DNA of 55,907 nucleotides, from contig JAQUAW010000003.1 in assembly GCA_028687045.1 (NCBI GenBank), positions 1 to 55,907 on the forward strand. Direction: 5' to 3'. This document shows positions 1 to 55,907 of the stretch, in pieces. The notes below the pieces were generated by a model. It was given only the letters and a program-made list of their open reading frames with translations, was not told the DNA's origin and ran no database searches. Each line of letters opens with the position of its first letter. Within the stretch, counting starts at the first letter, position 1. Source of the DNA: Patescibacteria group bacterium (GTDB taxonomy: Bacteria; Patescibacteriota; Patescibacteriia; Magasanikbacterales; UBA922). The position numbers were made by a program, and so were the translations under genes.

Positions 1-80
1 AATTAAACTTCCGATTTGATAGAGTCGTAACTATTCCAGATACAGAAGTCTATACTGATGGTGAGACTTTGAAGTCTTAA
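1..80 (+). CDS. C-terminal end of a surface protein (partial, cut by window start)
   Basis: An open frame from base 3 to the TAA at 78-80 encodes 25 residues ending DGETLKS. They are identical to the last 25 residues of the large surface protein that ends at 8657, so the window opens inside a close paralogue of that gene. The last module is of the Tyr/Arg-rich C-terminal repeat type described for the full copy. The product should be an exported cell-surface protein. Only the tail is visible, so the domain content upstream is unknown. Confidence 0.85.
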   Translation, partial: LNFRFDRVVTIPDTEVYTDGETLKS

Positions 81-110
81 ACACCTAGACAATTAAACAC
101 CTAATCACTT

Positions 111-142
111 GAACAATCTCTTAACGGGGATTGTTTTTGTTT
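111..142 (+). terminator. Rho-independent terminator after the partial surface gene
   Basis: An 8-bp stem (113-120 with 127-134, one G-U pair) and a 6-nt loop are followed by a T-rich tract. The same hairpin, with the G-U pair changed to A-U, follows the paralogue at 8722-8750, so the terminator was duplicated with the gene end and keeps its pairing. Confidence 0.8.
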
Positions 143-160
143 AAAAATTTATTGATTTTG

Positions 161-169
161 TGTTATAAT
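161..169 (+). promoter_or_regulatory. Extended -10 promoter for the Nramp-like gene
   Basis: TGT-TATAAT is a perfect extended -10 element just after the upstream terminator and about 55 bases before the ATG at 224. No convincing -35 hexamer is seen. The same TGn-TATAAT pattern precedes several other genes in the window. Confidence 0.6.
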
Positions 170-223
170 AGAAACACTTTTAGTTCCTATTTTATTGGGA
201 CTTAGATATTGTTAATTATTTTT

Positions 224-1627
224 ATGCAAATAAAAAAAACTGATAAAAAAATTTTTCCAAAAGCAATTAGTTTCAAAAAACTTATTGGTCCTAGTTTTAT
301 TATTTTAGCACTTGGTCTGGGCTCTGGTGAAGTCATACTTTGGCCTTATATGGTTTCCAATTATGGTTTGGGAATTGTCTGGGGTGCACTACTTGGTATT
401 ACTTTTCAATATTTTATAAATATGGAGATAGAGCGTTATGCTCTTGTGAAAGGTGAAAGTGTTTTTGTTGGTTTGCATAAACTTTGGAAGGGTTCTATTT
501 ATTGGTTTATTATTTCTACTTTTATTGGTTTTGGTTTGCCAGGTATTGTGGCTGCGGCTGCTCAGTTGGTAGCACATGTTTTTGGTTTTAGTAATTTCAA
601 GTGGTTGGCTATAGTCTTTTTATTAGCAATCGGTTTGATTTTGAGTTTGGGCAAGACAGTCTATGGTATGATGGAAAAGATTACGCGTACTATTATTTTA
701 TTGGGAGTTCCTTTTATTTTTGTTTTGGCTATTATTTTGGCAACCAAAATGGATTGGTTTTTGTTGACACAAGGTGTTCTTGGTAGGGGAGAAGGTTATC
801 ATTTTTTACCAGCAGGTATTAGCTTTATGACCTTTTTGGCTGCTTTTGCTTATTCTGGGGCAGGCGGTAATTTGAATCTTACGCAATCTATTTATATCAA
901 AGAAAAAGGTTATGGTATGGGTAAATACGCCCAAAAGATTTCTGGTCTTTTTGCTCACAAAGGTATACATCAAGAGATAAAATTGTCTGGTGAAGAATGT
1001 GAACTCAATCATGAAAATCTAGTAAGGTTCAAAGCTTGGTGGAAAAAAATAAGTTTGGAACATTTGTTGGTTTTTTGGTTTATTGGTGGTTTGTCAATGT
1101 TATTACTTATGATTTTGTCGTATGCTACGGTCTTTGGTTTGGATAATAAAGAAGGTATAAATTTTGTAATAAATGAAGGTGTTGTTATTTCCAAAACACT
1201 TTTTCCTTGGGTTGGATCTTTGTTTTTGTTTGTTTTGGGAGTTATGCTTTTTCAAACACAACTGGGTGTTATGGATTCCACTTCTCGTATTATGGCTGAG
1301 AATTTTGCCATACAAAAAATTCACAAAACCAAAAACAACAAAATAAATTTATCAAAAATTTATTTTAGCTTTTTGTGGGCCCAAATTGCTTTTGGTATTA
1401 TTCTTTTCTTATGCAATTTTTATGAACCAAAACAGTTGATAGTTTTTGGAGCGGTGATTAATGCGGTAGCTATGTTTGTACATATTGGTTTGGTTGCTAT
1501 ATTGAATAATAGAGAATTACCAAAAATGTTTAGGCCAAGTTTAATTAGAAAAATAATAATAACTATTATTTTCGTATTTTTTGGATTTTTTAGTAGTTTT
1601 GTATTATTTTCCAATTTTTTTGGCTAA
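224..1627 (+). CDS. Nramp-like divalent metal transporter family protein
   Basis: This 467-residue polytopic membrane protein has about eleven hydrophobic segments. The first helix begins GPSFIILALGLGSGEVILWP, which corresponds to the GPG...DPGN helix 1 of Nramp transporters, but the metal-binding DPGN is replaced by a GSGE motif. Such GSGE variants are annotated within the Nramp superfamily, and their substrate is uncertain (Mn, Fe or Mg, or something else). A charged cytoplasmic loop follows the sixth segment (about residues 240-280). I chose the ATG at 224 because the frame upstream offers only a TTG at 209. There is no Shine-Dalgarno, as elsewhere here. The gene is followed after 55 bases by a small gene and adk. 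The superfamily assignment is fairly firm; the substrate is not. Confidence 0.7.
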   Translation: MQIKKTDKKIFPKAISFKKLIGPSFIILALGLGSGEVILWPYMVSNYGLGIVWGALLGITFQYFINMEIERYALVKGESVFVGLHKLWKGSIYWFIISTFIGFGLPGIVAAAAQLVAHVFGFSNFKWLAIVFLLAIGLILSLGKTVYGMMEKITRTIILLGVPFIFVLAIILATKMDWFLLTQGVLGRGEGYHFLPAGISFMTFLAAFAYSGAGGNLNLTQSIYIKEKGYGMGKYAQKISGLFAHKGIHQEIKLSGEECELNHENLVRFKAWWKKISLEHLLVFWFIGGLSMLLLMILSYATVFGLDNKEGINFVINEGVVISKTLFPWVGSLFLFVLGVMLFQTQLGVMDSTSRIMAENFAIQKIHKTKNNKINLSKIYFSFLWAQIAFGIILFLCNFYEPKQLIVFGAVINAVAMFVHIGLVAILNNRELPKMFRPSLIRKIIITIIFVFFGFFSSFVLFSNFFG

Positions 1628-1682
1628 GATTTGCTTTTTTTTAGTCATTATGTTATATTTATTTTATCTTTAATCTTCTTAT

Positions 1683-2000
1683 ATGGGTTTTTTTTCTTAT
1701 CTTTTTGGTACAGGACAACATGCTAGTAAGAAGACTGATATCAATGAATATAGATATTTAAGTCGAGAAAAATTGTTAGATTTGGTGTCACCTTTGAAGG
1801 TAAAGACTTTATCACAAAAAGAAGAAAAGATGGTTGAAGATGTTTTGTTGGAGCGTCTGTCACATTATAACAAAATTTCTTTAGAAAACATCAGAGATAT
1901 TTTAAGTGCTTTGAGTAAAGAACATACTATTAGCGAAATAGATGCTAAATATTTATACAAAATTTTTGAGGAATATTTTTCTCAAGATAAACAAAATTAG
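1683..2000 (+). CDS. Hypothetical 105-residue protein upstream of adk
   Basis: I do not recognise this protein. It starts MGFFSYLFGTG, a short hydrophobic N-terminus, and continues with a charged, predicted-helical body without further membrane segments. The stop is 2 bases before the adenylate kinase ATG, so the two are almost certainly co-transcribed and perhaps translationally coupled. Base composition matches its neighbours. Confidence 0.6.
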   Translation: MGFFSYLFGTGQHASKKTDINEYRYLSREKLLDLVSPLKVKTLSQKEEKMVEDVLLERLSHYNKISLENIRDILSALSKEHTISEIDAKYLYKIFEEYFSQDKQN

Positions 2001-2002
2001 TT

Positions 2003-2662
2003 ATGAAAAAAATAATAATCTTGATGGGAGTACCTGGTAGTGGCAAGGGGACTCAAGCTAGAAAATTAGTGCAAAGATTTGGTTTTGTTCATATTTCCAC
2101 TGGTGATTTGTTGCGTGCCTTAGACGCCGACCCAAATGGTGACAAAGAAGATAAAGCTAAATTGGCTGAGATGAAAGCTGGTAAACTTGTTTCAGATGAT
2201 TTGATTTACAAGCTAGCTTTTGCTGAAATACAAAAGAATTTAGATTTGCATAAAAGTGTTATCTTGGACGGAGCCATTCGTACTGTGACCCAAGCAAAAA
2301 AGTATGAAGAATTTTTTGCATCTTTGAATTTGTTAGATGAAGTAATCGTAATTGAAATAAAATTATCTGATGAAACAAGTTTCAATCGTTTGACCAAAAG
2401 AAAAGTTTGTACTGCTTGTGGTTTCATCTTGCCTTATTCCAAAGAAAATGATTTGAAAGTAGATTGTCCTGAGTGTGGAGAAAAATTGGTAGTTCGCAGT
2501 GATGATAATCCTGAAACTATTCAAAAAAGGATTAGAGAGCAGGGGAATATAGCTATTCAGCCAATTTTGGAATATTATCGTGAAAAAGGTGAATTATTTA
2601 CAGTCGATGGGGAAAAAAGTATTGATAATGTTGACGAAGAAGTAGTGAAATTACTTGTATAG
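2003..2662 (+). CDS. adk: Adenylate kinase
   Basis: This enzyme interconverts ATP + AMP and 2 ADP in the cytoplasm. At 219 residues it is the normal length for a long-form enzyme. The P-loop GVPGSGKGT lies at about residues 8-16, and STGDLLRA (about 31-38) is the AMP-binding helix. The LID carries a four-cysteine zinc site (CTAC and CPEC, about residues 138-161). The usual DGFPRT motif reads DGAIRT here (about 91-96): the Arg is kept but Phe-Pro is replaced, a mild deviation in the AMP-binding region. It lies directly after the 105-residue ORF. In many bacteria adk neighbours map. Here map is 6.5 kb away, with the CAP and surface-protein genes in between. Confidence 0.95.
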   Translation: MKKIIILMGVPGSGKGTQARKLVQRFGFVHISTGDLLRALDADPNGDKEDKAKLAEMKAGKLVSDDLIYKLAFAEIQKNLDLHKSVILDGAIRTVTQAKKYEEFFASLNLLDEVIVIEIKLSDETSFNRLTKRKVCTACGFILPYSKENDLKVDCPECGEKLVVRSDDNPETIQKRIREQGNIAIQPILEYYREKGELFTVDGEKSIDNVDEEVVKLLV

Positions 2663-2713
2663 TTGAATGACAAAAAATATCTGGCTTGGTTGAGATGATA
2701 TTAAATTTTGGAG

Positions 2714-2735
2714 TAACTTCCCTGCTAGGGAGAGG
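2714..2735 (+). repeat. Degenerate copy of the CCCTNNNAGGG palindromic repeat family
   Basis: TAACTTCCCTGCTAGGGAGAGG resembles the shorter half of the repeat family described at 46724-47374 (TAAC...CTCCC-CTAC-GGGAG). It sits in the 104-base gap between adk and the CAP gene. It could also act as a weak hairpin. Assignment to the family is by eye. Confidence 0.4.
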
Positions 2736-2766
2736 ATCAAAAAAACATAATTTGTAATTTTTTAAT

Positions 2767-3921
2767 ATGTATATTAGGAGGACATTGAAAAATTATTTTG
2801 TTCCACACGCAAAAAATAACTACCACCCTCACATCTTACATACCAAAAGAGCTATTTTTTATAGTCTCTTTTTTTTGACCATGAAATTGATAGTTTTTGT
2901 ATTTGTAGTACTTTTACCAATTGAAACTTTTACGATGCCTGATATGCTCAAGTCTATGGGTGACAAAATTATTAGTCAGACCAATCAGGTGAGAAATAAG
3001 TTGGGTATTAGAAGCCTAGAAGGGGAAGTTCTGCTTTTTAGTTCTGCCAATGCTAAGTCTTGGGATATGGTTCAAAATAATTATTTTGAACATGTTTCAC
3101 CAACAGGCAAACATTTGGGTGATTTTCTGAATGATGTGAATTATGATTATAGTGTGGCTGGAGAAAATTTGGCGGTTGGTTATCATAATGCAGATGATAT
3201 GATGAAAGCCTGGGAAAATAGTTCGACTCATTATGCCAACATGATTGATAAGGATTTTCAAGATATGGGAATTGGTTTGGCTGTTGGTACTTACAAGGGA
3301 GTTGCCAATGTTATTTTTGTAACAGAACATTTTGGTAAACCTATTCAAAATAGTAATTCAATTCAGCAAATTGCTGGTATTACCGAAGATTTTGACAATA
3401 CTTCTGTTGTTTTTGATAGTGAAAGATCACAAGTTTTGTGGCAAGAAAATGCTGATTCAACTATTACACTTACTGCTCGTGCCTATATCAATGGGCCAGT
3501 GTCAAAGGTTATTGTTGAGGCTAATCAATATGATATTCAGCTTTTTCCTACAGATAAAGATGGTATTTATATAGGTAAGATACAGTTTGTAGGGAATAGC
3601 GATGATTTGTTTAGGGCAATTATCAATCCAACTATCAAAATTACTGATGTTAAGGGTTTTGTGAAAGAAGGAAATATTGTTTGGTCAAATCCAAAAATTT
3701 TGACAGTATCTTCAATTGAAAAGTATAATCAGTCCAAAGATGCTTTGAGCCAGATGTTTAGTATTTTCAATGTTTCTCGTGGAATTTACTTATTTTTTAT
3801 AGGTTTTTTTACATTTGCTTTACTTCTAAAAATTTTTGTAGAATTTAGAAAACAACATCCGCATGTAATATTGCAAACTTTGCTTCTTATTTCACTTTTG
3901 GTGGTTTTATTTGAGGTGTAA
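2767..3921 (+). CDS. CAP (SCP-like) domain envelope protein
   Basis: This 384-residue protein opens with a cytoplasmic motif (FVPHAKNNYHPHILH, residues 15-29) followed by a transmembrane helix (about 38-57). I recall this layout as typical of Patescibacteria CAP proteins. The CAP domain spans about residues 60-200, with YFEHVSPTGK, AGENLAVGY and AWENSSTHYANM as its signature blocks. A beta-rich region follows, then two C-terminal membrane helices (about 335-382). It is probably an envelope protein that binds lipid or peptide; a catalytic role is unproven. The ATG at 2767 keeps the conserved N-terminal motif. An AGGAGG lies 4 bases before an in-frame TTG at 2785, but that start would still precede the motif. 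Confidence 0.85.
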   Translation: MYIRRTLKNYFVPHAKNNYHPHILHTKRAIFYSLFFLTMKLIVFVFVVLLPIETFTMPDMLKSMGDKIISQTNQVRNKLGIRSLEGEVLLFSSANAKSWDMVQNNYFEHVSPTGKHLGDFLNDVNYDYSVAGENLAVGYHNADDMMKAWENSSTHYANMIDKDFQDMGIGLAVGTYKGVANVIFVTEHFGKPIQNSNSIQQIAGITEDFDNTSVVFDSERSQVLWQENADSTITLTARAYINGPVSKVIVEANQYDIQLFPTDKDGIYIGKIQFVGNSDDLFRAIINPTIKITDVKGFVKEGNIVWSNPKILTVSSIEKYNQSKDALSQMFSIFNVSRGIYLFFIGFFTFALLLKIFVEFRKQHPHVILQTLLLISLLVVLFEV

Positions 3922-3970
3922 TTAGGGGGTATAGTAACAAACAGGCTTGGTTTGCTTACTTTTTTTGTTT

Positions 3971-3979
3971 TTGCTATAA
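3971..3979 (+). promoter_or_regulatory. Extended -10 promoter for the 1547-residue surface protein
   Basis: TGC-TATAAT lies 34 bases before the ATG at 4014. The T-rich stretch upstream gives no clear -35. The intergenic gap from the CAP gene is about 90 bases. Confidence 0.55.
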
Positions 3980-4013
3980 TATACTTGGTTTAAGTAATTT
4001 TAACTTGTTTTTT

Positions 4014-7000
4014 ATGTTTAGAAAGAAGTTTTTGTATTCTTTTGTGATTTTTAGTTTAGTTTTATCAAATTTTGCTTTTATACCTTTTGTTAACGCAAAA
4101 AATCATGTAGTAGAGGATACTAGTTTTGAGACGTTTGAAAGTTCTAAAAATTTACATGAAGAATTACAATCTTCAATAGATAAAGACTCACTGTTGCCTT
4201 CAATAGATAATAAAGGCAATCTAAAATTAGATGCAAAGTTGCAAAGACTTGTTGCTGAATTTTCTAAAAATAAAACTGAAATTAAGTCAACAGCACAAGG
4301 TGAAGAAGATAATTTTTCTTTAGAGCCTATTACTCTATACAGAGGACTTATTTCTAAATCATTTGTTTCAAAAAATAAACCATTTATTAAAGATGATTCC
4401 GTCTATATTGATAGAGGATTGTTAATTGAAAAAGTAAAGAGTTCTCAAGATGGTATTGTTCAAGATTTCATTATTAAAGAAAAAATAAAAGGTGGTGGTA
4501 ATCTTAATCTTTTATTGGAGCTATCAGGGGCAGACATAGAAGATGTTTTTAGTAATTCTATAAATTTAGTGACAGATAAATCTAAAAGAGAATTGATTTA
4601 TAATAATTTAAAAGTTTTTGATGCTAATCAAAAAGAAGTTCCTGCTAAATTCGTTTTGCAAAGTGAAAATTCTTTTTTAATATCTATAGATGATATAAAT
4701 GCTAAATATCCATTATATATAGATCCTACATTTAGTGATAGTAATTGGACCCAAATTGGTGAAAATAATGGTGTAAATAATCGTGTACAGTCTATAAAAA
4801 TGGATACAAATGGTAACCTATATGTTGGTGGTCTTTTTACTTTTGCTGGGGTATCATCTGTAAGTTATATAGCTAAATGGGATGGTTCAAATTGGTCTAC
4901 ACTAGGATCTGGAGTGAATGGCTATGTATATGCTATGATTTTGGATAATAACAATAATTTATATGTCGGTGGTGCTTTTACAACCGCTGGTGGTAATACT
5001 GCAAATAGAATTGCAATGTGGGATGGCACAAACTGGAATAATATAGGTGATGGTGCAGAGAATGGACTAGACAACGATGTAAACGCAGTTAGCTTAGGTG
5101 CAAATGGAAATTTATATGTTGGTGGTACTTTTTTGCATGCAGGTTCTATTGTTGCAAATAGAATTGCAATGTGGGATGGCACAAACTGGAATAGCATAGG
5201 AGAAAATGCACAGAATGGCTTAAATAACGTGGTAAATGCAGTTAGTTTAGATACTGATGGAAATTTATATGTTGGTGGTACTTTTACAACAGCAGGTGGT
5301 AGCACTGCAAATAGAATTGCAATGTGGAATGGCACAAACTGGACTAATCTTAGTACTGGTATGAATCAAATGGTAAATTCTATTTTAGTTAATGGCAGTG
5401 ATGTTTATGTTGCTGGTTTATTTACAACCGCTGGTGGTACTGCCGCGAATAGAATTGCAATGTGGAATGGATTAAATTGGTCTTCTTTGGGGAATGGTTT
5501 GGGTGGGAATGTAAGTGCTATGGATATTGATATAACCAATGGACTTTTATACGTGGTTGGAGATTTTACCTCTGCAGCAGGTAGTTCTGCAAATAGAATT
5601 GCTGTTTGGAATGGAAGTAATTGGTCAGCTCTTGGTAGTGGATTAGGCAATTATGCTAGGGCTGTATTTGTAGATCCAAGTGGTAATGTTTATGTTGGTG
5701 GTGCTTTTACAACAGCTGGCAGTAATAATGTTGGGCAGATAGCTAAGTGGAATGGTATTGCTTGGACTTCTGATTTTTTCGTGGGAGGTAGCTTTAATGG
5801 TGAGGTTTTTGATATTGCAATGGATTCTAATAGTAACTTGTATATTGGGGGTTGGTTTACAATTGGTGCTGGTGTTGCTGCAAACTATATTATTAAATGG
5901 AATGGATCAGAGTGGTTACCTTTGGGAACTGGCTTGAATCAACGTGTTTTGTCTATTGCTATAGATCAAACAAATAATAATGTTTATGTTGGTGGTGCTT
6001 TTACTACTGCAGGTGGTGGTGTTGCTAATAGAGTAGCAATGTGGAATGGAAATTTGTGGAGTGCTGTAGGTACAAGTGGTATGAATAATATAGTAAATGC
6101 GTTAGTTTTAGATTCTGACAATAATTTATACGCTGGTGGTACTTTTATAACAGCTGATGGAAATTCAGCAAGTAAAATAGCAATGTGGAATGGTTCTGCA
6201 TGGTCTGGTTTAGGATCCGGGTTAAGTGATTATGTAGCTACATTGGCTGTAGATGGTACGGACATTTATGCTGGTGGACAATTTACAACAGCAGGTGGTA
6301 GTGCTGCAAATTATATAGCCAAATGGGATGGAATTGCTTGGCACTCTCTTGGTAGTGGACTTAATGTAACAGTAAATTCAATTTTTGTAGAATCAAGTGA
6401 GAACATTTATGTTGGAGGTAAATTTACAACAGCAGGTGGTAGTGCTGCAAGTTATATAGCCAAATGGGATGGAACGGCTTGGTATCCTCTTGGTAGCGGT
6501 GTAAATAATTGGGTTCAAAGTATTATTGTTGGATCTGATAATAATTTGTATGTTGCAGGTTTATTTACAACAGCAGGTGGTAATACAGCGAATAGAATTG
6601 CAATGTGGGATGGTTTAACTTGGAATGCAATAGGTTCTGGTTTGAATGGTAATGTTGATACTTTACATTTAGATTCATATGATAATATTTATGTAGGTGG
6701 TGCATTTACTTTGGCAGGGAATGTTTATTCTCCTTATTTAGCTTATTTTTCTTTAGTATCAAATTCTGCTCCAACCCTCTCCACACCCACTGCAACTCCA
6801 GCCACCGACACAGTTGGTGACATCACAATATCGTCTGTAGTAAACGATGCTGACACAAATAACTTATCAGTAAGTTATGCTTATGAAGCTGGTACTTGTG
6901 GAAGTTATGTTGCTCAACCAAGTCCAACTATTATTAGTTCATCAGATGATAATGATACACTTACAGTTACAAGTAATGAGCCAACAGGAGTAAGTACTGC

Positions 7001-8657
7001 TGTAGCAGATAATACTGTAGAATCAGTTTGGGATATTTCTGCAGATTCTTTAATTCCAAATACACAATATTGTGTTTATTCTTTTGTTAATGACGGAACT
7101 GTAGATTCAGATGTATCAACAACCACAGTATATACCAATCCAGCTCAACCTCTCTCACTCACAGTCACAGCCAACGGTCAAACCGCTGCGAACTTAACTT
7201 GGACAGCAAATAGTAATCCAAGTACAACCGTATATAAGATATATAGTGATGCAGGAGCTAATTTAAGAGGTAGTACTACAAGTACTAGCTATACAGTTAC
7301 TGGTTTAACCGCTGGTAATAATTATACTTTTACAGTTCGTGCTATAAATAATTCAGATAATACAAGTTATGTAGAATCAGATACTAGTAGTGCTATTGCA
7401 ACAGCTCCAATAGCTAATGCTGTTACCCTTACTTTACAAGTAAATAGTGGTGAACCTAGTTATCAATTTTTGAGTAAATTGAATGAGGTACATACAGCTG
7501 AAGTTGTTAGTATTATTGAAGATAACAGTGTTTTGAAAGCACAAGTTACCATTCATTCTAACCCTGTGACTGTAACATTGGCAGCAGGCCAAAGTCAAAA
7601 TGTAGATTTGAATGGTGATGGCACTAATGATACTACGGTAACAATGAATAGTGTTAGTAGTGGTCAAGCAAACTTTACACTTACTTTTATACCATCTGGT
7701 AGTCCAAGATTTTTTGATAATCCTCCTAAAGTTGTAGAAGGTAAAGAAGCTATCACTATCAATAACGGGGAATTAACAACTAATAATAAACAAGTAAAAC
7801 TAAATTTCAATGTCACTAACGCTAAACAAATGGCCGTGTCTAGTGATCCAAACTTTAAAGATGTTTCTTTTGAAAACTACTTAAGTACAAAAGACTTTAG
7901 TCTGACAGAAGGTAATGGATTAAAAACAGTTTACGCTAAGTTTAGATCTGCTGATGGTGGTACTATTGTCTATACAGCTACTATTACTCTAACAGGACAA
8001 AAGAATGATCAAATAGTAAATACTCCAGAGAAAAAAGAAGTAGTAACTAATTGTAGCCTAATACCAGGTCAAGCCTATAAAATGAAAAATTCCTCAGTAA
8101 TCTATTATATTACTAATGATTGTACTAAACAAAAGATTGCTAATGAAAAGAATTACTTTAGTTACTTCAGTAACTGGAGTGAAGTCAAAACAATTGAAGC
8201 AACTGAATTAAATAAAGTAAGTCTAGATAAAAATAAAGAAACAGCTTGGGGACCAAAATATGATCCAAAATATGGCGCCTTAGTAAAAACACTTAATGAT
8301 CCAAAAGTATACTTGTTGCTTAATGATAGTAAATATTGGATCACTTCTGAAAAAGTCTTCGAAACTCTAAGATATAGTTGGAATTGGATCGAACAAGTAA
8401 GTCAAGAATTGTTAAATAAATATACCACTAAAGAAGAAATCACAACCACTACTAGTCATCCAAATTATACCCTGGTTAAATATAAAAATAACCCAAGAGT
8501 ATATAGATTAGAACCAAACTCAATCGATACTACAAAACAAGTAAAACGTTATATTCCCAATGAAACAGAATTCTATAAATTAAACTTCCGATTTGATAGA
8601 GTCGTCACTATTCCAGATACTGAAGTTTATACTGATGGTGAGACTTTGAAGTCTTAA
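4014..8657 (+). CDS. Large secreted surface protein with 14 propeller-like repeats, Fn3-like and C-terminal YYI modules
   Basis: This 1547-residue protein is probably exported. Residues 1-28 form a signal peptide (hydrophobic core, then VNA). An N-terminal beta domain ends in YPLYIDPTF (about 225-235). Fourteen repeats of about 46 residues follow, each with a core like NLYVGGTFTTAGG then NRIAMWDGTNW, consistent with beta-propeller blades. Next come a region like a cadherin/Ig fold, an Fn3-like segment (about 1045-1130), and three C-terminal modules with YYI or YWI followed by N-x(3)-F-W/Y. The last 25 residues match the protein cut at base 1. I chose ATG 4014 over TTG 4005 because it gives a clean signal peptide. 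A role in adhesion is inferred; no enzyme motif is visible. Confidence 0.85.
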   Translation: MFRKKFLYSFVIFSLVLSNFAFIPFVNAKNHVVEDTSFETFESSKNLHEELQSSIDKDSLLPSIDNKGNLKLDAKLQRLVAEFSKNKTEIKSTAQGEEDNFSLEPITLYRGLISKSFVSKNKPFIKDDSVYIDRGLLIEKVKSSQDGIVQDFIIKEKIKGGGNLNLLLELSGADIEDVFSNSINLVTDKSKRELIYNNLKVFDANQKEVPAKFVLQSENSFLISIDDINAKYPLYIDPTFSDSNWTQIGENNGVNNRVQSIKMDTNGNLYVGGLFTFAGVSSVSYIAKWDGSNWSTLGSGVNGYVYAMILDNNNNLYVGGAFTTAGGNTANRIAMWDGTNWNNIGDGAENGLDNDVNAVSLGANGNLYVGGTFLHAGSIVANRIAMWDGTNWNSIGENAQNGLNNVVNAVSLDTDGNLYVGGTFTTAGGSTANRIAMWNGTNWTNLSTGMNQMVNSILVNGSDVYVAGLFTTAGGTAANRIAMWNGLNWSSLGNGLGGNVSAMDIDITNGLLYVVGDFTSAAGSSANRIAVWNGSNWSALGSGLGNYARAVFVDPSGNVYVGGAFTTAGSNNVGQIAKWNGIAWTSDFFVGGSFNGEVFDIAMDSNSNLYIGGWFTIGAGVAANYIIKWNGSEWLPLGTGLNQRVLSIAIDQTNNNVYVGGAFTTAGGGVANRVAMWNGNLWSAVGTSGMNNIVNALVLDSDNNLYAGGTFITADGNSASKIAMWNGSAWSGLGSGLSDYVATLAVDGTDIYAGGQFTTAGGSAANYIAKWDGIAWHSLGSGLNVTVNSIFVESSENIYVGGKFTTAGGSAASYIAKWDGTAWYPLGSGVNNWVQSIIVGSDNNLYVAGLFTTAGGNTANRIAMWDGLTWNAIGSGLNGNVDTLHLDSYDNIYVGGAFTLAGNVYSPYLAYFSLVSNSAPTLSTPTATPATDTVGDITISSVVNDADTNNLSVSYAYEAGTCGSYVAQPSPTIISSSDDNDTLTVTSNEPTGVSTAVADNTVESVWDISADSLIPNTQYCVYSFVNDGTVDSDVSTTTVYTNPAQPLSLTVTANGQTAANLTWTANSNPSTTVYKIYSDAGANLRGSTTSTSYTVTGLTAGNNYTFTVRAINNSDNTSYVESDTSSAIATAPIANAVTLTLQVNSGEPSYQFLSKLNEVHTAEVVSIIEDNSVLKAQVTIHSNPVTVTLAAGQSQNVDLNGDGTNDTTVTMNSVSSGQANFTLTFIPSGSPRFFDNPPKVVEGKEAITINNGELTTNNKQVKLNFNVTNAKQMAVSSDPNFKDVSFENYLSTKDFSLTEGNGLKTVYAKFRSADGGTIVYTATITLTGQKNDQIVNTPEKKEVVTNCSLIPGQAYKMKNSSVIYYITNDCTKQKIANEKNYFSYFSNWSEVKTIEATELNKVSLDKNKETAWGPKYDPKYGALVKTLNDPKVYLLLNDSKYWITSEKVFETLRYSWNWIEQVSQELLNKYTTKEEITTTTSHPNYTLVKYKNNPRVYRLEPNSIDTTKQVKRYIPNETEFYKLNFRFDRVVTIPDTEVYTDGETLKS
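4790..6740 (+). repeat. Internal tandem repeats encoding about 14 propeller-like blades
   Basis: The period is about 138 bases. Some blades are near-identical in DNA: the stretch coding IAMWDGTNWN is repeated at about 5008-5040 and 5164-5196, and TTTACAACAGCAGGTGGTA recurs several times between 5282 and 6590. Recent unit duplication or gene conversion is likely. Confidence 0.8.
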
Positions 8658-8713
8658 ACACCTAAACACCTAAACACCTAAACACCTAATCACCTAATCA
8701 CCTAATCACCTAA
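8658..8713 (+). repeat. Seven copies of an 8-bp microsatellite, WCACCTAA, after the stop codon
   Basis: Four ACACCTAA units are followed by three TCACCTAA units, immediately between the TAA and the terminator. The equivalent place after the paralogue at 78-80 holds only two recognisable units, so the array length differs between the copies. Confidence 0.85.
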
Positions 8714-8721
8714 TCACTTGA

Positions 8722-8750
8722 ACAATCTCTTAACGGAGATTGTTTTTGTA
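8722..8750 (+). terminator. Rho-independent terminator of the surface-protein gene
   Basis: An 8-bp stem (8722-8729 with 8736-8743) and a T-rich tail. It is homologous to the terminator at 111-142, with a compensating base in the stem. Confidence 0.8.
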
Positions 8751-9226
8751 TTATGTTTAAAACAAAAAACCTGGTCTAATGACCAACTTTTTACAGTCGG
8801 CTTTAGAGCCAGGTAATAGTGCCAATTTCTTGTTCAACCATATAGCCCTTTGGCTTATTTGGCATGATACAAGATAAATGATCGTCCCGATTAATTCGGG
8901 ATTAAAAAATGCTTCTACCCATAAAGCACTTTTTAAAAACACTGAAGACTATTCTACACTAATTTTGTTTATTGTTCAATGGTTTGTGTTGATATGTTTA
9001 GATTAATAAAAAAACATGGATAATTTGGAATGTATAGTCCCTCATTGTTAAATTGTTACATTGCTAAATTGTTGTCTCGGTCACATATCAATTTAACAAT
9101 TTGACAATTTAGCCATTTCTAACATGTTTATATGATATATATCTCAGAGTTCATAATCAACTTTAGATAATTAATTTTTCGTTATAAATTTGCCTAAATA
9201 GATATTATTTGTTATTATACAAGCAT
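8751..9226. other. 476-base intergenic region with hairpins and dispersed repeats, no convincing gene
   Basis: It holds a hairpin CTGGTC-TAAT-GACCA (8771-8785), which read on the minus strand is followed by Ts. A 17-base palindrome, TCCCGATTAATTCGGGA, lies at 8885-8901. At 9048-9113 an imperfect inverted pair is made of the dispersed word AACAATTTAGCAATG. The 8771 hairpin word recurs at 28763. A minus-strand 61-residue frame at 8757-8942 is not convincing. Confidence 0.6.
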
Positions 9227-10042
9227 ATGTCATACATCAAAAAACAAGAGGAAATACAATTTATTATAGAAGGAGGAAGGATTTTGGGTGAAATATTAGA
9301 AAAAATAGCCAAAATGGTTAGACCTAATATTTCAGCTTATGAAATAGATATGGAAGCTGAGAGGCTTATTTTAGAGGCTGGAGGACGTCCTGCTTTCAAA
9401 GGTTACCGTACTAGAAAGAGTGATCCACCTTTTCCTTCTACTATTTGTGCTTCTGTGAACACTGAAGTTGTTCATGGTATTGCGACCAAAGATAAAATCT
9501 TAAAAGAAGGTGATATTTTTAGTATTGATATTGGTATGCAATATCCTTTGAATTGTGGTTTGGGTAAGGGTGGTAATGGATTTTTTACTGATACAGCTCT
9601 TACTGTGGCTGTAGGAGATATACCTGAAAAAACTAAACAACTTCTGAATGTCACCAAAAAATCATTAGAATTGGCTATTGAAAAATGTTTTGTTGGTAAT
9701 TCAATTGCGCTTATTGGCAAAACTATTGAAAATTATATTGACCCCCAAGGTTATGGTATTGTGCGTGACTTGGTTGGTCATGGTGTTGGTCATGAAGTTC
9801 ATGAAGAACCTCGCGTACCAAATTATTATGATAGAGATTTAGAAAGTTGGAAGTTGGAAAACAATGCTGTTATTGCTATCGAACCTATGATAACTATGGG
9901 AGATTATCATGTAGAAACCGCTGATGATGGTTGGGGAATATTGACTATTGATAATAGTTTGAGTGCTCATTTTGAACATACGATAATTATTACCAAAGAT
10001 GGACCTTTGGTTGTCACCAGAAGACCATCAGAACTCTCTTAA
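9227..10042 (+). CDS. map: Methionine aminopeptidase, type I
   Basis: This cytoplasmic metalloenzyme removes the initiator Met from new proteins. At 271 residues it has all five metal ligands: Asp in SIDIG, Asp in FFTDTA, His in GHGVGHEVHEEP, Glu in IAIEPM and Glu in AHFEHT. There is no N-terminal zinc finger. I prefer ATG 9227 (MSYIKKQEE) to the in-frame TTG at 9209. The next gene begins 4 bases after the stop, so they share a transcript. Confidence 0.95.
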   Translation: MSYIKKQEEIQFIIEGGRILGEILEKIAKMVRPNISAYEIDMEAERLILEAGGRPAFKGYRTRKSDPPFPSTICASVNTEVVHGIATKDKILKEGDIFSIDIGMQYPLNCGLGKGGNGFFTDTALTVAVGDIPEKTKQLLNVTKKSLELAIEKCFVGNSIALIGKTIENYIDPQGYGIVRDLVGHGVGHEVHEEPRVPNYYDRDLESWKLENNAVIAIEPMITMGDYHVETADDGWGILTIDNSLSAHFEHTIIITKDGPLVVTRRPSELS

Positions 10043-10046
10043 AAAT

Positions 10047-11666
10047 ATGAAAAAATTTTTATTTATATTTTTTATAATTAGCGGTTTTTTTGTACCGTTT
10101 TTTGTTTTTGCTGAAGAAACTCCGGATCAAACTGAGATTACCAATTGTTTGACTGATTCTTATAATACTTATATAGAAAAATTAAATAATTGTAATTCAA
10201 ATACTGTTGAAAATATTCAAGCAAAAATAGATGTCATAAATCAAGATTTGGATTTCAATTTGGCACTTTGTTATCAAGCTGGGGACCCTGAAATTTGCGC
10301 AAAACAGGCCTCTGACTATGCTCGTCGTGTGCAAAAATTGCAGGAAGATGCTACCAAACAGCAAGATGGTTGTCGTGAAGATGATTTGAAAAAAGAATAT
10401 ATTTCTGCTCAGAATATTTGTTATGAAAAATATTCTTTCAATAATGTTTGGGATACTCCAGCGTTGAAAGAAATGCTCAAAAATCAAGCTTTGGATTCTT
10501 TATCACTTAGTCAGGAAAAAATAAATGAATTAACTAGTTGTATCCAAAATTTAGATAATAAATATGATTTGAATAATTTGACAGGAGATTTAGAAAGAGA
10601 AATAGCCTCTTGTTATAATGTTGCCGGTCTAAAAAATACAGCTGATTTGTCACAAGGTGTATCTGTTGTATTGGATTGTGCAAGTGAAAAATTAAATTTG
10701 GCAGAAAATCAATCACTACTCAATTTGGCAGCGACAGCTACGGGTCAACAAAAACAATATTTAGAACAATGCGTCATCAAAAAACTTAATCCCGTAGTAG
10801 CTGGAGTAGCTGTTTTGAATGTTCCTTTTGCTTCTGGTTTTGGTAATTTCTTTTTATATTTTCAATTTTTGTTTACTCAGCCATTGCTTTTGGTAACTAA
10901 GAAAAAAAATAAATCGTGGGGTAAAGTATTCAATTCTTTGAATCAAGATCCTGTAGATTTGGCTACTGTAAGACTTTTGTATAAGCAAGACAAAAAAATT
11001 GCTAAGACAATTGTAACGGGACGTAGTGGTGAATATTTATTTTTACCTGAGCCAGGTAATTATACATTGGAAGTCAATAAAAGTGGTTTTCTTTTTCCTT
11101 CTGGTTATGATTATTTTGAATTAGATAATGAATATAAAGGTGAAGATATTTTGGTAGATTCTCATGATGATGTTGTAAATAAACATGTGCCTGTTGATCC
11201 AACTGAAAAAAAGCCTTCAAAATTCAAGTTCAATTTGCGTAAATGGAAAAAAAGAATTTCTCTGTTACTTGGTTTTAGTGCCCCTTTGTTTGCAGTAGTT
11301 GTAGTCGTTTTGATACCAAAATGGTGGACAGCTTCTATCTTGATAATACATATTGCTTTACTTTTTCTTTTTATTCGTCTTTCTTTTGGCAAAAAAGAAA
11401 CTCAATATGGTCGTGTCTATGGTCCAAAAAATTCCTCACTTATGGGTGTAACCGTTTCTTTATTTGAGAAAAGACGTAATAGACTAATAGAATATTATGT
11501 AACAGATGTCTTTGGTCGTTACTTTTTGCCAATAGCGGTGGGGGAGTATAGTGTGGTATTTGAGAAAAAATGTTTTGAAAGAAAACAGATTGACTTGAAT
11601 ATTTCTAGTAAAGAAAAAGATGCTAAGATTTTGAAGATTGATGTTAAACTAGAAAAACAAAATTAA
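10047..11666 (+). CDS. Exported membrane protein with two carboxypeptidase-regulatory-like domains
   Basis: The protein has 539 residues. A signal peptide (MKKFLFIFFIISGFFVPFFVFA, about 1-22) is followed by a cysteine-containing helical region (about 25-260), a hydrophobic patch (about 265-300) and a first CarboxypepD_reg-like beta sandwich (about 305-375, with the typical GEYLFL-PEPGNYTLEV pattern). Two close membrane helices come next (about 405-450), then a second such domain (about 455-530, with GRYFLPIAVGEYSV). These folds act as structural or binding modules, not enzymes. The paired cysteines suggest disulfides outside the membrane, in keeping with the Dsb genes at 26-27 kb and 51.6 kb. 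ATG 10047 is preferred because the in-frame ATG at 9999 would run through the end of map and spoil the signal peptide. Confidence 0.75.
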   Translation: MKKFLFIFFIISGFFVPFFVFAEETPDQTEITNCLTDSYNTYIEKLNNCNSNTVENIQAKIDVINQDLDFNLALCYQAGDPEICAKQASDYARRVQKLQEDATKQQDGCREDDLKKEYISAQNICYEKYSFNNVWDTPALKEMLKNQALDSLSLSQEKINELTSCIQNLDNKYDLNNLTGDLEREIASCYNVAGLKNTADLSQGVSVVLDCASEKLNLAENQSLLNLAATATGQQKQYLEQCVIKKLNPVVAGVAVLNVPFASGFGNFFLYFQFLFTQPLLLVTKKKNKSWGKVFNSLNQDPVDLATVRLLYKQDKKIAKTIVTGRSGEYLFLPEPGNYTLEVNKSGFLFPSGYDYFELDNEYKGEDILVDSHDDVVNKHVPVDPTEKKPSKFKFNLRKWKKRISLLLGFSAPLFAVVVVVLIPKWWTASILIIHIALLFLFIRLSFGKKETQYGRVYGPKNSSLMGVTVSLFEKRRNRLIEYYVTDVFGRYFLPIAVGEYSVVFEKKCFERKQIDLNISSKEKDAKILKIDVKLEKQN

Positions 11667-11696
11667 TTTTTTAAGTGTAAGATATAAGAAATAAAT

Positions 11697-11815
11697 GGTT
11701 AATTTCAAATATCAAAATCCAAATTTCAAAATAATTACAAACTTTCAATATCAAATATTTGGTCATTTAATAATTTGGATTTGTTTTGAAATTTAAGCTT
11801 TGAAATTTGTCATTA
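11697..11815. repeat. Dispersed CAAATTTCAAA-type repeat, imperfect inverted arrangement
   Basis: The left side consists of short TTTCAAATATCAAAATCC-type words. The right side carries their reverse complements (ATTTGGATTT, TTTTGAAATTT). The same kind of word appears inside coding sequence at 20259-20312. It fills most of the 186-base gap before ruvX. Confidence 0.6.
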
Positions 11816-11852
11816 TATACAGTCTTTGCATTTAAAATTTTTTTAATAAAAT

Positions 11853-12233
11853 ATGAACATATTAGGAATAGATTACGGTAAAAAAAAAATCGGTCTTGCT
11901 TGGTTGCAGACTGGTCTTGATGTTATTTTACCTTTTGGTTTAGTTATGGAAAAAACCAGAGAAGAACAATTGAAAAAATTGGCAATTATTATCAAAGAAG
12001 AAAATATTGATAAAATTATTTTTGGTTTTCCTTTGACTTTGGAAGATATGAGTGAAAATAATAATACAGAGAGAATAAAAAAATTCGCAGAGGATTTGTA
12101 TAATATTACCAAAAAAGAATTTGAATTTATTGATGAAAGACTTACTACTTCTGAAGCTAGAACTATGGATGGTGATGCTTCCCTTGATGAAAAGTCCGCA
12201 ATGCTGATATTGAAGACGTATTTAGATAATTAA
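11853..12233 (+). CDS. ruvX: Putative Holliday junction resolvase RuvX (YqgF family)
   Basis: This is a 126-residue RNase H-fold protein. It has the family's four landmarks: GIDYGKKKIGLA (Asp at about 6), FGFPLTLEDM (about 62-71), DERLTT (about 93-98) and DEKSAMLIL (about 109-117). YqgF proteins act in Holliday junction processing or in pre-16S rRNA 5' maturation. Which role applies here cannot be told from sequence. It stands next to recO, so a repair cluster is plausible. Confidence 0.9.
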   Translation: MNILGIDYGKKKIGLAWLQTGLDVILPFGLVMEKTREEQLKKLAIIIKEENIDKIIFGFPLTLEDMSENNNTERIKKFAEDLYNITKKEFEFIDERLTTSEARTMDGDASLDEKSAMLILKTYLDN

Positions 12234-12361
12234 ATTAGATTCAGCTGTCAGCAGATACAGCAGATTCAGTATTATTATTATCTCTATTGTATCTCAATTT
12301 TATCTTTATTTATTTTTGCAAAAGTGTTTATATTTTGTTTGTAATCTGAACTTGAATTTCT

Positions 12362-13000
12362 ATGCTTTCTATTGTCCTCTCCCGCAAAGATTTTCGTGAA
12401 CATGATCAGATAGTTTCATTGTATGTCAAAGAGAAGGGTAAGTTGAGTTTGATAGTGCGTGGTGTAAAAAAAATTGTTAGCAAAAACTCAGCGCATCTTG
12501 AACCTTTTTCTTTTGTGAATATTACGATTGAAAAAGGTAAAGAAGCAGATTATTTGACTCGTGTACAATCAGTAGATTATCTTCGTAATGTAAGAGAAAA
12601 TTTGAACAAAAGTCTAATGGCCAGTTATGCTGTTTCTATTGTCGACAAATTTTTTTCAGAGGGTGATCATGATGAACAGTTTTTTGTTTTTTTAGAAAAT
12701 TTTTTATTTTTTTTGAATGATTTAGAAAATATAGATAATAAAGAAATTATTTTGTTACTAGATTATTTTATGGTTAATTTGTTGTATTTTTTGGGTTTTA
12801 ATTTTAGCAGTAATGAAAAAATAGCTAATAGTAGTATTTTACCTTATATAGAAATTCTGGAAAAAGGTAATTTGACAGAAGTTTTACTTATTGATTTTGA
12901 CCTATACTCAGCCAAAAAAGTACACAAAGTGATACATAACTGGTTTGAGCATCTTTTGGAAAGAAAAGTGGCTGATTGGTCTAAGACTTGCATAATTTAG
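12362..13000 (+). CDS. recO: DNA repair protein RecO
   Basis: At 212 residues it is a little shorter than typical RecO (about 240). The N-terminal OB fold shows VLSRKDFREHDQIVSLY and KGKLSLIVRGVKK (residues 5-40). A helical C-terminal domain follows. No zinc-binding cysteine cluster remains in it, which is common in reduced forms. RecO loads RecA with RecR onto SSB-coated DNA. Confidence 0.85.
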   Translation: MLSIVLSRKDFREHDQIVSLYVKEKGKLSLIVRGVKKIVSKNSAHLEPFSFVNITIEKGKEADYLTRVQSVDYLRNVRENLNKSLMASYAVSIVDKFFSEGDHDEQFFVFLENFLFFLNDLENIDNKEIILLLDYFMVNLLYFLGFNFSSNEKIANSSILPYIEILEKGNLTEVLLIDFDLYSAKKVHKVIHNWFEHLLERKVADWSKTCII

Positions 13001-13229
13001 GTAGTCATTGTAGTATAGATTTGGATTTTAGTTAATACTTTTTTATTAATTTTTATTTATCATCTCTATTTTATCTCTTCTTTTTAGAAAATAAGATAGA
13101 GATAAAGAGATGAATTGAGATAAATAATTTTATTGAATTACAAAATCTTATCTCAATTTATTGAAAATATTTTTTATAAATAAAGTAATGATTAAAAAAT
13201 AAATATCTAATTAAAATTAATACATAATT
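13001..13229. repeat. Intergenic region with ATCTCTATTTTATCTC dispersed repeat
   Basis: ATCTCTATTTTATCTC (13062-13077) faces an imperfect inverted copy at about 13092-13112. Similar words occur at 12279-12298 and 36958-36976. No gene is seen. Confidence 0.5.
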
Positions 13230-14519
13230 ATGTTTATCAAAAATATCGCTGAAAAAGTAGGTCAAGAAGTAGAGCTAAAAGGTTGGGTTTACAACAGACG
13301 TTCTTCTGGGTCTTTGGTTTTTTTGGAAGTTCGTGATGGTACTGGTTTTATTCAGGCCGTTGTTGTCAAAGATTCTGTAAGTTCTGAAGTTTGGGAGAAT
13401 GCTGAAAAAACAACACAAGAATCTTCTGTTAGTTTATTGGGAACTGTAAGTAAACATCCTAAACAAGAAGGTGTTTATGAATTGCAAGTAAAATCTTTGA
13501 CTATAATTGGTTTGTCAGAAGATTATCCTATTGCCAACAAAGAACATGGACCAGAATTTTTGCTTGAAAATCGTCACTTGTGGTTGCGTTCAAAAAAACA
13601 ATGGGCAATTTTGCGTATTCGTGATACTGTGGAAACTGCTATCAATGAGTATTTGCATAGTGAAGAATTTATTCGTACTGATTCTCCAATTTTTACACCA
13701 AATGCTTGTGAAGGTACTACCACACTTTTTCCAGTACCATATTTTGATTTGGGTGAAGCCTATTTATCTCAATCAGGACAGCTTTATATTGAAGCGGCGA
13801 TTGCGAGTGTAGGACGTTGTTATGATTTTGGGCCAGTATTTCGCGCTGAAAAATCTGTTACCAAAAGACATTTGACAGAATTTTGGATGATGGATGCTGA
13901 AGCTGCTTTTGTAGAACATGAAGAAAATTTGCGTATTCAAGAAGGTCTTGTCAAAGCTATTGTCAAAAAGTGTCTGGATAACTGTACTGAAGAATTCAAA
14001 ATTTTGGAAAGAAATACTGAACCATTGAAAAAAGTTTTGGAAAAACCATTTACTCGTTATACTTATGATGACGCTATTGTAAAACTAAATGAACTTGGTA
14101 GTGATATAAAACATGGTGAAGATTTGGGTAATGATGATGAAGGACTTTTGACCAAAGATAGTGATGTGCCAGTATTCATCGAAAAATGGCCAAAGACTAT
14201 CAAACCTTTTTATATGAAGATAGATCCAGAAAACAATTCTCGTGTATTGAATGATGATCTGATTGGTATTGAAGGTTCTGGAGAATTGATTGGTGGTTCA
14301 CAGCGTGAAGATAATTTTGATTTATTGTTAGAAAGAATTAGAGAAGAAAATTTGCCAGAAGCTGAATATTCTTGGTATACAGATTTACGTAAATATGGTT
14401 CTGTACCTCATGCTGGTTTTGGTATTGGTGTTGAGCGTGCTGTACGTTGGATGGCTGGTATTGAACATATCCGTGAGTGTATTCCGTTCCCAAGAATGGT
14501 GAACAGACTTAAACCATAG
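13230..14519 (+). CDS. asnS: Asparagine--tRNA ligase
   Basis: This 429-residue class IIb synthetase charges tRNA-Asn. The N-terminal OB anticodon-binding fold covers about residues 1-105 (GWVYNRRSSGSLVFLEVRDG). The family marker NRHLWLRS is at about 113-120. Motif 2 (FRAEKSVTKRHLTEFWMMDAE) favours AsnRS over AspRS, and motif 3 is GFGIGVERAVRWMAG near the C-terminus. A GatCAB-independent route to Asn-tRNA is therefore available. Confidence 0.93.
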   Translation: MFIKNIAEKVGQEVELKGWVYNRRSSGSLVFLEVRDGTGFIQAVVVKDSVSSEVWENAEKTTQESSVSLLGTVSKHPKQEGVYELQVKSLTIIGLSEDYPIANKEHGPEFLLENRHLWLRSKKQWAILRIRDTVETAINEYLHSEEFIRTDSPIFTPNACEGTTTLFPVPYFDLGEAYLSQSGQLYIEAAIASVGRCYDFGPVFRAEKSVTKRHLTEFWMMDAEAAFVEHEENLRIQEGLVKAIVKKCLDNCTEEFKILERNTEPLKKVLEKPFTRYTYDDAIVKLNELGSDIKHGEDLGNDDEGLLTKDSDVPVFIEKWPKTIKPFYMKIDPENNSRVLNDDLIGIEGSGELIGGSQREDNFDLLLERIREENLPEAEYSWYTDLRKYGSVPHAGFGIGVERAVRWMAGIEHIRECIPFPRMVNRLKP

Positions 14520-14550
14520 GTGGTTTATTTAGTTAAATTTTTTGTTAAGA

Positions 14551-14577
14551 AACGTCCTTATAGTTAAGGGCGTTTTT
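14551..14577 (+). terminator. Terminator of asnS
   Basis: A 10-bp stem (14551-14560 with 14565-14574, one G-U pair), a 4-base loop and a T tract. Confidence 0.8.
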
Positions 14578-14591
14578 AATTTACAAATTTT

Positions 14592-14610
14592 ATCCCGATT
14601 TAATCGGGAT
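14592..14610. repeat. Palindrome ATCCCGATTTAATCGGGAT
   Basis: A perfect 19-base palindrome around a central T. It is a close relative of the one at 8885-8901. Words of this type are dispersed between genes here. Confidence 0.65.
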
Positions 14611-14731
14611 TAAAACAATTTTTGAATGTCTGAATTTATAAAACTTCTTTAAATTAAGTCATTTAAAATTTCAAAATTATCACGGTGTGGATAATACCAC
14701 CTTTCACATATTATAACTTTTACTCAATATA

Positions 14732-14740
14732 TGTTATAAT
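14732..14740 (+). promoter_or_regulatory. Extended -10 promoter of the T4SS operon
   Basis: TGT-TATAAT lies 34 bases upstream of the ATG at 14775. It heads an 11-kb run of same-strand, closely spaced genes. Confidence 0.6.
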
Positions 14741-14774
14741 AAGGATAAGTTTTATAAACGGCTAACCAAAAAAC

Positions 14775-17700
14775 ATGAGTCGTTTTGTTTTAGAACAATT
14801 GAACAAAATAAAAGCCTTGGTAAGCAAAATTTTACCACAGAGATTATCCGGATATAACTATCAGGTGTTTTTTGTTTTTTTACTAGTAGTATTTTTTGCG
14901 TTATCAACCAAATATGTACATGCTGGATTTGTCGAATGGATAGTAGAAGCTATTTCTAGTATGTTATTGGGTCTTGCTACTGTCGCCATGGCTTTGACTA
15001 TTTTTTTCTTACGTTATTTTATTACTCTTGCTAGTTACAACAATTATATAGATGTGAGTGTGGTGAAACTTGGTTGGGTGATGGTACGTGATGTGGCAAA
15101 TATGTTTTTTGTGGTTTCACTTTTGGTCATTGCTTTTGCGACTATTCTGGGTGTTGAAAAGTATGAATGGAAAAAAGGCTTGGTCAAATTGGTAATAATG
15201 GCGATACTTATCAATTTTAGTAATCTTATTGCTCAGATTATTATTGATGCTGCTCATATCTTCACTATTACTTTTTTGAATGCAGTATCTGCTAGTGCTG
15301 GTGGCAACTTGATGAACATGTTTAGTCTGGGTGAGATTACCAATATAATTACGGGTAAGAATATCGGAGACAGTATGCAATCAGCTACCTCTTCGATTTT
15401 CGTAGCTTCTTTTGTAGCTTTTTTGTTTGCGGTGGGTACAGCTGTTGTGATGGGTTCTTATGTTGTGGTTATGGCTTTGCGTGTTGTTGTTTTGTGGGCT
15501 CTTATAATCTTGTCACCATTGGCTTATCTTATGTCTGCTTTGCCAAATGGAGAAAAGTATTCTCAAAAGTGGTGGACGGAGTTCATGCAACATGTTATCG
15601 TCGCGCCTGTGATGGTTTTTTTCTTATGGTTGGCTTTTGCAACTTTGGGTACAGGGCAAATCATGAGTGAAATAAAACAAGGCAATACTATTCCTTTACA
15701 ACAAAGTAGTGATGCTTTGTCTGTTTCTTTGACTAGTGTTTCTACTTGGGAAAATATGTCCAATTATATCTTGGCTCTTATCTTTTTGATGATTGGTTTG
15801 AAGATGACTAGAGAGAGTGGTGCGACTGGTGCAGGTATGTTGAATGCGGTAGAAGGTTATGCTAAGAAAGTTGCGACGATTGCTAGTGGTTATGCCGCTG
15901 GTAGATGGTTGGTGGGTAAGGGTGCTGAAAAAGGAAAGAAATTTGTGGGGGATTATGGAAGATTGACTTCTGCCAAAGTTATGGATACCAAAGCTGGAAA
16001 TTTTGTCAAAAAATGGAGTGGTGCTAAGTGGTTAGGAAATGCTGGTCTTAGAAGAAAAGCAGCTATAGAAAGACTAGAACAATATAAAAAAGATAAAGAA
16101 AGAGAAGTTATGGAAAAAGGTGGTGGTTTGAGTGGTATGCTTGCTCCTAGCTATGAAAAAATGGCTGCTCAAAAAGCAAAAGCTGATGCTGCCGCCAAAG
16201 AAGCCCAAAATGATTTTAAAGAATTAGAGATAAAAGCTGAGCTTGATTTGTCCAACAAAGAAAAAGGAACTTTTCAAGAAAGACAAGATAAGGCTCTTGC
16301 TGCCGCTACAAGTAAAAATTTGGAAAAATTGAAAAAAGAAGCTGAAGCAGAAACTGATCCTGAAAAACAAAAAGAAAAACTTAAAGAACTTGCACAGCTT
16401 ACAAAAGACGCGGCTGGTATCAAAGGTATGGAAGATGAAATGAAAAAATTGGACAAAGAAGCCAAAGATGAAACTGATCCAGAAGAAAAAAAGAAAAAAT
16501 ATGCCAAGATTGCAGAGCTCAGAGATGAAAGAAGAGAAGCCCTAGCCAGAACTACAGGCTTAGATGATGCTGGTATGGTGGCTTTGGAAAGAAAGTCTAT
16601 GCAAGGATTGTCATATATGAGTGGAAAAACTCGTGAAATCGAAAATGCTGATGCTGAAAAGACTATGAGACAAACTATAGATGAGGATTTCAATAAGCTC
16701 AATTTGGCTAGATTGTCTAGACAACGCAATGAATCAGAAGCTGCTATCCAAGGTGCTATCGATGATTATATCACCTCTCAAATGAAAAGTATTGATGAGT
16801 TCACTCATGATGATATTTTGAAGTTTGCTGAAAAAGAAAGACAAAAAAAGATTGATAAAGATTCTGATAAGGCAATAAAAGCTAAAGAAGCAGAATTAAA
16901 AGCAGAAGGAAGAGACGTTTTAACTGAAGAACAAAAAACAGAAATGAAACAAAAAATTGATCGTGAAACTGCTCCTCTAGACTTTACAGAAGCATCTAGT
17001 AAATATTTTGAAGAAAAAGCTAAAGAAAGACAAACAGAGATAAACAAAAAAGTAAAAGCTGGTGCTACTTTGCAAAGTGCTACTTCACAAGTTGATGATA
17101 AGCTCAAAACAGAAAAACAAGCTTCTCGTGAAAGTCGTATTCAAAAGATTATGCAAGATAATCCTAGTTTATCTAGAGAAGACGCTGAAGCACAATTCAA
17201 AACAACAACAAAAGCTGACGTTTTGAAAAATTATGGTACAACATTAAAGTCTGCTGAAGACAAATTTAGAGCAGACTGGGCAAAGAAAAAGAAAGAAGAC
17301 TTCGAAGACAAATTTCTTAGTGAAAGAAAAGAAGAACTTAGAAAGGAAATTGGCGGTAAAATTAAAGAAGAAGAAGCTTCAAAGGAAAAGAGCCAAAAAC
17401 TTAATCAGTCTGAAATAGAAGAAGAAATTGAAAAAAGAATTGAAGAAACTCTTTATAAAAAAGATGACAATAACAAAATAACAGATAAATTAAAATTGCG
17501 AGAACAACATGATTTAACTTTAAAAGTTGATAGAGCTTATTCAGATGGTGATGTTGGAAAAGAATTAGAGGCTGCTTCTAAAGCTAAATTTGAGAAGAGA
17601 AAAGCTGCGGTAGGAACCGGAGACGTAAGTTCTATTGTAGCTGATGACACTAGACAAGCTCTTGTCTCTAATATGTCAGATTATGAGAGAGCAAACATTA

Positions 17701-18953
17701 TGGAAGGTGTTGTCAAGAAAAATCCACAATGGACGAAAATCCAAGCTTTTTATGCTGAAAAATCAGCTTCTCGTAGTGCTAATAAATATAAAGGTGAAGA
17801 AGAAAAACTTACTTTGCGTATGTCAGATATCTTGCGTGGTTTGGAAGGTAAGACTATGGATGAAGAAAGAAATTATCAGAGATCAAAGATTGCTGATAGT
17901 ATGAAAGAATTCCAAAATTTAACTTATGATGAAAGAATGGCAGAGATGAAAAGAAATGTAAAAATTTCCAAAGAGTTGGGTGAAAAAGAAAAACTGGGTA
18001 CTTTGACTTCACAAGAAAAAGATGTTTTGAAAAATGCTAGTCAAAGACAAGCTGGTGTAATGGCTAGTATTATGGATCAAGGTGAATTCAATGCTTTTGC
18101 CAATGAATTTCGTGATTATATGGTCAATGAATTGGGTGATGATTCTTACGAAGCTGTAGAAAACAATATGGAAAATACAGCCGCTTTGACACTGGGTGCT
18201 TTGACTGGTATGAGCCACGGTAAACTCAAAGACGATTTAGCGGGCGCACAAGAAACATTCAGAAAACGTCTAAAAGAAAAAGCAGGAGTATTGATGCGAA
18301 CTTTGCAGTATGGTATGGACAAGTCTGCTGATGGCGGAAATTCTCATCATCATCATCAAGTTACAGAAGGTGTTGATGCTAATGGTACTAAAGTGGTTGG
18401 TTTTACAGGTGCTATGGTTAGTGGTGTGGGAACAGGCTCTGGTGGAAAAACTAGATTAGGTACAGGAGAAAAAGTGAATGGTATGCAAAAAATAAGAGAT
18501 GATTTCGATAGCACTATGTCTGCAGATTTTGGTTTGAATACTGCTACTGATGGACGTGCTTTCATGTCTACCAATGCTCAAGGTCATGCTGTAGATTTCC
18601 AACACAAGAGGGCTGAAGAGGCTGTACTTAGTATTGCCAATCTAAATTCTCAAGCTATCTCATCTATGGGTGATGTAAAATTGAGATATTTGGCTGGTTC
18701 CAAAGGTAGAGGTACTTCAATCTATGATAGAAATGATGGAAGATTGAAAATACCTGCAGGAAGAATTCAGAATACTTGGAAAAAAATATTAGGTGATATG
18801 ACCAATAGTGCTGAGAATGGTGCTTCTGCCAATATTAGAGACAACGCTTTGCGTTCTCTTCGTGTTTTGTTCAAAGGTTGGGGTGTACCAAATGCAGATA
18901 CTATGTCTGTGCCAGCTTTGAATGCTTTGGCACGTAGATCAGGACTAAAATAG
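14775..18953 (+). CDS. TrbL/VirB6-like T4SS membrane protein with a giant coiled-coil tail
   Basis: The protein has 1392 residues. The first 350 or so contain about seven or eight membrane helices, including ATILGVEKYEWKKGLVKLVI and a VVMALRVVVLWALIILSPLA segment that resembles VirB6/TrbL inner-membrane proteins. The remaining 1000 residues are Lys/Glu/Ala-rich, soluble and largely coiled coil (about 430-980), then a more globular end with a five-His run (about residue 1192). VirB6 forms part of the inner-membrane channel. The long cytoplasmic tail is unlike classical VirB6 (about 300 residues) and may be a scaffold or a substrate-handling domain. The order VirB6 - unknown - unknown - PrgI - VirB4 supports the assignment. 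Confidence 0.75.
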   Translation: MSRFVLEQLNKIKALVSKILPQRLSGYNYQVFFVFLLVVFFALSTKYVHAGFVEWIVEAISSMLLGLATVAMALTIFFLRYFITLASYNNYIDVSVVKLGWVMVRDVANMFFVVSLLVIAFATILGVEKYEWKKGLVKLVIMAILINFSNLIAQIIIDAAHIFTITFLNAVSASAGGNLMNMFSLGEITNIITGKNIGDSMQSATSSIFVASFVAFLFAVGTAVVMGSYVVVMALRVVVLWALIILSPLAYLMSALPNGEKYSQKWWTEFMQHVIVAPVMVFFLWLAFATLGTGQIMSEIKQGNTIPLQQSSDALSVSLTSVSTWENMSNYILALIFLMIGLKMTRESGATGAGMLNAVEGYAKKVATIASGYAAGRWLVGKGAEKGKKFVGDYGRLTSAKVMDTKAGNFVKKWSGAKWLGNAGLRRKAAIERLEQYKKDKEREVMEKGGGLSGMLAPSYEKMAAQKAKADAAAKEAQNDFKELEIKAELDLSNKEKGTFQERQDKALAAATSKNLEKLKKEAEAETDPEKQKEKLKELAQLTKDAAGIKGMEDEMKKLDKEAKDETDPEEKKKKYAKIAELRDERREALARTTGLDDAGMVALERKSMQGLSYMSGKTREIENADAEKTMRQTIDEDFNKLNLARLSRQRNESEAAIQGAIDDYITSQMKSIDEFTHDDILKFAEKERQKKIDKDSDKAIKAKEAELKAEGRDVLTEEQKTEMKQKIDRETAPLDFTEASSKYFEEKAKERQTEINKKVKAGATLQSATSQVDDKLKTEKQASRESRIQKIMQDNPSLSREDAEAQFKTTTKADVLKNYGTTLKSAEDKFRADWAKKKKEDFEDKFLSERKEELRKEIGGKIKEEEASKEKSQKLNQSEIEEEIEKRIEETLYKKDDNNKITDKLKLREQHDLTLKVDRAYSDGDVGKELEAASKAKFEKRKAAVGTGDVSSIVADDTRQALVSNMSDYERANIMEGVVKKNPQWTKIQAFYAEKSASRSANKYKGEEEKLTLRMSDILRGLEGKTMDEERNYQRSKIADSMKEFQNLTYDERMAEMKRNVKISKELGEKEKLGTLTSQEKDVLKNASQRQAGVMASIMDQGEFNAFANEFRDYMVNELGDDSYEAVENNMENTAALTLGALTGMSHGKLKDDLAGAQETFRKRLKEKAGVLMRTLQYGMDKSADGGNSHHHHQVTEGVDANGTKVVGFTGAMVSGVGTGSGGKTRLGTGEKVNGMQKIRDDFDSTMSADFGLNTATDGRAFMSTNAQGHAVDFQHKRAEEAVLSIANLNSQAISSMGDVKLRYLAGSKGRGTSIYDRNDGRLKIPAGRIQNTWKKILGDMTNSAENGASANIRDNALRSLRVLFKGWGVPNADTMSVPALNALARRSGLK

Positions 18954-18979
18954 TAATTATATAAATAATAGTTTATATT

Positions 18980-20005
18980 ATGGAGTTTCAAGAAATACTA
19001 CAAATAATCAAGAAACCTAGAAATCTCACAGAAGAAGAATTGTCGAGTATTTCTTCAGCTGTATATGATTATTTGTATGATGAAAAAACTTCTTATGATT
19101 TATTTCTAATTTGGGATGATTTTTTCCAAAAAACTAATTTTGATTTAAATATTATTTTGGGTTTGCAGGATACTTTTTTCAAATGGTATTCTATTGTGTA
19201 TTTCAAAAACATTGTTCGTCTAGAGTCAGAACATATGGCTAACATATTGCCTTATACCTTTATGATGGGTTTTTATTTAGATTTGGAAGTACCTTATCTT
19301 TATACAGATTATTTGATGGCACATATTTTAGAAGACAAAGAACAAACTAGAATTCACAAAATTGTAGTTGAAAAAGTCATAAAATTGAATTTACCTTTTG
19401 ATTATAAAAGTGGTATTTCTATAAAAAATTTGATAGCTCTAAAATTGGATGAAGAAAAATCTACTATAAGTGATGATGATATTGAAAGATCAAAAATAAG
19501 AGGTAGTTTGGAAGAATTTTTGGCTAATAATGATTTTTTTAATCTAAAATCTTCTGAAAAAAAAATAGAGAGAGTAAATAAACTTCTACAATTTTTTAAA
19601 TTTTTATCTGATCCTCAAGGTATTGAAAAATTTAGACCATATTATCTTCAAACTGTTGAGTATTTACCATCAGAAAGAGAAGTGGATATTGTTGATTGGA
19701 TGTTTGATGCTTATTTTCGTGTTTATGGCAATCCTGTTATTGATGAAGTAAACAAAAAAATAGAAGAAGAAAATAAATTATTAGAAAAGGAAACTAGTGT
19801 TTTGTCTTACGCCAATATCAAATTAGATCTTGAACAACAATTTTCTTATGATGAAGCTGGCGAATTACAGCCAATTGAAGAAGTTTTGGCAAAATTATCA
19901 CAGTTAGCTGAAGAAAATAATGATGAAAAAATAGAAGAATTATATATGTTTGATGAGGATGCTGGTAAGTTTATTTGGGATGATGATTTATTACGACAAA
20001 GTTGA
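18980..20005 (+). CDS. Hypothetical acidic helical protein of the T4SS operon
   Basis: The 341 residues are strongly acidic and predicted helical, with many aromatic residues, no signal peptide and no membrane helix. I do not recognise a domain. The gene starts 26 bases after the VirB6-like stop and lies inside the operon, so a cytoplasmic T4SS accessory role is the natural guess, not a demonstrated one. Confidence 0.6.
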   Translation: MEFQEILQIIKKPRNLTEEELSSISSAVYDYLYDEKTSYDLFLIWDDFFQKTNFDLNIILGLQDTFFKWYSIVYFKNIVRLESEHMANILPYTFMMGFYLDLEVPYLYTDYLMAHILEDKEQTRIHKIVVEKVIKLNLPFDYKSGISIKNLIALKLDEEKSTISDDDIERSKIRGSLEEFLANNDFFNLKSSEKKIERVNKLLQFFKFLSDPQGIEKFRPYYLQTVEYLPSEREVDIVDWMFDAYFRVYGNPVIDEVNKKIEEENKLLEKETSVLSYANIKLDLEQQFSYDEAGELQPIEEVLAKLSQLAEENNDEKIEELYMFDEDAGKFIWDDDLLRQS

Positions 20006-20090
20006 TTGTGAAAAAAAGTTTCATTTGATTTTGTTATTTTTAGATAAATTTTAAATTGTAAGTGGTTTTTGATCACTTCACGTAACACGT

Positions 20091-21356
20091 ATGGCTGACA
20101 ACAAACAACAAACAATTTTGATAAAAAAAGCCGACGGTACCAAAGTACGTGTCAGTCTTGAGGAATTTAAAAAAATGCGTGACAACGGAGGAACGGGGAA
20201 TGAGGAACGAGGAAAGGGGAATGGGGAAAGTGGGATGAAGGATGAAGGGAAAGTAATGACAAATTCCAAAGCTCAAATTTCAAACCAAGTTCAAGTATCA
20301 AATTCCAAACCAGTGTCTGATGAAGTGGAAATCCCAAAAGTTGTTGAAGAAAAAGCGAAACCGGTTATTTTGATAAAAGAAGAACAAAAACAAATTGTGC
20401 AAGATGATTTGATGGTAGAAACACCACATGAATTGGCTACTTTTACTCCGGTACATGATATTTTTGTGGATGAAGCTGCTGCTAATTTTGAATGGAAAAA
20501 TTCGGATAGTGAATCATTGTTGGCTGTAGATGCTCCGGAAGTCGAAAAATTGAAGAAAAAAGGTGTCCCTCATGTAGAAGGTCATGATTTACAAGAACAT
20601 ATCAAAATGCCACATGCTGATGTAACTGATGATTTGAAAAATCGTGCTAAGTCTTTGGTTATTTCTTGGCAAAAGGGTATTAGAAATGATAATCAATTAT
20701 TAGATTACGCAACTAGAAATATTGATCATGGCGGTCTTGGATTAGATAGTGAACAAGCAAGTCGTTTTTTGCAAAATGTAAAAAATTCCAAAAATAATTT
20801 GGACAATTTGTTTGAAATAGTTTTTGAAAAAAAGAAAAAAACTTTGGATGTCTCTGAAATAAAAGCTGAAGCAAAAATAGAAAAACCAGTAGTTAATAGT
20901 ATGTCTAGATTGGATGAGTTGATGCGTACGGAAAAGCCTATAGAATTTTTGTCTGAAAAAGATTTTTCCAAACCATTTTCTCATACAACCCCGAGTACTG
21001 TGGTGCATGATGTAGCTTCACCTAGTAGTTTTTCAGCTAAGACTATGGGGCCAAAACAAGAGATGGAAAGTTTTTCTTTGGTAGAGTATCGTCGTCTAGC
21101 CAAAGATCCAAAGAAGTGCGCTGATATGCTGATGTCAAAGTTGAACTCTTGGAAATCTGAATCATTTTTGCTTTTTCTGGAGGTTTTGGAAGGTTGGCAA
21201 AATAGTCCTTTGAATAAAATGTATGTAGATACTACCGTAGAAGCTATCAATAATAAAAAATCAGTAGCTGAGGTGTTACAAGCCAAAAATAAAAATGATT
21301 TTATTACTTTGGAGGAATATCAAAGTTTGGTAGATATGGATAATAGATTGATTTAA
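20091..21356 (+). CDS. Hypothetical T4SS-operon protein with repeat-derived linker
   Basis: This 421-residue soluble protein opens with ILIKKADGTKVRVSLEEFKKM (about 9-29). Residues about 33-75 are translated from two dispersed DNA repeats, a GGGGAATGAGGAACGAGG-type repeat and a CAAATTTCAAA-type repeat, giving a low-complexity Gly/Glu/Ser/Asn linker. A helical middle follows (about 180-240, with RAKSLVISWQKGIRNDNQLL), then a C-terminal helical domain (about 330-420). Function unknown. The start context CACGTAACACGT-ATG is itself part of another dispersed repeat. It lies 12 bases before the PrgI gene. Confidence 0.6.
   Translation: MADNKQQTILIKKADGTKVRVSLEEFKKMRDNGGTGNEERGKGNGESGMKDEGKVMTNSKAQISNQVQVSNSKPVSDEVEIPKVVEEKAKPVILIKEEQKQIVQDDLMVETPHELATFTPVHDIFVDEAAANFEWKNSDSESLLAVDAPEVEKLKKKGVPHVEGHDLQEHIKMPHADVTDDLKNRAKSLVISWQKGIRNDNQLLDYATRNIDHGGLGLDSEQASRFLQNVKNSKNNLDNLFEIVFEKKKKTLDVSEIKAEAKIEKPVVNSMSRLDELMRTEKPIEFLSEKDFSKPFSHTTPSTVVHDVASPSSFSAKTMGPKQEMESFSLVEYRRLAKDPKKCADMLMSKLNSWKSESFLLFLEVLEGWQNSPLNKMYVDTTVEAINNKKSVAEVLQAKNKNDFITLEEYQSLVDMDNRLI
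20187..20250 (+). repeat. Purine-rich GGGGAAYGAGGAAYG repeat inside a coding sequence
   Basis: About 64 bases of reiterated GGGGAATGAGGAACG-like units lie within the gene at 20091-21356 and keep its frame. Relatives are at 40963-41010 (smc), 44472-44507 (recG) and 46244-46271 (after recG). Confidence 0.8.
20259..20312 (+). repeat. CAAATTTCAAA-type repeat inside the same coding sequence
   Basis: Words such as ATTCCAAAGCTCAAATTTCA and CAAATTCCAAA directly follow the purine repeat. They belong to the family seen between genes at 11697-11815. Both repeats are translated as linker. Confidence 0.65.
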
Positions 21357-21368
21357 TCTAATTAGTTT

Positions 21369-21800
21369 ATGCAACAATTTGTCGTACCACAATTTATAGA
21401 TGTTGAAGACAAAATTATTGGTCCTGTTACTACCAGACAATTTTTGATTATTTTAGTTGCAGGTATAATTATTTTTTTATTTTATCGTTTTGGTGATTTT
21501 TCTTTTTTTATTTTTAGCTTAGTATTATTTGGTGGTTTAGCTTTGCTGTTTGCTTTTGTAAAAATAAATGGTCAAACTTTTCATTATTTTGTTTTGAATA
21601 TTATTCAGTCAGCCAAAAAACCATCTTTACGTATTTGGCGTAAATATTATGACAAAAGAGAACTGGATGATTTACGTAAACAATTTGAAGCACCTGAAAA
21701 GATAGATGTTGTTAAAAAGAATGTAAAACGTAGACATATTAGAGATTTGGCTTTACTTGTCAACACTGGAGGTTTTTATAAACCAGAAGATGAGCTATAA
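21369..21800 (+). CDS. PrgI-family T4SS membrane protein
   Basis: This 143-residue protein starts MQQFVVPQFIDVEDKIIGP-type, the family hallmark, followed by two membrane helices (about 25-42 and 45-65) and a basic cytoplasmic tail. PrgI proteins take a VirB3-like place next to VirB4 in Gram-positive conjugation systems and in Patescibacteria. Here the gene immediately precedes the VirB4 pair. Confidence 0.88.
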   Translation: MQQFVVPQFIDVEDKIIGPVTTRQFLIILVAGIIIFLFYRFGDFSFFIFSLVLFGGLALLFAFVKINGQTFHYFVLNIIQSAKKPSLRIWRKYYDKRELDDLRKQFEAPEKIDVVKKNVKRRHIRDLALLVNTGGFYKPEDEL

Positions 21801-21837
21801 TATATGAGAGTTGAATAGTTGATTATAGAGGAACAAC

Positions 21838-21881
21838 AGTTTCCCCTCCCTTCGTAGGGGAGGGGCTAGGGTTGGGGTTCG
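21838..21881 (-). repeat. Copy of the CCCC...GGGGAG palindromic repeat family
   Basis: Read on the minus strand it runs GCGAACCCC, AACCC, then CCCCTCCCCTACGAAGGGAGGGG. It matches the layout of the copies around the DUF559 gene at 46.7-47.4 kb. It lies in the 128-base gap between PrgI and the first VirB4 ORF. Confidence 0.65.
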
Positions 21882-21928
21882 CTTTTATCATAATAATATA
21901 TTGTTAAACAATATCGTAAGTTTAAAGT

Positions 21929-22615
21929 ATGAAAAATAAAAAAGCCGTTAAAAAAACAGCCAAAAAACCAAGTACCCAAACTTATTTGCAAATAGCTGAA
22001 ATAAAAGATGGAGTAGTGGTTTTGAAAGATGGAACTTTGCGTTCAGTACTGATCACTTCTAGTATAAATTTTTCTTTGAAATCAGAAGATGAACAAAATG
22101 GTATAATTTCATCTTATGTAGGTTTTTTGAATTCTTTAGATTTTCCTGTACAGATTTGTGTGCAATCTAGACGTTTGCAAATAAAGCCGTATTTGGAAAA
22201 ACTTATTGCCCAAGAAAAAAAACAAACCAATGAACTTTTGCGTGTGCAGACTGCAGATTATCGTTCATTTATTGAAGAGTTGGTAGATATTGGCAAAATC
22301 ATGACAAAGAAGTATTATGTGATAGTTTCTTATGATCCACTTTCTAATAAGAAAAAAAGTTTTTGGGCAAGATTCAAAGAGGTTATAAAACCGGCGATTA
22401 CTTTGCGTCTAAAAGATGAAAGATTTAGACAACGTAAAGAAGATTTGGATTTACGTGTTAGACAAGTTTCTTCTGGTTTGGAAGGTATTGGTTTGCAAGT
22501 AGCACAGTTGGATACGCAATCTCTTATAGAATTATATTATAATACTTATAATCCAGACATTTCTTTTGCTGAGCAATTGGGAGATATCGATAAACAGCAA
22601 ATAGAAGAAATATAG
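21929..22615 (+). CDS. TraC/VirB4 N-terminal-type domain as a separate protein
   Basis: The 228 residues are mostly soluble. A basic N-terminus (KKAVKKTAKK) is followed by YLQIAEIKDGVVVLKDGTLR, which resembles the beginning of TraC/VirB4 ATPases, then a ferredoxin-like pattern (GFLNSLDFPVQICVQSRRL). It stops at 22615, and the ATPase part is encoded by the next ORF, 142 bases on. Patescibacteria often carry this part as its own gene, so it need not be a broken gene. An inverted repeat fills the gap between the two. Confidence 0.75.
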   Translation: MKNKKAVKKTAKKPSTQTYLQIAEIKDGVVVLKDGTLRSVLITSSINFSLKSEDEQNGIISSYVGFLNSLDFPVQICVQSRRLQIKPYLEKLIAQEKKQTNELLRVQTADYRSFIEELVDIGKIMTKKYYVIVSYDPLSNKKKSFWARFKEVIKPAITLRLKDERFRQRKEDLDLRVRQVSSGLEGIGLQVAQLDTQSLIELYYNTYNPDISFAEQLGDIDKQQIEEI

Positions 22616-22726
22616 GATACGAAATACGAACTGTACGAAATTACGAAAAATATTTTTTAAATTTATTACCTAGAAAAAATAAATACACTTCGTTCGTAGT
22701 TTCGTAGCTTTCGTATTTCGTATCCT
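22614..22726. repeat. Inverted-repeat element between the two VirB4 parts
   Basis: A perfect 17-bp inverted repeat (AGGATACGAAATACGAA at 22614-22630; its complement at 22710-22726) encloses further imperfect TACGAA words. The left arm overlaps the TAG of the upstream gene by 2 bases. This TACGAAATACGAA type is a dispersed family in such genomes. Confidence 0.8.
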
Positions 22727-22757
22727 CTAAAATCATAATAAACCAATTAACAAATTT

Positions 22758-24641
22758 ATGCCGTTTAGACCAATATTCAGAGGTAAAACAAAAAACGCAG
22801 CTAACTCTGCTGTTCTTGAAGATAGTGAAGAAAAGAAAATAGCGCAAGAACTTATAACATTGGAAGAAGAGAGAGTGTATCGCGAAGGTACTGTAGCTAT
22901 TCGTGATTTGATTTCGCCATCTGCTTTCAAAGTAGAGTCTAATTTTTTGCAACTAGGTAATACTTTTTTGCGTACAATTTTTATTACAAGTTATCCTCGT
23001 TATATTTCTGTTGGTTGGAATTCTACTATCCTCAATTTGAATTTGAGTATGGATGTTAGTATGTTTTTTTATCCTGTTAATTCAGCTATTATTTTAAAAC
23101 AATTAAAAAACAAAGTAGGTGCTTTGCAAGCACAATTGTCCACTGATGCTGAAAAAGGGGCGGCTCGTGATCCTTTACGTGAGACTGCTTTGCGTGATAT
23201 TGAATCTTTACGTGATGATTTGACACAAGGTACTGAACATTTTTTTCAATTTGCTTTTTATATTACTCTTTATGCTGCTGATAAAAAAGAATTAGACAAA
23301 AATACGGAAGATATTCATAATATTTTTGGATCAAAATTGATTCATAGTAAACATGTTTTGTTTCAATCTGAACAAGGTTTCAATTCTACTATGCCTTTGG
23401 GTATTGATGAACTTGTTATTTCTTTCAACATGAATTCTTCACCGATTGCAGCTTCATTTCCTTTTATTTCGTCGGAGCTTACTAGTGATGATGGTATTTT
23501 GTATGGTATAAATCGTCATAACAATAGTCTTGTTTTGTTTGACAGATTTTCTTTGCAAAATGCTAATATGGTAGTATTTGCTACCTCTGGTGCTGGTAAA
23601 TCTTATGCTGTAAAATTGGAAATTTTACGTAGTCTAATGCTTGGAGTTGATGTCATTGTCATCGATCCTGAAATGGAATATGATCATTTGGCAGAGGCTG
23701 TGAATGGAACTTATGTCAATATTTCTTTGGCTTCTGAAAGTAAAGTAAATCCTTTTGATTTACCTCGTCCAGTTGGACAGCAGGTCTCTACAGAAGACAT
23801 CATCAGAAGCGCTGTTATCACGCTCAAGGGCCTTTTGCGTATTATGCTTGGTAATTTGACTTCTACTGAAGATTCACTCTTAGACAGGGCCTTACTTGAA
23901 ACTTATGCTAAAAAAGATATAACTATCAATAGTGATTTGGCTACAGTAGAGCCTCCTGTTATGCAAGATTTGGTAGATGTTTTGACTGGTATGGAAGGTG
24001 CTGAAAACTTGGTTATTAGACTCAAGAAATTTACCGAAGGTACTTTTGCAGGTCTTTTCAATTCTCCTACCAATGTCAACACTAGTAATCAGTTGGTTAT
24101 TTTTAGTGTGCGTGATTTGGAAGACGAACTTCGTCCCATGGCTATTTATACTTTGGTCAATTATATTTGGAATATTGTTCGTTCAGAACGTAAGAAACGT
24201 TTACTGATGATTGATGAAGCTTGGTGGTTGATGATGCATGAAGATAGCGCCAAATTTATGTATGCACTTGTGAAACGTTGTCGTAAATATTTCTTAGGTG
24301 TTACTACTATTACTCAAGATGTAAATGATTTTTTACGTTCACCTTATGGTCAAGCTATTGTGAACAATTCATCGATGCAACTGTTACTTAGACAAACTCC
24401 GTCGGCTATTGATACTATCCAAAAAACTTTTATGTTAACAGAAGGTGAAAAATATTTGTTGTTGGATAGTCCGGTTGGACAAGGAATATTTTTTGCAGGT
24501 AATAAGCACGTTGCTATTCAAATAGTAGCTTCTTATACTGAAGATCAATTGGTTACTTCCAATCCACAACAATTAATGGATATTGAAAGAGCCAAAAAAG
24601 AATTTCAAGAACAAATGGAACAAGGAGAAATAAATCAATAA
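22758..24641 (+). CDS. virB4: VirB4/TraC-family T4SS ATPase
   Basis: This 627-residue ATPase energises type IV secretion at the inner membrane. An N-terminal domain (about 1-250) precedes Walker A, ATSGAGKSYAVKLE (about residue 275), then DPEMEYDHLA with the family acidic motif, Walker B LLMIDEAWWLM (about 483-493) and TQDVNDFLRSPYGQAIVNNS (about 520-540), typical of VirB4. It is shorter than single-chain VirB4 because the N-terminal domain is encoded upstream. The next gene starts 9 bases after the stop. Confidence 0.93.
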   Translation: MPFRPIFRGKTKNAANSAVLEDSEEKKIAQELITLEEERVYREGTVAIRDLISPSAFKVESNFLQLGNTFLRTIFITSYPRYISVGWNSTILNLNLSMDVSMFFYPVNSAIILKQLKNKVGALQAQLSTDAEKGAARDPLRETALRDIESLRDDLTQGTEHFFQFAFYITLYAADKKELDKNTEDIHNIFGSKLIHSKHVLFQSEQGFNSTMPLGIDELVISFNMNSSPIAASFPFISSELTSDDGILYGINRHNNSLVLFDRFSLQNANMVVFATSGAGKSYAVKLEILRSLMLGVDVIVIDPEMEYDHLAEAVNGTYVNISLASESKVNPFDLPRPVGQQVSTEDIIRSAVITLKGLLRIMLGNLTSTEDSLLDRALLETYAKKDITINSDLATVEPPVMQDLVDVLTGMEGAENLVIRLKKFTEGTFAGLFNSPTNVNTSNQLVIFSVRDLEDELRPMAIYTLVNYIWNIVRSERKKRLLMIDEAWWLMMHEDSAKFMYALVKRCRKYFLGVTTITQDVNDFLRSPYGQAIVNNSSMQLLLRQTPSAIDTIQKTFMLTEGEKYLLLDSPVGQGIFFAGNKHVAIQIVASYTEDQLVTSNPQQLMDIERAKKEFQEQMEQGEINQ

Positions 24642-24650
24642 TATATTTTT

Positions 24651-25241
24651 ATGCTTACACTTAGACAAAAAATTTTTATAGCTTCAGGGATTGCAGTTGC
24701 TGTGTTATTAGTAATTATCTTTGCTCTCTTGTATATAAGACAACAAAATAATAACAAAGATACTGGTAATAATGTCACTTCTACTAATCAAAATGTTATT
24801 GATTCCAGTAATCCAAATATTATACTCAATAATAATCAAATCATTACTAAGCCAGATGGTACGCCAGAAGAATTATATGTCAAACAGATGGCAATATTTT
24901 TTGTAGAAAGATTTTTTACATATTCCAATCAAAATAATAATATCCATATTACAGAATTAAAAAGTAGCGCTAGTGCTAATATGGTAGCTTGGATGAATAC
25001 TCAAACTCAAAAAAAAGATAGTAATTATAGTGGTGTGACTAGCAATGTCTTGAGTTCTAAGCTTACATCTTTTGATAAGTCTACAGGATTAGCCACTGTT
25101 GTTTTAGAAATAACTCAATCTTTTTCAAAAGAAGTTGGCAAAAATATTGAAAAAAGTAATGAACAAAAAACTGTACAAGTGGATTTCAAGTTAATAAATA
25201 ATGAATGGAAAGTTGATGGTGTGTGGGATGTAAAAATATAA
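24651..25241 (+). CDS. Single-pass envelope protein, VirB8-like candidate
   Basis: The 196-residue protein has one membrane helix (about 8-28), an Asn/Thr/Ser-rich stalk (about 30-75) and a soluble domain (about 78-196) with KQMAIFFVERFFTYSNQ near its start and a beta-rich end finishing NNEWKVDGVW. This looks like an NTF2-like fold, the fold of VirB8. The position next to VirB4 fits. Sequence alone does not prove it. Confidence 0.55.
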   Translation: MLTLRQKIFIASGIAVAVLLVIIFALLYIRQQNNNKDTGNNVTSTNQNVIDSSNPNIILNNNQIITKPDGTPEELYVKQMAIFFVERFFTYSNQNNNIHITELKSSASANMVAWMNTQTQKKDSNYSGVTSNVLSSKLTSFDKSTGLATVVLEITQSFSKEVGKNIEKSNEQKTVQVDFKLINNEWKVDGVWDVKI

Positions 25242-25257
25242 TTTTTTAAATTTTCTT

Positions 25258-25953
25258 ATGTCTTTTGGAGGGATATTAGATTCTATCAAAGATATTTTTT
25301 TTCCAGTGAACTGTCTCAATTGTGCAAAAGAGGGCGATTTTGTGTGTGAAGAATGTTTAAAAACACTCGATTTGTCGGGTGTTTTTTGTTGTCCGGTTTG
25401 TCATCAAGAAAATAAAACAGGGGATTATTGTTTAGGTTGTCAGCCATTATTTATTGATGCTGAGATTGCTGTTACTAAATATGATGAACAAGATTTAATA
25501 GGAGAAATAATGCATTGTTTTAAATATCAATATGTAGAGGATCTAGAAAAAACTATTGAAAAAATGATAGCAAGTTTCTTGTCCAATAACGATTTGCCTG
25601 AATTCGATGCTATAACTTTTGTACCATTGCACGGTAGACGTTATATAGAAAGAGGTTTCAATCAATCTGAGAAAATTGCGGTTATATTAGCTAAAAAAAT
25701 GCACAAACCTGTGGTTAATTTGTTGAAAAGAACAAGGTATACCAAGCCTCAAGCCAAATTTAAAAGACAAGAAAGATTGGTAAATTTGAAAGATGCTTTT
25801 GAATTTTGTTATAAAAAACAAGATTTTAAAAATAAAAATGTTATTTTAGTTGATGATGTTTTTACTACTGGTTCTACGATGCAAGAATGTGCCAAAGTTT
25901 TGAAATTAAATAAAGTTGCTAAGGTGATAGGTTTTAGTTTGGCTAGGGGGTGA
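25258..25953 (+). CDS. comF: ComF-family phosphoribosyltransferase-like protein
   Basis: The protein has 231 residues. An N-terminal zinc ribbon (CLNC...CEEC...CPVC...CLGC, about 20-65) is followed by a type I PRTase fold with the PRPP-binding loop VILVDDVFTTGSTMQECA (about 195-212) and the family block FVPLHGRRYIERGFNQSE. ComF is needed for uptake of single-stranded DNA during natural transformation in several bacteria. Its place at the end of a T4SS operon suggests that the machine takes part in DNA import, which is an inference. Confidence 0.9.
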   Translation: MSFGGILDSIKDIFFPVNCLNCAKEGDFVCEECLKTLDLSGVFCCPVCHQENKTGDYCLGCQPLFIDAEIAVTKYDEQDLIGEIMHCFKYQYVEDLEKTIEKMIASFLSNNDLPEFDAITFVPLHGRRYIERGFNQSEKIAVILAKKMHKPVVNLLKRTRYTKPQAKFKRQERLVNLKDAFEFCYKKQDFKNKNVILVDDVFTTGSTMQECAKVLKLNKVAKVIGFSLARG

Positions 25954-26017
25954 TTTAAGTGAGGGATATTGGTTTTTTAGAAATACAAAGTTAGAAACAT
26001 TTATCTTTGGATTTGGC

Positions 26018-26143
26018 ACATAACACGAGTCACGTATCACGTAATAATTAATTTTACGAACAGTGACCTCAAAATAATCCTTAATATAAAAACCGCTTTG
26101 TAGCGGTTTTGTTATGTGATACGTGTTACGTGACTCGTGTTAT
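26018..26143. repeat. ACGTAACACG-type inverted-repeat element enclosing a terminator
   Basis: A perfect 17-bp inverted repeat (26020-26036 with 26127-26143) encloses a second hairpin, AACCGCTTTGTAGCGGTT followed by Ts (26091-26110), which can terminate comF. The right arm overlaps the dsbB stop codon. The word CACGTAACACGTAT also sits at the start codon of the gene at 20091. Confidence 0.8.
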
Positions 26144-26667
26144 TTGCTTTTTCTCGCCAAATTTAAAAAGAAAATTATAAGTAAAAAAGCCGTAAGAGAC
26201 ATGATAGGAATAGTAATATAGCCAAATTCCAATATATATAGTTTGGTACAAGAAACAGCTGTAGCAGAACCATCACAAGCTCCAATTTGAGGAGCTCCGT
26301 AGTATAAAGCGTTTTGATATATTCCAATTACACCACCTATGATAGATAATACTATTGCGTACAGTGAAGAATGTTTGAATTCTTTTTTGAAGTAAGCAAT
26401 TCCCAAGAATATTGCTTGTGGATAGATGAAAACTCTTTGCCACCAACACAGTGAACAAGGTTCAAAACCTACTATTTCAGAATAATAAAGGCTTAATACT
26501 GCAGAAAATAAAGCAATCAACCAAGCAAAAAGTAGACCATGTTTTCCAAAAAAATCTTTGATAAAGTTTTTTTCTTTTTTTACAAAAAGTAATATAAGAG
26601 CTATTATCAAAAATATATGAGATAACAGTGTTCCTAAAGATAAAAGTTTGTTTATTATTTCTGTCAT
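26140..26667 (-). CDS. Disulfide bond formation protein, DsbB/BdbC type
   Basis: This 175-residue membrane protein has four or five helices. Its redox motif is CSLCWWQR (about 72-79), the DsbB CxxC, and a second Cys pair (GACDGSATAVSC, about 130-141) lies in the following extracytoplasmic loop. DsbB passes electrons from a thioredoxin-like oxidase to quinone. The thioredoxin-like gene lies 8 bases upstream in the same operon and is its likely partner. Confidence 0.9.
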   Translation of the reverse strand: MTEIINKLLSLGTLLSHIFLIIALILLFVKKEKNFIKDFFGKHGLLFAWLIALFSAVLSLYYSEIVGFEPCSLCWWQRVFIYPQAIFLGIAYFKKEFKHSSLYAIVLSIIGGVIGIYQNALYYGAPQIGACDGSATAVSCTKLYILEFGYITIPIMSLTAFLLIIFFLNLARKSK

Positions 26668-26675
26668 ATAAAATT

Positions 26676-27059
26676 TTATTTAGGTAATTCACAACTAGTT
26701 TTTGAGGCTAGTTCTGTCAAAGAAATTTTTCCTAATTGTCTAGTGCCATCGGCAAAAATCCAAGTTGGGTAGCTTTCAATTTTTTGATTAGTACAGACTG
26801 GTAATTGACCGTTGCTGTCAGAAGTTGAACATTCTACGTAAGGTAAATATTTGGCAGATTTACCAAATTCAGCTTTTTGTTCCTTACAATGAGAACACCA
26901 AAAAGCACCATAAAAGGTTGCATCTTGTTGTTGTAAACATTTGGCAAAATCATCTAATTTGCCTGGTTTATTATTTTGTGAAACTAGAAAGTAACTAAGA
27001 GCAGTTATAAATATAATTGCAAGTAGTACTGAAAGTATTAATTTATATTTTTTCTTCAT
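26676..27059 (-). CDS. Membrane-anchored thioredoxin-like oxidoreductase
   Basis: The 127-residue protein has a membrane anchor (about 5-25). The active site is FWCSHCKEQ (about 54-62), the cis-proline loop is SYPTW (about 97-101), and there are two further cysteines. The pattern (FYGAFWCSHC...YVEC) is that of the thioredoxin domain often fused to VKOR. Here it is free and paired with DsbB. It probably oxidises exported proteins; the Cys-rich proteins at 10047 and 48747 are candidate clients. Confidence 0.88.
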   Translation of the reverse strand: MKKKYKLILSVLLAIIFITALSYFLVSQNNKPGKLDDFAKCLQQQDATFYGAFWCSHCKEQKAEFGKSAKYLPYVECSTSDSNGQLPVCTNQKIESYPTWIFADGTRQLGKISLTELASKTSCELPK

Positions 27060-27129
27060 GTAGTTTTATTATAATTTATATTTGACTATTATAACAATAA
27101 TCTTTTAGTATAGTCAAATTATAACAAAA

Positions 27130-27159
27130 AACAAACTTTAAAATAAAGTTTGTTTTTTT
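27130..27159 (-). terminator. Displaced terminator of the tRNA-Ser operon
   Basis: A 10-bp perfect stem (27130-27139 with 27145-27154) has T runs on both strands. On the minus strand it begins 1-7 bases after the tRNA-Ser 3'-end fragment at 27161-27178. Before the element inserted it would have stood directly downstream of tRNA-Ser(UGA), which lies 5.6 kb to the right today. Confidence 0.75.
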
Positions 27160-27160
27160 A

Positions 27161-27178
27161 GCGGAGAGATAGGGATTC
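27161..27178. other. Left attachment site (attL) of the tRNA-Ser element
   Basis: GCGGAGAGATAGGGATTC is an exact copy of the 3' end of tRNA-Ser(UGA) plus 1 base at 32716-32733, in the same orientation. No tRNA body follows: the sequence diverges immediately after the 18 bases. Confidence 0.85.
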
Positions 27179-27186
27179 CCTCCTAC

Positions 27187-27217
27187 ACCCGCCGAATCGG
27201 CGGGTTTCGGCGGGTAA
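27187..27217. repeat. GC-rich palindrome CCCGCCGAATCGGCGGG with partial copy
   Basis: CCCGCCGAATCGGCGGG (27188-27204) is a near-perfect 17-base palindrome, followed by TTTCGGCGGG, which repeats its right half. It lies just inside attL. Confidence 0.7.
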
Positions 27218-27255
27218 ACTTCTCATCCTTTATTTTTTTGATATTATTTAGGGTA

Positions 27256-27306
27256 TAAAAAATATATGTAGTTAAACATATATTTTTTAGCGGAGAGGGT
27301 GGGACG
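27256..27306. repeat. Second tRNA-3'-end-like footprint with its own hairpin
   Basis: The 15-base word TTTTTTAGCGGAGAG at 27283-27297 repeats the junction at 27154-27168, and again follows a hairpin (about AAATATATG...CATATATTT, 27260-27282). Only the acceptor-like 8 bases match a tRNA. It may be a footprint of an earlier or nested insertion. Confidence 0.5.
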
Positions 27307-27363
27307 ATGTTGGAATATTAATAACCAACAATAATCTTAATTTATCACTTCTTTAAGACAACT

Positions 27364-28308
27364 TCACTGTTTGATTAAACCGCTAGTTAGTAATTCAGTT
27401 AAAACAAAAGCTGTGTAAAATAATAGTAATAAAAATCCCTCTCTTCGAGTCAAAACCTTCCCCGTCTTCATAAAATAAAATAACAGGATAATTGCCAACA
27501 CCATAAAGACGCCTGTAATATATACTATTCGTCCATTAAAAGAAAAAGGTGAGATTACAGCCACAATACCAACTACGATTGTTGCGTCCGCCACTACTGT
27601 ACCGAGTATATCGCCCAAGGCGAGACCGTCGTGTTTACTTTTAGCAGCTTTAATTGAGAAAAATAATTCTGGTAAAGTGGTACCTAGACCAACCACAAAC
27701 ATGCCTATGATTACAGGACTTATATTCAAGATACTTGCCAGATTTACGCCGTATTTTACGGTAAAATGAGCACCCATAAGAAGCCCGCCCATACTGACAA
27801 TGAGTAATAACAAATTTTTATAAGAAAATTTTTCCCTTACAACATTACTTTCATACTCATGTTTTTTTAGCACATATAAATAAAACAAGGTACCAAGCAA
27901 AATCAAAATTATACCTTCTATCCTTGAATAATATCCATTTAACCCTAATATTATCGGAACTATCATTACCCCTATGTGCAAAGGGGCATTTTTTATTATT
28001 TTACTTTCAACTTTCAGATTGCGGTGAGAAACAAAAAGCACTAAAGCGAAAACGAGTGTTAAATCGGCCACATTTGAACCAAAAAGCGTTCCCAAACCAA
28101 ACGATGGTATACCCTCAAAAGCAGAGGTAACGGAAATAAGAGTTTCGGGCAAAATCGAGATTATGGCAATGATTAAAAAGCCAACAATATATTTTGATAA
28201 TCCCAGCCCCTCCGCAATTTTTGAAGAATACGAAATAGCATAATCCGCACTTTTGATTATCAAAAAGATTGCTAGTAACAAAAAAATGAATGCAAAAATC
28301 ATAGTCAA
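27364..28308 (-). CDS. CaCA-family Ca2+(cation)/Na+ or H+ antiporter
   Basis: The 314-residue protein has about ten membrane helices in two inverted halves. The alpha-1 repeat (SILPETLISVTSAFEGIPSF then FGSNVADLTLVFA, about 55-95) and the alpha-2 repeat (GLGTTLPELFFSIKAAKS then GDILGTVVADATIVVG, about 210-250) carry the PE acid residues that bind the cation. It resembles the YrbG/CaxA branch. It exports Ca2+ or a similar ion in exchange for Na+ or H+, with direction and ion not certain. It is cargo of the tRNA-Ser element and lies 12 bases from the Gre/Rnk-like gene. Confidence 0.9.
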   Translation of the reverse strand: MTMIFAFIFLLLAIFLIIKSADYAISYSSKIAEGLGLSKYIVGFLIIAIISILPETLISVTSAFEGIPSFGLGTLFGSNVADLTLVFALVLFVSHRNLKVESKIIKNAPLHIGVMIVPIILGLNGYYSRIEGIILILLGTLFYLYVLKKHEYESNVVREKFSYKNLLLLIVSMGGLLMGAHFTVKYGVNLASILNISPVIIGMFVVGLGTTLPELFFSIKAAKSKHDGLALGDILGTVVADATIVVGIVAVISPFSFNGRIVYITGVFMVLAIILLFYFMKTGKVLTRREGFLLLLFYTAFVLTELLTSGLIKQ

Positions 28309-28320
28309 ATTATCTAAATA

Positions 28321-28701
28321 CTAATCGAGCTTAGTTATTATAATTCGCTTACTCTTTGGCAAACCTTCAACTGCAATTTCATCTCCCACCTGATGACCAA
28401 TCAGGGCCATTCCAACAGGTGCCAAAACGGACACCTCTATATCTTCTTCGTCCGCATCTACGGGGAACAGCAGACGCCGACGAGCTGTTACGCCTGTGTC
28501 CATATCCTCATACTCTACAAGTGATCCAATATTTACTACATCGAGTGGTAAATCCTCTGCCGTATCTACTATAACAGCATTCAGCAGTTCTTGTTTAAAA
28601 GAATTTAAACGCTCCTGTTTTTCTTCGTGCTTTATACAAGAAATTAATAAATCAATAAAATAATCATATTCCTCCTGTGTTAGATGTATGAGTTTAGCCA
28701 T
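28321..28701 (-). CDS. GreA/GreB/Rnk-type transcription factor
   Basis: This 126-residue protein has a short N-terminal helical part (about 1-45, much shorter than the GreA coiled coil) and a C-terminal FKBP-like domain (about 50-126) with LAPVGMALIGHQVGDEIAV, the Gre C-terminal signature. The length fits Rnk-like proteins better than GreA. Such proteins bind the RNA polymerase secondary channel. It is cargo on the mobile element. Its GC content is well above the surroundings, a sign of transfer. Confidence 0.85.
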   Translation of the reverse strand: MAKLIHLTQEEYDYFIDLLISCIKHEEKQERLNSFKQELLNAVIVDTAEDLPLDVVNIGSLVEYEDMDTGVTARRRLLFPVDADEEDIEVSVLAPVGMALIGHQVGDEIAVEGLPKSKRIIITKLD

Positions 28702-28907
28702 AATAATTTTTATATAAAATAACTGGCTTTTGTCGGCCAGTCTTTGTTAGTTATAACAAACTCTGGCCTAATGACCAGTTGTATAAAGTTCAATAATTTT
28801 GTTTGAAAATCTCATAAATATAAGTGGTTTAATTGTAGCATATTTTCCTACTATCAGCAATTTTCTATTCAACTAAGTTGGTAGAGATGGTATAATATAA
28901 GCCCAGT
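28702..28907. promoter_or_regulatory. Divergent promoter region with hairpins inside the element
   Basis: It holds two hairpins, ACTGGC...GCCAGT (about 28722-28742) and CTGGCC-TAAT-GACCAG (28763-28778). The latter word recurs at 8771-8785. TGG-TATAAT at 28888-28896 is an extended -10 for the plus-strand gene. The predicted start of transcription is only about five bases before the ATG at 28908, a nearly leaderless mRNA. Confidence 0.6.
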
Positions 28908-29702
28908 ATGAAAAATACCCAGATAATAGACAAAATAAGCCAAATAGAGCAAGGATTTCTAACAGAAAACAACTGTTTAAAAAAGCTCGTCATACTCCAT
29001 AGCTATGTGGATTTTTTAAAGACGGACAATTCTTTGAAAGCCATGTTTGAAACGGAAAATAGCCAAACCGAAACGACCCTTAACTCCCTACTTACAGGAT
29101 CAACCACTTTTGCGGATTTTGAGATCAATACGGGTACACCCAATTTTGATAACAATACAGTATTTTTTTATTGTTTTCTCGACGCTATGTATAAAACAAT
29201 GGAAGAATACAAAGTTTTGACAGATAAAGATAAAATAGAAAAATTCAAACAAAATGTTGAGCTGGCTTTTAAAGACCCAATGCAAATTATGGTTTACAAT
29301 ATGGCCTTTGTAGTATTGAACAAAAAGATAATCAATGAATTAAGCACCGAGGATTTTATCAAGGGGCATAAAGATAATACATATTTTGACAAAGAACAAA
29401 GCGTTTTACATATTAAAGGAAAAGAAGTAAAAATTAAACGAAAAGCCGATTTACCAATAGAACACTATATTTTAGAATCATTATTTGACCAAGAAGATAA
29501 AATCGAAGAAGTATATTATCAAGACATAGCCAAAGACAAGTTAAAAGAGTTGGAATACGACAGCTCGACCGATTGGAAAACATATCACAAAGCGTGCCAA
29601 AGATTACAAGACAAAATTCGGGTTGACGCACAGATTGACGATTTTATTATTTTCACTACTGGCAAAACTGGCAATGTAAAAATCAACAGTGATTATCTCT
29701 AA
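28908..29702 (+). CDS. Element-encoded protein with a C-terminal winged-helix-like domain
   Basis: The 264 residues include a helical N-terminal half (about 1-160). The C-terminal part (about 170-264) follows a pattern I associate with small DNA-binding domains on Patescibacteria elements: a short beta start (VLHIKGKEVKIKR), helices, KTYHKACQRLQDKIR, and a closing beta hairpin ending VKINSDYL. No enzyme motif. Its place at the head of the plus-strand half of the element, before Rep, suggests regulation or accessory replication. That is an inference. Confidence 0.6.
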   Translation: MKNTQIIDKISQIEQGFLTENNCLKKLVILHSYVDFLKTDNSLKAMFETENSQTETTLNSLLTGSTTFADFEINTGTPNFDNNTVFFYCFLDAMYKTMEEYKVLTDKDKIEKFKQNVELAFKDPMQIMVYNMAFVVLNKKIINELSTEDFIKGHKDNTYFDKEQSVLHIKGKEVKIKRKADLPIEHYILESLFDQEDKIEEVYYQDIAKDKLKELEYDSSTDWKTYHKACQRLQDKIRVDAQIDDFIIFTTGKTGNVKINSDYL

Positions 29703-29750
29703 AAATTCCCCCAAACAGTAAGCGAAACAAGGCTTAAACAAAACACTTCC

Positions 29751-29797
29751 AAGACTTCCCCCATTTCTTCCCTGTAAGATGAGGGAAGTCTTTTTTT
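29751..29797 (+). terminator. Terminator after the winged-helix-like gene
   Basis: AAGACTTCCC (29751-29760) pairs with GGGAAGTCTT (29783-29792), followed by seven Ts. It is strong for this genome. Confidence 0.85.
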
Positions 29798-29804
29798 ATA
29801 TAGT

Positions 29805-29831
29805 AACCGCATAATTTTTGTGCGGTTTTTT
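29805..29831 (+). terminator. Second terminator-like hairpin
   Basis: AACCGCA (29805-29811) pairs with TGCGGTT (29821-29827), followed by a T tract. It lies 13 bases after the first terminator and just before a small ORF, so it may act as a leader hairpin for that ORF. Confidence 0.65.
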
Positions 29832-29984
29832 GTGTTTACATACCCCGAACAATTAAGAGCGGAGTGTAAAGCATATTTCAAAGAAATGTGTAATGTTGAA
29901 ATTTCTGACGAAACCGCTGACCAATATTTAGACAGCTTTGCTGATCTTTATGAGGGTATGGAGAATATCTTGAAAAATCAATAG
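29832..29984 (+). CDS. Small acidic 50-residue protein (GTG start)
   Basis: This short frame begins GTG at 29832 and ends TAG at 29982-29984. The product starts MFTYPEQLRAECKAYFKEMC and continues NVEISDETADQYLDSFADLY. It is acidic and helical, with an EISDE block reminiscent of short (50-70 residue) proteins often seen near mobile genes in Patescibacteria. That resemblance is from memory. It sits between two terminators and the Rep leader. It may be a regulator; function unknown. Confidence 0.5.
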   Translation: MFTYPEQLRAECKAYFKEMCNVEISDETADQYLDSFADLYEGMENILKNQ

Positions 29985-29997
29985 CTTAATTTTATTT

Positions 29998-30057
29998 AAA
30001 GGGTATTTCGCTTTTTTGGGAATGCCCGACAGGGCAGACCAAAAAACGAATACCTTT
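29998..30057. repeat. Long imperfect palindrome upstream of Rep
   Basis: AAAGGGTATTTCGCTTTTTTGG (left arm; quoted in parts: AAAGGGTATTTCG then CTTTTTTGG) pairs with CCAAAAAACGAATACCTTT, with an inner stem TGCCC-GACA-GGGCA. It lies about 150 bases before the Rep start. A double-strand origin is one possible role. Confidence 0.6.
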
Positions 30058-30081
30058 ATAAATTAAAAATGGTTTTAAAGT

Positions 30082-30128
30082 TTTCTCGCCCCGCCCGAAA
30101 CCTGCCCATTTCGGGCGAGGGCGAGAAA
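30082..30128. repeat. GC-rich 19-bp hairpin in the Rep leader
   Basis: Outer stem 30082-30091 with 30119-30128, inner stem 30093-30100 with 30109-30116, loop CCTGCCCA. It is very stable for AT-rich DNA. It lies in the presumed 5' leader of Rep, so it may control Rep translation or serve as an origin. Confidence 0.75.
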
Positions 30129-30206
30129 CAACGCTTACTCATTAACTGGATTATATGTACATATTTGGACGCAAAATCTTATTACTATTTTATTTCAACA
30201 ATTATT

Positions 30207-31094
30207 ATGATTGAATCTTATGATTTCAGAGTGATTGTTTCTGGTCGTGAGATCGAAACTTATCACTACAAAACTAAAAAAATATTTCGTGGGTTTACAA
30301 AGAAAAAGAAGATTGAAGAAGTCGAGGCCGAGGTGTGCGAAAAAAGAGAAGAAAAAATCAGCCCCGAAGACTGGGCGGAAATTGTGGAAGAATGGGGTTG
30401 CGAAGAAGAAAAAGAAAAACTACACAAAGAACAAGCCGAGGCGAAAGAAAAGCAAAATCTAAAAACACAATCGTCAATCTGTCGCACTAGGACAAACATA
30501 AGAAGACTAACAAACGCCAACTTACACCTTAATAATTTTTTGACGCTCACTTTTGCCAAGTCTATGCCAAACCTCGAACCTGCCAATAATCTATTTCATT
30601 TGTTTATCAAACGGATTACTCGCAAATACCCAAATTTTGAATATATTGCCGTCAATGAATTTCAGAAAGACACCTACTATGACGGTCGAGTTAAACCAGA
30701 GGGCGGATCTGTTCATTATCATTTGCTTTGCAATCTAGGGGCGAAATACACGACCAAAGAAGAACTGTTCGCATGGGAAAGACGCTTTGCTTTGAAGTAT
30801 TGGCAAAATGGTTTTATTAAAATTAAGGAAGTAAGCCAAATCACGAATATGGGGGCATACTTTTGCAAATATTTAGGTAAAGATATGTTTGATAAACGAA
30901 TGTTTAGAAAAAAGAAATTCTTTTGTTCTCGTACATTACAGCGACCAATTGAATTAACTGGCGATAAGGCAATCAGTTTTTTCAATCGGTTCGTGAAGTC
31001 GAGCAAACCGATCTTTGAAAAAACCTTTAATAGTGAGTATGTGGGTGAAGTTGACTATTCCGCCTATACACTTGAAAAGTTAAGCCAATATTGA
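30207..31094 (+). CDS. HUH-family rolling-circle replication initiator
   Basis: From ATG 30207 this is 295 residues. A basic/acidic N-terminal region (about 1-105) precedes the HUH core: motif 1 FLTLTFAKS (about 112-120), motif 2 HYHLL (about 170-174) supplying the metal-binding His-x-His, and motif 3 YFCKYLGKD (about 219-227) with the nicking Tyr and a Lys. HUH Reps nick one strand at the origin, stay attached through Tyr, and start rolling-circle replication. The in-frame ATG at 30069 would translate through the GC-rich hairpin, so the later start is preferred. It implies that the element can replicate when excised. Confidence 0.82.
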   Translation: MIESYDFRVIVSGREIETYHYKTKKIFRGFTKKKKIEEVEAEVCEKREEKISPEDWAEIVEEWGCEEEKEKLHKEQAEAKEKQNLKTQSSICRTRTNIRRLTNANLHLNNFLTLTFAKSMPNLEPANNLFHLFIKRITRKYPNFEYIAVNEFQKDTYYDGRVKPEGGSVHYHLLCNLGAKYTTKEELFAWERRFALKYWQNGFIKIKEVSQITNMGAYFCKYLGKDMFDKRMFRKKKFFCSRTLQRPIELTGDKAISFFNRFVKSSKPIFEKTFNSEYVGEVDYSAYTLEKLSQY

Positions 31095-31106
31095 TACTAT
31101 ATGAGA

Positions 31107-31230
31107 GCTAAACCAACACAATATATAAATCAGGAGATTTTATTATTTTTGTCCCCAAAAAGGGGCGGTTTCTGTCCGACAAAAATATCTTCTGATATTT
31201 GCGTTGGTTTAGCCAGAACCGTCCCTTTTT
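31107..31230 (+). promoter_or_regulatory. Structured leader with mutually exclusive stems upstream of the recombinase
   Basis: GCTAAACCAAC (31107-31117) pairs perfectly with GTTGGTTTAGC (31203-31213). Inside it, TCAGGAGAT (31131-31139) pairs with ATCTTCTGA (31187-31195). AAAAAGGGGCGGTTTCTG (31157-31174) pairs with CAGAACCGTCCCTTTTT (31214-31230), followed by Ts. The first and last pairings cross, so they form a pseudoknot or compete, with the last acting as a terminator. Confidence 0.65.
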
Positions 31231-31249
31231 GTTTTTAATAATTTTATCT

Positions 31250-32752
31250 ATGAAGTATATTTTATACTGCCGAAAATCTAGCGAAGACAAAGGCAAACAA
31301 ATTTTATCGTTGGAAAGCCAAGTTACGGAAATGAAAAAACTCGCCGTTAATTTGGGTTTGGAAATTATTAAAGTTTATACCGAAAGCAAGTCTGCTAAAA
31401 AGCCAGACAACCGCCCTTTATTTTCGGAAATGATAAAACAAATTAAACAAAACAAAAATGATGATCTCGGTATTCTCTGTTGGAAAATAGACCGCTTATC
31501 ACGCAACCCGATTGATAGTGCGACAATACAATGGCTTTTACAACAGGGCAATATCAAAATTATTCAAACGATAGACAGGCAATATTTGCCCTCGGATAAT
31601 GTTGTGATGTTTAGCGTTGAAAGCGGAATGGCTAACCAGTATATTTTGGATTTATCAAAAAATGTTAAGCGTGGAATACTAACAAAGCTCGAAAAAGGCG
31701 GTTGGCCGAATTTAGCCCCGTTGGGATATTTGAATGACGGCAAGGGCGGAATAGTGATTGATAAAGCTAGATCAAAATACATTGAAAAAATGTTTATGCT
31801 TTACAATGAGGGCGATAAAAGTGTAAAAGAAATTTCGGATATATTATTTAAACAAGGTTTTAGAAGTCGTGCTGGACATAAATATCACAAAAGTAAAGTC
31901 CACAAAATATTAAACGATTCTTTTTATTGCGGAATAATGACCAAGAACGGCAAACAGTATTTAGGTAATCATGAGCCGATAATATCTAAAAAATTGTTTG
32001 ATAGCGTTCAAGATGTGCTAAACAAGAAAGCCAATACAAAAAAACAAAAGCTATATTTTACTTATAGGGGTGTTTTAAAATGTGATACTTGCGGTTGTGT
32101 TTTGACGGCCACCAAAAAGAAAGGCAAACATACATATTACTATTGCACTAACGGAAAAGGAAAATGCGACGAACACAAAGTATATTTAAAAGAAAATGAT
32201 GTTACCAATGAATTAACCAATATTTTTGATAATGTGATTATAAGTGAAAAAATGATTGATTTGTGTTATCAGGCTAGTAAGGTAAAAATGGGCAAAACGA
32301 ACAACTACTTAACACAAACCAGCCAAACACTCGAAGACAACCTTGCAAAGGCGGAGAACCGCAAAAACAAGCTTTTAGACCTATACCTAGACGGCAACCT
32401 AACCAAAGAAGTGTATGATCAAAAAGTTATTGCTCTTGATAATGAAATAGTACAGCTCAAAAAAGATTTGGACGAGTTAAAACAGAAAAAAGCCACCAAC
32501 AATGAAATTACTTTGGAACGGATAAAAGACGTCTTTTTATATCCAATTAAAGCCAAAAAAGATTTTGAAAGCACTAAAAATGGTGAACAAGAAAAAATTG
32601 TAAAAACTTTACTTTGGAACGCTCAAATGAGAAACAAAAAAATCGCTAACCTTACATTTAAAGAGCCGTTTAATATACTCTCTAAAATTGAAGATAAAAG
32701 CGATTTTTTATCAGTGCGGAGAGATAGGGATTCGAACCCTAGGAAGGTTTGA
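31250..32752 (+). CDS. Large serine recombinase (integrase/excisionase of the element)
   Basis: The 500-residue protein has a resolvase domain (about 1-150) that begins YILYCRKSSED with the nucleophile Ser10 after Arg8 and includes KIDRLSRNP. A recombinase domain (about 155-270, PLGYLNDGKGG) and a zinc ribbon with CDTCGC...CTNGKGKC (about 280-320) follow, then a coiled coil (about 360-430) and a beta end, FKEPFNIL. The final codons VRRDRDSNPRKV read through attR into the tRNA-Ser gene. In the excised circle the same frame would instead read 24 different codons from inside attL (stop at 27249-27251). ATG 31250 is chosen because the in-frame TTG at 31199 lies inside the structured leader. Confidence 0.93.
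   Translation: MKYILYCRKSSEDKGKQILSLESQVTEMKKLAVNLGLEIIKVYTESKSAKKPDNRPLFSEMIKQIKQNKNDDLGILCWKIDRLSRNPIDSATIQWLLQQGNIKIIQTIDRQYLPSDNVVMFSVESGMANQYILDLSKNVKRGILTKLEKGGWPNLAPLGYLNDGKGGIVIDKARSKYIEKMFMLYNEGDKSVKEISDILFKQGFRSRAGHKYHKSKVHKILNDSFYCGIMTKNGKQYLGNHEPIISKKLFDSVQDVLNKKANTKKQKLYFTYRGVLKCDTCGCVLTATKKKGKHTYYYCTNGKGKCDEHKVYLKENDVTNELTNIFDNVIISEKMIDLCYQASKVKMGKTNNYLTQTSQTLEDNLAKAENRKNKLLDLYLDGNLTKEVYDQKVIALDNEIVQLKKDLDELKQKKATNNEITLERIKDVFLYPIKAKKDFESTKNGEQEKIVKTLLWNAQMRNKKIANLTFKEPFNILSKIEDKSDFLSVRRDRDSNPRKV
32716..32733. other. Right attachment site (attR) within tRNA-Ser(UGA)
   Basis: GCGGAGAGATAGGGATTC is identical to 27161-27178. It covers the T-arm end, acceptor 3' strand and discriminator of the tRNA plus 1 base, so insertion leaves the tRNA intact. 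Confidence 0.85.
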
Positions 32753-32803
32753 CCCTTCAACGGTTTTCAAGACCGCCGCCATAGACCGCTCAGCCATCTC
32801 TCC
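32717..32803 (-). tRNA. tRNA-Ser (anticodon UGA)
   Basis: An 87-base class II tRNA. The acceptor stem GGAGAGA pairs with TCTCTCC, with G as discriminator and CCA not encoded. The anticodon loop CTTGAAA gives UGA, reading UCN serine codons. It has a long variable arm and a canonical GGTTCGAATCC T arm. It is the last of three tRNA-Ser genes on the minus strand and the target of the mobile element. Confidence 0.95.
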
Positions 32804-32891
32804 ATTTTAACTGTTGATAGTTAACATTTGACAATTAACTTTTTAAAATAATATTAACTGTTAATAATCAAATGTAAATTATCAAACTTGG

Positions 32892-32980
32892 CGGAGAAGG
32901 AGGGATTCGAACCCTCGTTCCGGTTTTACCCAGAAAACACATTAGCAGTGTGCCCCTTTCGGCCTCTCAGGCACCTCTCC
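32892..32980 (-). tRNA. tRNA-Ser (anticodon GCU)
   Basis: An 89-base class II tRNA with anticodon loop CTGCTAA, giving GCU for AGU/AGC. The acceptor GGAGAGG pairs with CCTTCTCC with one G-U pair. CCA is not encoded. Confidence 0.95.
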
Positions 32981-33060
32981 TATGACAACTTTTGACAGTT
33001 GACAATTGACTATTAACTTTTTTGTGTTGTCAACTGTCAATTGTTAAGTGTCAAACTTGG

Positions 33061-33147
33061 CGGAGAGACAGGGATTCGAACCCTGGGTCCCCTTGCGGAG
33101 ACTGCAGTTTAGTAAACTGCTGCTATCGACCACTCAGCCATCTCTCC
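33061..33147 (-). tRNA. tRNA-Ser with anticodon ACU (unusual)
   Basis: An 87-base class II tRNA with intact acceptor, D, T and long variable arms. The anticodon stem is GCAGT/ACTGC and the loop TTACTAA, giving ACU. Bacterial AGU/AGC decoding normally uses GCU, which is also encoded next door. A34 here is atypical. It is the first gene of the tRNA-Ser operon. Confidence 0.85.
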
Positions 33148-33173
33148 TTTTTTTTCACTCTTAAAGCGTAAAT

Positions 33174-33202
33174 ATTGTATAGCAAATTACAGATATTGTC
33201 AA
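33174..33202 (-). promoter_or_regulatory. Consensus promoter of the tRNA-Ser operon
   Basis: On the minus strand it reads TTGACA, 17 bases, TACAAT, ending 26 bases before the first tRNA. This is the usual layout of a stable-RNA promoter. Confidence 0.85.
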
Positions 33203-33259
33203 CTTTTATAATGAGTTTAATTGTTGAAAGGTGTTTTTGTTTACTATATTTCTATTTTT

Positions 33260-33268
33260 TGCTATAAT
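33260..33268 (+). promoter_or_regulatory. Extended -10 promoter of hsp20, nearly leaderless
   Basis: TGC-TATAAT ends 11 bases before the ATG at 33280, so the predicted mRNA has a 5' leader of only about 4-6 bases. Confidence 0.6.
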
Positions 33269-33279
33269 TTAGCTATATT

Positions 33280-33741
33280 ATGAACAATAAAAAAAACAAA
33301 CATGGCTTTGCCATGATTTTGGAAAATACAAAAATTTTTGATACCGAAGTTTCCTCTAGTCCTGTAAGTTCTAGTGATTTTAAAGATTGGGTAGAAGAAG
33401 GAAAAGAAGAGGGCAAGTTGGCTGTGGATGTCGCCCAAAATGACACTCATATTTTGGTTGTTTCTACTATGGCAGGGGCGAGGCCAGACAAGATTGAAGT
33501 ATTAGTCCACAATGATTTGTTGACTATACGTGGCACACGTTACTCTCCACTTGAAAAAGATATTGATATCGAGTACTATTATCAAGAATGTTTTTGGGGA
33601 GTATTTTCTCGTACCATAGTCCTACCCGTAAATGTAAAAGGTGATTTGGCCAATGCCAAGTTTCAAAATGGAGTTTTGTTTGTTTCAATTCCAAAACAAA
33701 AAAAGGATAATAAAATTTCTATTGAAATAATAGATGATTAA
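33280..33741 (+). CDS. Hsp20 / alpha-crystallin family small chaperone
   Basis: The 153-residue protein has an alpha-crystallin domain of about 50-145. The pattern LAVDVAQNDTHILVVSTMAGA, then YYQECFWGVFSRTIVLP, then AKFQNGVLFVSIPK matches the family, with GVL as the conserved strand-9 motif (usual form A-x-x-x-n-GVL). It holds unfolded proteins in a folding-competent state. The stop overlaps the start of the VanW gene by 8 bases. Confidence 0.9.
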   Translation: MNNKKNKHGFAMILENTKIFDTEVSSSPVSSSDFKDWVEEGKEEGKLAVDVAQNDTHILVVSTMAGARPDKIEVLVHNDLLTIRGTRYSPLEKDIDIEYYYQECFWGVFSRTIVLPVNVKGDLANAKFQNGVLFVSIPKQKKDNKISIEIIDD

Positions 33742-35749
33742 AATTTTGAGTCTTATGTTTAAGAAAATCTTGAGTAGAGAGTACGCCAAATTAATAAATT
33801 TTTCTTGGCGACGTGTTTGGTTAGTTGTAGCTGTTTTTGTTGTTTTGGTAGGTATTTTCCTAACTGGTATTTTTGTTTATGCTCATAATTATAAAGAAAA
33901 AGTTTTACCAGGTGTTTATCTTGGTGGAGTACATATTGGTGGTATGGATAAAAATGAGTTGTCTGCTTATTTGAAAAACATGAATGATAAATTATTGAAT
34001 GAGGGTATACATTTTAATTTTGCTTTGGAGAATGAAACCAAAAATTTTATACTTTATCCTAGTGTTTTTAGTGAAGATAGTACTAGGGATTTAATTGATG
34101 TAAATATTGAAGAAGAAACTGATTATTTGATATCTTATCGTAAAGATAATAATTTATTGTCTGACACTTTTTCTGCTATTTGGGTAAGATTAAGTAAACC
34201 TGATTTATCTTTGAAAAACATCAAATTGGATAAACAAGGTGTTTTTGAACAAATACACAACTATTTGGAAGGATATATTTCAGAACCGGTTAATGCTTAT
34301 GTTGATATAAAATCTTTGAAACCTTTGGAATATGAAATAGTTTCTTCTACACCTGGTTTTTCATTTGATTATGAAATGGTTAGTGGTAAAATATTGAAAG
34401 CCTGGTCTACTTTCCAAGTGCCTTATCTTGATATTGTTTCTTTTGTAAAAAATCCTGAGATAAACGAATCTGATGTTTCTACCATAATTGATCGTTTACC
34501 AAAAGTTTTAGAAGCCGGTCCTTTGACTATTTCTTATGTGGACCCTTATACCACACTTACTAGGACCTGGTCTATAACTAATGATAATATTGCTAGTTGG
34601 TTGGAAGTGGTGAAAGCTGAAGATGGTAATTTTATTTTTTCTTTGGACACAGCGTCTACTACACAATTTTTGTTGGATAAAATCGAACCTCAAGTAAATA
34701 TTCAAGCTGAAGATGCAAAATTCAAAATTGGTACTAATGGCAAAGTTTCTGAATTTAGTGGTTCTAGACCTGGTGTTACTGTAGATGTTGAGGCTACTTT
34801 GAAAGCTGTAGATGAAGCTTTTGATGCTAGAACATGGCATGATGAAGGTATCTTAAAAAATATTAATTTGATAAATAAACAAACCGAACCAAATATTAAG
34901 ACTAGTGAGGTAAATGATTTGGGGATTTCTGAAGTTTTAGGTGTTGGTCATTCGAAGTTCAATGGTAGTCCTTCCAATCGTATCAAAAATTTGAGACATG
35001 CTACTTCTGACAAATTAAATGGTTTACTTATTAAGCCAAATGAAGATTTTTCTCTGGTTCAAGCTTTAAAACCTTTTACTATTGCTGATGGTTATTTGCC
35101 AGAGTTGGTTATAAAAGGGGATGAAATCAAACCTGAAGTTGCTGGTGGTCTTTGTCAAATAGGAACTACTATGTTTCGTGCTGCTATGAACTCTGGTTTG
35201 AAAATTACAGAAAGACGTAATCATTCTTTGGTGGTGAGTTATTATAATGATTTATCAAATGGCAATCCAGGTACAGATGCTACTATTTATGATCCTAATC
35301 CAGATTTTCGTTTTTTGAATGATACTGGTAATTATATTTTAGTAACCACAGAATTGAATGTCAAAACTTATGATTTGTATATTTATTTTTGGGGAACAAA
35401 TGATGGTAGAAAAGCTTCTTACACACCTCCCGTTGTCTCAAGGTGGATTGCCGCTGGTGCTGACAAAACTATAGAAACAACTAATTTAGCTCCTGGAGTG
35501 AGGGAATGTCAGTTACGTCATGAAGGTGCTGAAACATCTTTTACTTACACACGTGTTTTGGCTGATGGCAAGAAAGAAAATGTTGTTTTTGATAGTTATT
35601 ATCGACCTTTGCCAAAGATTTGTTTGGTTGGTGTAGAGCCAAAAAAAGAAGAAGTAGTAGTTCCTGTGGAAGAAATTCCTGCTGAAGTTGTTCCTGAAAG
35701 TAGTGAAGTAATTCCTCCTTTTGATATTAATGATACTATTTTGAACTAA
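33734..35749 (+). CDS. VanW-family membrane-anchored protein
   Basis: The protein has 671 residues. A membrane anchor (about 28-52) is followed by two peptidoglycan-binding-like (PG_binding_4) regions (about 60-190 and 240-380) and the VanW domain (about 400-560), with PNEDFSL, AGGLCQIGTTMFRAA and RRNHS. A G5-like/Val-Pro-Glu-rich end follows (about 560-671). VanW domains occur in envelope proteins of many Gram-positives; their biochemistry is not settled. ATG 33734 overlaps hsp20; ATG 33755 is an alternative. Confidence 0.9.
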   Translation: MIKILSLMFKKILSREYAKLINFSWRRVWLVVAVFVVLVGIFLTGIFVYAHNYKEKVLPGVYLGGVHIGGMDKNELSAYLKNMNDKLLNEGIHFNFALENETKNFILYPSVFSEDSTRDLIDVNIEEETDYLISYRKDNNLLSDTFSAIWVRLSKPDLSLKNIKLDKQGVFEQIHNYLEGYISEPVNAYVDIKSLKPLEYEIVSSTPGFSFDYEMVSGKILKAWSTFQVPYLDIVSFVKNPEINESDVSTIIDRLPKVLEAGPLTISYVDPYTTLTRTWSITNDNIASWLEVVKAEDGNFIFSLDTASTTQFLLDKIEPQVNIQAEDAKFKIGTNGKVSEFSGSRPGVTVDVEATLKAVDEAFDARTWHDEGILKNINLINKQTEPNIKTSEVNDLGISEVLGVGHSKFNGSPSNRIKNLRHATSDKLNGLLIKPNEDFSLVQALKPFTIADGYLPELVIKGDEIKPEVAGGLCQIGTTMFRAAMNSGLKITERRNHSLVVSYYNDLSNGNPGTDATIYDPNPDFRFLNDTGNYILVTTELNVKTYDLYIYFWGTNDGRKASYTPPVVSRWIAAGADKTIETTNLAPGVRECQLRHEGAETSFTYTRVLADGKKENVVFDSYYRPLPKICLVGVEPKKEEVVVPVEEIPAEVVPESSEVIPPFDINDTILN

Positions 35750-35771
35750 AATTGTGGATAGATAATATATA

Positions 35772-35803
35772 AAAATGGCTTAAACAAGCCATTTTTTGTT
35801 TTT
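35772..35803 (+). terminator. Terminator of the hsp20-vanW unit
   Basis: AAAATGGCT (35772-35780) pairs with AGCCATTTT (35787-35795), followed by a T-rich tract. Confidence 0.8.
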
Positions 35804-35818
35804 TTAGCATAGATACTA

Positions 35819-35847
35819 TTGACAAGATGTGTTATTTGTGGTATTAT
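35819..35847 (+). promoter_or_regulatory. Consensus promoter in front of a structured RNA candidate
   Basis: TTGACA, 17 bases, TATTAT. There is no open frame of note downstream before a strong terminator at 36119. Confidence 0.8.
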
Positions 35848-35853
35848 AGCAAG

Positions 35854-36154
35854 TCGTATTTATTGAGGCACAACATAGATAGAGAGATACAAAGTAATAC
35901 TAATAATTGATTTTGAAACTACTTGTGCAAATAATTACGATTCTCGTATGCAGAGACGTGAATTTTTGAGAAATATTTTTTCTTTAAAAAAAATACGTCC
36001 CTGTATCCACGACAAGCATGGGGGTGTGTTGTAGGCTAGGGCAGGCTCCGGCTCGCAATTGACCTAGAATACACCTTCTTGGATCAGGTAAGGACACAAT
36101 TCCTTAATCTTTTAAATGATTCCTTAACACAGATGTGTTGAGGAATTTTTTTTT
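35854..36154 (+). ncRNA. Candidate structured noncoding RNA of about 300 nt
   Basis: It runs from a perfect promoter to a 12-bp terminator stem (36119-36130 with 36135-36146) plus T tract. Internal pairings by eye are GCACAA (about 35877) with TTGTGC (about 35925), CAGAGACGT (about 35951) with ACGTCCCTG (about 35995), and GGTGTGTTGTAGG (about 36024) with CCTAGAATACACC (about 36062). I could not match it to tmRNA, RNase P, SRP or 6S RNA. Neither strand has a plausible coding frame. Confidence 0.55.
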
Positions 36155-36168
36155 ACACTGATTACACT

Positions 36169-36184
36169 CCTGCCTGCCGGCAGG
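36169..36184. repeat. GC-rich palindrome CCTGCCTGCCGGCAGG
   Basis: The 12-base core CCTGCCGGCAGG is a perfect palindrome. It interrupts a TTACACTGATTACACT / TTACACTGATTT repeat in otherwise AT-rich DNA, as if inserted. Confidence 0.7.
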
Positions 36185-36228
36185 TTACACTGATTTTGAA
36201 AAAGATTACACAGAGTTTGAAAAAACAA

Positions 36229-36250
36229 TTTAGCAATGTAACAATGGAAT
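36229..36250 (+). repeat. Dispersed AACAATTTAGCAATGTAACAAT word
   Basis: The same word, reverse-complemented, occurs in the inverted repeat at about 9051-9076. A related form is at 43086-43106. Confidence 0.6.
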
Positions 36251-36282
36251 AACAAATAGATAAAGAAAAATGTTGATATAAA

Positions 36283-36310
36283 AAAGACCGACTAGAAGTA
36301 GTCGGTCTTT
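36283..36310 (-). terminator. Terminator of clpP
   Basis: A stem AAAGACCGACT/AGTCGGTCTTT with a run of Ts on the minus strand, 16 bases after the clpP stop. Confidence 0.85.
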
Positions 36311-36325
36311 AATTTTTTAAAAGAT

Positions 36326-36937
36326 TTATTTCTCTATCACCTTATCCGCTAAACCATATTTTACAGCTTCTTCGGCACTCTTGAAGTTGTCACGGTCTGA
36401 ATCATTTTCAATAGTTGCTAATTTTTGTCCAGTGTGTTTTTGTAAAATTGCGTTTAGTTTGTCTTTCATCTTGAGAATTCTTTCAGCATGAATCTTGATA
36501 TCACTAGCTTGGCCTTGAGTACCACCCATGACTTGATGAATCATAACTTCACTGTTTGGTAAACAAAATCTTTTGCCTTTGGCTCCTGCGGCCAATAGGA
36601 CCGAAGCCATACTAGCTGCCATACCGATACAAATAGTAGATACATCAGGTTTTACAAATTGCATGGTGTCGTAGATGGCTAGGCCAGCTGTGACTGAACC
36701 ACCAGGGGAATTGATATATATTTTGATATCTTTTTCTGGATCTTGGTTGGCCAAGAATAATAGTTGAGCTATGACAATATTAGCGACTTGGTCATTGATT
36801 TCTGTTCCTAAAAAAATTATTCTATCTTTGAGTAATCTGGAATAAATATCATAGGCACGCTCACCATAACTTGTTTTTTCGATTATAGTTGGAATTAATA
36901 TTTGGGAAGAAATTTCTTGGTTTGAAGTCTTGTTCAT
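36326..36937 (-). CDS. clpP: ATP-dependent Clp protease proteolytic subunit
   Basis: The 203-residue serine protease has [17 protein letters not shown] (about 73-89), the catalytic Ser in GMAASMAS (about 102-109), His in MIHQVMGG (about 127-134) and the triad Asp later. The product forms a double heptamer that degrades proteins delivered by ClpX or ClpC-type ATPases. It has no leader of note and no ribosome binding site. Confidence 0.96.
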
Positions 36938-37086
36938 AAAGTTTATTTTTTATAAAATAAATTGAGATAAAATAGAGATGTTGTTGAGACAAGTATTTGT
37001 GTCGATTCGTTAGTATTTGTGTTATTCAAAACTTTTTAATATAACGAATCTTACAAATAAATTTTGTCTATATTTATATTATTAGT

Positions 37087-38070
37087 TTACACGATAAGGT
37101 TACTTTTTTCAATGGTTTCCCAAACATATTCAATTGCTGTAGTCATAGGGCCTGTCACTTCGAAGCCAGCAGCTTTTTTGTGTCCGCCTCCGCCAAAAAG
37201 TTGGGCAATCTTGGATAGGTCAATAGTTTCTAAAGTAGTTCTTGTACTAGCTTTTATATTACCATTAGATTTTTCTTTGAAAACAAAGATAGCTTTACCA
37301 TCTTTTAAATGGTTCATCATATTGGAAAGTCCACCAATTTCTTCTTCTGTCACAGCACATTTTATCAAGTCTTCCTGTTTTATGTAGGTATAGACTATAT
37401 TTGTTTTTTTGTGTAGTTCTAGTCTGTTTAGGACTATTCCCCAAAGTTGTAAAATTGCGACATTTTTGTCTAATACAATATAATCATGGATTTTTTTGAA
37501 TTTGGCTCCTTTGTTTACTAGGTAACTTGCCATAGATAATGATTCTTTGGAAGTAGCGGCGTTGGAGAAATTATCAGTATCAGTAATAAGTCCTGTAAGT
37601 AAGGAGGTTGCCATCTCAGCATTTATTTTTATTTTGTTTATCAAAAAATAATTATACAAAACTTCAACGGTTGAAGAAAGTGTATTTCTGACTAAATTTA
37701 AATTACCAAAATTAACATTACTAGCATGATGGTCAATATTGAGTATAAAAGGATTTTCTTGTTTAGTAATGAATTCGTCAATTCCTGCATAAGGTAAATC
37801 TCCTGAATCAAAGACTATGATAGCCCCAAATTTTTGTTTCCATATTTCTGGTTCTGAAGTAAAGTGATGAACATTTTTCAAATATTCAAATTGGTTTGAA
37901 ACAGATGTCTTACAAAATAAGGTGTATTTTTTGCCAAGTAGCTCGAGCATTTGAGAAAAGGCTGAAACTGAGCTTGCAGCATCTCCATCTGGATTTTGGT
38001 GTGCCACTAGCAAAAAATTGTCTTTTTCAAGGATTTCATTGTGGATTTGTTTGGCAATTCTATGTGGCAT
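37087..38070 (-). CDS. DHH-family phosphoesterase, NrnA-like
   Basis: The 327-residue protein shows the DHH domain motifs HQNPDGDAASS (about 24-34), VFDSGDLPY (about 90-98) and NIDHHASN (about 114-121). The C-terminal DHHA1 domain ends with GGGGHKKAAGFEV (about 298-310), which binds the nucleic-acid end. NrnA-type enzymes degrade short oligoribonucleotides and can dephosphorylate pAp. A Mn2+ cofactor is expected. Confidence 0.9.
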   Translation of the reverse strand: MPHRIAKQIHNEILEKDNFLLVAHQNPDGDAASSVSAFSQMLELLGKKYTLFCKTSVSNQFEYLKNVHHFTSEPEIWKQKFGAIIVFDSGDLPYAGIDEFITKQENPFILNIDHHASNVNFGNLNLVRNTLSSTVEVLYNYFLINKIKINAEMATSLLTGLITDTDNFSNAATSKESLSMASYLVNKGAKFKKIHDYIVLDKNVAILQLWGIVLNRLELHKKTNIVYTYIKQEDLIKCAVTEEEIGGLSNMMNHLKDGKAIFVFKEKSNGNIKASTRTTLETIDLSKIAQLFGGGGHKKAAGFEVTGPMTTAIEYVWETIEKSNLIV

Positions 38071-38137
38071 ATTTGTTGTATTTTACAGCCAGCCATTATA
38101 TACAAGATTTCGATTATTGTCAACTAGCTAAGAAAAG

Positions 38138-38146
38138 TGATATAAT
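38138..38146 (+). promoter_or_regulatory. Extended -10 promoter upstream of smc
   Basis: TGA-TATAAT lies 200 bases before smc. The stretch between holds the dispersed word AAAGTCTATAATGTCGAAAGTC (38171-38192, quoted in family form AAAGTCTATAA) and no gene. Confidence 0.45.
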
Positions 38147-38345
38147 AGTAAAAAGTTTATAAAGTCCTTAAAGTCTATAATGTCGAAAGTCATTTGATGT
38201 TTAGGATTTTTGATTTATTTGTGTCTTGCCATGCTTTTCTGTAGGCAGGATTCAGATATAAAGATATTTTAGTATAAAGTAGATAGTGAAAAGTACAAAG
38301 TTACTTATTTTGCTTATTCTGCTTAATTTGCTTATTTCTTAGATT

Positions 38346-41300
38346 ATGTACGTAAAAAAGCTTGAAATAAATGGTTTTAAATCTTTTGCTAATAATACCA
38401 CTATAGATTTCCCGTCACCTAAAAAGGATGGACAATATAGTGTAACAGCAATTGTTGGTCCAAATGGTAGTGGAAAGAGTAATGTGGTAGACGCTTTTCG
38501 TTGGGTTTTGGGAGAACAAAGTATGAAACATCTTCGTGGTAAGAAAAGTGAAGATGTTATTTTTGCTGGTTCAGAAGGAAAAGGTAAAATGGGATTGGCT
38601 AGTGTTACTATGTTTTTGGACAACAAAGACAAAAGAGTAAAAGTAGATTATGATGAATTGGAAATTTCTCGTAAACTTTATCGTTCTGGTGAAAGTGAAT
38701 ATTCTTTGAATGGTAGTCCTGTTCGTCTTATTGATTTACAAATACTTTTGGCCCAAGCCCAATTTGGACAAGGATCTTATTCTGTCATTAGTCAGGGTAC
38801 TATTGATAGATTGCTTTTGCAAACACCAAGTGAAAGAAAAGGTTTTTTTGATGAAGCTGTAGGTATAAAAGAATTTCAAATCAAACGTCATCATTCTGTT
38901 CTTAAACTTAATAAAACTTCAGAAAATATTGCACAAGCTGAAGCTATGCTACGTGAGGTAGAACCACATTTGAAGACTTTGAAAAAACAAGTTAGTAAAT
39001 TGGAAAAAAGACAAGAAGTAGAAATGGGTTTGCGTGAAACACAAGAAAAATATTATTTTACTTTGCATAGTAACTTGTCAGAAAATTTGGATAAATTACA
39101 AACAAGTTTTGATACTGTCAACAAAACTTATGAAGAAGTAAATGCTCGTCTGTCAGCCGTACAGACTGAACTAGCAAAATTAGCTCAAGAAAAATCACGT
39201 CAAGAAGCTTTTTCTGAATTACAAGAAGAATATCAAAAAATATTACAAGAAAAAAATAATCTTGAAAGAGAACAATCAATAGTTTCTGGCAAATTGCAAA
39301 CAGAATTTGGAAAAGCGGGAAAACAAAACATTGGTTGGTTGGAAAACAAAATTGAAGAATTTGCTGTTCAAGAAAAAAATATTGAAAAAGATATAGAAAA
39401 TCAAAATAAGAAAAAAATAGAATTGGTAGAAAAAATGAAAGTTTTGTTTAGTACTATTGAAGAATTACAAAATAAAAAAATAAAATTACAAAACAGACAG
39501 CTTGAACTTGAACACAATATCAATGAAATGAAACAGGGGAAAGACAGTATTCAATTTGAAGGTTTGCGTGCAGTCAATGCTATACTTATGCAGGTACCTG
39601 GTAAGTTTGGTGGCAAAGTTCATGGTATCGTTGCTCAGTTGGCTAAGGTAGATGAAAAGTATCGTCTAGCTTTGGAAGTAGCTTCTCAATCTCACTTGGG
39701 TTCTATTGTGGTTGAAAATGATAGAGTTGCTCAAGCTTGTATTGAATTTTTGAAATCTCAACAACTTGGTTTTGCTACATTTTTGCCACTCAATAAAATA
39801 AAAAGTCGTTTCGTGCCAAATGATATAAAAGATTTGGAACATACTTCAGGTGTTTATGGTTTGGCTGTAAATTTGGTAGATTATGATCTTGTTTATGAAG
39901 ATGTATTTTCTTATGTTTTTGGTTCCACTCTGATTGTCGAAGATATTGAAAGTTCTCGTAAGATTGGTATTGGTCGAGTGCGTATGGTCACACTAGAAGG
40001 TGATATTATGGAAACTAGTGGTTCTATGAAAGGTGGCTTCCGTCGTGCCAAAAAAGGCGTTTTGTCTTTTGCTGGTGGTAACCAAGATTTCAGTGAATAT
40101 GCTTATGAACAAATGAAGCAAGAAATGCTTGAAAATAAAATTCAACTAGATAAACTGGAAATTGCGGTAGAAAATGAAAAAGAAAACATGATGACGCTTC
40201 GTACTCAAGAACAAGTGCAAAATGAAAAAGTAAGTTTTTTACAAAACAATTTGCATGAAGCTTCCAAAGAACTTTCTCAATTCAAACAAGAACTATCCAT
40301 GCATTCACTTTCCAAAGAAGAATATAGTGGTATGATGACTGAATTTTCTCAACAAAAAGAAACTTTGGTTTCTCAAATAAACGTGGTAGAAAATAGATTG
40401 TCTGCTGTAAGTAAAAAAATAGAAACTTTGAATGAAGAAGAAGAACAAAAAAGACAAAGGATTTTTGCTTTGCAAGATAGTATGCAAGAAGAACAAATGT
40501 CTCTAAACAAGCATGCTGAAGAAAAACATAGTTTGCAAGTAGAAATAGTAAAATTACAAACTCATCGTGAAGATTTGGAACAAGAAATATTTTCTGAATT
40601 ACAAGAAGGTATTGGTAATATTGTCAGTAGATTGATAGAAAAATTTGTGGAAGATGAAATGGAAACTGCCAAAATAGAAATTGAAAAATTGAAATATCAA
40701 CTTTCTCTTATTGGTGGAATTGATGAAAGTGTGATGTCTGAATACGAAGAAATTCGTGAGCGTCATGATTCTTTGGCTTTTGAATTGGCAGATCTAAACA
40801 AGGCTTCATCTGACTTAGAAAAGATGATTGAAGAACTTGACAAACTCATGAAGAAAAAACACAAAGAAAGTTTCAATAAAATTAAAAAAGAATTTGCGCG
40901 TTATTTCAAATTATTGTTTGAAGGTGGTAGTGCTGAACTTGTAGAAGTTTATGGTAGTGAAGAGGAACGTGGAATGGGGGATGAAGGAATGGAAAATGAA
41001 ATGTCGAGGGAAGTTGAGTCTGAAGAAATGGGAGAAGAAAAAACAAAAAGACGTAGGAAGATTATCACAGGTGTAGAAGTCTATGCTTGTCCTCCTGGCA
41101 AAAAGATCAAAAATATTTCAGCGCTTTCTGGTGGTGAGAGAACTATGACTTCTATTGCTTTGCTTTGTGCAATTTTGCATACCAATCCTTCACCGTTTGT
41201 GATTTTGGACGAAGTAGAAGCAGCTCTCGACGAAGCCAATACTACTCGTTTCACCAAAATTTTGGGTGAGCTCTCAATGCAATCACAATTTATTATCATC

Positions 41301-41402
41301 ACTCACAATAGAGTCACTATGCATGCTGTCGACGTGCTTTATGGTGTGACAATGGGTAATGATGGTATTAGTAAATTACTTAGTGTTAAATTAGATAATT
41401 AA
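38346..41402 (+). CDS. smc: Chromosome segregation protein SMC
   Basis: The 1018-residue protein is shorter than typical SMC (about 1180). The head begins with GFKSFANNTTIDF and Walker A VGPNGSGKSNVVDAFRW (about 38-54). Coiled coil 1 (about 170-400) is followed by a hinge (about 410-560, GGKVHGIVAQL...), then coiled coil 2 (about 590-850). The C-terminal head has signature LSGGERTM (about 931-938) and Walker B FVILDEVEAALDEAN. Residues about 873-895 are translated from a purine-rich dispersed repeat just before the C-terminal head. SMC organises and compacts the chromosome with ScpAB. Confidence 0.95.
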   Translation: MYVKKLEINGFKSFANNTTIDFPSPKKDGQYSVTAIVGPNGSGKSNVVDAFRWVLGEQSMKHLRGKKSEDVIFAGSEGKGKMGLASVTMFLDNKDKRVKVDYDELEISRKLYRSGESEYSLNGSPVRLIDLQILLAQAQFGQGSYSVISQGTIDRLLLQTPSERKGFFDEAVGIKEFQIKRHHSVLKLNKTSENIAQAEAMLREVEPHLKTLKKQVSKLEKRQEVEMGLRETQEKYYFTLHSNLSENLDKLQTSFDTVNKTYEEVNARLSAVQTELAKLAQEKSRQEAFSELQEEYQKILQEKNNLEREQSIVSGKLQTEFGKAGKQNIGWLENKIEEFAVQEKNIEKDIENQNKKKIELVEKMKVLFSTIEELQNKKIKLQNRQLELEHNINEMKQGKDSIQFEGLRAVNAILMQVPGKFGGKVHGIVAQLAKVDEKYRLALEVASQSHLGSIVVENDRVAQACIEFLKSQQLGFATFLPLNKIKSRFVPNDIKDLEHTSGVYGLAVNLVDYDLVYEDVFSYVFGSTLIVEDIESSRKIGIGRVRMVTLEGDIMETSGSMKGGFRRAKKGVLSFAGGNQDFSEYAYEQMKQEMLENKIQLDKLEIAVENEKENMMTLRTQEQVQNEKVSFLQNNLHEASKELSQFKQELSMHSLSKEEYSGMMTEFSQQKETLVSQINVVENRLSAVSKKIETLNEEEEQKRQRIFALQDSMQEEQMSLNKHAEEKHSLQVEIVKLQTHREDLEQEIFSELQEGIGNIVSRLIEKFVEDEMETAKIEIEKLKYQLSLIGGIDESVMSEYEEIRERHDSLAFELADLNKASSDLEKMIEELDKLMKKKHKESFNKIKKEFARYFKLLFEGGSAELVEVYGSEEERGMGDEGMENEMSREVESEEMGEEKTKRRRKIITGVEVYACPPGKKIKNISALSGGERTMTSIALLCAILHTNPSPFVILDEVEAALDEANTTRFTKILGELSMQSQFIIITHNRVTMHAVDVLYGVTMGNDGISKLLSVKLDN
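40963..41010 (+). repeat. Purine-rich repeat inside smc
   Basis: GAGGAACGTGGAATGGGGGA and following GATGAAGGAATGG units belong to the family at 20187, 44472 and 46244. They keep the reading frame and code for an acidic Gly/Met/Glu loop. Confidence 0.75.
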
Positions 41403-41411
41403 AATTATAAT

Positions 41412-41945
41412 ATGTCTGAAAGAAGTTTTTTATCCGGATTATTTTCTGGTAGACAATATAGAAGACCTGAAAGGGCTCTATCAGAAGTTTCAGAGGTTTC
41501 TGAAATAGAGGAACAAGTTGCTGGTACTGCTTATAAAAAGGCTCGAGGTAATAATCCTGCTTTAGAATATAAAGGTCCCGCTGATGTGGATAAGATGGAG
41601 AAAATAAGAGCAGCGAGAAGAAACATAGAAAATTTGGAAGAATATAGTGGAGATAGTGAAAATCTAGAGTCTATTAGTAAATTTGTATTGAGTAACTTCG
41701 CTAATTTAGATTTTTCTTCTGATTCTCCTGTTGATGCTGAAAAGAAAGCTAAAACTTTTTTTGATAAAATGATATTTGATTTGAATAAAATAAAGAATAA
41801 TATCAATAATGAAAAAATTATTTTTGGTGTAGATAAAAATGTTGGCGGAAAAATGTTAAGATTTATTTTTAGTGTGGATTTTGTGAAAGGGAGTGGTTTT
41901 GTAGGTAATGTTGGCCTTTTATTTAAAAAGACCCCTAATACTTGA
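41412..41945 (+). CDS. Hypothetical 177-residue protein downstream of smc
   Basis: Not recognised. An N-terminal disordered region (SERSFLSGLFSGRQYRRPER, then repeated SEVSEVSE) precedes a charged helical part (about 60-85) and a beta-rich end (MLRFIFSVDFVKGSGF). No signal peptide or membrane helix. It starts 9 bases after smc. Its stop overlaps the -35 box of the rpsP promoter. Confidence 0.6.
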   Translation: MSERSFLSGLFSGRQYRRPERALSEVSEVSEIEEQVAGTAYKKARGNNPALEYKGPADVDKMEKIRAARRNIENLEEYSGDSENLESISKFVLSNFANLDFSSDSPVDAEKKAKTFFDKMIFDLNKIKNNINNEKIIFGVDKNVGGKMLRFIFSVDFVKGSGFVGNVGLLFKKTPNT

Positions 41946-41970
41946 CAAAAAAAGCCTAACCTGCTACAAT
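41942..41970 (+). promoter_or_regulatory. Consensus promoter of rpsP
   Basis: TTGACA, 17 bases, TACAAT. The 57-base distance from the -10 to the ATG leaves a short leader with no obvious ribosome binding site. Confidence 0.85.
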
Positions 41971-42026
41971 ATCCCCCGTAAACCGTCACACGCTCAAGAA
42001 GGTTTATTTATTTAAAAAAGTATATT

Positions 42027-42464
42027 ATGTTGACTATTCGTCTACAAAGAATTGGTAAAAGAAAACAACCAACCTATCGTTTCATTATTTCTGAAAAGCA
42101 CAGAGATACACAATACAATAGTTTGGAAATCTTGGGAAATTATAATCCTACTCAAAATCCAAAAGTTTTGGAACTCAAAAAAGACCGTATTAAACATTGG
42201 TTAAGTGTAGGTGCTCAAACATCTAATACTGTACACAATATCTTTGTAAGAGAAGGTTTGATTGAAGGTAAAAAGAAAAAATCAGTAACTATTACTGCAA
42301 AACGTAAAGTAAAAATTGAAGCTAAAAAAGCTGACGTTATTGCTAAAGAAAAAACTGCTAAAGAAGCTGCTACAGCCGCAGAAGAAGCTAAAAAAGTTGC
42401 CGCTGCTGAAAAATCAGCAGAAGAAACAGCTACTGAAACTCCTGTGGAAGAAGCTAAAGCTTAA
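42027..42464 (+). CDS. rpsP: 30S ribosomal protein S16 with a Lys/Ala-rich extension
   Basis: The S16 core is residues 1-85 (IRLQRIGKRKQPTYRFIISE, then LGNYNPTQ and DRIKHWLSVGAQTSNTV). The remaining 60 residues form a Lys/Ala/Glu-rich tail absent from typical 80-90-residue S16. S16 is a primary assembly protein of the 30S subunit. Such tails are known in several ribosomal proteins of Patescibacteria and Bacteroidota. It is followed by its own terminator, so it is transcribed alone. Confidence 0.95.
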   Translation: MLTIRLQRIGKRKQPTYRFIISEKHRDTQYNSLEILGNYNPTQNPKVLELKKDRIKHWLSVGAQTSNTVHNIFVREGLIEGKKKKSVTITAKRKVKIEAKKADVIAKEKTAKEAATAAEEAKKVAAAEKSAEETATETPVEEAKA

Positions 42465-42480
42465 TTACAATACATATTCA

Positions 42481-42507
42481 AAAATCTCGCAAACTGCGAG
42501 ATTTTTT
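42481..42507 (+). terminator. Terminator of rpsP
   Basis: AAATCTCGC (42482-42490) pairs with GCGAGATTT, followed by Ts. Confidence 0.88.
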
Positions 42508-42540
42508 GTTTGTTGTGGACAAAATAATTTGCAAGATATA

Positions 42541-42569
42541 TTGACCTTTACAAGTTTTTGTGTTATACT
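42541..42569 (+). promoter_or_regulatory. Promoter of khpA
   Basis: TTGACC, 17 bases, TATACT, 86 bases before the ATG at 42656. Confidence 0.75.
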
Positions 42570-42655
42570 TTTTTCACGGTTTAGACATGCTTTTTGTCGA
42601 GAAAGCATTTCACAAAATCGAAAGTTTTTATTTATATATGTAACATTGAAAAGAT

Positions 42656-43000
42656 ATGGTACAAGATCAAGAATTTATCGAATTCGTCATTAAGGCGATT
42701 GTAAACAATCCAGATGAAGTAAAAGTTACCCGTACAGTAGATGAACGTGGTGTGCTTATCACTTTGGATCTTAATCCAACTGACATCGGTTATGTCATTG
42801 GTAGACGTGGAAACACTGTTCGCGCTATCCGCACTTTGTTAAAAGTTGTTGGTGCTAAGAACAATGCCCTTGTAAACTTGAAAATCAACGAACCAGAAGG
42901 TTCAGAACATCGTAGACCAGAAGTTGCTTCACATAGTACTCCAAGTAGTAGTATGATGGAGGATGTAGATACTAGTGCTATCGACAACCTAGATATCTAA
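42656..43000 (+). CDS. khpA: KH-domain RNA-binding protein KhpA
   Basis: The 114-residue protein has a single KH domain with the GxxG loop in IGYVIGRRGNTVRAIRTLLK (about 42-61). A Ser/Asp-rich tail follows. The usual neighbour in bacteria is rpsP, as here. KhpA pairs with KhpB/Jag to regulate RNA linked with cell division and cell-wall growth. Confidence 0.92.
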   Translation: MVQDQEFIEFVIKAIVNNPDEVKVTRTVDERGVLITLDLNPTDIGYVIGRRGNTVRAIRTLLKVVGAKNNALVNLKINEPEGSEHRRPEVASHSTPSSSMMEDVDTSAIDNLDI

Positions 43001-43016
43001 TAAAATTTAGACAAAT

Positions 43017-43050
43017 AAAATTCTCCTAGAAATAGGAGAATTTTTTTTTA
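43017..43050 (+). terminator. Terminator of khpA
   Basis: AAAATTCTCCT pairs with AGGAGAATTTT, followed by a T tract. Confidence 0.88.
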
Positions 43051-43156
43051 GATTAAAATATAAAAGATAAATAACGATTAAATATCAAAATGACAATTTA
43101 ACAATGGGACAATATGGAATAGTATGTTGTAAATTTACAGTTTTTCCAAAATATGC

Positions 43157-43162
43157 TATTAT
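43157..43162 (+). promoter_or_regulatory. -10 element of the 168-residue membrane protein gene
   Basis: TGC-TATTAT (43154-43162) is an extended -10, 27 bases before the ATG at 43190. Confidence 0.5.
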
Positions 43163-43189
43163 AAAGCTATATTAATCAATTCGTATTTT

Positions 43190-43696
43190 ATGCCAAAAAA
43201 ATTAGCAGAAAATCCAAATGTTGGAGAAATTTTACATGAGTGGAGTGTTCCTGAATATGATCAACATGAAAGGAATACTGCTTGGTATGTAATAATGGGT
43301 ATTTTTGGTGTTATTTTGTTGGCTTATTCTTTGTTTACTTCCAATTTTCTTTTTTCTCTTATTTTGGTTTTATTTATTGTTATTATATTTTTGCAGTCTC
43401 ATCAAGAGCCTATAATCATACCTTTTAGAATTACTGATTTGGGAGTAATAATAAACGATAGATTTTATCTATATTCAGAATTATCCAATTTTTATATAAT
43501 TTATAATCCAGAAGAAAATTTGAAAATAATATATATAGAAACATTGGGCAATTTTACTCCAAAATTGCGTGTACCACTTATGGATATGGATCCAAATGAA
43601 ATACGTATAACATTGCGTTCTTTTATTGATGAAGATTTGGAAAAGGAAGAAGAACCTTTGAGTGATATGATTGGTAGAAAGTGGCGATTGCATTAA
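43190..43696 (+). CDS. Hypothetical two-helix membrane protein
   Basis: The 168-residue protein has a soluble start ending WSVPEYDQHERN, two close membrane helices (about 32-66) and a cytoplasmic C-terminal domain (about 70-168) with GVIINDRFYLYSELSNFYII, which looks like a PH-like beta barrel. I recognise it as a Patescibacteria-type conserved protein without known function. Confidence 0.65.
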   Translation: MPKKLAENPNVGEILHEWSVPEYDQHERNTAWYVIMGIFGVILLAYSLFTSNFLFSLILVLFIVIIFLQSHQEPIIIPFRITDLGVIINDRFYLYSELSNFYIIYNPEENLKIIYIETLGNFTPKLRVPLMDMDPNEIRITLRSFIDEDLEKEEEPLSDMIGRKWRLH

Positions 43697-43715
43697 TTTT
43701 TTAATAACCTAAATT

Positions 43716-43737
43716 AAGCCTTGTGAAAGGCTTTTTT
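43716..43737 (+). terminator. Terminator of the two-helix membrane protein gene
   Basis: AAGCCTT-GTGA-AAGGCTT followed by Ts. Confidence 0.8.
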
Positions 43738-43738
43738 A

Positions 43739-43767
43739 TTGACAAATTCATTATTCTGAGTTATAAT
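43739..43767 (+). promoter_or_regulatory. Perfect consensus promoter of tRNA-Arg
   Basis: TTGACA, 17 bases, TATAAT. It stands 20 bases before the duplicated tRNA 5' fragment at 43787 and 132 bases before the intact tRNA. Confidence 0.88.
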
Positions 43768-43784
43768 CTTTTCGTATTTTAATA

Positions 43785-43911
43785 ATGCTCCCGTCGTTTC
43801 CGCCCACAGCCCAAGGCGTGCAGGCAAGGCGGACAAGATTGCTAAAATAATACATAATTTAACTTGATAAAAATTTTGCTTTAAATCAAGAAAAATCATG
43901 CTCCCGTCGTT
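43785..43911. repeat. 14-bp direct repeat of the tRNA-Arg 5' end enclosing a 99-bp insert
   Basis: ATGCTCCCGTCGTT is at 43785-43798 and 43898-43911. Between the copies lie 99 bases with two hairpin-forming parts: TCCGCC...GGCGGA (43799-43834) and CTTGAT...ATCAAG (about 43863-43890). The insert separates the promoter from the intact tRNA and looks like a small insertion with a target-site duplication. Confidence 0.7.
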
Positions 43912-43971
43912 CAATGGATAGGACTTCAGTTTGCGGAACTGAAAATCTAAGTTCGATTCTTAGCGAGAGCA
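43900..43971 (+). tRNA. tRNA-Arg (anticodon GCG)
   Basis: A 72-base class I tRNA. The anticodon loop TTGCGGA gives GCG, reading CGC/CGU. The T arm is CTAAG-TTCGATT-CTTAG. The acceptor GCTCCCG/CGAGAGC has one C-A mismatch at the fifth pair. CCA is not encoded. Most bacteria use ACG (inosine) here. Confidence 0.9.
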
Positions 43972-43979
43972 CAATAAAC

Positions 43980-44002
43980 ACTCCCCAAAAAGGGAGTTTT
44001 TT
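43980..44002 (+). terminator. Terminator of tRNA-Arg
   Basis: ACTCCC pairs with GGGAGT, followed by six Ts, 9 bases after the tRNA. Confidence 0.85.
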
Positions 44003-44069
44003 GATACAATATATAGGGATTAAGAAGTAAGGAATAAGAAATAAGGCTTAGAAACTAGGAACTATTAAT

Positions 44070-46244
44070 ATGAATGGTCTAAAAACCAAGGTAAATAAGC
44101 TAAATAGAATAGGAAAGACTCTGGAAAAAAGATTGTCTCGTCTTGGAATTGTGACTGTTGAAGATTTGCTTTTTTACTTCCCATTTCGCTATGAGGACTA
44201 CAGTGAGATTTTGAGCATAGCAAAGCTCCAAAATGGTCAAGAAGTCACCATACGGGGCAAAATAGAGCTTATAAACGCCAAGAGAAGCTCTCGTCAGCGT
44301 AAGATTGTGACTGAAGCACTTATCTCCGATGGGAGTGACCAATTACGTCTAGTTTGGTTTGGTCAGCCTTTTATATCAAAAACTTTGCATGTTGGAGAGG
44401 AATTCTATTTTTCGGGTAAAGTGAAGTCAGATATGTTTGGTTTGCAAATGGTTAGCCCGAGTTATGAGCGTGTGAGGAATGGGGAACGAGGAATGGGGAA
44501 TGAAGGACATAATATGCATACTGCTCGTATAGTGCCAATGTATCCACTTACAGCGGGAATTACTCAGAAGCAATTGCGTTTTTTAGTCAGTCAAGTTATT
44601 TCTCATATTGATGAAATAGTCGATTGGGTTCCAGAAGATGTGCGGGATGTGGCTGATGTTATGGAGCTCAAAGAAGCTATTAGATCAATTCATTTTCCCG
44701 AAAATCAGCAAGAAATTGATTATGCTCTAAAGAGATTAAAATTTGATGAACTTTTTATTTTACAACTACGTGCCGAAATGTTACGACAGTCTATCAAAGT
44801 TGCCAAAGCTCCAAAAATAAAATTCTCAGAAAAAGCTATTCAAGATTTTGTGGCAAATTTATCATTTGAATTGACCAAAGATCAGAAAGTATCTAGTTGG
44901 GAAATAATTCAAGATTTGGGAAAGCCTACACCCATGAACAGATTACTTGAAGGTGATGTTGGTTCGGGCAAAACAGTAGTAGCAGCGATGGCGACTTTGG
45001 ACACTGTTTTGAATAATTATCAGGTGGCGATTATGGCTCCGACTGAGGTTTTGGCAAAGCAACACTATGAATCATTTTGTAATTTGTTGAAAGGGCATGA
45101 GATAAATGTTTGTTTGTTAACTGGTTCAGAAGCTATTAGTCAAAAGTCCATTCCTCCCAAGGCGGATCTGTCTGGGTCTGAAAAGTCTATAAAGTCGAAA
45201 GTCGCTCAAAGAAAAAATTTGTTAGACAGAATAAATAGTGGAGAAATGAATGTTGTGATTGGCACACATGCTCTTTTGACAGATAAAGTTAAATTTAAAA
45301 ATTTGGCTCTAGTCATCGTTGACGAACAACACAGATTTGGCGTGGAACAAAGAAAAACTATCAAAGAAAAAAGTGGTAACAAAAAAACAACTCCCCATTT
45401 TTTGAGTATGACCGCGACGCCGATACCACGTTCTTTTGCACTGACAATTTATGGTGATTTAGATTTATCTATTATCAAACAAATGCCAAGCAACAGAAAA
45501 ATAATCAAAACAAGATTAGTTGATGATCACAATAGACAAAAGGCCTATGATTTTATTCGTGAGCAAATCAAACAAGGTAGACAAGTGTTTGTAATTTGTC
45601 CGCTGATTGAACAAAAAGAAAAAGACGAAAACGAAATAGAAATAATAAATTATAATTTTACAGGTAGTCAAGAAAAAAAATCTGTTTTGGTAGAATTTGA
45701 AAAACTGAGTAAACAAATATTTCCTGATCTCAAAGTTGATTATTTGCACGGCAAAATGAAATCTGCTGAAAAAGACGAAATCATGCAAGATTTTTCTAGT
45801 GGCAAAATAGATATTTTGGTTTCTACTTCAGTCGTCGAAGTTGGTGTCAATATTCCCAATGCTAGTGTCATGATGATTGAAGGGGCGGAGAATTTTGGTT
45901 TGGCTCAGCTTCATCAATTTCGTGGTCGTGTTGGTAGAAGTAGTCATCAATCTTATTGTTTTCTTTTTACTACCAAGAATTCTGCTAAGAGTAAAGAAAG
46001 ATTAGAATTTTTTGAGCGTACGCATGATGGATTTGTTTTGGCTGAGTATGATTTGGAAGTGCGTGGACCAGGTGCAGTTTATGGTGTTGCTCAAAGTGGT
46101 ATGATGAATTTGAAAATTGCGACGATGCAAGACAAAGAAATAATTAAGCTATCCCGTGATGTAGCACGTGGTATGGATTTCAATAAATATCCAAGTTTGA
46201 AGAAAAAAGTGGGGGAGTGGGAGAGTAAAGTACATCTTGAATAG
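44070..46244 (+). CDS. recG: ATP-dependent DNA helicase RecG
   Basis: The 724-residue enzyme remodels stalled forks and Holliday junctions. An N-terminal wedge/OB domain (about 1-200, LGIVTVEDLLFYFPFRYED) precedes the helicase core: Walker A LLEGDVGSGKTVVAAMA (about 293-309), the DEQH box VDEQHRFGVEQRK (about 417-429), MTATPIPRS (about 449-457) and motifs V-VI VSTSVVEVGVNIP and HQFRGRVGRS. Two in-frame low-complexity loops come from dispersed DNA repeats: RNGERGMGNEGHN (about 136-148) in the OB domain and GSEKSIKSKVAQ (about 370-381) in the helicase domain. Confidence 0.96.
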   Translation: MNGLKTKVNKLNRIGKTLEKRLSRLGIVTVEDLLFYFPFRYEDYSEILSIAKLQNGQEVTIRGKIELINAKRSSRQRKIVTEALISDGSDQLRLVWFGQPFISKTLHVGEEFYFSGKVKSDMFGLQMVSPSYERVRNGERGMGNEGHNMHTARIVPMYPLTAGITQKQLRFLVSQVISHIDEIVDWVPEDVRDVADVMELKEAIRSIHFPENQQEIDYALKRLKFDELFILQLRAEMLRQSIKVAKAPKIKFSEKAIQDFVANLSFELTKDQKVSSWEIIQDLGKPTPMNRLLEGDVGSGKTVVAAMATLDTVLNNYQVAIMAPTEVLAKQHYESFCNLLKGHEINVCLLTGSEAISQKSIPPKADLSGSEKSIKSKVAQRKNLLDRINSGEMNVVIGTHALLTDKVKFKNLALVIVDEQHRFGVEQRKTIKEKSGNKKTTPHFLSMTATPIPRSFALTIYGDLDLSIIKQMPSNRKIIKTRLVDDHNRQKAYDFIREQIKQGRQVFVICPLIEQKEKDENEIEIINYNFTGSQEKKSVLVEFEKLSKQIFPDLKVDYLHGKMKSAEKDEIMQDFSSGKIDILVSTSVVEVGVNIPNASVMMIEGAENFGLAQLHQFRGRVGRSSHQSYCFLFTTKNSAKSKERLEFFERTHDGFVLAEYDLEVRGPGAVYGVAQSGMMNLKIATMQDKEIIKLSRDVARGMDFNKYPSLKKKVGEWESKVHLE
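44472..44507 (+). repeat. Purine-rich repeat inside recG
   Basis: GAGGAATGGGGAACGAGGAA followed by TGGGGAATGAAGG units. Same family as 20187, 40963 and 46244. Frame kept. Confidence 0.8.
45149..45213 (+). repeat. Second repeat insertion inside recG
   Basis: A GC-rich patch (CCTCCCAAGGCGGATCTGTC, 45153-45172) is followed by AAAAGTCTATAAAGTCGAAA (45181-45200). The second part matches the intergenic word at 38158-38192. Both are translated as a loop between helicase motifs. Confidence 0.65.
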
Positions 46245-46271
46245 AGGAATGGGGAACGTGGAATGAGGAAT
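46244..46271 (+). repeat. Purine-rich repeat overlapping the recG stop codon
   Basis: GAGGAATGGGGAACGTGGAA then TGAGGAATG starts at the last base of the recG TAG. It is a fourth copy of the family. Confidence 0.75.
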
Positions 46272-46318
46272 GTAATAAAAAATTTTTATAAAAAAAGTCA
46301 TTTATCTAGCTTAGATAC

Positions 46319-46347
46319 TTGACTTTTTTGTTTTTTTGTGGTATTTT
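46319..46347 (+). promoter_or_regulatory. Promoter of the GC-rich mini-gene
   Basis: TTGACT, 17 bases, TATTTT, 33 bases before the GTG at 46380. Confidence 0.65.
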
Positions 46348-46367
46348 CTGGGCTTCGCGCAACAGAC

Positions 46368-46375
46368 AAGGAGGT
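46368..46375 (+). promoter_or_regulatory. Canonical Shine-Dalgarno AAGGAGGT
   Basis: Four bases before the GTG start at 46380. It is a complete anti-16S match and the only clear one at a start codon in the whole window. It decides the start of the 72-residue ORF. Confidence 0.75.
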
Positions 46376-46379
46376 CTGC

Positions 46380-46598
46380 GTGAGTAGTTGTGTTGTGATC
46401 CGTAGGATTTCATTTGGCGGTAAAAGAGACGTGCAGGTGAATGCACGTCTCGATGATGCAACTTTCTCAGGCGGAAGATTGCAGATTCCAGTGACCACGG
46501 AGGATGGTCATGAATCTGTGGTTTGGTCTGCCGCACTAGGGCTGACACCTTTGGAGGTTCGTTACGCCCGCCAACAGGCGGATCGTAACAATTTCTAA
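46380..46598 (+). CDS. GC-rich small protein of 72 residues, unknown function
   Basis: From GTG 46380 the frame codes for VSSCVVIRRISFGGKRDV and ends EVRYARQQADRNNF. The middle has a beta-like pattern (VNARLDDATFSGGRLQIPV), the end is helical. I do not recognise it. GC is 52-53% in 46441-46560 against about a third in neighbours, and codons such as CGT, CGC, GGC and CTG are used freely, unlike the rest of the window. Promoter, ribosome binding site, large 3' hairpin and terminator are all present, so it looks like a complete, expressed, acquired or specially selected gene. Confidence 0.6.
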   Translation: MSSCVVIRRISFGGKRDVQVNARLDDATFSGGRLQIPVTTEDGHESVVWSAALGLTPLEVRYARQQADRNNF

Positions 46599-46619
46599 AG
46601 GTTCCTTTGCCCTTAGTTT

Positions 46620-46668
46620 CGCGTCGCTCGTCTTGGTCGCACCCCGCGACTTTGAGATGAGCGACGCG
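46620..46668. repeat. Two-level GC-rich hairpin downstream of the mini-gene
   Basis: The outer stem CGCGTCGCTC (46620-46629) pairs with GAGCGACGCG (46659-46668). The inner stem GTCGC pairs with GCGAC around ACCCC (46636-46650). It is extreme for this AT-rich DNA. It may protect the 3' end of the mRNA. Confidence 0.8.
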
Positions 46669-46688
46669 TGCCCCATTCTAAAAAAATA

Positions 46689-46716
46689 AAATCCCGTATA
46701 GACGGGATTTTTTATT
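46689..46716 (+). terminator. Terminator of the mini-gene
   Basis: AAATCCCGT pairs with ACGGGATTT, followed by Ts. Confidence 0.85.
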
Positions 46717-46723
46717 TTATTAT

Positions 46724-47374
46724 CTCCTCCCCTGGTAGGGGAGGTTGGGAGGGGTTATGCGAGCTTGCTTCTTTGATTTAACCCCCTCTAGCTCCCACTA
46801 CTAGGGGGAGAATTTGCTAATCAATCTAACTTATTTTCAGATTGTATTTTTTTTATTTCTTCTATAAGATGTCTTACTGTTGTTTCTCTTTCAAATAAGA
46901 CTTGTTCATTATAATATCTTATAACTTTGTAACCTGAACTCTCTAAATAATTTTGTCTGTATTTATCTTTAATTTGTTTTGATTCATGAATATTACCATC
47001 TAGTTCAATAATCATTTTCAATTCATGACAGTAAAAATCTACAATATATTTACTGATTTGAAATTGTCGACGAAATTTTACACCAAGTCTTTTTGCTCTT
47101 ATCTCATACCAAAATAATTGTTCAGCATTAGTTGGGTTTTTTCTAAGGTTTTTTCTTTTTTTGATGTAATTTGGTTTATTTTTGAAATAGTCTGGATAAT
47201 ATTGCATATGCGTATAACCCCCTCCAACTCCCCCTACCTGGGGGAGAGTTAACTTGTTTTTTATTACGTTTTTTTATTTATAAATAGATTCCTATCTTTT
47301 TAGGGGATGCTAGGGGGTTTATATAGAAGCATTGTTCGTATAACCCTCTCTAACTCTCCCTACGAGGGAGAGAA
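46724..47374. mobile_element. Repeat-framed DUF559 unit (candidate mobile element)
   Basis: Five copies of a palindromic repeat with consensus TAACCCCCTCYAACTCCC then CTAC-NN-GGGGGAGA are clustered here: 46724-46756 (inverted), 46779-46812, 47215-47252, 47291-47321 (inverted, degenerate) and 47341-47374. The DUF559 gene fits between the second and third copies with 8 and 7 bases to spare. Those two copies are direct repeats about 436 bases apart. Other copies lie at 21838-21881 and, degenerate, at 2714-2735. Confidence 0.6.
46821..47207 (-). CDS. DUF559 endonuclease-like protein (Vsr / restriction-endonuclease fold)
   Basis: The 128-residue protein has the DUF559 hallmarks: LRKNPTNAEQLFWYEIRAKR (about 22-41), GVKFRRQFQISKYIVDFYC (about 43-61), then IELDGNIHESKQIKDKYRQN (about 68-87) and a final helix after VIRYYNEQVL. 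The D and E-x-D residues match the PD-(D/E)XK-type active site of Vsr-like nucleases. Its ATG lies 7 bases from a repeat copy whose minus-strand GGAGGGGG may act as ribosome binding site. Function in any organism is unproven. Confidence 0.85.
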   Translation of the reverse strand: MQYYPDYFKNKPNYIKKRKNLRKNPTNAEQLFWYEIRAKRLGVKFRRQFQISKYIVDFYCHELKMIIELDGNIHESKQIKDKYRQNYLESSGYKVIRYYNEQVLFERETTVRHLIEEIKKIQSENKLD

Positions 47375-47379
47375 CAACC

Positions 47380-48738
47380 TTATGTCTGCTTTATCAACTC
47401 CGCAATATTCTTCACATCAATAATCTTGATATCAGTTTTGTTTTTATTTTTTCCCAAATGGGTGATGACGCGTTTCATACCAAGTCCATGACTTTCTTTG
47501 ATTCTCTTTTCTAATTGTGCGATACTACGGACTTCGCCACCAAGACCGACTTCGCCAAAAACGACTAAGTCTTTGCCAAGTTCTTTGTCTTTAAACGAGC
47601 TAGCGATAGCTAGGCATACTGCGAGGTCAGCAGCTGGTTCACTGGCTCTAATTCCTCCTACGACATTGATATGAATATCATATTGACCAAGATTGAGTCC
47701 TGCACGTTTTTGTAGCACAGCTGTGAGGACATGAAGTCTATTCAAATCAAAACCACTAGCTTTGCGGACAGGAAAACCAAAACTGGTTTTGTTGACTAGA
47801 GCTTGGATTTCAATCAGCATTGGTCTTGTACCTTCCATCAGACAGGTGATGACACTACCTGGAGAATTATCTTCGCGTTCTTCGAGGAAACAGGCTGAAG
47901 GATTTTTTACAGCTTGTAATCCCATTTCATTCATTTCAAAAATACCAACTTCGTCGGTGGCACCAAAACGATTTTTTACAGTACGAAGAATTCTATAGCT
48001 ATGATGTCTATCGCCTTCAAGATAAAGGACTGTGTCTACCATATGCTCAAGTGTGCGAGGTCCAGCCACAGTACCTTCTTTGGTTACGTGACCAATTATT
48101 ATAATTGTGGTGTTAGTCGCTTTGGCTGTTTCCAAGAGTTTGGCTGTACAAGCACGGATTTGATTGATATTGCCAGCTTCACCCTCGACTTCTTCGGAGT
48201 AAATAGTTTGGATACTATCAATAATAACCATGGTTGGTTTGGCTTGTTCAATCGTCGCACAAATAGTTTCAATGTTGGTTTCGTTGGCGAGAAATAGTTT
48301 GTCTGATTTTATTTTCAATCTGTCAGCTCGCATCTTGATTTGCTCTACAGATTCTTCACCAGAAATATAAATAGTAGGGGAGATAAGTGAAGCCAATTGA
48401 ATAGAAAGAGTGGATTTACCAATACCAGGTTCGCCACCAAGAAGAACAAGACTACCTGGTACGAAGCCAGCATTTTGTCCGGTCACATCACTACTACCGA
48501 GTACTCTGTCTAATTCGGAAATTTTGGTAGTGATTCTTTGTAATTCTTGTTTATTTATTTCGTTTAGACTTTTTATTTCTGTCACTTTGTAATTCAATTT
48601 GGTTTTTTCTTTTTTATCAATAGTTTTTTCTTGTTCAGTAATTGTTCCCCATTGTCCACATTCAAGACAACGTCCAGACCATTTGGTAAATTGGGCGTCG
48701 CATTTGGAGCAGGTGAATAGTGTGGTTGATTTGGACAT
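47380..48738 (-). CDS. radA: DNA repair protein RadA/Sms
   Basis: The 452-residue protein has an N-terminal zinc finger (CSKC...CLEC, about 10-27), then a RecA-like ATPase with Walker A GGEPGIGKSTLSIQ (about 96-109) and the RadA signature KNRFGATDEVG (about 255-265). The C-terminal Lon-protease-like domain (about 290-452) lacks a protease active site. RadA promotes branch migration and helps in recombination and transformation. It is the last gene of the minus-strand operon, 8 bases after the fusion protein. Confidence 0.96.
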   Translation of the reverse strand: MSKSTTLFTCSKCDAQFTKWSGRCLECGQWGTITEQEKTIDKKEKTKLNYKVTEIKSLNEINKQELQRITTKISELDRVLGSSDVTGQNAGFVPGSLVLLGGEPGIGKSTLSIQLASLISPTIYISGEESVEQIKMRADRLKIKSDKLFLANETNIETICATIEQAKPTMVIIDSIQTIYSEEVEGEAGNINQIRACTAKLLETAKATNTTIIIIGHVTKEGTVAGPRTLEHMVDTVLYLEGDRHHSYRILRTVKNRFGATDEVGIFEMNEMGLQAVKNPSACFLEEREDNSPGSVITCLMEGTRPMLIEIQALVNKTSFGFPVRKASGFDLNRLHVLTAVLQKRAGLNLGQYDIHINVVGGIRASEPAADLAVCLAIASSFKDKELGKDLVVFGEVGLGGEVRSIAQLEKRIKESHGLGMKRVITHLGKNKNKTDIKIIDVKNIAELIKQT

Positions 48739-48746
48739 ATTATGGA

Positions 48747-51653
48747 TTAATTTATAACGACGTCTTGTGGATCTGTATCAGCACTATTTGAGGGTAGAGA
48801 AATATTTTCTTGGTTATTTCCTAATAAACAAAAATCTTTCATTTTTAAAATTATAGCAGCACCATATCCTTGACCTGTTGCATAGCCACATTGTTGTACT
48901 CGAAGTGCAAAAATCTCAGGGCTACCTCCAGCTTCATTTTTTGCTTTTTTGTAACAATCTGCTTTTTCATAAAAAGCAATTAGTGGTGCAAATATATTAC
49001 CAGTAGTTGCTGCTGCTCCAAAACATGCATATCCACTAACTCTTATATAACCTTGATTTTTTTTTGTACCTTTTCCACAGTCTATATAATTAGTACCATC
49101 AATATTACCATCTTGATAGTCTCGTATTGCAACTGGTTTTTTTTCATTTTTATATATGTCTTTTGCAGAACATTCCCAAGTGTATCCAGGTAAACAATAA
49201 GGTTGAGATTCACAATTGAGTATAGGTTTAATATTATTGCTAGAGGCTATTGCTAAGTCTTTTGGATCTTTTTCTCCCCAAGCATAAAGATTTTTGGCTG
49301 GTTCAAATCCTGTTTTACATTTTACACCAAAGGTTGGTCCTTCAATTAGATATTGTGCAATCATTACAGCTGCTGGATAGCCAGTCTTCAGTTGTGCTTC
49401 GTATGCCATGTCTCTTATTTGTTGTGTAGCGCAGTTTTTACCTGCACAATTATTTGAACAAGAACTAGCTGCTGGAATAGTAAGACCTTTACTATAAATT
49501 CCATCGACGAGTTGTGGTATTTTTCCTTCTAAAAATATGTTGTTTTGATTCAATATGTTTGCGGCGACATCACTAGATGCATTGAGTTCAACTTTAAATT
49601 CTTGTCCTTTCACATACAAAATTTTCAAATTTCTAAAATTTACTAAATCAGGATTTATAGCATAAAGAAGGGTGTATGAAGTTGTAGCTACTACAATTCC
49701 AATCACACTCATCATTATTCTTTTTTTTGCTTGGCTTACAATATCACTATTGCCACCACTACCTATGAGCATTACGCCACTTATGATGATACTAAATATA
49801 GCAATGACAGATATGATAATTATACCGTATTTGTAAACAGCAGCAATATATTCGCCAAGGTAAGGTATGGATAGCCATTGGTTGCCTGATGCATCAGTAG
49901 TTACCAGACTTGCATTTGGTTCAGAAAAATTCAAACCAGGTATATTTATTTCTGGTGTTGGTTGTTTGATAAGTTCGGTTATTTCACTATCAGTAATAGT
50001 TTTTGTTGTTGCTGCTGTAGCTGTAGGTGTAATATTAGTAGGTGTATTAGAATAATTTTTTTGCATCAATAAATCATAAACTATTTTTTTACCAGTCGGA
50101 GTATTCAAATGTAAATGATCAGTACTCAAACCATCATCAATTGTTTTATCATTATTTTTATCTACTACAGAATATACATCTATGTAAGCATCTATTCTTG
50201 GATCATTTTTTAGTCTTTGATTGTTTGTTATAAGATTGTTGCTCCAAGGTTCTGTCCAAGCACTGTATCCTTTGAATGGTTGTGCGCCTATTATAATAAC
50301 TTTTATCCCTTCATTTTTGGCTTCAGAAATAATGATATCTAAATTTTGTTTATATTTAGTTAAACCATCTTCACAATCAAATGAGCCGTCTGTTTTTTTG
50401 ACACAACCTAAATTATTTAACCCTGCGTATAATAATAGTTCATTGTAACCTTTACCTTTTACATAAGTTCTCCAACTATTTAGAAAAAAAGCATAACCTT
50501 CTCCACTTTTTGAGGTGTCTTTACAATAAAATATGTGTGTATTGGTGAGTGTTTTTTGTAATTCTTGCAGGAATCCTCCATCTAAAAAACAGCCTTGCCA
50601 AAAACTCGAAGAACCAATGGCTGCTACTTTAACTTTTTGTCCAGGAGCTAGAGGTTTTGAGGGTGTTGTGTTTGTTGGAGTTGTTGGTGGGGTAGAAGCT
50701 GTGACAACATTTCCTTTGCCATTACATAATTTATTATCTGTATAATCGGCAATACAGTTTGTGGCGACTTCAAAATGTCCAAGTCCTGTTGTTGCTACAA
50801 TTTTTGTTTTTGAAGAATTTAAATTGGATGTAGCTGGTATACCTTTTGAAGTGCTAGCGCTGTTTTTATCGTAGTATATAAAATAATTGTTTGCAGTGTT
50901 TTTACTTACTATTGTAGGACACCAAGAAACACTGTCAGCACTACTAATGTAACAGCCATCAAAAAGTAGAATATTGTTGGCTTGTAATCCTTTGTCACTA
51001 TAGAATCGAACAGTATTTACACCAGCACTATGCCCTGCTACTGTTAGGTTTGTTTGTGCAGGATTGTAGGATATTCCTGTAATTGTGGCTAATTTTTGTT
51101 GTGCTTCTTGATAAAAACAGTTAAATTCATTTGCTGTTAGTTTGGAAGCAGAGTTTACTTGCAGAGTTGTTTGATAAAGACGAGGTACAAACATTACAGC
51201 TTGTTTGCCGGCTGCTTTTAAAGTTGCTATTTCTCTATCAAATAGATATTGATTTTTAAATAAATTGATTAAATCATTTGTTGTGGGTGTCGCAACTTTT
51301 TCTTTACCTGTTTGCTCAGAGTCTATGAATACCACACCATGAAAATAAACAAAAGTATCAGTAATAGTACTTGCTCCTGCTGGTAAAACAATAGCTCTAG
51401 GAGCTTGTAAATGAGACACTGTTTTTGGGTCTCTTGTTTGATTATTTGTTGTGGAAGGTGGCTCAACTATTCCAGTACACGCACTCATGTAAGTATATAT
51501 TTTTGATCCATTACTTGCTTCATAAACTTCTTGAAAGCCATTTAGTGTTTGAAAACCTTCGGCAGCCAAAGTTTCTTTTATATTTAAATTGAAAAATATA
51601 GAAAGTATAAATATACTACTCAAAAAAAATAAATATTTTTTTGTTTTTTGCAT
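48747..51653 (-). CDS. Four-part exported fusion: alpha/beta-hydrolase, SGNH hydrolase, T4SS pilin-like helices, glucosaminidase-like
   Basis: This 968-residue protein starts with a signal peptide (1-30). An alpha/beta-hydrolase-like region (about 60-300) has the nucleophile elbow AGHSAG (206-211) and a His in GLGHFEV (291-297). An SGNH-hydrolase-like domain (about 340-530) has IGSSSF (346-351), AGLNNLG (410-416) and STDHLHL (510-516). A hinge rich in Thr/Pro precedes two membrane helices (about 606-630 and 645-666) that resemble the T4SS pilin segment (GVMLIGSGGNSDIVSQAKKR). A Cys-rich C-terminal part (about 730-935) resembles N-acetylglucosaminidase folds (AAVMIAQYLIEG...NLYAWGE), with Glu771 as candidate acid. 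It may cut cell-wall or surface polymers while anchored with a secretion pilin. Chemistry and substrates are unproven. Confidence 0.7.
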   Translation of the reverse strand: MQKTKKYLFFLSSIFILSIFFNLNIKETLAAEGFQTLNGFQEVYEASNGSKIYTYMSACTGIVEPPSTTNNQTRDPKTVSHLQAPRAIVLPAGASTITDTFVYFHGVVFIDSEQTGKEKVATPTTNDLINLFKNQYLFDREIATLKAAGKQAVMFVPRLYQTTLQVNSASKLTANEFNCFYQEAQQKLATITGISYNPAQTNLTVAGHSAGVNTVRFYSDKGLQANNILLFDGCYISSADSVSWCPTIVSKNTANNYFIYYDKNSASTSKGIPATSNLNSSKTKIVATTGLGHFEVATNCIADYTDNKLCNGKGNVVTASTPPTTPTNTTPSKPLAPGQKVKVAAIGSSSFWQGCFLDGGFLQELQKTLTNTHIFYCKDTSKSGEGYAFFLNSWRTYVKGKGYNELLLYAGLNNLGCVKKTDGSFDCEDGLTKYKQNLDIIISEAKNEGIKVIIIGAQPFKGYSAWTEPWSNNLITNNQRLKNDPRIDAYIDVYSVVDKNNDKTIDDGLSTDHLHLNTPTGKKIVYDLLMQKNYSNTPTNITPTATAATTKTITDSEITELIKQPTPEINIPGLNFSEPNASLVTTDASGNQWLSIPYLGEYIAAVYKYGIIIISVIAIFSIIISGVMLIGSGGNSDIVSQAKKRIMMSVIGIVVATTSYTLLYAINPDLVNFRNLKILYVKGQEFKVELNASSDVAANILNQNNIFLEGKIPQLVDGIYSKGLTIPAASSCSNNCAGKNCATQQIRDMAYEAQLKTGYPAAVMIAQYLIEGPTFGVKCKTGFEPAKNLYAWGEKDPKDLAIASSNNIKPILNCESQPYCLPGYTWECSAKDIYKNEKKPVAIRDYQDGNIDGTNYIDCGKGTKKNQGYIRVSGYACFGAAATTGNIFAPLIAFYEKADCYKKAKNEAGGSPEIFALRVQQCGYATGQGYGAAIILKMKDFCLLGNNQENISLPSNSADTDPQDVVIN

Positions 51654-51656
51654 ATA

Positions 51657-52304
51657 TTATTGAGTTAATTCCAAAATTTCTTCCCATTGATATTCTGCTT
51701 TAGGATTTTCTATTTGTTTGTTATTTATAAAAAAAGCTGGCACTGCTTGGATGTTTAATATTTTTGCAATTTGTTTATTGTTGTCTATATAGTCTGTTAC
51801 TTCTGTAGAGTTTAGACATTTACTAAGTTTTTTATCATCCAAATTTGTTTCTTCTGCGATACTTTGTAAAATTGTTTCAGATAAACTAGAGCTGTTCACA
51901 AAGGCTGAGGCTTTGAAATCTAAGAATTTTTTTTGTTCGTTGGCACAGTAGCCATATTTTACAGCGTTGATTGATGGGTAAGGGAATTCAGATACTGGCA
52001 AACTTTTCCAAAGTACTTTGAATTTGTTTGGATATTTTTGTAACAAGTTCTCAAGCATCGCACTTTGTCCACTACAAGATTCACAAGAAAAATCTTCAAA
52101 AGCTACAATCGTAAGAGGTGCTTTGGCATTGCCGATTATGGGATCTTGGGGATAAAGTGGAATAACAAATTCTTTGGCAATAGAATCTTCGGGATTAACT
52201 TTTGGAAATAGTGGTTGGTATTTTATTATTTGAATAAAAAAAGCTAGACCAACTATCAGAATGGCGGGTATAAAAATTAGAAATAATTTTTTGTTAGAAA
52301 TCAT
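51657..52304 (-). CDS. DsbA-like thioredoxin-fold oxidoreductase
   Basis: The 215-residue protein has a signal anchor (about 5-25). VAFEDFSCESCSGQ (about 67-80) carries the CxxC redox pair, and QAVPAFFINNK (about 185-195) is the cis-proline loop. A helical insertion lies between. It is probably a periplasm-side disulfide oxidase or isomerase. It lies 3 bases upstream of the Cys-rich fusion gene, a likely client. Confidence 0.9.
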   Translation of the reverse strand: MISNKKLFLIFIPAILIVGLAFFIQIIKYQPLFPKVNPEDSIAKEFVIPLYPQDPIIGNAKAPLTIVAFEDFSCESCSGQSAMLENLLQKYPNKFKVLWKSLPVSEFPYPSINAVKYGYCANEQKKFLDFKASAFVNSSSLSETILQSIAEETNLDDKKLSKCLNSTEVTDYIDNNKQIAKILNIQAVPAFFINNKQIENPKAEYQWEEILELTQ

Positions 52305-52308
52305 ATTT

Positions 52309-53574
52309 TTATTTTAAGGGAATTTCAAATATTCCATTTTCATTGGTGTCAGTAAAATAAAGAGTAGTACCATCTTGGCTGACTTGCATACTTTGGACAG
52401 TATGATAACCTTCAACTGGTACAACCATTTTTACGCCAGTTTGAATATCTATTTTGTAAATATCATCTGAAATAATATTTGATAATTCTGGGTTGAATCC
52501 AGCTCCTGTTTCTAGACTAGTTGGTACACCACAGTAAACAAATCTTTCGTCAGCCATTGCACACTTGGATGCCCAAGTATTTACTCCCAATGGTTTTCTA
52601 TTGTTTCCCATTGTATCTGGTGTAGCGTCAGCTATCCAAAGAACTGGTTTGTAATCAGAAGCACTATTGTAAACACTATGTAATAATTTTGAACCATCTG
52701 GTGACCATTGTGTTTGTAGACCTCTACCTTCTACTACCAAACTTTTGAAATTTTCTCCATTCAAGCCTATTGGTAAGATTGCTTGTCTGTCAGATCCAAG
52801 AGGATCACCTGTGGCTGAAAGAGCTACGATTTGTCTATTTGGTGACCATTCTACAATTACTTTGTTAGAGTTGTTTCCCATTGGTTCTATCAATTTTACA
52901 TTTTGACCTTTTGGATCACTGGTTATAAGCCAACGATTGCTTGGATCAAGACCAATACTTTTGGCTGCAATTTCTGAACCATCGGCTGAAAATGAAAATT
53001 CTTGCCAATGTGTTGGTAAGGTTACTTGTTGTTTGGTATCAAAATTATAGTAGATATTAGCTCCATCTGGATATTCTATAATTGATTCATTGTTTTTTGG
53101 AGACCAACTAATATTAGAAATATCAAAAAAAACTTGATCACTAAGAGGCATGATTGTACCATCAGAAGTTACTTTATAAAATTTACCATCTTGTATATTA
53201 TAAAATTTTACAGCATTGCCAGGGGCTTGAGCTATACCAACATTTGCTAGGGTAGTGATTTTGGTTATAGTAGGTTTTTCTTGGGTAGTATTGAAACGAT
53301 CACCTGGATTAGTATTAGTTATTATGCCTGAGGTATTGTTATTATTTGTAGTTCCTGTGTTGTTGGTATTTCCAGTGCTATTATTGTTTATATTGCCGGT
53401 AGTATTTTGTCCATTGTTAACATCTGGAAAAGAACCTGTAGTAGTGTCTGTAGTATTTTGGTTAACAATATTATTTATAATATCTTTTTTGAAAAAAACA
53501 AAATAAATAGCAAAGCCTAGTAAGATACAGACAATGACAAAAATCGTAATATAAATAATTTGTTTTTTATCCAT
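52309..53574 (-). CDS. Membrane-anchored beta-propeller protein (TolB/WD40-like)
   Basis: The protein has 421 residues. An N-terminal membrane helix (about 6-28) is followed by an Asn/Thr/Gly-rich stalk (about 35-100, low complexity) and a six- or seven-bladed propeller (about 110-420) with blades such as VEWSPNRQIVALSATG, TQWSPDGSKLLHSVY and VSQDGTTLYFTDTNENGIFE. Such modules bind partners on the cell surface; no catalytic motif. The operon position suggests a complex with the neighbouring proteins. Confidence 0.8.
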   Translation of the reverse strand: MDKKQIIYITIFVIVCILLGFAIYFVFFKKDIINNIVNQNTTDTTTGSFPDVNNGQNTTGNINNNSTGNTNNTGTTNNNNTSGIITNTNPGDRFNTTQEKPTITKITTLANVGIAQAPGNAVKFYNIQDGKFYKVTSDGTIMPLSDQVFFDISNISWSPKNNESIIEYPDGANIYYNFDTKQQVTLPTHWQEFSFSADGSEIAAKSIGLDPSNRWLITSDPKGQNVKLIEPMGNNSNKVIVEWSPNRQIVALSATGDPLGSDRQAILPIGLNGENFKSLVVEGRGLQTQWSPDGSKLLHSVYNSASDYKPVLWIADATPDTMGNNRKPLGVNTWASKCAMADERFVYCGVPTSLETGAGFNPELSNIISDDIYKIDIQTGVKMVVPVEGYHTVQSMQVSQDGTTLYFTDTNENGIFEIPLK

Positions 53575-53577
53575 ATA

Positions 53578-54798
53578 TTATTTGTTAGTTTGTGGACTTT
53601 TTTGAAACAGTCCTTGATTTATAAGTTGGGATTTTTCTATATCTAATTTTCTGATTTTGTTTGTCAGACTACGTATTTCATTTTTTATATATTGAATTTC
53701 ATTTTCTATTTTTTTAATTTTTTCATCTATAGCTTTTATTTTTTTTTCTAAAATTTTGATTTGTAATTTGTTGGCAGTTTTGGCAAAGTTCATAGAACTA
53801 GAAACTCCAAACAAAAACATCGCAACAGGGAAAAGTACCAAAGTTATCATGAATATAAAAGCTAATATTCCAAGTATAACTTGTCCAGCAAAAATTGCCC
53901 TGTTGGCAGCTATCAATAATTTCTTTGCCGTCTCAAATGGTTTTTTTTCATCATCAAATTTTTTTTTGTTTTTGTTTAGTTTTTTTAATCTATTTTGATT
54001 ACCTTCTATTTGTTTTTCTAATTTTTCAATTTCTTTATTTTTTTTCTCTATCTCTTTTTTGTTTCTTATTCTATTTAGTGTTTGCATAGCAATATTACGG
54101 TCTGCTGTTCCATCATTTTCTTCTTCACTTTCTTCTGCTTCATTATTTTCACCTTCTTTTTCTTTTTTTTCATTATCATCTGTTGGATTATGTGCTTCTG
54201 GATTTTCTTCCTCTTTTTTTTCTCCGGGCTGTCCTGTCTCATCTTTTGCTCCATCATTTTTTTCTGCATCTTTGTTTTCTTCTTCTGTTTGTTCTGGTGG
54301 CTTTTCTTCTTCAGGTTTGGCTTCTTCACTGCTTGGAGAATCTTCTGGTTTATTTTTCCCTGCTATTTTTTTATTGGCGTAAGCTGATTGTACGCCACCA
54401 CTATTACTTCTTTGGGTACCTTCTGTATTATTTTTTTGATTTTGTCCGTTTTCTCCTTGATTTACTGGCGGGTTTTTTCCATTTGGATTTGGAGGTACCA
54501 ATCCTTGATTATTGTTTTGATTATTTTCTGTACCAATGTTTTGGATAGCTTGATTCAAAGTATTATCATTGGCTGGTGACTGATTACTTATTTCATCTAT
54601 ATATTTTTGGAGTATTTCTTTGGCATCATCGCCTAGAGATTCTTCTATTTTTTTGGCTATTTGTTGAGCTACTTTTTCTCTACTTTCAGGTGTTAAATAA
54701 TTTGGTACTAAACTCAAGACAGGTTGCTTGATGGCATCGGCAATAGCTGTATTTTCTATAGTTGGTTCTGTTGGTTTTTTTGCCAAGTTATCAGCCAT
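53578..54798 (-). CDS. Hypothetical coiled-coil and membrane protein
   Basis: The 406 residues comprise a helical start (about 1-75), a long Asn/Gln/Glu/Pro-rich low-complexity stretch (about 80-230), a coiled coil (about 235-290), two membrane helices (about 300-345, AIFAGQVILGILAFIFMITL) and a second coiled coil (about 345-400). Not recognised. The layout suggests a scaffold between membrane and cytoplasm in the same machine as its neighbours. Confidence 0.6.
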   Translation of the reverse strand: MADNLAKKPTEPTIENTAIADAIKQPVLSLVPNYLTPESREKVAQQIAKKIEESLGDDAKEILQKYIDEISNQSPANDNTLNQAIQNIGTENNQNNNQGLVPPNPNGKNPPVNQGENGQNQKNNTEGTQRSNSGGVQSAYANKKIAGKNKPEDSPSSEEAKPEEEKPPEQTEEENKDAEKNDGAKDETGQPGEKKEEENPEAHNPTDDNEKKEKEGENNEAEESEEENDGTADRNIAMQTLNRIRNKKEIEKKNKEIEKLEKQIEGNQNRLKKLNKNKKKFDDEKKPFETAKKLLIAANRAIFAGQVILGILAFIFMITLVLFPVAMFLFGVSSSMNFAKTANKLQIKILEKKIKAIDEKIKKIENEIQYIKNEIRSLTNKIRKLDIEKSQLINQGLFQKSPQTNK

Positions 54799-54799
54799 A

Positions 54800-55153
54800 T
54801 TATTCTTGTAAAAGTTTATTACGTATAGCTAATAATTTATAACATTCATCTATATATATTTTTGTGGCTTCTTCAATAATTATTTCTGGTAGATCAGTGT
54901 ATGTTTCTTGTTGTTCTCTCAATTTGAGTGCTAATTTTTTTGATAATAATTCTAGAAGAGATTTTATGTTTTTTTCAATTTCTTGATTGTCGTCATTTAT
55001 TATAGCTTCTTTTAGGCTTTTTTTGAAAAAAGAAAAATCATTTTCTAGATATTTTTTTTCTTTTGTTAAATCCAAAGAATTAACTCTTTTGGTACCTTGA
55101 GTGATTTTTTGAAAATTTTGTAATCTTTTTTTTTCTTCCTCACTTAAAGACAT
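54800..55153 (-). CDS. Hypothetical 117-residue helical protein
   Basis: Short, charged, all-helical by composition (LSEEEKKRLQNFQKITQGTK), with no cysteines and no membrane segment. It lies 6 bases after the AAA+ gene and 1 base before the coiled-coil gene, so coupled translation is likely. Function unknown; an adaptor of the ATPase is conceivable. Confidence 0.55.
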   Translation of the reverse strand: MSLSEEEKKRLQNFQKITQGTKRVNSLDLTKEKKYLENDFSFFKKSLKEAIINDDNQEIEKNIKSLLELLSKKLALKLREQQETYTDLPEIIIEEATKIYIDECYKLLAIRNKLLQE

Positions 55154-55159
55154 AAGAAT

Positions 55160-55907
55160 TTAGACTAGTTTATAATCCTTATCGTAAGTCAAAATATATT
55201 TAGTTTTTTTCTTTTTATTTTTTAAGTTATCAATAAGTAAATCCTGAATAATATCAGCTACATGATTAGAAACATTTCTGGCACCATAATCTTCATATTT
55301 GATTTGTGCTATTAATTTTTCCAAAGCTTTTTCGTCTGAGGTAATAGCTATTTTTTGAGTTTCTTGTAAATGTTTGGAAATTGCCATGATTTGTCTTTCT
55401 GTAATTTTTGCGATGTCATCTTTCACAAGAGCGTTGAACATCACAATATTAGAAATTCTACTGAGGATGGCTTCATCCAATTGTTCTTTTAGTTTGCCTT
55501 CTATTTGTTTTTCTAAATTTTTTTGTTTTTCTGTCAGCACTTCACCGAAACCAAAGTTTTGTTTTTTGTAAAGTTCCGAACCAACATTGGTTGTCATTAC
55601 AATCACACTATGATTCAATTTTATTTTTTTGCCTTGGTTGTCGGAGAGTGTTCCTTCATCCAGCATTTGCAATAATAATTTTGAGACATCTTTGTGAGCT
55701 TTGTCTATTTCATCCAATAAGATGACAGAGTATGGTCTTTTTTTGAGTTGCTCCATAAAAGGATTTCTATCTTTGTAACCAATGTAACCAGCTGGAGAAC
55801 CAAGGATTTTAGATACACTGTGTCCTTCAGAAAATTCACTCATATCAAGTTTTATCAAAGCTTTACTATCATGATAAAGTTCTTCGGCCAAATTTTTTAC
55901 AAGCTCA
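55160..55907 (-). CDS. ClpB/ClpA-type AAA+ ATPase, C-terminal part (5' end outside the window)
   Basis: The frame is open to the right edge and reads ELVKNLAEELYHDSKALIK, then DMSEFSEGHSVSKILGSPAG, the start of a second AAA+ domain. Walker B is VILLDEIDKAHKD, the sensor region MTTNVGSELY, and the arginine finger is in EAILSRISNIVMF. A D2-small domain follows, with YEDYGARNVSNHVADII. About 248 residues are visible. Class II Clp ATPases thread proteins through a central pore. This one heads an operon of membrane and exported proteins, so it may serve secretion, not stress. Confidence 0.88.
   Translation of the reverse strand, partial: ELVKNLAEELYHDSKALIKLDMSEFSEGHSVSKILGSPAGYIGYKDRNPFMEQLKKRPYSVILLDEIDKAHKDVSKLLLQMLDEGTLSDNQGKKIKLNHSVIVMTTNVGSELYKKQNFGFGEVLTEKQKNLEKQIEGKLKEQLDEAILSRISNIVMFNALVKDDIAKITERQIMAISKHLQETQKIAITSDEKALEKLIAQIKYEDYGARNVSNHVADIIQDLLIDNLKNKKKKTKYILTYDKDYKLV

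Follow-up and report, generated by a model that had tools for sequence, protein, structure and literature searches.

What has inserted at the 3′ end of a tRNA-Ser(UGA) gene in this Patescibacterium, and by which chemistry? The gene is placed by tRNA prediction at 32716-32803 on the minus strand of the window (the whole analysed stretch, 55,907 nucleotides). The original prediction described a rolling-circle element of 5.6 kb (27161-32733), bounded by exact 18-bp direct repeats. The repeats are real (27161-27178 and 32716-32733; none expected in shuffled sequence), no further exact copy is present in the 1.15-Mb genome, and the right copy is indeed the tRNA-Ser(UGA) 3′ end. As bounds of the element they do not hold: judged from its sequence, the mobile element spans 27290-32723, about 5.4 kb. 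The joint explanation that we consider best, with a probability of roughly 0.82, is that the element's own large serine recombinase (SR) inserted it at tRNA-Ser(UGA), and that this SR comes from a clade that specialises in tRNA and tmRNA genes, reads the T-loop and builds arrays.

The left end is marked by the attL core GCGGAGAG (27290..27297, plus strand), which matches the tRNA-Ser 3′ end and is directly followed by TGGGACGATGTTGGAA, a sequence found with the same spacing at the distal ends of related elements. We place the left end here because this copy precedes what is the conserved distal arm of those elements. The P′ arm, GGTGGGACGATGTTGGAA (27298..27315, plus strand), is supported by an alignment of 53 att sites and by a count of motif offsets. 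This tRNA-end copy has its own hairpin on its left, AT-rich and probably the tRNA terminator before integration (27255..27288); the same layout is observed at the attL of many relatives. On the right, the attR core GCGGAGAG (32716..32723, plus strand) corresponds to the acceptor-strand 3′ end of tRNA-Ser and the discriminator, preceded by a P arm within the recombinase ORF (32691..32715, plus strand) with a T at -10; this T is conserved at 104 of the 128 sites of the family. With 8 bp in this element, and 4-6 bp in its relatives, the core is as short as in other serine integrases. Junctions of the attP type (P-core-P′) are present at tandem junctions in two related loci (L148:7517 and L140:4361). 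A search for attL by long exact repeats was unsuccessful for most relatives, as the true cores measure only 4-8 bp, and the P′ arm was not found when sought by repeat in a different Ser clade (L132-L134). Both ends are securely mapped only in the close subclade and in a minority of the remaining members; the majority of the family is judged by attR alone.

We infer that recombination would occur where the tRNA gene ends, within the discriminator and the first acceptor base pairs. The tRNA would then be rebuilt minus its encoded CCA, and the old terminator left at the far end. The target tRNA is rebuilt, as had been predicted, but the encoded CCA is lost: it ends in ...CCGCAC, versus ...CCGCCA in the relatives G003 and G004. 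A search of relatives for the empty site, as originally suggested, recovered the uninterrupted syntenic locus in the same-genus genome G003, in the order thioredoxin, terminator, tRNA-Ser(UGA), Ser(GCU), Ser(ACU) and HSP20. The locus thus displays a restored tRNA, a displaced tRNA end on the other side and an empty site in a relative, as tRNA-targeting islands do.

The predicted gene content is largely borne out. The cargo consists of a sodium/calcium exchanger (27364..28308, minus strand; Pfam PF01699, 3.2e-41) and a protein with a GreA/GreB C-terminal domain (28321..28701, minus strand; PF01272, 4e-13). On the plus strand follows a 264-aa protein (WH264, 28908..29702) with homologues at the same place in sister elements. 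It had been termed winged-helix-like, and its AlphaFold model (pLDDT 83) is predicted to have a helical N-terminal part and a C-terminal fold compatible with a winged helix, but a fold search with this protein returned no significant match. The small ORF (29820..29984, plus strand) is present with 54 rather than 50 amino acids. It is conserved in sister elements, with up to 81% identity in L139/L140 and detectable copies in L141, L118, L021 and L155, and is a candidate directionality factor or Rep partner. The HUH rolling-circle replication initiator (Rep; 30207..31094, plus strand; REP_ORF2-G2P 3.4e-15, phrog_3419 5.9e-18) has a 95% identical homologue in the Magasanikbacteria element L140 and is kept together with WH264 and the 54-aa ORF in sister elements. 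A Rep is present, as the rolling-circle label implies, but it is optional: relatives with the same att sites exist without Rep and even without a recombinase. No tyrosine integrase is found among the element's proteins; the SR is its only integrase, as expected for the integrative element of Patescibacteria that had been proposed at the tRNA 3′ end.

The SR (31250..32752, plus strand) is recognised by its Pfam domains, a profile match and the overlap of its ORF with the tRNA. It comprises Resolvase (PF00239, 3.5e-20), Recombinase (PF07508, 4e-15) and zinc-ribbon (PF13408, 3.3e-6) domains, the catalytic residues R8, S10, R82 and R85 are invariant among 16 SR homologues, and the profile matches the A118 and SPbeta integrase structures, covering the A118 CTD (4kis). 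A resolvase domain with the catalytic Ser and Arg, joined to a Recombinase domain and a zinc ribbon, is the sequence signature of a large serine integrase. From attR on, the 3′ end of the gene is read from the tRNA gene antisense (ending in ...VRRDRDSNPRKV before the stop).

This arrangement is widespread. Among 103 SR homologues of one Patescibacterial class, 84 end inside a convergent tRNA gene, compared with 0/516 control ORFs, by which chance adjacency is rejected, and a further 16 of 23 SR loci from across the phylum likewise overlap a convergent tRNA 3′ end. The pairing of a tRNA target with a serine recombinase, originally regarded as uncommon, is the norm in this family. The other 19 of the 103 have no tRNA called by ARAGORN at their 3′ end, some of them being tmRNA or intron-split tRNA genes. 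With all sets pooled, the targets include at least 17 tRNA isotypes and tmRNA, the latter confirmed by Rfam. Where it crosses the tRNA end, the SR reading frame has the same phase in 108 of 128 sites. On the SR tree (fasttree), 47 isotype changes are counted, against a mean of 61.6 and a minimum of 58 after shuffling; isotype tracks the tree, yet switches often. The relatives were found by a single-sequence scan of named genomes, and the SR family is apparently large and undescribed.

The sites share a common geometry. The T-loop block TTCGAA is invariant in the 128 family sites and, in the tRNA attB sites, has an offset of +14 from the discriminator; in the target gene this putative attB zinc-ribbon motif occupies 32731..32736. 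In the attP arms, TTNGAA is concentrated at +19, with 35 matches compared to 1-5 at other offsets (58 loci) and 6 in a reverse-strand control, although these 35 are not independent events, as related elements and array sites are included. The motif is seen at this offset across Ser, Gln, His, Asn, Asp, Trp and other targets, and here it appears as TTGGAA within the P′ arm (27310-27315). Serine integrases are known for a 5-bp shift of the zinc-ribbon motif between attP and attB (PMC3783163); such a displacement is present here on one half-site, and no obvious matching half-site motif was seen on the P-arm side. Most likely, the zinc-ribbon domain would read the T-loop TTCGAA in the half-site that the tRNA contributes to attB, and in attP it would read TTNGAA, which lies 5 bp more distally; the fixed GGA ahead of the motif would be read by the recombinase domain. 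As every tRNA gene has a T-loop half-site with the same spacing, a change of the short core alone could take the family from one isotype to another. In the circle the SR reading frame also continues through the P′ arm, so that part of the P′ conservation could be coding. Searched without the full tRNA core, the P′ pattern turned up mainly in the family in which this SR subclade occurs, and the reversed pattern gave few matches.

Single-gene cassettes that lack the SR are bounded by these att sites as well and form tandem arrays anchored at tRNA-Ser, and further att-site arrays lie upstream of tRNA-His and tRNA-Gln; reversed-pattern controls gave 0 matches in the array search. The first ORF is on the tRNA's strand in 41 of 45 cases, and these first ORFs end 26-182 bp from the start of the att site. 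This organisation, with tandem single-gene cassettes whose gene 3′ end lies beside the att site, is integron-like. An existing attR (P-core-tRNA) keeps its half-site, so that more elements, including SR-less one-gene cassettes, could accumulate beside the tRNA. We regard it as probable that the zinc ribbon of the clade reads the T-loop, with any tRNA or tmRNA gene as a landing site and the 4-8-bp core as the address, in an integron-like system that would capture SR-less cassettes in trans.

Several other explanations can be weighed against this evidence. The 18-bp copies at 27161 and 32716 could themselves be the att sites, with the copy at 27290 a chance or internal feature. Their identity is complete (18/18), and long tRNA repeats are also seen in L024, L025 and L026, but the pair was rejected: no P′ arm follows 27161, whereas the arm after 27290 is the one conserved at distal ends in other genomes. 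Moreover, comparable extra tRNA fragments lie outside attL in two relatives (L123:3680 and L140:4166) that carry both copy types, with the P′ arm after the inner one, and G001 has a tRNA-Ser 3′ fragment without any element. These observations make the 18-bp pair an improbable choice. By its sequence, the copy at 27161..27178 (plus strand), recovered by the exact-repeat search and lying 129 bp outside the element, is a separate tRNA 3′ fragment and not an att site. The terminator-like hairpin predicted beyond it is confirmed as a perfect hairpin with 15-bp arms (27126..27158), the equivalent of which abuts the tRNA in the empty site of G003. That a tyrosine integrase inserted the element, leaving the SR as a passenger or resolvase, is hardly credible. 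It would suit tRNA 3′ ends as classic tyrosine-integrase sites (PMC4383910), but the element encodes no such enzyme, the 3′ ends of the SR homologues themselves run into tRNA genes of many isotypes, and the sites follow the shift described for serine integrases.

The remaining alternatives concern the T-loop and the arrays. The SR might not read the T-loop at all, its tRNA adjacency reflecting descent from one tRNA-targeting ancestor together with core identity alone. Isotype is partly conserved on the SR tree and GCGGAGAG is common to closely related Ser elements, as this account would have it. The many isotype switches speak against it, as do the His and Gln arrays, in which the core shared with the tRNA falls to 4-6 bp while TTNGAA at +19 and a preceding A at +13 stay; we consider it unlikely. 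Judged by the sequence, folding and position of the sites, it is very improbable that the arrays have nothing to do with the SR and represent canonical integrons with IntI and attC hairpins. One gene per cassette, a gene 3′ end near the site and a mostly uniform direction would all fit, yet the array sites have both the tRNA-Ser end and the P′ arm of the SR-bearing elements, they fold weakly (z about -1.1 and -1.5), and the arrays run up to tRNA genes, the SR element being the final unit in some of them (L118, L128).

Compared with known systems, the T-loop-reading SR clade that we favour shares with the A118, SPbeta, Bxb1 and phiC31 integrases the Resolvase, Recombinase and zinc-ribbon domains, a short core and the 5-bp attP-attB shift. 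Known large serine integrases have their sites mostly in protein genes, whereas this clade uses tRNA and tmRNA 3′ ends, takes its SR 3′ end from tRNA antisense and changes isotype frequently. Integrons and CALIN are alike in their single-gene cassettes, in the gene 3′ end followed by att and in allowing integrase-less arrays, but differ from these arrays, which have a tRNA gene as anchor and serine-recombinase att sites without strong hairpins. SCC and SCCmec also use serine recombinases at the 3′ end of a conserved gene and form tandem, non-autonomous units; unlike the present elements, they are far larger and have a single protein-gene target (rlmH) rather than any tRNA. Islander islands likewise restore a tRNA 3′ target on integration, using tyrosine chemistry where a serine recombinase is found here, and, with a crossover that would fall on the outermost bases of the tRNA, this element, unlike those islands, need carry little tRNA. 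Tyrosine recombinases have been stated to be the only ones known to target tRNA genes (PMC4383910), and serine recombinases at tRNA genes to be rare, with phiRSM1, a filamentous phage of Ralstonia, and eight Mycobacterium AICEs at tRNA-Ser and tRNA-Leu (PMC3218068). Compared by description, those are two isolated cases, set against one phylum-wide clade that has cassette arrays and targets tmRNA and at least 17 isotypes.

One serine clade targeting tRNA genes throughout a phylum has a testable reason in a universal half-site combined with a variable core. If true, this would explain how integrases change target without loss of function, offer compact integrases that can be retargeted between tRNA genes, and show gene gain one cassette at a time in very small, mostly uncultured genomes. 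In databases, no phage or plasmid record exceeded 60% identity and a scan of IMG/VR with the SR gave no relative; the P′ pattern matched two IMG/VR contigs, both without SR, and the Rep recovered one 7.1-kb contig that carries a different SR.

The large serine recombinase (SR, 31250..32752) belongs to a family whose genes mostly end inside tRNA genes. At E <= 1e-40, homologues were found in 168 of 381 genomes from one Patescibacterial class, and a phylum-wide sample of 380 genomes contained them in 198 cases (E <= 1e-30), the named relatives including Magasanikbacteria, Falkowbacteria, Shapirobacteria, and Moraniibacteriota. Among the 103 class loci with enough sequence beyond the SR stop codon to be counted, 84 have a convergent tRNA with its 3' end under the SR ORF, all 84 overlapping the SR; the same arrangement was seen in 0 of 516 other ORFs. 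The phylum-wide draw gave an overlap in 16 of 23 loci. Over all sets, the target isotypes are Ala, Arg, Asn, Asp, Gln, Glu, Gly, His, Ile, Leu, Lys, Met, Pro, Ser, Trp, Tyr, and Val, and the same recombinase family targets the tmRNA 3' end in three loci (L167, L168, L258). In Gracilibacteria homologues (L173, L175-L177), where recoding of in-frame TGA made the ORFs hard to read, tRNA-Phe lies close to the SR 3' end. The target isotype is conserved within SR clades, yet often switched: 47 changes were counted among 97 labelled rows on a tree of 126 SRs, against at least 58 in 200 shuffles, a guide only, as the fasttree topology contains some long branches. The pairing extends beyond Patescibacteria, since distant homologues outside the phylum (28-29% identity) also end inside tRNA genes, namely on a Legionella adelaidensis plasmid (L269, tRNA-Asn), a Neochlamydia plasmid (L270, tRNA-Tyr), and a faecal phage contig (L268, tRNA-Leu). 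Two loci carry group I introns (L107:956-1271; L113:1187-1385) beside an SR whose 3' end is tRNA-Asn antisense, and intron-split tRNA-Asn genes are apparently used as targets there.

In 2014, the Islander authors regarded tyrosine recombinases as the only ones known to target tRNA genes (PMC4383910), and a 2011 survey described serine cases as rare, naming phiRSM1 and eight Mycobacterium AICEs (PMC3218068). Papers published by the Islander/TIGER group in 2022, 2025, and 2026 hold no description of this SR clade in the relevant passages retrieved. Searches of mainly open-access literature found nothing relevant on Patescibacteria/CPR serine recombinases or on serine-recombinase cassette arrays. 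The clade is apparently undescribed, an earlier description being still conceivable.

Within the window, the exact 18-bp repeats of the original prediction were confirmed at 27161-27178 and 32716-32733, with no further exact copy in the whole genome, as were the tRNA-Ser(UGA), the stranded terminator hairpin, the HUH replication initiator (Rep), and the serine recombinase. The left boundary, which had been set at the 18-bp copy at 27161, was not borne out, as the conserved distal-end sequence begins at 27290. Decisive for the boundary is a partial copy of the tRNA end (TTTTTTAGCGGAGAG) at 27283-27297. The nearest elements in other genomes, with SRs 54-60% identical to that of the window, have a distal end of GCGGAGAG, followed by GGTGGGACGTAGTTGGAA or CTTGGTACCATATTGGAA, and exactly the same kind of sequence is found at position 27290. 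At junctions of tandem elements, the core stands between a P arm and a P' arm, forming an attP-like site (L148:7517; L140:4361); the latter has 28 bp in common with its own attR, the tRNA end, and diverges directly after GCGGAGAG. On the strength of the distal-end match and these junctions, the element spans 27290-32723, with the 18-bp copy 129 bp outside it. Similar extra tRNA fragments lie 195-205 bp outside attL, the distal left end, in two related loci (L140:4166; L123:3680). Copies of tRNA 3' ends occur <=450 bp downstream of 6 of 247 tRNAs and upstream of none (0/247). The extra fragments seem to be a record, distinct from the element, of events at this tRNA; one also occurs in G001 (locus L074), a relative that lacks the element.

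The uninterrupted syntenic locus expected from the original prediction was found in a genome of the same genus (G003). A search of relatives for the proteins that flank the element in the window, thioredoxin on the left and HSP20 on the right, showed that in G003 these enclose ~740 bp, in which a terminator hairpin is joined directly to tRNA-Ser(UGA), Ser(GCU), and Ser(ACU). The tRNA is also free of such an element in two further relatives, G004 and G001. The tRNA encodes CCA in G003 and G004 (...CTCTCCGCCA), whereas that of the window reads ...CTCTCCGCAC; the bases that follow the discriminator and first C were therefore exchanged on integration. CCA is presumably added afterwards by the cell's enzyme.

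In the tRNA-gene site (attB), counted from the discriminator base as 0, the T-loop TTCGAA occupies +14 to +19, within a strongly conserved block at +11 to +21 (128 distinct SR-tRNA sites), and the P' arms of the elements carry TTNGAA at +19 to +24. For independence from a single subclade, every 4-mer identical to positions -1 to +2 of the local tRNA was collected from 588 kb upstream of SRs at 58 loci, and the position of TTNGAA after each was recorded. There were 35 at +19 and 1 to 5 at each other offset that occurred, with 6 at +19 in the reverse-strand control; the +19 matches span Ser, Gln, His, Asn, Asp, Trp, Pro, and other targets, array copies and relatives among them not being independent. 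The arm of a tRNA-His array, TTCGAAC, is identical to the T-loop consensus. In the structure of an A118-type integrase, the zinc-ribbon motif lies at 16-24 in attP and at 11-19 in attB, a 5-bp shift, and the recombinase domain keeps its place from one site to the other (PMC3783163). The +19 and +14 positions match this rule, and an A at +13 holds the same position in attB and attP, as expected of a non-shifting part. Together, these offsets suggest that the SR zinc ribbon reads the tRNA T-loop. In Gln sites, attP and attB have only the bases from -1 to +2 in common, which places the crossover there. On the P side, 104 of 128 sites have a T at -10. This conserved base is the mirror image of the A at +13, and the symmetry would put the central dinucleotide at +1,+2.

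A scan of the 381 class genomes for the P' pattern, omitting the complete tRNA core, gave hits in 18, mostly of the family that carries the window's SR subclade, and several of these sites lie only 0.5-1.0 kb from tRNA-Ser with no SR in between. Across 39 genomes of that family, tandem sites are spaced 0.3-2 kb apart, and genome G776 alone has 15 of them; reversed-pattern controls gave 0. Tandem single-gene cassettes with the same serine att sites are located at tRNA-Ser (L297-L308, L339-L353, L118:145-754), and six-site arrays stand upstream of the SR at tRNA-His (L128) and tRNA-Gln (L135). Over 53 distinct sites, the first inside gene ends 26-182 bp from the att site, and in 41 of 45 cases it shares the strand of the tRNA. 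The cassettes carry response regulator, DUF2726, DHH, NUDIX, HAD, EutH, HIT, SDR, peptidase S51, Fic, TraX-like, GNAT, HNH, and histidine phosphatase genes. These arrays work like an integron, yet are built from serine-recombinase att sites. Some array-bearing genomes have distant SRs or SR fragments only, and the SR-less cassettes may be mobilised in trans. Many contigs (~24 of the 60 fetched) break off <1 kb before the SR starts, a pattern suggesting that assemblies branch at this point, perhaps through cargo turnover or because several copies exist.

The combination of a 264-aa protein with no Pfam, PHROG, or fold match, a 54-aa ORF, Rep, and SR recurs in sister elements whose targets are Ser, Gln, Val, and Asn. 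The cargo on the tRNA's strand comprises a Na/Ca exchanger and a GreA-like gene. An IMG/VR contig of 7147 bp (L181) encodes a Rep 68% identical to that of the window and a different SR, the end of which reads into tRNA-Glu antisense. The SR reading frame runs through the core in one shared phase at 108 of 128 sites. The window SR ends in VRRDRDSNPRKV when integrated and, as predicted from the reconstructed circle, in VRRGWDDVGILITNNNLNLSLL when excised, so that integration changes the integrase tail.
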